From the NCBI RefSeq assembly GCF_024713975.1, contig NC_091097.1:7682861-7746860 (forward strand): a DNA stretch of 64,000 nucleotides, given 5' to 3'. This DNA is from Paralichthys olivaceus. Its lineage: Eukaryota; Chordata; Actinopteri; Pleuronectiformes; Paralichthyidae. Each line of letters begins with the position of its first letter. Within the stretch, counting starts at the first letter, position 1. The notes below the pieces were generated by a model. It did no database searches. It was not told the DNA's origin and saw only the letters and a program-made list of their open reading frames with translations. Position numbers and translations under genes: made by a program. This document shows, in pieces, positions 1 to 64,000 of the stretch.

Positions 1-3000
1 GGTATGAGTCACAATGTTCTGCCGTCGCTGCTGAACACAAGGATGTGACTAAAAGAGAGAGAGGAGGAAAAGTTGTGTCATTGGACAGTGAATGAAACGC
101 ATCTCTCGGCCTGTCATGTCGTGGCCCCGCCCCTCCGGTGACCCCGGGGGGGGAAGTGGCATAAGACCTGTCACCCCGCATCACAGCCCATATGTAAATG
201 TGTCAGCATGCACAGATTCATGAGTCCGACATATCAGTTTGAATATGCATGTTCAACACGGACTGGAGCGTAAACATCTCTACTTGCAGGGCTCAGTGCA
301 TCTGTGTGTGTGTGTGCAGGCTCACAGTATACGTCTGAGGTATGTTATAGTGACATTCCCGCTGGGAAGGAGCCTCATGACTGTTCTCATTTGCCAGACT
401 GCCCATATCTCTTCATGAGTGGAGGCCACATGGATGTGACATCAGATTTCATCCACACTCAGCGAGGATCTCCCTCCTCACCGAGCATGGACGAGGATTT
501 ACGGCTTCTCTCTGTTTCATATCATTGAAAATCATTCAAACCTTTTCAGTTTTTATGGCCGGGGGTCAGTCAACGTAAGAAAATGTAGGCATCTCTATGG
601 GCTGGTGATGAAAATGGTATTTTATTTTGATTCATGTAAAGATATCACTGCACAAAGACAATAATCATTGGCATAAGCCCTAATATGATAATTCCACATG
701 ATAGAGCAAATACAGTATAAAGCACTGAAGATATACTGTTATTAAGCAAAACCTGATTTACTTGATTGAATAGAAAATTAGGGCAACTAACAATTGTTTC
801 CATTGTCAAATAATGAGTACATTCATTTTTCTGTTCATCTGTTGGTTGTTTAGTTAATGAAATTGTAAAAAAAAGACAAATTCGTCACACTGTCTCTGTT
901 CCCAAAATCAATTCACTTTATATTGATATAAAAGTGTAAAAAGCGGCAGCTTGTCAGATGCTGGGAGCTCACACCACCAACTTAGTTTAGTTTTTTATGA
1001 GTCAACTTAGTTTTGCCTCATAAATATCCTAAAAGGATTCATCAGTTGTGAAAAGTGTTGCTGAGTAATTTCCTGTTGACAGACCAATTAATTCCTCAGC
1101 TCATTTATTCAAGAATATGATAAATAAATGCAATGAACTCTTCTGGGTTCTTATTAAATTACAAGCTTACATTCGAGCAAACACAGCACTGAATAAAAAC
1201 TGAAGTACACAGTACTGCTGCATTGCAGTGTCTGCAGGTGTTCATCCGTCAACGGCTGCAGTTCTACATGGATGACATGAACCTTGGTGGTCAGGATACA
1301 AATTGTCAGACATTTCTCATCTATTTTTCTTTTTTTCAATTAAAGAGATGTGCTGTGGCACCGCAGCAACACGTGCAGCGACACAGCTGGGAACATGTCG
1401 GCTGCCTGCGAAGGGTCAGGGCTCGACCGCAGGGCTCGTTTTCCTGAGGAGTCATCCTGAGTCACAGGGAGCCCGACGCAACCCTCCCACGCTCCTCATC
1501 GCTGCCTAATACTCGGAGTCTCCCCTAAAATATCAGGCGTTGTGGAAACATAGCAGGTCGAGCTGTGCTCTGTTAATGGCCACTTAACACCACGGTAATC
1601 TGGCGCTCAACAGATTCATCCACAGCACTTGAGCTGCCTGAGTTAGGGGAAAACATGAAGGTCAGCATCTAAAGACACACAGCCCAAATGTTTTCATGTC
1701 ACTGCCACTGAACAAACTTTCATCATATTCATTCAATCTTCTAGATAGAACTATTCTCCAAGAACCCCCCCCCCCAATATGATCCAAATCTATAAATTAC
1801 ATCCACATTGTACTTTCAACAGCGTCAGTACAGACGAACGTTCTCCCTCCAAATAAGGATCAAATGTACACACACAGGGGAGCCTGATGATTTAACACAC
1901 CCTGCTGTGTCTACCACCCGATGACCTCTATCAATTCTAATCACTCTGTAATTACAAAGAGAGCGAGGCACCTTCACTGTGCTCGCACATGTACCTAACT
2001 TCGTTTACAGGAACTGGCAGCCAGAAAATGCAGAGCAGCGTACAGGGTGACAAGCGGAGGGAATCCAGACGTTGTTGGCAGGAATAAACACACAGTTTTT
2101 TTCCCCTCGGTGTGCTGCACTCCGAAGGATTAAGGCTGGCACTGCTCTCACGTCTGCTGAACAAGATATAAACATAACACCTTGATGTTTGATATTGCAC
2201 AAAGCCAGTTAAAGGAAATTGCCTCAGTGGCCAAGGCTCTCCCATCAACTTCTCATATTTCATCCACAACTCTAATCACACTTACAGACTTTTTAAGACA
2301 CCAATGTCACAACATGTTGAGTTCCTGAATGCTGCCGCCACTCTCGATTTGTTTGGGATGTAAGCATAAGATGTTGCTCTTACTGTACTGGCTCCACATC
2401 ACACATTCTGACGGCAGAAATTGGGGAAAAACAGGAAGTGATTTACTCCAGTTATTCAAAGATAGCGGCCTGCAAAGCATGTAATTGTAATTAAACACAT
2501 CCCACAGACATTTGAGTTTACAATTAAGTTAATTGCAAAGGCCTGATGTTAATTGCAATCAATTAACATAAAAAACCCATTGAAATACCATTAGAAAGGT
2601 TTGATGCAGATCATATTCTGCTGATGTTTAGTTTAAATGGTGGAAATGAGGAAATTGAATGATTCAAAATGACTGTAACATGTGAGAATGGTGGATGCTG
2701 ATGTTCTTGGCTGGTTAGAAACCACCATTACAGCTTTAGAATTTGTGCCATTCATGTGATGAAGATACAAATCTTTTTTTAAATTCTCTATTCCATGTAA
2801 TTAAATATAAGGTTAAACCATGATGCTGTTTTCATTGTAACGTTGAAAATTCACTGAAAAGCTGCAGGGAAATCTGCTGCGTCTTCAGTTTATCAATCAC
2901 TACCACCCAGTGTAACTCTACACGGAAGAAAAAGAACAAGAAATATTGATTTTCCATGTCTCACAAGTAATTTAAAATTCAATAGCAGAGCAGCTTAAAC

Positions 3001-4537
3001 CTGTTTACAAAAGCTCCAGGTACCGTTACGCCACGGAATGATTGTGATTGATTCTAACATGGTGAAGATTTGAATGTGCTTTGCATTAGTGGAATGCAAC
3101 TAAACACATTAAGTCAGGTGCTATGGTTAAATCAGAGTTATTTGCAATTAAGTGTATTTGTATTTTTATTTTATTAGATGATGCATGTATTACAAATTAG
3201 ACTTATTTAGATTTAGATATAATGTTTTCATACAAACCACATGATTATTTATAGAAATTAAATATGAAGAGCCAACAGATTAAAGAACTCACCATCCTAC
3301 AAAATGATTTACATCACCTGGACCATCTCCAGTAAAATGCTACTTATGCATTAATAGATCAGTATAATAATAAAATAATAAAATATGTGATACTACGTCA
3401 AACTCTGGGGCCATTTTTTGAATTAGGATTTTTCTTTAATTTGAGACTTAGTGAATACACCTGAGGATTTATACTTGTATATGGAGTATTTATCTATTGC
3501 AGTATTAGTAATTCTATTAAAAGGATCTGAATACTACTTTTCATCTTTGGTGCCTTTTCTTGGATGGACTCTTGTTGGATCCCTCCCAACTGAATAATTA
3601 TTTTATACATTCTACTGAATGTGTTATAAATCAACTCAGCAGTCACCTAAAATGCTGTGTAACATTTTTCATGCTCCTCTAAGACGTCTTCAGATCATTC
3701 AATAAACATCCGAACACAATTTATGACTTATTTCTGCAAACTCATGAGTTTTTGGGGACCTGTGTTTCCAGTGCTGTGTAATATTACAGTAAAAGAAAGG
3801 ATGACAGGAACACCGTGGTCATGATACTACAGCTCAAGTGATGGGGCATTTCCTTGCTGCCACACAGAGTCTGCTCCTCATCTTTCTCCCGGTGCTGGGG
3901 TGCACGGGTCGACTTCGCCTCCTCATATATTGGTGCAAGTTTCTGCTCCAACCCAGAGGGAGTGAAATAATGGTTTTTTTTGGGGGGGGGGGGTGCAGGA
4001 GCAGCAGAGATGGACTGCCTTGCAGAAACAGTTTCTCACAAAAAATGTTCAGTAAATCTACAGCACACAAGGCTGTGAAATGCCAAAATCCCACTCACTG
4101 GATGGAAATGAAGAAGGAACGAAGGGCGGATGGAAGAAGATGCCCTTCAACTGGCAGCTTAAAAGAATGAATTCAGAATACTTACATACCATCTATATGC
4201 TATGATGGAAAACAAGCATCACTCACTGGCATCATAATGTCTTTCAACCCAAATCCATCACAATGACTTTACATGTATGGAGGATTCTTCCGAGGCACAT
4301 GGGGGGAGAAACTCATTACGGAGGCTCATATTTGAGAAGCTGCTGGTGTGGCATTGACAAATGCTCCACACAGAAAAGCAACGTGGCACATTTCAAAGGC
4401 GTCCAGGCACAATGAAACGGTTTCTCATCATGGTGAATGATGCCGGGTGCCGGCTGCTCCCAGGTTAACTGCTCTGAGTGGTGGGTGTGTTTCTTTCTGA
4501 TATATTGACTTCAGAAATGATGAGATAATCACTGAAT

Positions 4538-4541
<4 letters not shown>
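1..4541. other. Gene-free AT-rich stretch
   Basis: I see no supported gene here. Open frames are short, carry no recognisable domain, and are not framed by a consistent series of splice sites. The sequence is mostly AT-rich, with short homopolymers such as a run of ten C near 1,765 and a run of G near 3,984. It could be intergenic DNA or the interior of a large intron of a gene whose exons lie outside the window; the sequence does not decide this. Confidence 0.6.

Positions 4542-4621
<80 letters not shown>
4542..4621. repeat. (GT)40 microsatellite
   Basis: An uninterrupted GT dinucleotide run of about 80 bases. Perfect arrays of this length are usually polymorphic in fish. It lies in gene-free DNA. 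Confidence 0.97.
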
Positions 4622-4623
<2 letters not shown>

Positions 4624-5299
4624 GGGCTGTCAAAGCAATAATTGGCACATTCTGTTGTGAGAGAGATAAAAGGCGTTTAGAGCTGGAGCATCATGGGTAA
4701 AGACACCAGCTCCATCATGGTGGTGCAAATTCAATCCAAATGGTTCAGATGTGCATATATTATATATGCTCATATAAAAACTATATGATATATTATATTA
4801 TAGATAATGCACATATCAATATGCATTGGAGATTGTTTGGGTAATGATGTATGCCTGTGTAATAATCAGAATTATAGTATATATTCTAAATACTGCTGCA
4901 ATTTTCACCTTTCTCATCCCAGTTGAAATAATTCAGCTCAATAGATCCTGATATGAGCCTGAATGTTACAGATCATTACAGCACAAACAGGCAAAGCTGC
5001 GCAGCACTTGTGAAATATATTCCTTGTTAATTACTCTCACGAGTCAACCAATAAAGTCATTACAAAGTGTGCGTGTGATTTGAACAGCTCCTGCAGGATT
5101 TCACCCAAACCCAAGAGGAGAATCCCTGCACCGCCCATCTACACCATGTTCCTGCCGAAATGATCTGAGAACAAAAGGCTGTGGAAACACTGTGGTTCGA
5201 TATCGAACCAGGGTTGTTTTTTTTCAGACTGAATTTGTATTTGAATTGAAGCTGGTGGGTTTGCACGCAGACTCCAAATTAGCAGCTTATGCCAATTAA

Positions 5300-6370
5300 A
5301 CGCGCTGTTTCCAGAAAAGCACGTTTGTTGAGAGAAGTTCATCTCTCGCTGCTCACAGCTTGACCTCATCCAAAGTGCTGCACGGGGGCAAATGGGTGAA
5401 AATCTGGTGCAAATGAAACGCAGATACGCAACCGTCGCCTGCGCGTTGTGGTGCCAACCCGTGCGTCCGTGACCACCGACATCCCATCTCAGCGGGGCTC
5501 CCATTAGGTTGGAGATTAGCCACATTGTAGGGGCAGAGATGACAGAAAACCACATCACATTACTGGTTATCAATAGATGGATCCTTACCGCTCTGTGCGA
5601 GTCTGTGAAGATGCTTTAAGATGTAAGAAGATCCTGGTGTTTTGGGAGGGGAAGGTCGTTCTGGACTTGGTGAGGTCCAAACTTGAATCTCGTCGTTGCT
5701 GGTCAGCTCCACTTGTTCGGGAGGAACCAGCGGCGTGTTTCACTGATGCGTTGTTCTTGCTCTTATTCTTATCTCAGAGCATCACTACGAGATGTGTGAG
5801 CTCTCTTTGTCCATGTCAGCCACACGAGTCTGTCTTCAGTCGAGGAGCCTCGATTCAACTATGTGGTCTGCTGCGTAAAACCCGTGCCAAAATTCCTGCG
5901 GGCCCGTTCCGTTACAGCGACGCGAGACAAAGGTCTGGTCATTTTGGCACAAACTGAAGCTGCTCCGCTGCCAGGAACAGTTTGAGGATTAAACCCAAAG
6001 AGCTGGTTTGTCCATGTCTCGTGCGACGGGCCTGAGAATCTGGTAGTAATGTGTCACACGTGCCAGTTCGCTCCGGTATCGTCCGTCGGGTCCCGCATCT
6101 CGGTCTTCCTCGCAGGGGCAGCGGACAGCGGAGTTGCAGATCTGTTGATCACCGGAGGTCCACATGCATCCAGCGGGGTCTTTAGACTCGTATTTATCGG
6201 GAGCGGGGATTCCGCGATGTACCACAAACACACACAACCTGACACCGGCTGAGCGAGGGTCTCTGCTGAGTGACAGCTGGATCCTCTGACTGAAGCTGTG
6301 GCGACCCTCCTCTGCAGGAGGAGCAGGAGAGCAGGATGCTGCGCGTACGCGTCTTTGACAGTGCGCGCAC
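5300..6370. promoter_or_regulatory. CpG-rich patch, possible orphan promoter
   Basis: Within AT-rich surroundings this stretch has many CpG dinucleotides (for example around 5,430-5,470, 5,870-5,940, 6,040-6,200 and 6,345-6,375). Several overlapping frames stay open on both strands, which is expected of GC-rich DNA and is not proof of coding. None of the translations is recognisable. Elsewhere in the window such CpG density marks the promoters of znf652 and phospho1, so I infer a promoter or first exon of an unidentified gene or noncoding RNA, direction unknown. The (CA)n run just to the right interrupts it. Confidence 0.3.
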
Positions 6371-6378
6371 TCGACTTG

Positions 6379-6379
<1 letters not shown>

Positions 6380-6415
<36 letters not shown>
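6380..6415. repeat. (CA)n microsatellite
   Basis: About 17-18 perfect CA units at the edge of the CpG-rich patch. Confidence 0.95.
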
Positions 6416-6416
<1 letters not shown>

Positions 6417-7089
6417 CGAAACCATAATCATATGAAGAGGGCAGTTGAGCCACATTTATTACGTCTATTGCGGACTCTTAAAGAAATGACCCAGTGCATT
6501 CAATCAATGACAATTTATATGTGCAGCCCATATTCATAAATCCCAGTTTGCCTCACAGGGCACAACAAGGTGCTACATCCTCTGTTCTTAACCCTCGACC
6601 AGAGAGAGGAAAAAATGTAGAAACCTCAGAATCACATCAACAAAATAACATAAACAACATTCATGAGAAAAGGCAATGCCCAGCATCAGTGTTTAAACAG
6701 AGATGAAGGAGCAGCGAGGACACTTGATGGTGGTATAGTATTTGTGAGTAGGCATATTCAGCTGCCACCACAGGATTAACTGCCGAGATGTCATTTCGTT
6801 ATCACGATTTTCTAGAGTTGTATAGAATTACCTAAAAATTTAGACAAACTTCAATTTGCTGTATTTGATATTTGGAGAATTCAATGACATATTTTTTTAT
6901 TCTCTATATTTAAAAATGTTGAGCTGCCTTACAAAATAAAACCTTGCAATAGTCAAGGGTTTAGTTTTACTTTAAGTTTTTGGGAGGTTTTAAACACAGA
7001 AGCAATTTCAAAGTGCTTCCTGCAACGAGTGCTGTGAAGTCAAATGGGATGGAAAACTGATTGTGAAAGAATTGAAATGCAATAAAAAA

Positions 7090-7345
7090 GAAACTAAAAT
7101 GTCATTCGGTAGGAGATTCGATTATTCTAACTAAAATGGTGAAAAAATCCCAATCTCTCAATTTCAAAGAAAGAGAGGAAAAGAATCCTGGATCCACCCT
7201 CTGATGTGGATCAACACCAAAATTGAAATGGTTCTTCCTTCTTGGGTCATGCTCCACAGCTTCATAAAATTTCATGGAAATCGTTTGAGTCACAGATGAA
7301 AATATACCCTCCTTGGTGGAGGTAAAAACACTGAAAGACAATGTA
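7090..7345 (-). repeat. Dispersed fish repeat, inverse orientation
   Basis: The minus strand reads: fragment on steep-slope wording such as TTTCCATGAAA, then AAGAACCATTTCAATTTTGG, then GGTGGATCCAGGATTC. The plus-strand right end carries CCTCCTTGGTGGAGGTA. This matches a very common teleost dispersed element that I recognise by its CCTTGGCGGAGG end. A second copy lies in the opposite orientation at about 10,905-11,170. I do not assign a family name. Confidence 0.6.
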
Positions 7346-7397
7346 GAGTTATAACAGAGCAGATCAGCTTTGGTCTGGTTTGTTCTGGTCTAGTGTG

Positions 7398-7400
<3 letters not shown>

Positions 7401-7488
<88 letters not shown>
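7401..7488. repeat. (GT)44 microsatellite
   Basis: Perfect GT repeat of about 88 bases. It creates long artificial Cys-Val open frames that should not be read as genes. Confidence 0.97.
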
Positions 7489-7492
<4 letters not shown>

Positions 7493-8080
7493 GACAGATG
7501 CATCATTAGGCCCTCAGTGGTTCAGTTATTTGGTTGCAGAGCCCAGTGCACATTTAACGAGTTTATCCTGTTAGATGGAAACCAACCTAACACAGTCGGA
7601 TGACATATGAGAAAAATGACAGATTTCACCATGAGGCTGTGAACCACGTTCCGAAGGAAACGTCTGAAGCAGACGGATCCTCCGGCCGATGATGTCTGTG
7701 ATTCCATACGTTCAGACGAGCCTCCTTCCACTCAGAAATCAGTGGAAGTGATCAGAATTATCCCAAGGTGGGTTTTTTTATGTTACAGCACGTCTGGTCT
7801 CCATATGTGGAAGGCCTCGAGCACGGGAGAACGTGGCTCATTCGGCTCATACGTAGTTGCTTTGAGTTTGGAGCTTGATTGTTCCAAACGGAGATTGCTC
7901 ACAAATTCCTCCACCCCGCCCCCATACCCCCTCCTCTAACTCTGCTGCCCATGCATGCACAGCCTCCGTCAGTCTGGGATGGATTCACCTCTTGATCCTC
8001 TGTCAGCACAGTGTGATTCAGTATTGTGGGTCCTTCAGGTGCCCTAGGGTGCAGGAGTCACACAGTCATGTGGGTCTGCG

Positions 8081-8083
<3 letters not shown>

Positions 8084-8123
<40 letters not shown>
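8084..8123. repeat. (GT)20 microsatellite
   Basis: Perfect GT repeat of about 40 bases in gene-free DNA. Confidence 0.96.
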
Positions 8124-8124
<1 letters not shown>

Positions 8125-8125
<1 letters not shown>

Positions 8126-10900
8126 CTCAGCTTTGACCTTGCCAGACCTGCTGGACAGTGATGGCGCCCCCCTGCGTTTGGTTAAAACCGGCTGTTCAAG
8201 TTGAAGATGATGGAAATATGACGTTGTTTGGGAAATAAGAGCAAACATGCCAGGAAACACATTTTAAAGTGATATTGAACTGTACATTATTAACAGACGG
8301 TTATTCAATAAAATATATGATTGCCAAATGAACAACTGTTTATGTTTACGGCTATTTTATACTCCAAGTAGTAACCTACAGCAATGAACAGACAGTGGTG
8401 CCTACACAGACATGTACAAGCCCCCCCTCATAGAAAGGGTCAAGAAACAAAATGATCATCTTAGTCTTGGTGGTTACGTGCGTCTCATTTAATCATTTTG
8501 TGTCTTTGTGGTCGCTTCCCTTCTATTAGAGACGAATTCAATCTCAATCATCTCCTTGTTGTGTCCACAGATCTTTTAATGATTCATATAACTGGTTTTC
8601 CTGTGACCGTAGCCTCCTATTGTGGGCTGGATGTTCTGGGGGAAAGAGGTCTGCCTCTAACGTTAGCAGGAAGAGACAAGTGTGATTGAGTCAGACACAT
8701 GCCAGAGCCGAAGAGGTGTGCGCACCGAGACTGGACAAGATGAAGAAGAGGTGAGAGCAGAAGACAGATTCACTGCAGGAAAAGGTGACTGATGAGATGT
8801 GTTGAGAGCAGATGGAGCTGGAAAAGGAAAAAAAAAAGGTGAAGGCCTGACTTGGAGAGAGAGGGTTGCCCCTAATCGGCCTTGCACCAGGACAGTCTCG
8901 CTCCCGTCTATATTTAGCACAAGGACCACAGATTGTAGCGAGCGCTCCGGGGCCGGGGTTGTGTTCAGACCGGCAAGAACTGCTGCCATCCGTCTCAGCG
9001 CCCCGGGCCAGGCACGATCGTGGCTCACGCCAGCACAAGAGTGGAGCCATGGGACCGTGTCGTCTGAGTGCACGTTTACTAGCTGCTTCAAAGCAAAGCG
9101 AGAGGATAGAAATCCTTAAAGCATGTGTGTCCATACCATCACTGTACTTACAGTTGCTCTGTCCAAATGGTGCATGCGTGTTTACAGGAATCCCTCAATC
9201 TCTTCATTTCGTCTTCCTCCACGCATTTGAAAAGGGCACAGCATCCCCCATCACCGTCTACACACGTCGGCTGAAATAAAGAAATCCCTTGTCTCACTGG
9301 ACAGGATTGACATTCAGTCCAAATGTCAAAGCAGCTTAAGCTATTTTTTAACTTCATGCCAGCGCTCCTCTTACCTTCCCGATCTGCACCACCTCCAGGA
9401 CTGTTGGGGGGAATTGAGTGATGAGGGACTGAGTCGGTCAGACGCAAAAGTCGTCTGAGGCGGTGACAAGACTCACACGGCATTCCCTCATCTTGAAGTG
9501 TAGTTAACCACTGCTCCACTCAATATCTTCGTTTTAAAGATCAAGCACTTACTGTGGGATTGAATTGTGGCCGCTGTGGTTTTCACCTTCCAGAGGGACA
9601 GTGGCTGCTGGCGGCTGTTCCATGTCGGTTACGGTGGATCCCTCATCTGTGGAAACTTTTCAAACTGCCCACAGCGTATTCAGCTGCCTTAGAAACAGGA
9701 GACTTCAGATCAAAGATCACTTTAAGACTTAGGCAGAGCTTTAGGACATGGCAAAACTAGAAGGGTACTCAGTAGAGCGCATACCTCGGTCAAGGCCAAA
9801 TAATCGCCTTAAATTTAATCAAGCTGCAACCACTCGTAGATATCAGTTCCCCCTCAATATGTCTGCTTTCTTTTCATCCACATCAATTTCCTGATCGAAT
9901 TGGGGACAATTAAAAAAAAAACAGCCTATAAGTTGACTTCTACTGAAAGAGTTTTAAATCGGCTCCAATACATAGAAATAAGTGGTGAGCTACCAGCAGA
10001 AGTCTTGTTGTGTTTTAATGGGATTCTTATTTGAATGAAAAATGTTTAATAGTAAATGAGCACTGATACATTTTGCAGCTTTAAATGAAAACTATTCACC
10101 TACAACCCTGACACTGGAACTTGAACTGTACAAATCCTTCCACACTTTGTGAAATTAGCACCTGAGGAGAAAGATCTAATGATGGCTTTGTCTTTTCCTG
10201 CAGGTGACATCTACTCAGGGTATTGACCCAGTTAGAGCTAGTTATTCATACAGAAAGAACCCATTCATAACCAGGGTAAATAAGAATTTGGTTTCTTTTG
10301 CAGCATCAGTTTGAGATTCAAGTGGTTTCCAGATGAGGGCGTATCGTTGCATTAAATATAGTTTAATACAGTTGTTCCTAACCTCGTCTGACACCCCCCC
10401 ACAGCCCCATCAGATGAGTTTAAAGAAACCCGTCATCCAGACCACCCAACGTGCTCCAATTATATCAATGTAGTTGTTATTACAATGGATGTTGTTGAAC
10501 AGTATCACATGAATGTTGATATTGTCAGTTTTGTTCTATCAAAGATACTGAAATTGTTTTGACTCGGTCTAGTTTCAGCAGATTTGGTTACATTTGCACA
10601 GCTTGTATTTGGAGACATTAACATTTGCACCATTTATCTGGTATCTTACTTTGTATTCTCACTTTTCTTTTTGCTTGCTCTCTAATTTAGAAAAATCCTT
10701 ATCACAGCATGTGTTTCAACAGACGTGCTCTATGCATTGTCTCTGGTAATTGGTTATTGGGAAAGTAAATGTCCTCGGTATATGATAAACATTATGATTT
10801 AATTCTGTTTTTCTCAAACTCTTACTACATGTTGGTGTTGAGATGGTTAAAAACTGCTCAAAACTTATTTCTATGATATTGTTTTTAAGTAATTCACCCA
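8125..10900. other. Gene-free stretch with a GC-richer patch
   Basis: No recognisable gene. Bases 8,690-9,120 are GC-richer and open in several frames on both strands, but none of the translations resembles a known domain. A good splice acceptor (TTTTCCTGCAG) precedes an open segment at about 10,204-10,275 that ends at a GTAAAT donor. It could be a small plus-strand exon of the gene whose tail may lie at 11,441-11,610, but nothing else supports it. Confidence 0.5.
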
Positions 10901-10904
10901 TTTG

Positions 10905-11170
10905 TTTTTGTCGGTTTGTTTGTGAGAAAGATTAAACAAAAACAACTCAAGTGATTTCCATGAAACTTTGTAAAAGGACGCGGTGTGTAAGGGAACAACC
11001 CATTCCATTTTGATTCAGATCCAAGAATTCTTTTTCACTTAATCAATAATTCATGGACCTTGATAGAAAAAAAGACATTTTTAGAGGACTGATATCTATG
11101 AGTGTGTGTAATTTGATGCAGCGTTATTGAATTTAGTCTTGGCAGTGATCTAGAGAGGGAAATTCAAGTT
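10905..11170 (+). repeat. Dispersed fish repeat, forward orientation
   Basis: The order GTTTGTTTGTGAG, GATTTCCATGAAACTTTG, GGAACAACCCATTCC, GATTCAGATCCAAGAATTC and ACTGATATCTATGAGTGTGT is the body of the same teleost dispersed element found inverted at 7,090-7,345. The two copies are diverged and both look inactive; neither has a coding frame. Confidence 0.6.
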
Positions 11171-11440
11171 TAGTTTATGCTATAAAAAGTGTAGAATACA
11201 GTTTATTATTATTTTAATCCTAATATTGGCAAAGATAACTCAAGACCTTTCCCCCCACTTCCCTCTGAACTAGTGTTGAACACAGGTCTTTGCTATTATG
11301 CCTAAAATGCTCCTTGACTGACTCAAAAGATAAAGAAAGCAAACATTAAATTTCCATCTATGTCAGATGTCAAAACCAAGTCTTTTTACTTTATTAACAT
11401 CTCGTTTGATATGTGCCATCGTTCCTTCTTTTTCCTCTAG

Positions 11441-11610
11441 TCAGCCTCATGACCTCAACCTCTCCTGCTGCCTCCAACCATCCTGCCGCCTGTCCATCAG
11501 TCACCGCCCACACAGAATCCCGAACAGACACACTGATCACTCAAACCAACAGCGAACCTCCAACTCACACACACGGAATAGACTCCTCTACACTCCAGCT
11601 TACCCACTGA
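11441..11610 (+). CDS. Possible terminal exon of an unknown plus-strand gene
   Basis: A strong acceptor (TTCTTTTTCCTCTAG) is followed by an open frame of about 56 codons. It starts in phase 1, reads SLMTSTSPAASNHPAACPSV near its start and STLQLTH at its end, then stops with TGA at 11,608-11,610. It is rich in Ser, Thr and Pro, and I do not recognise it. AATAAA on the plus strand at 11,821-11,826 could end such a transcript, which would overlap the 3' end of eftud2 tail to tail. No upstream exons could be assigned, so this may be a chance open frame. Confidence 0.25.
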
Positions 11611-11719
11611 CTGCTACACCCTGATTACATCCACACCTCAACCACACAAGCTTTTAACATTAACAAGGTCCAAAAAAAAAAAGTACAACTGAAAGTACAA
11701 CTGTCTTTGGGTAACACAT

Positions 11720-11725
11720 TTTATT
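11720..11725 (-). terminator. eftud2: Candidate eftud2 polyadenylation signal
   Basis: AATAAA on the minus strand about 380 bases beyond the eftud2 stop codon. It is the nearest canonical signal that I noticed downstream of the gene. Confidence 0.5.
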
Positions 11726-12102
11726 CAGACAAAGATCAACGACAGCCAATTTAATTTTTCTTTTTTAAAAAGCTTCCGACTTGTCTTATTCTACAAAAAC
11801 AATCATTTATACATGTAAAAAATAAAAATACAAAGATGAGAGTTTAAACAAACTTCTGCAAGACCTGACAAATTACAGATGCTTTCCAAAGAAAAGAGCG
11901 AAAACTTCCCAAAGTCCTTTACTTCTCTGGTTTTCATCAATCCAACGACAGATCCCAGTGATCTTACTTTGTTATGGACCTTTTAGAATGTTCTGTTGTG
12001 TGAGTTTCCAAATCTATGAAAACTCATTGGCTCTGGATTACAGTGTAAAGGCAGGATTTACTATTGTCTGCATGGTTTGCAGTCTCGCTCTGTGTTGCAG
12101 TC

Positions 12103-24030
<11,928 letters not shown>

Positions 24031-24568
24031 CTTGCAGAGACCTGAGAGAGACATTAAGCGTTAATGACTTTTAATAATAACATTTGTTTTCTGTGCCACA
24101 TGGAGGATTCCCATTGAACAGATTACAGCCAACTTTTTAACTGTTACCTTATTTGGTGTTGTTATATTATAATTTAACACCAAAGATGTGACGTGTTGCT
24201 GAGTGAGACATTTCAGAAACAACTTCTGTCATATCTGTGGGTTTTTACAATTTAATCTTGCCATGTTAAGTAAAGCTACATTACCACCAGAGCTAACGCT
24301 AACTTCTTACAAAAATGCACCGTTAGGCATTTAGTTCAAAACAAGCTTCCCACCGCCAGAAAACTTCGACTTGACTTTAACCTTTTGAAATGATCATAAA
24401 CTGCTCTTGTACTTTGTTTGGACCTTGTCATTTGTTAGCCTAAAGCTAGCATGCTAACCCGCTAACAAGCAAAGAAATGAATGGCCCCCGGCCGACGTTC
24501 CAGTTACGTTGATGTTAAGCTAACTTACCACACTGAACTATTACCCGAATCCTTCAAAGTGTACTCAC

Positions 24569-24720
24569 CTGGATTCTCTTCAAACGGAGTCTGTAAATAT
24601 AATTCTGAAGCCAATAAAAGCTCGAGAGGTGTTCAGAAGATAAATAATTTCCGAAATAGCGCCATGCGTATGGGTAAACTATTTCCGGCTTTCTTCTTCT
24701 ACTAAGCTTATGGTGAGGAC
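24569..24720 (-). promoter_or_regulatory. eftud2: eftud2 non-coding first exon and core promoter
   Basis: A minus-strand donor (CCAG|GTGAGT) at 24,569/24,568 pairs with the acceptor CTCTCAG at 24,042, eleven bases upstream of the start codon, so a non-coding exon 1 lies immediately upstream. The sequence further upstream carries GCCGGAAAT (24,682-24,690 region, minus strand), a typical ETS-factor site of housekeeping promoters, and there is no TATA box. The exact transcription start is not visible. Confidence 0.5.
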
Positions 24721-25161
24721 CATTCAGCGTTAAGACTCAATAGCACCACCACTGGCTGACAGAGCGATCACACCGTGGGTAGAAAAGCCTGTTGGGTTAA
24801 TTTTAGAAGAACATGGCACATCATTCACGATCTTTTCTTCAAACCACAACACTCTATCATATTTAATCTAAATAAAACTACATAAAAAAATTAATAATAA
24901 CAACCGCGTGTAAAACGGTTTGGGCAACCTACTAACACCAATTTCCTCTTTGCCTCCTATTGAGCTGTTACTGAAATAGAAAGACCTAACATCTACACAC
25001 CACAAATATTGTGTGTTTATATTGTGTGTTTATTTTCCTGACACTTTTCCAGTAAACCTAGGAAAATAGACAGTTACGCACTCTGACCAGCAGATGACAC
25101 TAAACACTCATGGACACTAGTTGATGGCAAGTAGCAAATACCTTTTGGAAATAAAAGCCCC

Positions 25162-25214
<53 letters not shown>

Positions 25215-26375
25215 AGATTGTACAGCCCTGTTTGACAGGTTTACTGTTGTAATTAGAATTTATAGATTGTTGAACTGAATGAACTCTACGCTTCAGAAAA
25301 ACCTCTTGAAAATGATGCTGGATGAATTCTTTATGACCCCAATTAAACGTTGAACCATCATTTAATGGTTAGAAATAAATGTAAACATTGAAAAGGACCA
25401 TGTTCACAATCCTCAGGAAATAAAATCTGTGTGTATTATTGAGTTATATAAATAACTATAAAAATCAATGTAGTAAAATAAAATAAGATTAAATAAGAAT
25501 CTGAATTAATTTTATTAAAAAATAAGATTAAATTAGACAATCCCTTGAGGTAGTATACATCTTTCAAACATTTATACAGACTTTTATTACAAAATCTAAT
25601 TTAATCATCGTCTGTTTTGGGACTTTAAACAACTGATGGTTTGTGCAGAGTTGACAATACATGATAGTTGTGATATTCAGTCTAACTGTGGAGTCTATTA
25701 CTTAGACTTAATCTTTATCATGTGGGCTCTCTATGGCAGTTAATAGTGTAATGGTGATGAATGAGTTCATTGTTGTGAGGTTGGATGATAAGATCAGACA
25801 AAGGCAGGGTTTCAGATGATGGCTTTATTCCTGCTGGTGGTAATATATTTTCAAGTATAGGCCTGGCCTATACACAACAAAGACACAACAGGCTGATAAA
25901 CAAGACAACACAACAGACAGACATACATTTGTAAAATAAGATATACAGTATATTTCATGACAAACACGTAGATAAATTACTTTTTGCTTGGTCACCTTGG
26001 AAACCAATTGGAATGCCCTTGAGAAAACAATGTTTCACATATTGAGACTATAATTTAATATTTCATATTCAAAAAGTGCAGTTTGTATGAAAACACACTT
26101 ATAATAGCATTTTAAGGGTGACCAGTTGGCGTAGGCCTACATGGCATTTTTTTATATTGTTATTAAGATGATTACTTTAACCATTAAACCTGTAAAGAAA
26201 ACCTGTTGCATGATATTTATTATGCACATGCACCCTTACTTTAAAGCTATATAGCTGTAAATAGTGTTTAAAGCACAAAGCATTTGATTGACAGTGGCAG
26301 GCGTTTATAATCATTAACCAGCTGATGGTAAACTGAGGGACCTCTGGAGCAAAACACTGGCCTCCAGATATACAG
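24721..26375. other. Intergenic DNA between eftud2 and phospho1
   Basis: AT-rich, with one microsatellite and no supported gene. The right-hand part may be phospho1 3' UTR. Minus-strand AATAAA signals lie at 26,376-26,381 and 25,824-25,829, so the untranslated region may end at either. Confidence 0.6.
25164..25212. repeat. (GT)n microsatellite
   Basis: About 24 perfect GT units in the eftud2-phospho1 intergenic region. Confidence 0.96.
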
Positions 26376-26381
26376 TTTATT
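26376..26381 (-). terminator. phospho1: Candidate phospho1 polyadenylation signal
   Basis: AATAAA on the minus strand about 125 bases past the phospho1 stop. A second one, at 25,824-25,829, would give a longer 3' UTR. Confidence 0.35.
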
Positions 26382-26504
26382 AGTACACATCCTCGGATGT
26401 TTATATTGCCTTATACACGTTGGTTCCTGTCACTGTTTTCACCTGAGAAAATGACTCAAAGTCTGAACTGGCCTAGATCTGCTGCTCTGTCTCTGTGACC
26501 CTCT

Positions 26505-27359
26505 CTACTCTGCCACCAGCTTCCTCAGCCGCTGCACCACATCCTCCCCGGTCGCCCACGGCACCGTGACCGCCTTGAACTCCCCGGGCGAGGCCTCGTG
26601 GGTCTCCGTGATCAGCCGGTGCATGGGGAAGTCCCGGCGCGGGAAGGCCACGTCCCGGGGACCGAGGGCGAGCGCCGGACAGAAGTCGTTGGCTCCGTCC
26701 CCCACGTAGAAAACCCTCTGGTAGGGGCGGCCCCGCTCCTGCGTCCTGCGGGCCACATAGTCCCTGACCACCACCTGCTTGCACATGTTGTCGGGGCACC
26801 GCAGGCAGTCGTGGGAGTGGAAGGGTCTCATCACCAGCCGGCCGTCCTTGTTGAAGGTGGCCGGGTTGGTGAAGATCCGATGGAAGAGCTGGCGCGCCCC
26901 GGTGCGTCGCAGCCAGGACTCGATGAAGAAGGAGTTGGCGTCGGACAACAGCACCACCTCGAAGTCCTGCGGGGGTCGGGCGCGGAGGAACTGGAAGACG
27001 GTGGGCATACCCGGGGTGGACGGGATCTTCTCCATGATGCTCCGTATGTCGCTCTCGGTGACGCCTTGCTCCGCCAGGTAGGCCAGGACGCGCTGCATGT
27101 ACTCGTTGTAGCGGCCGGGCTGGTAGGTGTCCTTCAGCCAGCCCGGGAGGTGCTGACCCGGGGCGGCCTTCACCACCATGTCGTCGCTGGTCTCATCCAC
27201 GATGGTCTCGTCAAAGTCAAAAAAGATGAGGAAGCGCTTGTCGTTGGAGACCTGCGCCGAGGAAGAGGCCATGATCTCCGTGCGTCTGGACCTGCGGGCT
27301 TCCACCTCTCCTGGGGGATTGGGTGGGACATAACAGCAGGTGAAGACTGAATCCCCCAT
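26505..27359 (-). CDS. phospho1: Phosphoethanolamine/phosphocholine phosphatase PHOSPHO1
   Basis: HAD-superfamily phosphatase that releases phosphate from phosphocholine and phosphoethanolamine in matrix vesicles to start skeletal mineralisation. The frame gives 284 residues from the first ATG, which directly follows an in-frame TAG. HAD motif I DFDETIVDE has its nucleophile at D48 and acid/base at D50; motif II is LLSDAN (137-142); motif III is GDGANDFCP (220-228). Cys-rich HSHDCLRCPDNMC (181-193) matches the human family. Length is near human (267). All recognisable family sequence lies downstream of a strong in-frame acceptor (CAATCCCCCAG) at codons 16-18. A spliced transcript could therefore start at the internal ATG at 27,272-27,270 (MASSS), giving 255 residues. 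The coding exon is strikingly GC-rich compared with its flanks. Confidence 0.93.
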   Translation of the reverse strand: MGDSVFTCCYVPPNPPGEVEARRSRRTEIMASSSAQVSNDKRFLIFFDFDETIVDETSDDMVVKAAPGQHLPGWLKDTYQPGRYNEYMQRVLAYLAEQGVTESDIRSIMEKIPSTPGMPTVFQFLRARPPQDFEVVLLSDANSFFIESWLRRTGARQLFHRIFTNPATFNKDGRLVMRPFHSHDCLRCPDNMCKQVVVRDYVARRTQERGRPYQRVFYVGDGANDFCPALALGPRDVAFPRRDFPMHRLITETHEASPGEFKAVTVPWATGEDVVQRLRKLVAE

Positions 27360-27658
27360 GATTGACTATGCCACACCTCTTACAGTTGCCAACTGGCATC
27401 AAATCCCACTCTCCTGCATCCCACGCCAGGCAGGCCCACGGTAGGGTGGAGGCTGAGGTGAAAGGATGGAGTCAACAGAACCAAAAGCAGATTTGATTTA
27501 ATTTATAGGAATACACATAAAAGAATAAATGTGATACGAGTCTTATAAAGGGAGCAGAGCAGCCAACCAGCAGCCAACCAGCAGCATGTAAGCCCAGAAG
27601 AGGCAGCATCCTCCAACTCATGGATCTCTGGGGGAATGTGTCTATGAAGGTAAAGGGT

Positions 27659-27698
27659 GAGGAGGAGGAGGAGGAGAAGGAGGAGGAGGAGGAGGAAG
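27659..27698. repeat. (GGA)n-rich purine tract
   Basis: Imperfect GGA trinucleotide repeat of about 40 bases on the plus strand. Confidence 0.85.
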
Positions 27699-28164
27699 CT
27701 GCTCTAGCAGGAGAGAAACTAAGAATTACATGTGATTATGCCCAGACTGGCAGAATGTGTGCATGCTCCTGAAAGCAAGCAAACAATACAAGACAGTGTA
27801 AACCTGCTGCATGTGTGCTGTACCTGTTTTTCGACCTGGTTGATGTCAGCAGTGAATGCCTGCTGAGCTCACGTGTATTTCTGATCCAGTCAAGGCTGTA
27901 TTTCCCTGTATGGGCAACACACGCGCACACGCACATACACCTAATTAGTTGCATGACGAAGAATCATACCCGCGGCAGTAGTTTCAAGTTAATTTAGAAT
28001 AAATACATCGATCCTGCAATATGAACACACGAAAGACCAACATTTCAATTCATCTTATCCCACAAAATTAGGCCACTGTACTTTAGATTACATCTATTTT
28101 AAACGCAATGACACATTTCAATTACATGTAAATAATGTAAAACAGGCTGTACCCTGACTTTAAG

Positions 28165-28165
<1 letters not shown>

Positions 28166-28195
<30 letters not shown>
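28166..28195. repeat. (AT)n microsatellite
   Basis: About 15 perfect AT units. Confidence 0.93.
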
Positions 28196-28198
<3 letters not shown>

Positions 28199-28404
28199 GC
28201 AATGCAGGCTGTTAAGACACATTTCACTGGATCTAACATTCCTTGACAAAGGCAGATTATGAAGTCTGACATTGTTTCCCACAGTCGTATCATCTACTTA
28301 CTGCAAAACTAATCTAATTCCTCACAACCCCAGCGCCTGCACACTGAGGATTTGTAACAGCGGAGCTCTGAAGCTTCTGTAAAAACAAGTTAAATGTGCA
28401 TCAC

Positions 28405-28600
28405 CGGTGCTGGATCCGGTCTCCGGTGTCTGTCTGGTCCGATCCGGTCCCTCAGAGTCCAGGCAGAGTCCCGCCGCTCGGCAGAGGGGACCCGCACTTT
28501 TATTGTGACAGCCCACACCACCCGGAGCCGCTGTGAGCGTGACCGCGCCCCAGAGCCAGCCCATTTAATAGCAGCCTGCCGCGCGCGTTCACGACACTTT
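28405..28600 (-). promoter_or_regulatory. phospho1: Candidate phospho1 promoter and first exon
   Basis: A CpG-rich patch on the phospho1 strand. A TATA-like AATAAAAG lies at about 28,497-28,504 (minus strand). A donor-like CACCG|GTGATG about 90 bases downstream, at 28,405/28,404, could join a non-coding exon to the acceptor at the start of the phospho1 coding exon. Spacing fits a TATA promoter of a tissue-restricted gene. Assignment rests on position only. Confidence 0.35.
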
Positions 28601-31600
28601 CAAGAGCTGTGCGGGAGGCTTCCTGCTGTTTCCACAGTGATTTGTAGATTTTTGGCAAATTAATGACGCAAAAAGCGATTTGTTCATCGTTTAGAACGCT
28701 CACGCACTCTCCTGGTGTGGATCATTTGCAAACGCGAGACACATGGGAGAGAATAAATATTTCTGGTTGTCACAGCTCCAAGAAACACACCAGGGCCAAA
28801 TCCGCAAAATCTGGTGTTTTTAAAGGCAGTTTGGGGCCTGGTGTCAGGGAAAAGCAGAAGATTCAATCAGGCAGTTCAATATTTGATCAACTGGTGCCAT
28901 ACTGCTCAGCTGGTAACATGCAACTGAGTTAAAAGACTTGTTTTATTTAGATTTTACACAGTTTTTAGTGTGTTATTGTCCTATAATCTCAATTGGATAA
29001 TGAGAAAAGTGGAACAATCCTGAAGCTGTGACATCTGACATCATCTGTAAGGGAGATCAAGGAAGTAGGATAAAGCTGTCTTTACTTTTAAGCAGCACAA
29101 TTATTGTTTTTTTCACTTCTCCAATAGTCACACTGACCTTTTGACCATGAACTCATTCCATTAGGACAACAACACCCATAACACTTTAGTTCACTAAACT
29201 GAACAGCATTGTTGCAGTTGAAGTTAATCATCTATTTAACTGCGTCTGTTTATATCTGCTGCATTTGAGGAACTGATAAAGCACAAAATCAATAAAGTTA
29301 ATCACATCAGTAGCCTACATCATTTCAAATCTGAAATAATGTTGCATTTCTATTTATTGCATGTTTTCTGCTTGTTTCTGTACAAGAATGTGAATACACC
29401 GTGATTAATGCAGCAACTTTGAGAGCAGCGATCACGTGTCTGAACAACATGACACTGAAGTCCTCCTCTGCTTATCTGCCTGCTGACAGACATGGCCTCC
29501 TCCCTCTTCTACACAGTACAAGGCATAATGACTAACAGCTGGGGTGGCTGACTACTTGCAAACCCCAAATGGAAACGGAGATGTACCGGCGCTGTGCTAT
29601 TATCTCCTCTGCTCGTGAAGTGAGCCTGGGTACCTGACCACCCACTCACCCTCAGTGAGTCACTCACACTTTTCTCTCCACACACACCGGCCTGCTCTGC
29701 TACCTTATAGGATTATGTGACTCATTGGTGCACCGCTTAAAAACACCTGAGGACACAATAAAAAATACTTTTTTTAAATGTCTTTTACTCTTGGTCTGAA
29801 ATTCAAATGGTAATAATTTAATGGAGCTTTCTGCATACATAACTGCTTATTTATGGGTTAAAATGAGATTAAAGCTGTACTTTACTTAAGCAGGAGATTC
29901 CTCATCTGAGGTCACTGCCAGTGACAACAATAAAACCATACTGCAAGGAACTCTCACATTAACTGGGAAGACAAAATGACTCTAATTTCAAAAAGACTTG
30001 CTAAAATGCATGTTGCAAAAAGAGGTGAAGGGCGAGGAACACTATAACACAGTAAGAGGAAGTGGCAGCAGAGAAGAGGACCTAAAACTCGTCTAGTCAA
30101 AACAAAACTGAGTTGAGAAGTAAGTTGCGGAACCTAGGTAGCAGATAGTGTTGCTACAGGCGTTATGGCTTGAATCCAGTGACTCAAAAATGAAGCAAAT
30201 CCAGTTTGTGCAGTTGCAGCAGCCGCCAGTTGGTTTTAGGCCTTTCAGCAAAGTTGGATTTGACCCCTTTATATAAAGTCTATGATTTGAACCCACTGAC
30301 CCATCATCATTCATATTCAGTTTCTCTTCTGTAAACCCATTGTGATTGAAGACAGCACACAGAGACACACAAACATGACAAATGTGTGATAATCATGGCT
30401 ACTTGTTTTTACTTCTCAAAGTTAGCAGTCAGTTAAATGTATATTATCAAAAAAGGCCCAACTTTTCCACTTCTCCTCAATCTCCAGGTAACATACAAAA
30501 AAGACAAATCAGGACATTATAAAGCTGCACATTTTGTACCAGATACAATAATAAAATACGCAATGCTACATTAAGTGGTTAAAAATACAAAGGGGAAAAA
30601 GTATATTGATTTTTTTAAAACATCTTTAAAGAATATACAATGTTATTTTTTTTCTTAACTAGCCAAGAATTTTAGTAGAAAGTGCATTCTATATAACAAG
30701 GAAAGGAGGAGGAGAATCGTTCCTCAAACTGAAGACGTAGCAGGACGTGACAGAGAGGCTCCATGAACAGACGTAAAAGTAGAATGTATTTCAGGTGTGG
30801 CTTGGAGGTGCTAGTGTAAAGTTGCTAGAGCAGTTTGAACATTGCTTTCACTTTGAGGGAAGGCCCATACTGGAGCATCATCTTTTTTTTTAAAATTTTT
30901 AAATAAGAAATTGAATGTAAGCACATACTAAAAGAAATGTCCTGCGTTTGTGATGGTCCCTTCCACACTAACCTACTCCACCCGGGGATTCTCCTCCTTT
31001 CCTTGCCTAAAAACATCCACTCGAAGTAATCACCTCCACCCTTTCCCATGCAGCCACAACTGCACTCTTTTTCACAATGCATTGTCAGCCCCTCCCTTCC
31101 CTGCGCCTCACCCACGCAGCAGTAAAGTGCAGAGAATACACACTAATGAAAAGGCTCAAAAAAAAAAAAAAAAAGATTCATACTGCAAAATGCTAAAGCA
31201 CTGCAGTGAAACCAAGGGGGAAAGGATGATAAGCAATCAATGCAGCCGTATTAAGACCCACAGAAATGGCAGGATAATTGCAGGTCTCAAATGAAAAAAG
31301 GGACATCCTAAACTACTGAGCTTAACCACTTCATACTGAATTCTGTTAGAGTGGCAGAAAGATGTTGAATTCACTGCTTTTGTCAATCTCATGTATCCCC
31401 GAATACGAATACATTGGGACACACTGTGTAAAAGCAGCTTTTGGTACAGGAGCACTGGGGACAACCAGACAGACGGACAGAGGCTGGTCGAGAATATCAC
31501 ATGCATACCTAAGCACTCGCTCTTCACAATCTTCTCAACACACCTCCAGACCTGGTGCAAACAAGCAGCCTAAATACTTGCCAACCAGCTTCTAACAAAT

Positions 31601-33238
31601 AACATTCACACCATTGGCTGTTACATTAACAAATGTAATTTCTTGCACTGACTTGTTCACATGTATGCTTATCTATACAAGAATTCCAAGTATTTAAGGT
31701 TGTACGACCACTGCCTTTTATCCTGACGTTTCCTATCATGTGCTAACGACAGTTTATCTACACTACAGAACCATCCATTAGATAAAAACTGAGAACATTA
31801 GCAGAGAACAAAAAAAGCAAGAATGAATCAGCCATCATTCTGCGTAGGCAACATTCAACAGGTTTCAACACCTTTGCCTGTTTGGATCAAAAAATGTCAG
31901 GATGATGAAAAGTGAAAAACAAACCTTTACACTACAACTCCCTACACCAAACCGTGGAAAATCGTCTGAGAGGAATATGCATAATTGTCTGTTAAGACCG
32001 GTGATGAGAAAGGTCCCAGTTGTGTATACTGTGTTTGTGTGTCCAACGACCTTTAACATGGTAACCCGTATCATTTCGTCAGCAGCGAAGGGAGGTGGGG
32101 TAGATCCTGATGGGGCCGTATGTCTGGCCCCTCACAGTGGCAGTATTTGACAGTCATCTGTTATCTAAAAGCATCTGTTGACCAGCAGTACTGGAAACTG
32201 AGGTTGCACTGATCACAGCAAGTAAATCAATGACCATGTGGCCTCATGTCCTTTGCGTGTGCTTGAGTAAGTGTGAGGCTGCGTGTGCCGAGGGCAAGTT
32301 CTGCATAAACTGAGTTTCTTGTTCACAAAATAGTTCAAACCTCAAATCCATTGAAGAAAAGCCAGGCTGGCAAGACATGACCTATATGACACGATACATG
32401 TTTATGTGTAATATTACACTTCTGAAAATCAAATGGAAAGAGAAAATTTAAGAAATATTTCATGTACTGGAATGGAAAGCACCATTTATCCATGATATGA
32501 ATCTTAGACTTTGTCAAGATTCAACCAAGCATTTACAAAATGTTTTTTTCAATGTCCTTTACAAACATCCCACCCCCCCACCCCTACTGCATCTCGCACT
32601 ACTTCAGTAGCCCAAGGACAGAAAGCCTCAGCCTCCGACTTATGGCAGAGAAGGACTCAGGTAGAACGAGTAACAACATTCATTTAACATTCTGTGATGC
32701 CTGAGCCTCTGCAGTACAACTCGGAGGACAGGTTGAGTATTGCTGTGGGGCAGACCTGCACAGAAAGCCAATGTGCAACCATAAGTCACTTTTCTCATTA
32801 TCCGATTAAGATGAGCTTAATGACACTGATTCTTGAAGATCCATGAAGCCCAGGTCATTCATATGTTGACTTCCATCAGCAGCTTATGTTGAAAGGGAGA
32901 TAATTTACACTCATCAATGTAAAAGTAGATAACTCGTACAGGGATTGTTAGATTTCCTTAGAAAATGTTCCAAGAAAAAAAATTGAAAGATTGTAAAATC
33001 TTTGTCAGTTGACCAGGGTTTTTAAGTAGAGGTCATACTTATATAATTCATGAACTGAGGATGTATAAGTCTGGATGTCTGGATCTTTCTGGTGTGTATG
33101 TTTAGCTTAACTTATTTTTATCTTTTTGAGAGGAATAACCTTAAATAAGGAGCCTTGCATCAGAGGGGCTGAGGCAGGACCATGAAACAAGAGAAACAAG
33201 GCGTGGTTTGGTGTGGCCCCGCAGTGCCGGAGCACAGT
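28601..33238. other. Intergenic DNA and probable znf652 3' UTR
   Basis: No further gene was recognised between phospho1 and the znf652 stop codon. Part of this stretch is probably the long 3' UTR of znf652 (minus strand), but I could not fix its end. Bases about 29,430-29,630 form a less AT-rich block with no open frame; a regulatory element is possible but unproven. Confidence 0.45.
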
Positions 33239-43423
<10,185 letters not shown>

Positions 43424-43529
43424 GAAGAGGGGTAGAAATGGGAAAAAATGACTGCTATGGTGCCTTTAGACTAACGTATTCTACAAGGAGAGGCAGGGGA
43501 CGCTGCACCAATCCCCCACCTTCCTTCTG

Positions 43530-46500
43530 CTAAGGAGACAGGAAGGAGGGGATAAGGTGAGAGACAGTCAACTTGATTCAAAGAGAGCATCCATGCTGTC
43601 CAAGGTAGGGAACACTGTCGGAAAGACATGCAATCTGTTCCAAGTTTTGTTTTATATGCTTAAAAAATTCTGACAGCAAAATCTGAAGCCTCAGTGTCTT
43701 TGATGCATAACATTTGAAGTTAAATTCCTCTCCAGATGTAGACCGGGTCCAGATTCAGTTTCTGTGAAGACTGCAGCTCTGCTTGGTAACAGTGTCTTCA
43801 AATTGCTGAGCAGGTAAAGAAAAGCTGAATGCCAGACATGGAACTGCTATAAGGACTTTTGTGTCTTGCTTGAAGAGCCATTTACAGAGCATTACCTGTG
43901 AGAAGGGACAGAGAAGAAAAAGGGAGAAATACATATGAAATATTAGAAGGTTCTCTTCAACTGTCAAGTGTCGCTATAGGGCAAGCTGAAACTAAAGCGA
44001 TACTGTCAAGTTTTCAACACTGAGCCCACAGAAGTTTCAGTATTGTGTGAAGGACTTGAAACCACAACCTTCGCAAATGAATGTGAGAAAAACAAAAAAA
44101 AGGTGAAACACTTCAATATTTAATATAACAGAGATAGTCTGCTTTGTTGAGCTATCCAACATAATACATTTTGTTGACTTAAGATCACATTTACCATAGT
44201 TCTGGGTGATATGGCCAAAAATTATATATTATAATTATATTGCTTTGAAATTTTTACTCTGGTGTAAAGGTTGTAGTTTTAAATTCGTCATTATGAGCAA
44301 ATCTGAAGCAGATCAATTACACGTTATACCTCCTCACTGTGGTTACACAATGCATAAGCAATATATCATTTTATATCAAACCTTTGTAATATTGTTAATG
44401 AGGAAATTTTTATTTTGATAATCAAAGATATAGTTTTATTGCCCAGCCCTAATTTACGACAAAGGAAATGCAACTTACTTCCATAATGATTAGAAAAGAT
44501 TTATAATACCTAACAGTGTGACAATTAGAGCAAAAACACATGAAAAGCTTGTTAATAGTTCCATTTAATTAGAAATAGAAAATATGTAAGCACATATTGA
44601 ATTGCTTTAGATCATAATTAGTAGTTGCTCCAGTCAAGCTCTTTAAAAACCTGGAAAAACTATTTGCATAATCTACAGGAAAAAACAACCAAAACCAATA
44701 TGATGGCAAAACACTGATAAGACACAACTTCACCCTAAGTTTTAAACAATAAATGCCAAAGTGCCCCCACCGCCCATTGACTGTTAACTGTTAGAGAGCG
44801 TAGCGTAAACCACAGCTCAAGAGCCTGTATTGCAAACAACCACAGGAAACTGTATATCAACCTTTCAATGATGCCTAAGCACTGCACAATTTGAAACCTA
44901 CAGTCATATCATCACTTTTATGCAAGTTAAAGATAAATACAACAGTATTTATGCAAATAAATATATCTCCTTGTGGACTCTTTGCTTTTATACTGTTTGT
45001 TAGTTCTGGAGCTCGACATACATCTGCTGGGGTATCCCTGGCTGACAGTTGGGTGACCTTAAACAACCTCACACATACCATAATGAGTGTGCAACAGGAC
45101 GGTTGGTTCACTAGAAAACCTCCCAAAGCCATTACCTTTCTTGGTGACAGCAAACATTCTATTGTGCGTCTACAAACATCTTTTGTTTGACTTTTATTAA
45201 CAACTGATGCTCCAATGTATGCAAAGAAAATATACAAAGGCCAAGACGGACTTACATATTCAAACAAGGCCCACCTGACCCATCAAGGGGACCGATCTTT
45301 GTTCAAGTCTTTTATTTACAAGCATGATTAACATGAGGGGTTTGTTAGAGTGCAAGAAAGAACAAGAGTGTGCCTGGGGGAGATCAACAGTGACATGATG
45401 ACTGTAGAGGAACCCAGATTATTTTGAAAACGATGACTGATCTTTATCAGAAATATTTTTCAAGGGCAGTATTTGACACCTACATTTAATGTTACATACA
45501 GTACAACTGTCCTTGCAATATCTTCATTATTTAGAGTTCACTCCCAACTCTTATTCACACTGAACATAAGCTGCACCTGCTTACAATTATATTAAATAAA
45601 ACCAATAGTTTATAACCACAGACAGACATTTGAAAGCTAAAAAGGAGACTTAGTGTTTTAAGCTAACATTATTCAGACATTGTGCTAAACACAACATTCA
45701 ATCAGAGCTTAAGTTTACCAGATTTTCTTGTTAAGCTTGTCATTTCATTACAATAGAGTGCACCTGGCAGATAGAAAAGGGGCCAAATTATGTTTGTGTT
45801 TTATTAAAGCCAAAATAAATCTGTTCTACCAGTTTTAAACTCAAAGTGAAAGCTAGTTATGCAGAATTTGACTGTCAACGCATACAAGACACACCTGTCT
45901 TCCTGTGCGCGCCGACTCTGATCCTTTCTGAGAATTGGACAGCAGCTCGAGAGCATTAAGACCACAGGGGGAGGGCGGGCTCTGCGCTCACAGAGCATCT
46001 CAACTCACATGTCTGTCTTAGACACAAAGCCTGATAGATTATCCTGCCTCTGGATGACAGAGGAACATAAATTCCATGAGAAACCACTGCTGAACTTGAC
46101 TTAAAATGCAACCAGCTGGTTCCATTCTCAGTTATCAAACTCATTAAAATAAACAATACAACAGCTCACTTCAAGAATGTAAATCATTTTTTCAATTACA
46201 CAATAAAAATTATTAAAACAGTGTTAAATTCACAGCCTAAAATTGCAAACATGCACAAATAAACAGTGTGTTATTTTTTCAATATTGAAAATTATCTTTA
46301 GCCTCGCTTTCCGTTATCATGAATGAGTCATTTCAGAGATTCACTCATAATGCAATCCTTTGATGTGGGGCACTAAGTAGTGTGCAGATTTCTCAATATC
46401 ACTGATAATTAGTTGACACAACCACGTTGTCACATTGAGAGGTCAAAACTTTGCACCGAATGACTCTCTGACAGCCCATTTCAGTGATCCAAAGCAGTAC

Positions 46501-48008
46501 TAATGTTCAGCATAACTTGATAAAAAATATCAAAGTTTTCAAGATAACAACCAATTTAAAGCCTTTCTTGACTCTTTCTTGATTCTGAGAACTGAAAGAG
46601 AAGCCGAAATTCATTTCATATAGGGTAAGCCACAAAGCCTCATATACCGAGAAGATTCAACTGTGGCTTAAGATTTGAATGGCACAGGATGGGAAGCCTT
46701 ACAGCACTACACGGCACGAGTGTTCACAAGAGCTTGGGCTGAGCGGTGACAGTAAAGCAGATGAGACGAGTCTGAAGCAGCCAATTTGTGTGACGTTTAC
46801 TTCTTATCATGCAGCAGTGCTCCTCGAATCCACGCTCCCTCTAAAGTCTAGACTTTAATGAGCTTTCCCTTTTGCAGCTTGTAGCGGACCGTGTGAGGGT
46901 TCACATTCCTCACTCTGTCCTAACTCATAAGACCTTAACCAGCTCACTGTGTGGTGCACTGCAGGGGTGCTCCGAGCCGCTGTGGGTATTTGGCCCTCCA
47001 ACTCATAATCAGGTCATAGAGCAGTAACCATTGTTTTTGGTCTGAGGTATCATAGGAGAGATATGACTCCATGTTTCTCTAGTCTCATCATCACCACATA
47101 GAGACAGATAGTTTCATACATGACAGGAGAGACTCCACTGATGTTTACAACTGTGATCTCTCTGTTCTGAAAGGGGGGTGGGGGATAACATGGATATATT
47201 CAGCACGAGTCTTCTGTTCAAAGTCTGATTCAGATTGTAGAACAATGTTCGAATACAAACGTGAGGACTGGGTCAAAAAACTGCAACAAACGAGGTTACA
47301 CAGCGCGAAGGCAACCCTAAACATACATTTGCAAACTATAACGAGATGTGGTGCAGCAGCTATCATCTGCTTTTATAGTGCTCGCAGGACACAAGCTACT
47401 ATTTTCAGCCACAAGACCACAGCACACGAGTTGTGGTGTGAATGAAGCACAGAAAGCGTTAAAACAAAAACACCGAACTGCAGAAACACTGTGCAGGCCC
47501 GGCCAACTTAGGCTACCTAGCTAGCTAGCAATATTCCATAGGTACTAACCTGCACACACATGACAAGCTAACTTGGCTACATTAGCTCAAGGTGCAGCCA
47601 TGATTATTTGAGTATAGGTTACTCGACCTGGACAACAAACACACTACACTGCACATGCAACACGAGCTAAACACTAGCATTTGCTGACATGCACGAGCTA
47701 ACAACAGACACAAGACTCTCACTTAAGACCCCAAACCGCCCTGATTGGGGCTAGTTAGCTCACAGCTAGCATAAGCTCGGATATTTAGCGTCAACGTTAC
47801 CCTGGATTTCGACACAGCACCTTGACGGGGTTGACAGTTTCTGGAGCGACAGGGAGGACGACTAAGAGCCGATGTCACGCTCGGTTATCACCGGTTCTTT
47901 CCTGTGGGGCAGGACGACACAAAAACCCGGAGCTGTGCAACGCTGCTCCTGACAACTCAACTCGATACTGTCACAAAGTCACTGCTGGGAGCTCCGCCGC
48001 TTTCTCAC
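43530..48008 (-). other. znf652 5' UTR intron
   Basis: Probably one intron between the CpG-island first exon (donor at 48,009 or 48,140) and the first coding exon (acceptor at 43,530). It contains one MITE-like element and otherwise AT-rich DNA. I found no coding exon of another gene. Confidence 0.5.
44198..44450. mobile_element. MITE-like element, degraded copy
   Basis: The left end TTCTGGGTGATATGGCCAAA and right end TTTTATTGCCCAGCCCT are terminal inverted repeats matching those of the element at 55,938-56,402. The left end is worn and there is no coding capacity. Confidence 0.6.
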
Positions 48009-48530
48009 CTTAGCTCCGGCCACCGGCTACCGGCGACCCGTGTGCGCTGTCCCCGGCGGCTGCCACGCATGTCACCCGCGCACGCGGGCTTGAAATGAAG
48101 TTGTGTAGCAACATTTCTGTTGTCGGTTCGATGCCTTACCTCCGCCGGGAGCGACCTCCCTCCTGCGCTCGTGCAATCACAGTTGCACAGATTCGGGGCT
48201 GCACGCGCACTTCTCTCGCTCCCTCCACATTCGCGGACGTGCATTTATGAACCGTCGGCGGTTAGTTCGGTCCACAGTGCGGGAGGTTGTTGTTGTTATT
48301 TATTGTTTGTTTGTTTGTTTGTGGGCTCAGCGGAGGAACCTGCGCCGGTGCGTCCTCAGCCCCGCTACGTGGCCCCGGCACAGCTCTCGCGCGTACCACC
48401 ACCGCCGCCGCCGTCCGTCGTCCCGCGCTCATCCCAGGCCGCGCGACAGCGTGTCTGGTTCTCCCGTTCAAAGCAGACAGGGCACGGCGGCGCGCGCTCC
48501 CGCTGGGTTTAAATCACCGATTGATTAAAT
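47800..48530 (-). promoter_or_regulatory. znf652: znf652 CpG-island promoter and first exon(s)
   Basis: Dense CpG region at the upstream end of the znf652 locus. Two minus-strand donors are visible, CTAAG|GTGAGA at 48,009/48,008 and GGAG|GTAAGG at 48,140/48,139. Either could end a non-coding first exon, suggesting alternative first exons. There is no TATA box. The multiple open frames inside the island are composition artefacts. Confidence 0.55.
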
Positions 48531-48536
48531 AATAAT

Positions 48537-49114
48537 GTGGAGACTCAGAGGAGCATTTCTCCTCTAGATAGAGTCCTGATGATGTAGTTAATCTAGTCTA
48601 TTTTACTATCAACTCTCACACTTTAAAACGAGCATTTTAAATTTGTTTTTATACTTTATTATTTTTCACAATTCTTGACAGTGGGCTCACAGTGGGCCTC
48701 TGAGGACAATTTATCCTCTCAAGAGAAAGTCCTGATATTGCACTAAATGTAGGGTATTTTATTATGAACTCTCAGACTAATGTCAAGATTTATTTTTACT
48801 TTATAATTTTTCACTATTCTTGACAGTGGGCTCACAGTGGGCCTCTGAGGATAATTTATCCTCTCAAAAGAAAGTCCTCATATTGTATTTAATTTAGGCT
48901 ATTTTTAACTGTCACAGCTGTTAAAATATATTTTTTATTATTTTCACTTTATTATTATTTTTCACAATTCTTGACATCGTGGGACTCTGAGAAAAATGTA
49001 TCCTCTCAAAAGAAAGTCATCATATTGTCAGCAATTTAGTTTATTTTTTACTATTAACTGTTTATTTATATTTATTATTTTTCACAATTCTTGACATTGG
49101 GCTCATAGTTGGCA
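48537..49114. repeat. Tandem array of about 150-bp units
   Basis: The words TTTTTCACAATTCTTGACA and CCTCTGAGGA..TTATCCTCTCAA..GAAAGTCCT recur in order. The anchor TTCTTGACA appears at about 48,672, 48,818, 48,969 and 49,089, and a partial leading unit begins near 48,537. Units have diverged, and later ones are shorter. The array directly abuts the znf652 CpG island. It is not a recognised satellite. Confidence 0.8.
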
Positions 49115-50687
49115 GGTATTTACAAAACAAATAAACCCTACTCCATCTATGTAGAGATATCTTCAGTTGCCATAGGGCTGCCAAATTCAAAACTGGATTA
49201 TCTGAGCAAAGTGGGCCACCATCCACAGGTCCTGTAGGAGCCCTAAATTTACCACAAATAATAATTTAGTCTAAATAATTTGATTGATTGCAAGTTTGTT
49301 AAGAACCTGTGCAGTTAAATTATTTTGGTTTTAAACAAGGTCAGCATAGGAATGTGTCCAACTGTTTGAGTTTATATTGTGGTCAATTGACGTAAAATAG
49401 AGTTAAATCATAATTTTTTTCTGTGCCACGTCACTGACACACAGTCCTCAGGGAGGGTAGTGTTACAAGTAGTGTGAGACTCATTTCAAAATAGTTTTCA
49501 ATATCAATACATCTGACGCATTAACCATTATTAATACATCATTATTGTTTTCTTTAATAATTAATTGATTGTCTAGTGAAATATTAAATAAATAATCCAC
49601 AATTATTCCCTGAAGTCCATGTGACCAAATTACTTTTGTTGTTTGATCAACAGTCAAAAACTCAAAGATGTTTAAACAGTGATTATAACAGATGTTCAGA
49701 ATTTAGTGCATTTAAGTGAACCCTAAAAATTATTTCAACAATTTTTCAATTATCAAGATTTTTGACAGTCAGTTACTGATAATCATTTAATTGAGTAGTT
49801 TAATTAATAATTTCTGCTTTTAAGCACTGACTGAGGATCCAGAACTCTCCGAGGTATGTGGACCATGGTTATATATTCCATCGAATAGACTTGTTTTAGC
49901 CTTTGAATCCACTGAGTTGTGTTTCATGGAAAAATAACCAAATTTTTCTTAGTAAGATTAAAAGACTTTGTAAGATATACCTTTGGTTGCTTGTCTCTTC
50001 TGGGACAGTGTAAAATGCACTGGATCTAGTTGGATGTTGATGTCCCTGTTGTACAAGACAATACCAGAAAATATGTGTACTACAAAAAAATGTTGACACT
50101 TATGATTTGTCTCAGGAAAGAATTTTATGTATTTCCCCCTTTTGTTTTTATGGAGACCTTCAAGTAAGTGCTCAAATGAAACAGTGGAGGAGGGCTTGAA
50201 AATGAATATATAAACCTCTAAAAACTAACATTCAGCCACTTTAATCTAGAACACCTACTTTCCTTTAATCATGCTTGATTTGATCTTAACTTTACTTTTA
50301 CAGTGGTAACTGCTTTCTTTCAGAATGTTGTTGCGATATGTGTACGAAACAAACGGGTGCTTTTACACAAATGAAAATCCAACATGTGGGTGGTTATTTG
50401 AATTGAACTACATATCCGAAAACATTTTGGATTTTCTTGACCTAAAGATCTTCATTTTTCTTAAGGCGGCACTACAAAACCTTCTCTCTGTCATCAAAGC
50501 CAATTTCATCATTATTGAAACATTGAGTTAAAAGTGAAGCACCATTAATACGTGCACCCATCTGGTTCTCTAGCATTTTAATCAAAAGAAGAGGATGCAA
50601 TTATGAGGCACCCTCATGTAGTAATAATTAAGATTAAACTCAAGGTCTTCAACAACAAGCATGACCACTAGGAGGTAGAAAGACAAT
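49115..50687. other. Intergenic DNA between znf652 and phb
   Basis: AT-rich. No gene, repeat family or strong regulatory motif recognised. Confidence 0.6.
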
Positions 50688-50693
50688 TTTATT
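50688..50693 (-). terminator. phb: Candidate phb polyadenylation signal
   Basis: AATAAA on the minus strand about 720 bases past the phb stop. This fits a moderate 3' UTR, but the true end is not proven. Confidence 0.35.
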
Positions 50694-51413
50694 AAGCTGA
50701 GCCATTTGGGAAACATTGAGCGTATTACTGTCTCCACATGAAGTAAAGACAACAGTAGAGAATGAAAGATCATTATCTACTTTCTGACAGGCACATTCAA
50801 ATTGACAGGGGTTGACAACATGATTGAATTTGCAAGAAAGCAGATAAACGTCAATTTCCAATCCATCTCATAAGTCAGGACAGAATTTAATTCAAATCAA
50901 TAAACAATTTCTCGTCAGTCATGTCTTACGGATTTGAATATGGTTAAACAATCAAGTGTTACAGCACAATAACAGAGTAATAGCGTTCATCTTTCATATT
51001 TTTTCAGCTTATGTTTTAAAGGAATCACACTGTTTTCTCATCATGTAAAGATCATTTCCACACATCCCGTGCTGTATATCTGACACAATGGAGCAAGACA
51101 AATCTTTAGAGAATTTACTGCATTGTCAATTCTTCTCAAAACAAAGCACTATATATATATATAATATGTGGGTTAACAGATTGAGCAATTAACCCCTCTC
51201 CACTTCCTTACACATGGGTGTATTTCATAAATGTATCCCATCAGTCCTCTCACTTTGTCTCCCACCATGCTACTATTAGCAGAACCCAGTCCAGAGTTGG
51301 TTAGAGAAAGAGTGGGAGGAATGTGTGTGAAATTGGGAGAGTCCATCAGTGAATCCTCCAACAACCACTTTCATGGGCCGTGTAACAGAGGGACACAGCA
51401 AGAGTGGATGTCA

Positions 51414-53674
51414 TCACTGGGGCAACTGGAGCAGCGTGCCCTGTCCTGGGGGTAAGTAAGTGACGTTGCGTGAGCGGGAGAGCTGGAAGGCGATGTCCTC
51501 AGCTGCCTCCAACTTACGTAGCTCTACCAGACCATCACCAGCATCCATTAGGGAGTTGGCGATGAGCAAGGCAGCTTGGGAGTCTCCCTCTGCGGAGATG
51601 ATGGAAGCCTGCTTCTGTTGCTCTGCCTAAATGAAAAAAACTCAAGCTTAGATATTTCACCCTCAACAGGGACTGCTTACTCGGTTATAAATGCACAAGT
51701 AGTATAGGGATGATATGCATGTTAAAAATAATACCTTTTCAACAACAAATCGGGCCCTCTCAGCCTCCTGCTGAGCCACCTGCTTCATCTCAACAGCCTC
51801 TGTGAACTCCTTGCCAAAGGTCAAGTGTGTCTGAAAGAGCAAAGTACAAACATTTCCACTGGTTAAAATCCCATCAAAAGTATAAAATGGACATTGTAAT
51901 AATATTTGCAAGCAGCTTCATACCAGTGAGACATCATCCAAGATCAGGCCAAAGGTGTTGGCTCTTTCTGTAAGGTCCTCGCTGACCTGCTGAGACACGA
52001 GCTCTCTCTGGGTAATGAGCTCACCAGCATCAAACCGAGCCTGTGAGAAAGACCCCCACGGTAGTTTACAAGTCGCTTTTTTCTTCTTTTTCTCAACGAA
52101 AAAACGGAATCAGTCTCTTTGTTATTCTTGTTTAAACAATGATACTCACTACTACAGCCTTCAAGACCTCTGTGGTGATGGATGGCAGCACCCTCTCGTC
52201 ATAGTCCTCACCAATACTGGTGAAGATGCGTGGCAGCTGGGTGGTTACCGGCCGGAAAAGGATACGCAATGTGATGTTTACATTCTGCAGATCTGTGGGG
52301 TGAACAGTTCAAATTTAGTTCACTCCCATTGTAGTTGTATCCTTAAACAATTAGTATAGCCTGCTGATTTTTGGGAGACTCACTATGTTTATCAAGCAAA
52401 TGCAGAAGGCAGCAGAGCAATGACTAAGCAGTTATTTCATGTACCTTTACTGCCGGTGATGACAGGCACGTTGCGTGGACGGGAACGGCAATCAAAGATG
52501 ATAGGTTTCTGAACCCAGGGAATGATGAAGTGGGTCCCTTCACCAGCAACAGTATCTTGCACTCCTCTGAACCTGTCGAAAATCACAGCCCGGTGCCCTG
52601 CATCCACTGTGGAGGGAACAGATAATCACTCTCTCTGCCAAACAGGTTGTGTGTACAGCATTCTAGTTGGGTGTTTTGTTTGTTTTACTTTTGAATAGTT
52701 TATAGCTATATATAGCTCTATAAGACTGTCAAACGTTTGTTGAGAACTTTTCAAGTCACAAGAATTACATTGGCGAAGAGCTACATGGCTGTCCATCTGT
52801 CTATCGTGGCTGCTATCAGGTTTACTATTGACATGTATTATACATTTTTATTATTATAAATAATAACAATAAATAATGCAGTTAAGTGGGAAGATGTATT
52901 GCAATTGTCAATCTTTATAGAAAACACTTGGTTCTCATCTCTATATCTAATTACCATAAGAAACAGAGAATACAAGTGAGTGGTTGTATTTAACAGGCCG
53001 TATTCACCCAAACTGAGAGTATTGGCATCACTGATATCAGAGTAACCACTGTAATAACTACACATAAAGGCCGAAATTGAATTTACTCAAATAAGTGCTT
53101 TCAGTGTGGATAGTAATGAGTTTTATCTACTGCTACCAATTAATACTATATTTCTGTGTTTGACCTGAATTATTTACTTGAACAATTGTACAGTCTAAAA
53201 AAATGAATTTCAATTTCAGAATACTTATTTAAACTTACACATCATAAACAAAGATAAATTAAAAGTATTTAGTTTACCAGACTGCAACTGAGCATTTACA
53301 AACTTGGGATTATAAACCTTTTTAAATATAACTAAATATTGTTCAAACATTGTCCTGTGACCATTTTTGAACACCTCTCAAAGCCCAAATGTATTCAGTT
53401 TATTATGATATGAGAAAGACTAATCCTCTCTAAAGCTTGGAAATCAAACCATTTATCATCACATGTCAATGTCAATCAAATAATCGATAATAGGTTTCAG
53501 GCTCACATCTGTCCAGGACAGGAACTCTCACACATTTGATAGCAAACAATTGAATAGATGAGGGAAGTGTCCAATTGACCAGCACTCACCATTGTAAAGG
53601 GCAGAGTTCACAACACTTCCACCGATGGCAAGGGCCAGACCCAACTTCCCAATAGACTCGAACAGCTTGGCCAT
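51414..53674 (-). CDS. phb: Prohibitin 1, mitochondrial inner-membrane scaffold
   Basis: Forms ring complexes with prohibitin 2 in the mitochondrial inner membrane, where they stabilise respiratory subunits and control m-AAA protease and OPA1 processing. Six coding exons: 53674-53590, 52606-52445, 52292-52150, 52040-51924, 51830-51735 and 51626-51414. They sum to 816 nt, or 271 residues (human 272), with all phases closing. Visible features are the N-terminal hydrophobic anchor ([19 protein letters not shown], about residues 10-28), the SPFH/PHB domain ([15 protein letters not shown], then [20 protein letters not shown]), and the C-terminal coiled coil ([20 protein letters not shown]), ending LLQLPQ. 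The ATG lies 12 bases inside an exon that follows an acceptor at 53,687. No damage seen. Confidence 0.96.
52607..53589 (-). other. phb first coding intron
   Basis: AT-rich intron of nearly 1 kb. Nothing else recognised in it. Confidence 0.6.
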
Positions 53675-54064
53675 GATGACAGCAACCTTCATGTGAAGAA
53701 GAATAAGAAGAAGAAGAAGAGAAGACAGAGTGGTTCCATTAAAAATTCCTCCCACACACTGTCAACCACTCAGCGCTTTGTGACAACGTGTCTTTGGGAA
53801 GCCAGGTTAAACCCCCTCTTTAAAATAACAGTTGGCTTTGGCCTTGGAATGACTGATGCCAAGGCTGAGGGTGCTAGCTAGCATTAGCTCCCCAGCTAGC
53901 AGTAACCCGCGGCCGCTGGAAGGCAAAGCTGAATATACATACTACTATCTCTAAGCTAAGAGAGGATTCATGCAATACTACGCACAATACTCGAGGGACA
54001 TTTTATAACGAACATAAAGCGAGTGTCGGCCGAGCGCGAGTAGCACGCCGGGTGCGCATGTTAC

Positions 54065-54325
54065 CTCTCACAGATGGACGTACCCAACACTCGTGATTTA
54101 ACGTTATCTACGGAAAACACGGAAAACGAACTTCTCCTGATCGCTTTAGAATTGTTGCTACGCAAACATTTAACGACACATGTCAGTGTTTTCACTGCAG
54201 GTGTTGTAACTCACCTCGGATCCTCTCAGATGTCTGTGACCTCCACCGGACACGACGTACAACACATGAGGTGCCTGCTCTCTGCGCATGCGCACCGGAT
54301 GAGGCAACGACGCCTCTGATTGGAC
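54065..54325 (-). promoter_or_regulatory. phb: phb promoter and non-coding first exon
   Basis: Two minus-strand donors, CCGAG|GTGAGT at 54,215/54,214 and GAGAG|GTAACA at 54,065/54,064, can each join the acceptor at 53,687, so exon 1 is non-coding and perhaps alternative. Upstream lie a perfect palindromic NRF-1 site TGCGCATGCGCA (54,283-54,294) and a CCAAT box on the transcribed strand (54,319-54,323). NRF-1 sites are typical of nuclear genes for mitochondrial proteins. Confidence 0.6.
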
Positions 54326-55391
54326 AAATTTCTTCTTTTACGAACCGTGCAACTACTTTAATTACGCACCACTGCCACCTACTGTGTCTGACTGGACCCC
54401 ACATGCTTTAAGCATTAACTGACTGCTTCATTGATTGAATAAATAAATTATTAGATAAATAATAGTCCCATAACCCAATCAGTATCTACGATTATCTCAC
54501 TGTAGGCTGTTCAAATTAATCTTAGCGAGCACAATGGAGTGCGAGAGTTTAATTTCTGCTTAACGTTTGCTTTTTCAATTCATTATTTTCTACTTTCTAT
54601 ATTACATTGTGTCTCTGTTTTGTGATCTCTGAAATGTACTATACTACTACTATACTACTACTATACTACTATTCTCAATACACTGTTAAAGTTACTGCAT
54701 TAACACTGTATTTAAAGTACTATAAATGCATCAAAAGTAAAGGTAGAAAGTCAGATGTGTGGATTATCTGTAATAATGCATTTTATATTATTAATCAGAA
54801 TCCAATTCATGTTGCTGTTTGATATAAATATATAAAAACAGTATAAGCTCCTCCTGACTGCTGTAAAAAGTAATATTTATTCACTTCCATTATCTGGAGC
54901 CACTGAAAAAACTGTGACATTTACTCATTAAATATATATATATATATATCCATATACCTTACCTTATCTTATAAAACTACCACGCCTATGCTTTACTGTG
55001 GTCATCTGCCATAATTAGAGCTCATACTTTTGATAATATTTAAACCATCCAATGTGAAACAATTCCTGATATTATAAATTGTTATAAAATAAACCAAAAC
55101 ATAATAAAGCACAACACTATACAATAGAATACAACATGACCGTTTTATTATTATTATTATTACACGAATACAATATTATTATTACATTTCTATTATTTGA
55201 ATTATTAATCATGTGAAAAAAAGAATCTGAAACGAAACCTGTCAAATAAAAATGTAGAGGAGTAAAAGTACTCTGAAGGAGTCCAAGTATAAAGTAAAGC
55301 GGAAACCCTCGAGCAGAGTTCAGATTGAAATAGAACAAACAGCACTCGGTCGCCCTCTCAATGTGACATGAAGAATCACACTACGGGCTGT
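54326..55391. other. Intergenic DNA, phb to DTX3L-like gene
   Basis: AT-rich spacer of about 1.1 kb between two divergently oriented promoters. It includes a short TACTAC-type repeat at about 54,637-54,671 and a short (AT)n near 54,932-54,948. No gene seen. Confidence 0.6.
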
Positions 55392-55404
55392 AGTTTCACT
55401 TTCC
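55392..55404 (+). promoter_or_regulatory. Interferon-stimulated response element (ISRE)
   Basis: AGTTTCACTTTCC exactly fits the ISRE consensus AGTTTCNNTTTCC bound by ISGF3 and IRF factors. It lies about 80 bases upstream of the likely first-exon donor (55,474) of the DTX3L-like gene. Family knowledge: the human DTX3L/PARP9 promoter is interferon-responsive. Confidence 0.6.
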
Positions 55405-55474
55405 TCCGGTGGTGTGTAAAGTGTGACGGTCTGTGAGAGATAGAGAGAAACCGCCCGCGATCGACATCTGTAAG
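55405..55474 (+). other. Likely non-coding first exon of the DTX3L-like gene
   Basis: A donor AAG|GTCAGT at 55,474/55,475 ends a GC-richer segment after the ISRE. The next plausible acceptor is CCCCCCAG at 57,784, four bases before the start ATG. The transcription start is not visible, so the left boundary is approximate. Confidence 0.35.
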
Positions 55475-55937
55475 GTCAGTGCTGATTACCAATCAGACAG
55501 ATGTTTTGTGATCGATTGTTACAGGAGCGGGTGCAGACACACGATCCGTCGATAGATGAGCTGATCAGTTTGGATGTGTGTGATTTTTTTTTCTTCCACT
55601 TCCGCGACTCTCAGCTCTGAGTGCTTTGAGACTTTCTCCCTCGCGTTTCTATGGCAGCCTGCAGAAGTTAACGTTCAACATGGTTCGTTCATCTCGCAGG
55701 TTTGGCTGAGTTGAAAAATGAGTGATTAAAGCGGCAGAGTTACAAATAAGTATTGGCTGTCTGAATAAAAGCACCATTCATGTCAGTTCACAACAGATGC
55801 AGCTGTGGGGGGAGTTTAGTCCACAGACGTTGGTGTGAAGATGACAGACAGTAAACTGAAGGTGGGAGGACGAAGGGGCGTTTACTTCATCACCTGGCAC
55901 AATCGGCGCACATTACGCACCATTTACGCATTTCACC

Positions 55938-56402
55938 AGGGCTGCACGATATGGCTCCAAAATTCACCAATATGAAATTGTGGATTTTTGTTCCAGAGTG
56001 AACGTTGTGGTTTTAAACACTTTTCTATGAGTAGAGAATGACAAACACCCAATCAGAAAAAGGGAGTAGAAACACAACCAGCACCCCTTCACAAATTGTA
56101 TGACACAATACTATAACTTAGATGTCAAGCTCACCTATTATACAATAAACAAGATACTAGAAGATATTTTGAAACACAAGATACTAGAAGATATTTTGAA
56201 ACACAAGATACTAGAAGATATTTTGAAACACAAGATACTAGAAGATATTTTGAAACACAAGATACAATCAGATATAATCACAAACACATAAATCAGTACA
56301 TAAGTAATACACTGAAGTTATTGGAGGCAGTAATGGAAGATTATTTTTGTGTTTTTTTGTATTATCATCACAATCATTGATATTGTTTTATTGCCCAGCC
56401 CT
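55938..56402. mobile_element. MITE-like element with inserted minisatellite
   Basis: The ends AGGGCTGCACGATATGGC and ATTGTTTTATTGCCCAGCCCT form terminal inverted repeats typical of a non-autonomous fish DNA transposon. It has no transposase. A related worn copy lies at 44,198-44,450. No convincing target-site duplication was seen. Located in the first intron of the DTX3L-like gene. Confidence 0.65.
56151..56265. repeat. 27-bp minisatellite, about 4.3 copies
   Basis: Unit AAGATACTAGAAGATATTTT followed by GAAACAC. Full copies start at 56,151, 56,178, 56,205 and 56,232, then a 7-base partial. The copies are identical, so the array expanded recently. The length is a multiple of three, so one frame stays open (ILEDILKHK repeated), but there is no gene context. 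Confidence 0.95.
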
Positions 56403-56471
56403 CCCGCATACATAAGCTGCATTTGCACTAAAAGCAAAAACATTTTAAATTAGAATTAGAGGTATAATATG

Positions 56472-57308
56472 CTGGATGGCTCAAAAATGTCTTGCAGCTA
56501 AATATTGACAAGTCTGAGGTCATGATGATTGGCCCTGACACAGTAAGTACCTGCACCTCAATGCACCATAGGTTCTCTATCCCAAAACATTTGGTAAACA
56601 TGTACAAATCTTGGTGTCACATTGAATAAGCATGGCAGCACAGTATCCAAGTTTTTTTGCAGCTCAGGAAACTCAGTGCATGTTTTAGCAGAGAAACCTA
56701 GAGACTGACATTCATGTCTTCATTTCTCTTCACCTGCCTGAGCCAACAGAGCCAACGTAAATTACAGCTTGTCCAAAATGCTGCAGCCAGACTCCTCACC
56801 AAATAAAAAGAGCATGTTAGCTTCTCTTCATTGGTTTCCAGTCAATGATGTTAAGAATTTATCACTGACCTTGCTGGACTTGCAACTGAGTGCATTTCGG
56901 ATTTTTTGACACCACATTTGCCAGATTGTAACCTGAGGTCCACAGCGAAGGCCCAGTCCGAAGTCCATGCTGAGGACTAGAGGGGACTGAGCCTTTTTCG
57001 TCAGGGCTCCCACTCCTTTAAACAACCTCCTTCTGGCAAACTCCTTATCATCTCTCTGAAAGACATGTTTTTATAGGCGCGCTTTCTCCTATGTCCTGAT
57101 CTTACCAACTAGTTTGACACTTGACACACTGTTTTATTTGATCTTGTTTTTAATTTTTTCTCATCTGTAACTTTTTCTATTTCTCAATCTGTGCTGTAAT
57201 GCGTTGTGATCTTTAAATGTTTCCTATTATTTGCTTTCAATTTTTAATTTTTAACTTGTAATGCATCTTGTAACAGTTTTTTGAAAGGTGCCATATAAAT
57301 AAAGTACA
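56472..57308 (+). mobile_element. LINE (L2-like) 3' end remnant
   Basis: The plus strand carries broken reverse-transcriptase C-terminal sequence: LNIDKSEVMMIGPDT-like, then LQLVQNAAARLLT, then a worn SLHWFPV equivalent, interrupted by stops and frameshifts. It ends with GAAAGGTGCCATATAAATAA AG, the typical 3' tail of fish L2-type LINEs. It is 5'-truncated and dead, and sits in the first intron of the DTX3L-like gene. Confidence 0.75.
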
Positions 57309-57787
57309 TAGTGTTTTTTTTCTACAACACAGAAGAAATATCAGCTGTTGGAGCATTAATATCAAGTATCAGCTTCCAGAACATGACATTGTCTTCTCCT
57401 GCGGATGTTTGATAAAATCAGTGTCAGATGAACTGGAGGAGACACATTCGTAAAATTTGAGTTGGAGAATTATTTGCTCAGAATGTCAGAAATAAAAAGG
57501 TTATTGATGTTGGCAGCTGAAATTGAAATCTCATGCTGATGTAGTGACTGAGAAACCCCCAGTAGAGGGTGTCACATTATCAGTTATGTATTTCTTCCTA
57601 TTTGCAAGGGTGGGGTCTTACATGTCTGCCCGAAATGAACATTTACAGCTTCTCTAAGCAGAATTGTGCTTTGGCTGTTTTGTCATCCACATGTTGATGT
57701 TCACGCTCACCATTCCTGTTTGTGTGTTGCTTCCTTAGCAGAGAGTTTCTCCATCACAGATGACTGTGATTGTGTTCCCCCCAGTAG

Positions 57788-60700
57788 ATGGCAAAGCGGG
57801 AGTGGACGGTGATGGTGAGCGGTCTGCCCACAGACATTGATGGTGACAGACTGACAGACAAGCTAATTATCCACTTCCAGAGGGCCAAGAATGGAGGAGG
57901 TGAAGTAGACTTCATCACTTTGACCAAGGCAACACCTGCCTTTGCCCTCATCAACTTCGAGGACAGCAAAGGTCAGTGGGGTCAGCTCCTGTGCATGTTT
58001 GTGCATATGAAGTGTGTGTGTAAGCGTGTGGGTGTGTTTCATTTTTATTTCACTCTTGCCTCAGCAACGTAAATGTCTTTTTTCTCCAAAGCCCATTTGA
58101 ATTGAACTGAATTGACTGGTCTGAAAGAACATAAACACGCAGGTCTCAAGGTGCAGCATAAAACGCTTCATTAACTTTCGCTTTACACACTCCAAAAGAA
58201 AGTTGCAACCATTTCCAAAGCAGCAGCAATAGTGAGGGATTGCAGTCTGTTGGCTGTCACCAGTGATTTACACTGAGCTGGAATGTTGGCAATGGTCAAT
58301 GTAGTGGCCAATAGTTAAAGCGCTTAGTCAGGATGCTTCGCAGACTGAGATTGATTTCCCTCTGGTGACCCCTCTCACACAGTGGCACACAGAGTCATTC
58401 AACACAGCCGGCACATTCTGGAAGTGGATGGGAAGACGTATATCCTCACTGCAACTGAGTATCACGAAAGCCTAGAGCCAGACAAGGTATGTTTGAAGAT
58501 GTCATTTGGAACAATTCTTCATTATGTCATATATTTTGTTGACCTGTGTACATACATTATACAAAATGTTTCCAACAATGTTGAAACCCAGAGAAATGTC
58601 CATATATATATTCCAAGGACGTTTCATTTCGTTCAACTTTTAAAGGTTCAGTGTGTAGAATTTAGTGGTGAAGTTGCATATTGCATCTGAATACCCCTAA
58701 CCTCACTCTACACTTCCAAACATGAAAGAGAACCTGTGGTAGTCTTCAGTTGAGATAAAAACCCTCAACTTACTTAGTTTATCCAGTTTGGAAGACTGTA
58801 AAAAACATGGCAGCCTCCTTAAAGAAAACAATTTGTACAATTTAGCTGATCACACACTAGTGAAAACATCACCAGGATTATTTCATATTCAATTTCTGCC
58901 ATGAGATCCCTTATACCTAAATCTGACAGACTGAACCTTTAACTGCGTCATATCCACTTTACTCGTGGCTTTGCACATCTATGCTATTACTTCCAGGGCA
59001 AACAACACAAGGAAGGAAAAACACCCTGTTAGCCAGTCGGCTGTTTTTCCTGCCACTGTTTGTATGTTACTCATAACGTATCATGATTATTGACCTACGT
59101 TTATTGTGAATAAAACCTTTTTATACATTAAGTTATCCATGAAGATGAATTTAAGGTACAGTTCAATCAGCAACTCCCATGGTCCCACGCTGCATCACAT
59201 CATCATCAAACAAGGTCTTTTGTGATTGTTTTGATTAAGAGACGCCTACATATTGTACGTTTAACTAGAATGTTGGAAAATGTATAACATTTTCTTTGTT
59301 TTACTGAGGAAAATCCATGAATGCTTGTTGTCTGTCTTCATAGGTCATTGTAGGTTTATCAGCAACTGTCAACTGCAGCCAGCTTCCTGGGGGAATACAG
59401 GCACTGAAAAACCTCCAGAAGAGCCACCCTGGTGTTGAGATAAACTATGACGCAGAAGAATTCTGCACATTGCGTGGTGCTTACTCCAAAGTCCAGGCTG
59501 CTATGGATCAAATACTTGGGCATCCTGGAGGCCCACAATCAGCACAGAGGGACTCAGGTCAGCCTGACCCGACTTGCTCCACGTCTGCTCAGACCGAAAG
59601 GAAGTCTCATAATCAGGGGTCAGAAAGTGACAGCAGGAAACCCAAAAGGCAAAGAGAACAAAGCAAGACAACAAGACACTCAAGCTCTCATAGTGACCTG
59701 ATGCCTATTAGTTATGACGGTGAAGATAGTGACCAGGCCGAGGGTGCAGATCTTTGGAATTCTGGGCATCCGACCGCATCAGAGGAGGACTTCTCACTGA
59801 TTGTGGATGCAGACATGTTCCAGTATCTGCAGAAACACTGCTGGAGAGAATACCAGTACATCCTCAGTCAGTATGGTGTGGAGGTGGTGGATATGACAAA
59901 CCAGGGGTTGACTACTCTGTTTCTGCAGGCTACAGCAGGAGTGAGGAAGGATGGTCAACAGCAGGAGCGCCAGGCGTTGGCAAGAAAGGCATTAAGTCAG
60001 CTTTACCAGGAAAATGAGACCAAGATCCGTCGGGCTCAGCTCCCCAAGTGTATTCTGTCCCCAAGGGGGGGACTGCAAATGGCTATAGAAAGCTTAAAGA
60101 TCCGACTTCCAAAGCTTCTTCTGAATGAGGATGACAGAAATATTAATATCATTGGTAGTAGCAGTGACGTATCTGAAGCGAAGCAGTTCCTTCTCCTGGA
60201 CCATGACAAAGTGAGTGCTAAAAAAGATGATGTAGCCAGTCTCCCTAGATATACCTCTCATGATTCAAGTTCATTTACTCCTGGTGATGAGGTGAGAGCC
60301 ACTACCATGTCCTCCGCTGAAGAGTGTTTGGACGACGGGCTGGAGAGGTCAGACGAGGATAAGAGGAGAGCTAAAGGAACCAGAAGGTACAAACTAGCAG
60401 CTCTGTTAAAGGAATCAGGGCTGGCTACATTAGGTGATCGACCAACTGACTTCAACTTCCGAGGGCTCTCATCTCCGGGTAGACAAACGCGCACAGGGCC
60501 CATTTTAGGGCATGACGTCCTCTCTGAAACAGCAGGGATTCCTGGAGAAAGAGTCTCTACAACAAAATCCCAAATTGCAGGAGGAGACATCTCCTTAAAA
60601 AGTGGAGATTTGTTTGCCCCTTTGCAGAATAAAATCTCCTTGAACTCAAATTTAATGGACACTGGACCCAAAAATGTAACATCCGCTATAAGCACTACTC

Positions 60701-63334
60701 AGTCAAGTTTGTCAGGAAGTACTGTGTCTTCACCTGTAGAGTCTAGATCCTCATTGAAGCGAGCCAATAGTTTCTCAGGAGTGCCTCAGCTGAAGGCTCA
60801 GACTAAGAGTCAGAGGAGTCACGACGACTCCAGCGAGTCTGAAGTCAGAGCCAGGGGCAGGTCCTCTAGCTTCAGTACCCAAACTAAAGGAAGGGACAAG
60901 CGGGAAGTCTACAATGCAGAGGTTACAGTGTTCATGGGGATGTGGCAGCACATAAAAGAAGCCTTCAGTACCCGAATAGACGACCTGACTTCTGATGTCC
61001 AGATTAAAGAAAATCGACTGGCAGGAAGTAGTGAGGTGACCCTCATCGTGAGTGGGACAAACCCGTCCAGAGTGAGTTCATGTCACCTGGGTTTACAGAA
61101 GCTGGTTGAGTCAGTGAGGGTGGACTTCTCTGTGCAGGAGCTGCTCCTGCCAGAGCTGGGCGTCTCTGATCCTGCAGATGAAACTCTACAGGCTTGTTGT
61201 GCTGAGATGCGGAGTCGCTTCAAGAAGGTCAGTATCCAGGTTCTGAAGAAGAGCTTGTTTCTTCTAGGTCCCAAACAGTTGTGTTCTCAGGTTGGTGCTA
61301 CACTGCGGGAGGTGTTTTCTGGAGATGTGGCCCTAACACCCAAACGACAGGACTTCTCTGCCCCCTCCACATCCAACTGGAATCCGCCCACTTCTTTACA
61401 AATGAATGAGGAGCAAAATACTTTTGAAAGCAATTCTCAGGTGATGCTAGAAAGCCAAACAGGCACTGATGGAGGCCAGGAAACTGGAACAAACCATAAA
61501 AGTTACATCGATGAGAAAGAGCCTATGAATGGACGTGTGAATCCACCATTAGTGAGCAAAAACCCTGTCATTATGCAGGAAGTGAAAATTATGGGTACAA
61601 CAGAGATTGATGGACAGGAGGCCAACGCACTAACCAACAATGCTACTGCAGGAAGTAGGAGACCTGTGAATGGTGTCGGGGCAGCGACAGCCTGCATTGA
61701 TAAAGCCACTGGCCTTCATAAGAAGGAGAGAACCATGCACCTTCACCAAAAAGATGGCACGCAACAACAAAAAGCCGAGATCAAGGACACCCTGAGGGAG
61801 TCCAGGGCGGGTCAGTTAGAACAGGGTTACATCTGTGTGTGTGGGGACAGTGGGATGTCAGTAATGAGGACAAAGTGTGGGACCACTTTGTGCTCAAAAT
61901 GTCTGGACTCAGTGCACGTCCACTGCAGAGTTTGTCATGCAGCGGATCCTACACCTCAGGGCATCCAGGGCAAAATGAGCTACTCTAAGCTGCATTTCAG
62001 TTTACCTGGTCACAACAAGGACTCTGCTATCAAGATCACATACTGCATTCCTGATGGTATCCAAGGGGTGAGTGTCTCTGAACATACTCTCACCAAGAAC
62101 AGCTGTATCTAATAGATGCCTTTCACAGAAACCCCCCTCCACCTCTCGGAGTGATGGTTCAGGGATTCAATTGCATCGTAGATTTGAAAACGATCACAGC
62201 TTTCCAGATTCCAACTCTCGAGGGGCGAGGGGGCCACCCAATCTTTGATTAAAGTGACTGAACGTTTTCATGCATACATTAATGTCAGTTCCAAGACGGT
62301 TTGAAACATTAGATGAAGTTATGAGCCATGTTCAACACATAAATGTAGATTGTTTTTTATACATTTGGTAATAATGTGTTATTAAAACCAGCACTAATGT
62401 TTTTCATCAAAGCATATCATTTAGTTTATTGCTAAAAAAACCCCATTTGAATGTGAAGTATCTTTTGAATGGTTATTATTTACCAAAGAATCAGCATGCT
62501 TCTCTATTTTTTTAGCAGTGGTAGTAGTAACATTTTTTGCAAGCTCTTTATTACAGGCACGTTAAAAATCTATGTGACGACTTTCTCATTTTAAATATGG
62601 ATATAGTTTTTATCTTGTCTTATATTTAGCCTCTGACAGGATGTGAAGAAGCATCAAACTAACACCCTTCAGGGAGGCTTATTCTTTTATTTCGTACAGG
62701 ACATAACATTGTCGTGCTGCACAGGATGTGTTTTTTATAGTTTTTTCCATGGCAGAAATCATTATTGGTTTTCTTCCTCTGGATGTTTCTTAGTCCGCTG
62801 TGATCGTCACCAGGCAACACATGCTTATTTATTGTCAAATATCATCAACAGACTGGGTGACACTATCACATTGAATTCTAATAAAATGACTTGTGCATGG
62901 TAGTATTTAGAGGCTTTAATGACTGTTTTTTGCTTTCTATCCTTTAAGAGTGATCACCCATTTCCAGGAAACCCGTTTCAAGGAGGTGTGTTTGAAGCCT
63001 TCCTTCCTGACTGCGAGAAGTCACGGAAGCTGCTGCCCCGGCTGGAGAAGGCCTTCAGGCTGGGACTCACCTTCACGGTGAAGGTCAAAGAGACAGAGGC
63101 CAGGGTCACCTGGGACTCCATCCCGCACAAGACCAGCCTACAAGGAGGCAAATCAGGGTGAGTGAGTCCAGTGGGAATGTGCAAACAGAGCTGTGGAGTT
63201 AAAGGTCACAAACACGAGTCCATGAATCGGAGCTGAACAATCTTCTTTCTGTCTCTCTCAGGAAAGGTTACCCAGATTCCAGCTACTTGACTCGCTTGTC
63301 TCAGGTCTTGACCTTCCATTGGATTGAAGAGTAA
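57788..63334 (+). CDS. DTX3L-like protein: RRM, KH-like modules, RING-like motif, DTC domain
   Basis: Five coding exons: 57788-57971, 58383-58486, 59344-62067, 62949-63157 and 63262-63334. All are GT-AG and in phase, giving 1,097 residues. Residues 4-90 resemble the RRM of DTX3L/PARP14 and NMI-type proteins (WTVMVSGLPTDIDGD). Residues about 97-150, 246-390 and 618-745 look like KH-like modules, separated by Ser-rich disordered linkers. Residues 927-960 are RING-like, with C927, C929, C941, C946, C949, C957 and C960. The DTC domain spans about 965-1097 (LPGHNKDSAIKITYCIPDGI, HPFPGNPFQGG, GYPDSSYL). Deltex proteins are E3 ubiquitin ligases whose DTC binds NAD+ or ADP-ribose; human DTX3L with PARP9 acts in DNA repair and antiviral responses. 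Several catalytic and zinc positions differ here (see findings), so ligase activity is uncertain. Orthology to DTX3L itself is not certain either. Confidence 0.85.
58487..59343 (+). other. Intron of the DTX3L-like gene
   Basis: No gene or clear repeat recognised between the second and third coding exons. Confidence 0.6.
62068..62948 (+). other. Intron splitting the DTC domain
   Basis: Starts GTGAGT after the codons for DGIQG and ends TTTAAG. If retained, the frame runs 14 more codons to a stop at 62,110-62,112 and the protein loses most of the DTC domain. No other feature seen. Confidence 0.7.
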
Positions 63335-63648
63335 CCAGCCAAATCTCATGAATGATAAAAAAAACGGTTCTTATGTAGTTTTTACTCACAATGTTTGATG
63401 ATGTGTGCATATAATTTTTTTATTAGACAATTTGAATTAAAATAACATTCCTGAACATTTTCTCAGTGAAGAGCTCATTTTGTAGAATTGATTTTTGTAA
63501 TGTATTGTGTGCATAGTATTGTATGGATGTTCATTTTGTACCGTCCTGTGTGTTTTTATGAAAATGATATATATATATAATGTCAGGAAGTAAAGTTATG
63601 ACTTTGTAAACTTTCCTTTGCTTCCTTTATTCTTCCTTAAAACGGGCA

Positions 63649-63658
63649 AATAAATAAA
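63649..63658 (+). terminator. Polyadenylation signals of the DTX3L-like gene
   Basis: Two overlapping AATAAA hexamers (63,649-63,654 and 63,653-63,658), about 315 bases after the stop codon. Confidence 0.65.
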
Positions 63659-63696
63659 AAAGCACATCTCCTGAGTTTTTTTTTTGTTATGCTTTT

Positions 63697-63702
63697 TTTA
63701 TT
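63697..63702 (-). terminator. Polyadenylation signal of a convergent minus-strand gene
   Basis: AATAAA on the minus strand only about 40 bases beyond the plus-strand signals. The sequence to the right up to 64,000 has no recognisable coding exon and could be the 3' UTR of a gene whose body lies outside the window. Confidence 0.3.
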
Positions 63703-64000
63703 AGTCCTGGAAAACATGTAAGGCATATGGTAACATTACACACTGAAGCGTTACAAGCTCTAGAGGCCATGTGGACAACATGGCACCACGCAGTAAACCC
63801 AGAGTCAAGCACAGAAGCAGCATCAATTCAAAGGGTTTAAAAAGCAAAGTCAAGACGAGAGAAAGATTGTTTGCAACCACGGGGGGGGAAACCAATGCAA
63901 AGGGAGGACAGAATAGGAGTAGCTTCGAAATCAACCTGTTGGGTATGCCTTGTAGAAAATTACCAGTGGTGGGAGGGACGCGGAGTGAGTTTCTGAAGCG

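Follow-up and report, generated by a model that had tools for sequence, protein, structure and literature searches.

The 64,000-nucleotide stretch of DNA analysed here (the window; C5:7682861–7746860 of a 588-Mb genome in 25 contigs, by its gene content probably that of a ray-finned fish) contains a DTX3L-like gene whose product retains a C-terminal DTC domain with Pro, Lys and Val at the positions of the ADP-ribose pocket residues H582, H594 and E608 of DTX2, together with a degenerate RING. Judged from its sequence, this protein is on balance probably a DTX3L-type pseudo-ligase that would act as a non-enzymatic scaffold or decoy. The gene lies at 57788–63334 on the + strand and comprises five exons, with a product of 1,097 aa in the spliced model; all four introns have GT-AG borders and the frame is open over 1,097 codons. 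The phases of its DTC exons match those of four DTX3L-like paralogues in the same genome. Its features, in window positions, are as follows.

57788–57971, + strand: exon 1, which carries the start codon and encodes most of the N-terminal NID/RRM-type domain (NID PF07292, with 41 bits for this exon against a cut-off of 25)
58383–58486, + strand: exon 2, remainder of the RRM-type domain, with GT-AG borders and the frame kept
59344–62067, + strand: exon 3, 908 codons in open frame, with KH-like regions, a long, probably disordered part, the degenerate RING and the start of the DTC
59803–60189, + strand: KH_DTX3L-like region, residues 250–378 (PF21718, E 0.0011; its 19.2 bits, below the cut-off of 27.4, make it no more than suggestive)
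61834–61938, + strand: degenerate RING, residues 927–961 (best Pfam RING 10.9 bits; located by alignment with the four DTX3L-like paralogues)
62949–63157, + strand: exon 4, middle of the DTC (Pfam DTC, residues 971–1090)
63081–63104, + strand: KVKETEAR, the shortened counterpart of the loop GTSSTTGETDT in DTX2
63123–63125, + strand: P1063, codon CCG, at the position of DTX2 H582 and DTX3L H707
63262–63334, + strand: exon 5, which completes the DTC and carries the stop codon
63263–63265, + strand: K1075, codon AAA, at the position of DTX2 H594 and DTX3L Y719
63305–63307, + strand: V1089, codon GTC, at the position of DTX2 E608 and DTX3L E733

The interval 62949–63334, which the preliminary description had assigned to the DTC, thus comprises exons 4 and 5 and the intervening intron, with the first part of the domain at the end of exon 3. 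The DTC scores 107.2 bits against a cut-off of 25 (Pfam PF18102), which places it in the DTC family. On the whole protein the N-terminal NID reaches 54 bits against a cut-off of 25, and RRM_PARP14_1 reaches 31.5 bits against 27, so the N-terminal RRM-type domain of DTX3L is present. Both KH matches lie under their Pfam cut-offs (KH_DTX3L, 19.2 bits against 27.4; KH_1, 18.3 bits against 21.5), and domain support for the scaffold part of our proposal is therefore weak. An ordered-looking stretch of exon 3 at 60919–61326 (residues 622–757), KH-pair-like by eye, matched no Pfam model. The domain order is that of human DTX3L (RRM-KH-RING-DTC), to whose DTC (PDB 3PG6) the window DTC is clearly homologous, with 41% identity. 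In contrast to the human protein, which has H707, Y719 and E733 where the window protein has Pro, Lys and Val, the window protein presents a short loop, a degenerate RING and a weak KH match, and its gene has VAT1 as downstream neighbour.

Upstream of the gene, on the opposite strand, lie a spliceosomal EFTUD2-type gene, a phosphatase matching Pfam PF06888, which we take to be PHOSPHO1-type, and presumably a zinc-finger gene, while VAT1 follows downstream in convergent orientation. In the human gene order IFI35 adjoins VAT1, and the window gene, whose N-terminal domain (57788–58486) scores as NID (Nmi/IFP35), occupies this VAT1-convergent place of IFI35; an old link between IFI35 and DTX3L-type genes is possible. 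Identity of the window gene with IFI35 on the basis of its place was rejected, because the window protein has a DTC and because what we take to be the IFI35-like gene, with three NID rows, lies elsewhere on the same contig (C5:5621787–5623394, 2.1 Mb away); an NMI-like gene is presumably located on C10. As to a possible interferon-response element upstream of the gene, the 64-kb window contains 11 loose GAAAnnGAAA cores, and no strict site was listed for 56001–58500. No relatives were found in viral contigs.

The pocket motifs of the window DTC read WDSIPHKT (residues 1059–1066) and GKGYPD (1074–1079). An alignment by eye in the preliminary description had set P1063, K1075 and V1089 against DTX2 H582, H594 and E608, and this placement is borne out by phmmer, by MAFFT alignment of reference DTCs and by an HMM, so that an error of register can be rejected. 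Comparison by phmmer with the solved DTCs of DTX1, DTX2 and DTX3L gave E-values of 3e-24 to 4e-21, the best match being the DTX2 DTC with ADP-ribose (PDB 6Y3J, E 3.2e-24). In all three alignments Pro stands opposite the first His of HHKT and Lys opposite the residue preceding GYPD; the Glu of DTX1 and of DTX3L is matched by Val, while the alignment with DTX2 ends one residue before this position. The reference set consisted of 11 DTCs of the His/Glu type (three human PDB fragments and eight DTCs from the same genome), and the HMM built from them gave the same register. The H582 column contains His in 11 of 11 references and the E608 column Glu in all 10 that have a letter there (the DTX2 fragment lacks one). 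At H594 the residue varies (6 His, 3 Phe and 2 Tyr), DTX3L with its Y719 included, as had been claimed before, and although the Lys of the window DTC falls outside this range, the variability makes H594 the least secure of the three positions. The window DTC still has the second His of HHKT, as H1064. The window DTC therefore has neither the catalytic His nor the catalytic Glu of a Deltex E3 ligase, nor His, Tyr or Phe at H594/Y719, and differs from DTX2 (6Y3J) at all three positions and in a shortened S568 loop.

That loop, between FTV and VTW, reads GTSSTTGETDT in DTX2, where it contains S568 (counting back from H582), and KVKETEAR in the window DTC, which is three residues shorter; the placement of the gap varies among aligners, with the loop length constant. 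Lys replaces both the Gly and the Ser that every one of the 11 references has in this loop. The residue aligned with S568 itself varies among active relatives, being Arg in human DTX3L and Arg, Thr, Met and Ala in the four fish DTX3L-like proteins. Across the whole domain, 39 columns are invariant in the references, of which the window DTC keeps 27 and changes 12. With this number of changes overall, the loss need not be concentrated at the pocket, and the probability of losing both His and Glu by chance is about 0.09 by our own arithmetic.

The codons of P1063, K1075 and V1089 would each need two or more substitutions to encode any amino acid present at that position in the 11 reference DTCs. 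These distances, together with a paralogue showing similar losses (see below), speak against assembly error, and with the in-frame shortening of the loop they led us to reject an assembly or base error as the sole cause. The idea that an intact DTC exon lies concealed close to the gene was likewise rejected, as the genome DTC scan (150 of 243 candidates scored) has a single row at the locus and tblastn of about 39 kb downstream of the window yielded exon 5 alone.

The residues at issue have been mutated in active Deltex proteins. Ubiquitination of single-stranded DNA by DTX3L was reported to be abolished in H707A, impaired in E733A and defective in Y719A (PMC11460948), and nucleic-acid ubiquitylation to be abolished by H707A and by E733R (PMC11467253). 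In DTX2, H582 and E608 are described as strictly conserved among DTX proteins (PMC7615817; PMC10810221), and every H582 and E608 substitution tested, including E608Q, is reported to impair Ub-NAD formation (PMC7615817). The S568A/H582A/H594A triple mutant of DTX2 is reported to have lost ADP-ribose binding (PMC12402299). By analogy with these mutants, we infer that both catalysis and ADP-ribose binding have been lost in the window protein. The preliminary description had proposed that the fold was kept and NAD/ADP-ribose chemistry probably lost, and this proposal finds sequence support on both counts: in the strong DTC score and the invariant columns kept, and in the disappearance of both catalytic residues, His and Glu, and of the loop's invariant Gly and Ser. 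Its further suggestion, that the domain serves as a scaffold or has a new ligand, is plausible.

Aligned with those of the four DTX3L-like paralogues, the RING of the window protein has CVC for CxxC, Thr for the zinc-ligand His and CRVC for CPxC, without a Pro between the last two cysteines. It passes the cut-off of none of the Pfam RING models (best 10.9 bits, E 0.59, cut-off 27.3), whereas all four paralogues pass. The protein therefore does not have a zinc-binding RING of the usual spacing; zinc may still bind, because Cys occupies all seven of its positions and His 954, 956 and 961 lie close by.

The genome DTC scan returned at least 82 rows, a lower bound given the fraction of candidates scored. 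Ten genes were read across the DTC: the window gene, four DTX3L-like genes (C2, C4 and two on C6), four DTX1/2/4-type genes (C4, C15, C22 and C8) and one gene on C17; a partial DTC copy on C11 (L013) was excluded from the alignment. His and Glu are retained in all eight genes other than the window and C17 genes. The two DTX3L-like genes on C6 form a tandem pair (C6:14757000–14774400; L011, L012), with DTC middle exons about 6 kb apart, and both have a canonical RING, HHKT, FGYPD and EEL. By our count, 58 of the 82 rows are copies of a single DTC exon interrupted by in-frame stops (two of them, L020 and L021, were read); they are mostly equal in score, are apparently related to the C4 DTX3L-like gene and occur on C1, C2, C3, C6, C9, C10, C11, C15, C17, C18, C21, C22 and other contigs. 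Many are found near contig ends, at distances of up to about 2 Mb; exceptions are a C17 cluster (16.46–16.95 Mb on a contig of 21.26 Mb) and one copy each on C5 and C12. These copies apparently represent satellite- or transposon-like amplification of a gene fragment.

The C17 gene (C17:15626179–15654491; L024:9680–10000, L022:1–6, L014:5979–6187 and L023:8023–8092) has exons at 15626179–15626260, 15626354–15626505, 15642478–15642686 and 15654422–15654491, in frame and with GT-AG introns, and encodes 170 aa, in which a MGAGQS start is followed by a full DTC (116.8 bits, Pfam). We take this start to resemble an N-myristoylation start. The first exon could be internal, because a possible splice acceptor (CACAG/TATG) lies immediately before the start codon. 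No RING was found in the 40 kb upstream (996 stop-to-stop segments of at least 25 aa), a search controlled solely at the C4 locus, where the RING already forms part of the model. The introns of 16 kb and 12 kb contain reverse-transcriptase-like open frames by eye. In neutral simulations the C17 frame stayed free of stops in 41% of runs at 5% divergence and in 3% at 20%; the gene is so short that its open frame says little. The C17 pocket has Pro at H582, Glu at H594 and Leu at E608. While the C17 gene thus differs from the window gene in its length, its start and the lack of a RING within 40 kb upstream, the two resemble each other in the shortening of the loop, in Pro at the His and in a hydrophobic residue at the Glu. 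The shortened loop, the degenerate RING and this second gene with similar losses were all absent from the preliminary description, and each strengthens the case for lost chemistry.

A common lineage of the window and C17 DTCs is plausible from their sequences. The phylogenetic tree pairs them with support of 81/92, which falls to 60/84 once the trait columns are removed. Among the 39 invariant columns, the window DTC changes 12 and the C17 DTC 15, with 8 common to both (chance of at least 8, 0.02). It is also quite possible, if somewhat less than probable, that the losses were independent and that the two DTCs are paired by long-branch attraction, in which case there would be no shared pseudo-DTC lineage and the functions would be separate, a scenario compatible with the other readings considered here. 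The tree support is not strong, both DTCs are long branches (1.07–1.33 changes per column against a median of 0.27–0.28) and in the first run, with the trait columns, the tool warned that long branches meet; in addition, the C17 DTC is as near to that of C2 (43% identity) as to that of the window (39%). Set against independence are the equal loop length, the Pro at the His and the hydrophobic residue at the Glu in both, and a Leu that both have at another invariant Val.

The same parallels bear on whether the DTC has been repurposed as a reader, with its pocket now binding a new ligand, such as a different nucleotide, a peptide or some hydrophobic group, and Pro and Val lining a more hydrophobic cavity. 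We consider this unlikely. The retention of 27 of 39 invariant columns despite a changed pocket would fit such a role, as would the parallel changes on C17, which look as if both domains had adapted to one new use; however, the H594 position is Lys in the window and Glu on C17, and this difference in charge does not suggest a single shared ligand. It is much less likely still that the window gene is a young pseudogene or in free decay. Its long branch and the damage to both RING and DTC are compatible with decay, but the gene has 1,097 open codons and four GT-AG introns, and in neutral drift simulations of its 3,291-base frame (400 runs each) only 0.5% of runs remained free of stops at 5% divergence, against 35% at 1%, so that just recent decay would be compatible with the open frame. 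The gene has probably been under coding constraint for most of its history. The least credible reading, to which we give very little weight, is that the protein is still a lysine-directed RING ligase that lost just the ADP-ribose branch: H707 and E733 of DTX3L are reported to be dispensable for canonical lysine ubiquitylation (PMC11467253) and the seven RING Cys are present, but the first pair of these is spaced CxC, the zinc-ligand His and the Pro of the final CPxC pair are missing, and the domain falls under every Pfam RING cut-off.

On the favoured reading as a DTX3L-type pseudo-ligase, the window protein retains the DTX3L layout of an N-terminal RRM/NID-type domain, a KH-like region, a RING position and a C-terminal DTC, with a RING–DTC module that would probably be unable to recruit E2~ubiquitin normally or to bind the 3'-hydroxyl of ADP-ribose or NAD and activate it. 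By way of its KH/RRM part the protein would most likely join, block or compete with DTX3L/PARP14-type complexes of the fish's intact DTX3L-like proteins, with the retained DTC fold as a binding surface. TRIM-family pseudoligases, which are not known to have ADP-ribose chemistry, offer a comparison in mode from a family unrelated to Deltex. They are described as RING proteins that have lost ligase activity, TRIM51 being an inactive paralogue that interacts with TRIM49 (PMC11992055). A DTX3L-like protein without chemistry could still regulate, because full-length DTX3L, and not its RING-DTC fragment, is reported to inhibit PARP14 automodification, an inhibition greatly diminished by mutations in KH2 (PMC11251020). 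More tentatively, and with less than even probability, the window and C17 proteins may represent an old fish lineage of ADP-ribose-blind Deltex proteins that serve the ADP-ribose–ubiquitin system as natural antagonists or adaptors, their DTC pocket turned to another use, comprising a large RRM/KH window type with a dead RING and a stand-alone, possibly lipid-anchored C17 type.

Among the matches listed from open-licence papers, we recognised none on inactive DTCs, on a DTC without the His–Glu pair or on fish DTX3L duplicates. Published work describes the Deltex His–Glu pair as strictly conserved; a natural DTC without it, combined with a damaged RING, would be a built-in separation-of-function mutant. 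It could reveal roles of DTX3L-like proteins beyond the ubiquitylation of ADP-ribose or nucleic acid, and could show whether fish use inactive paralogues to regulate this interferon-linked pathway.
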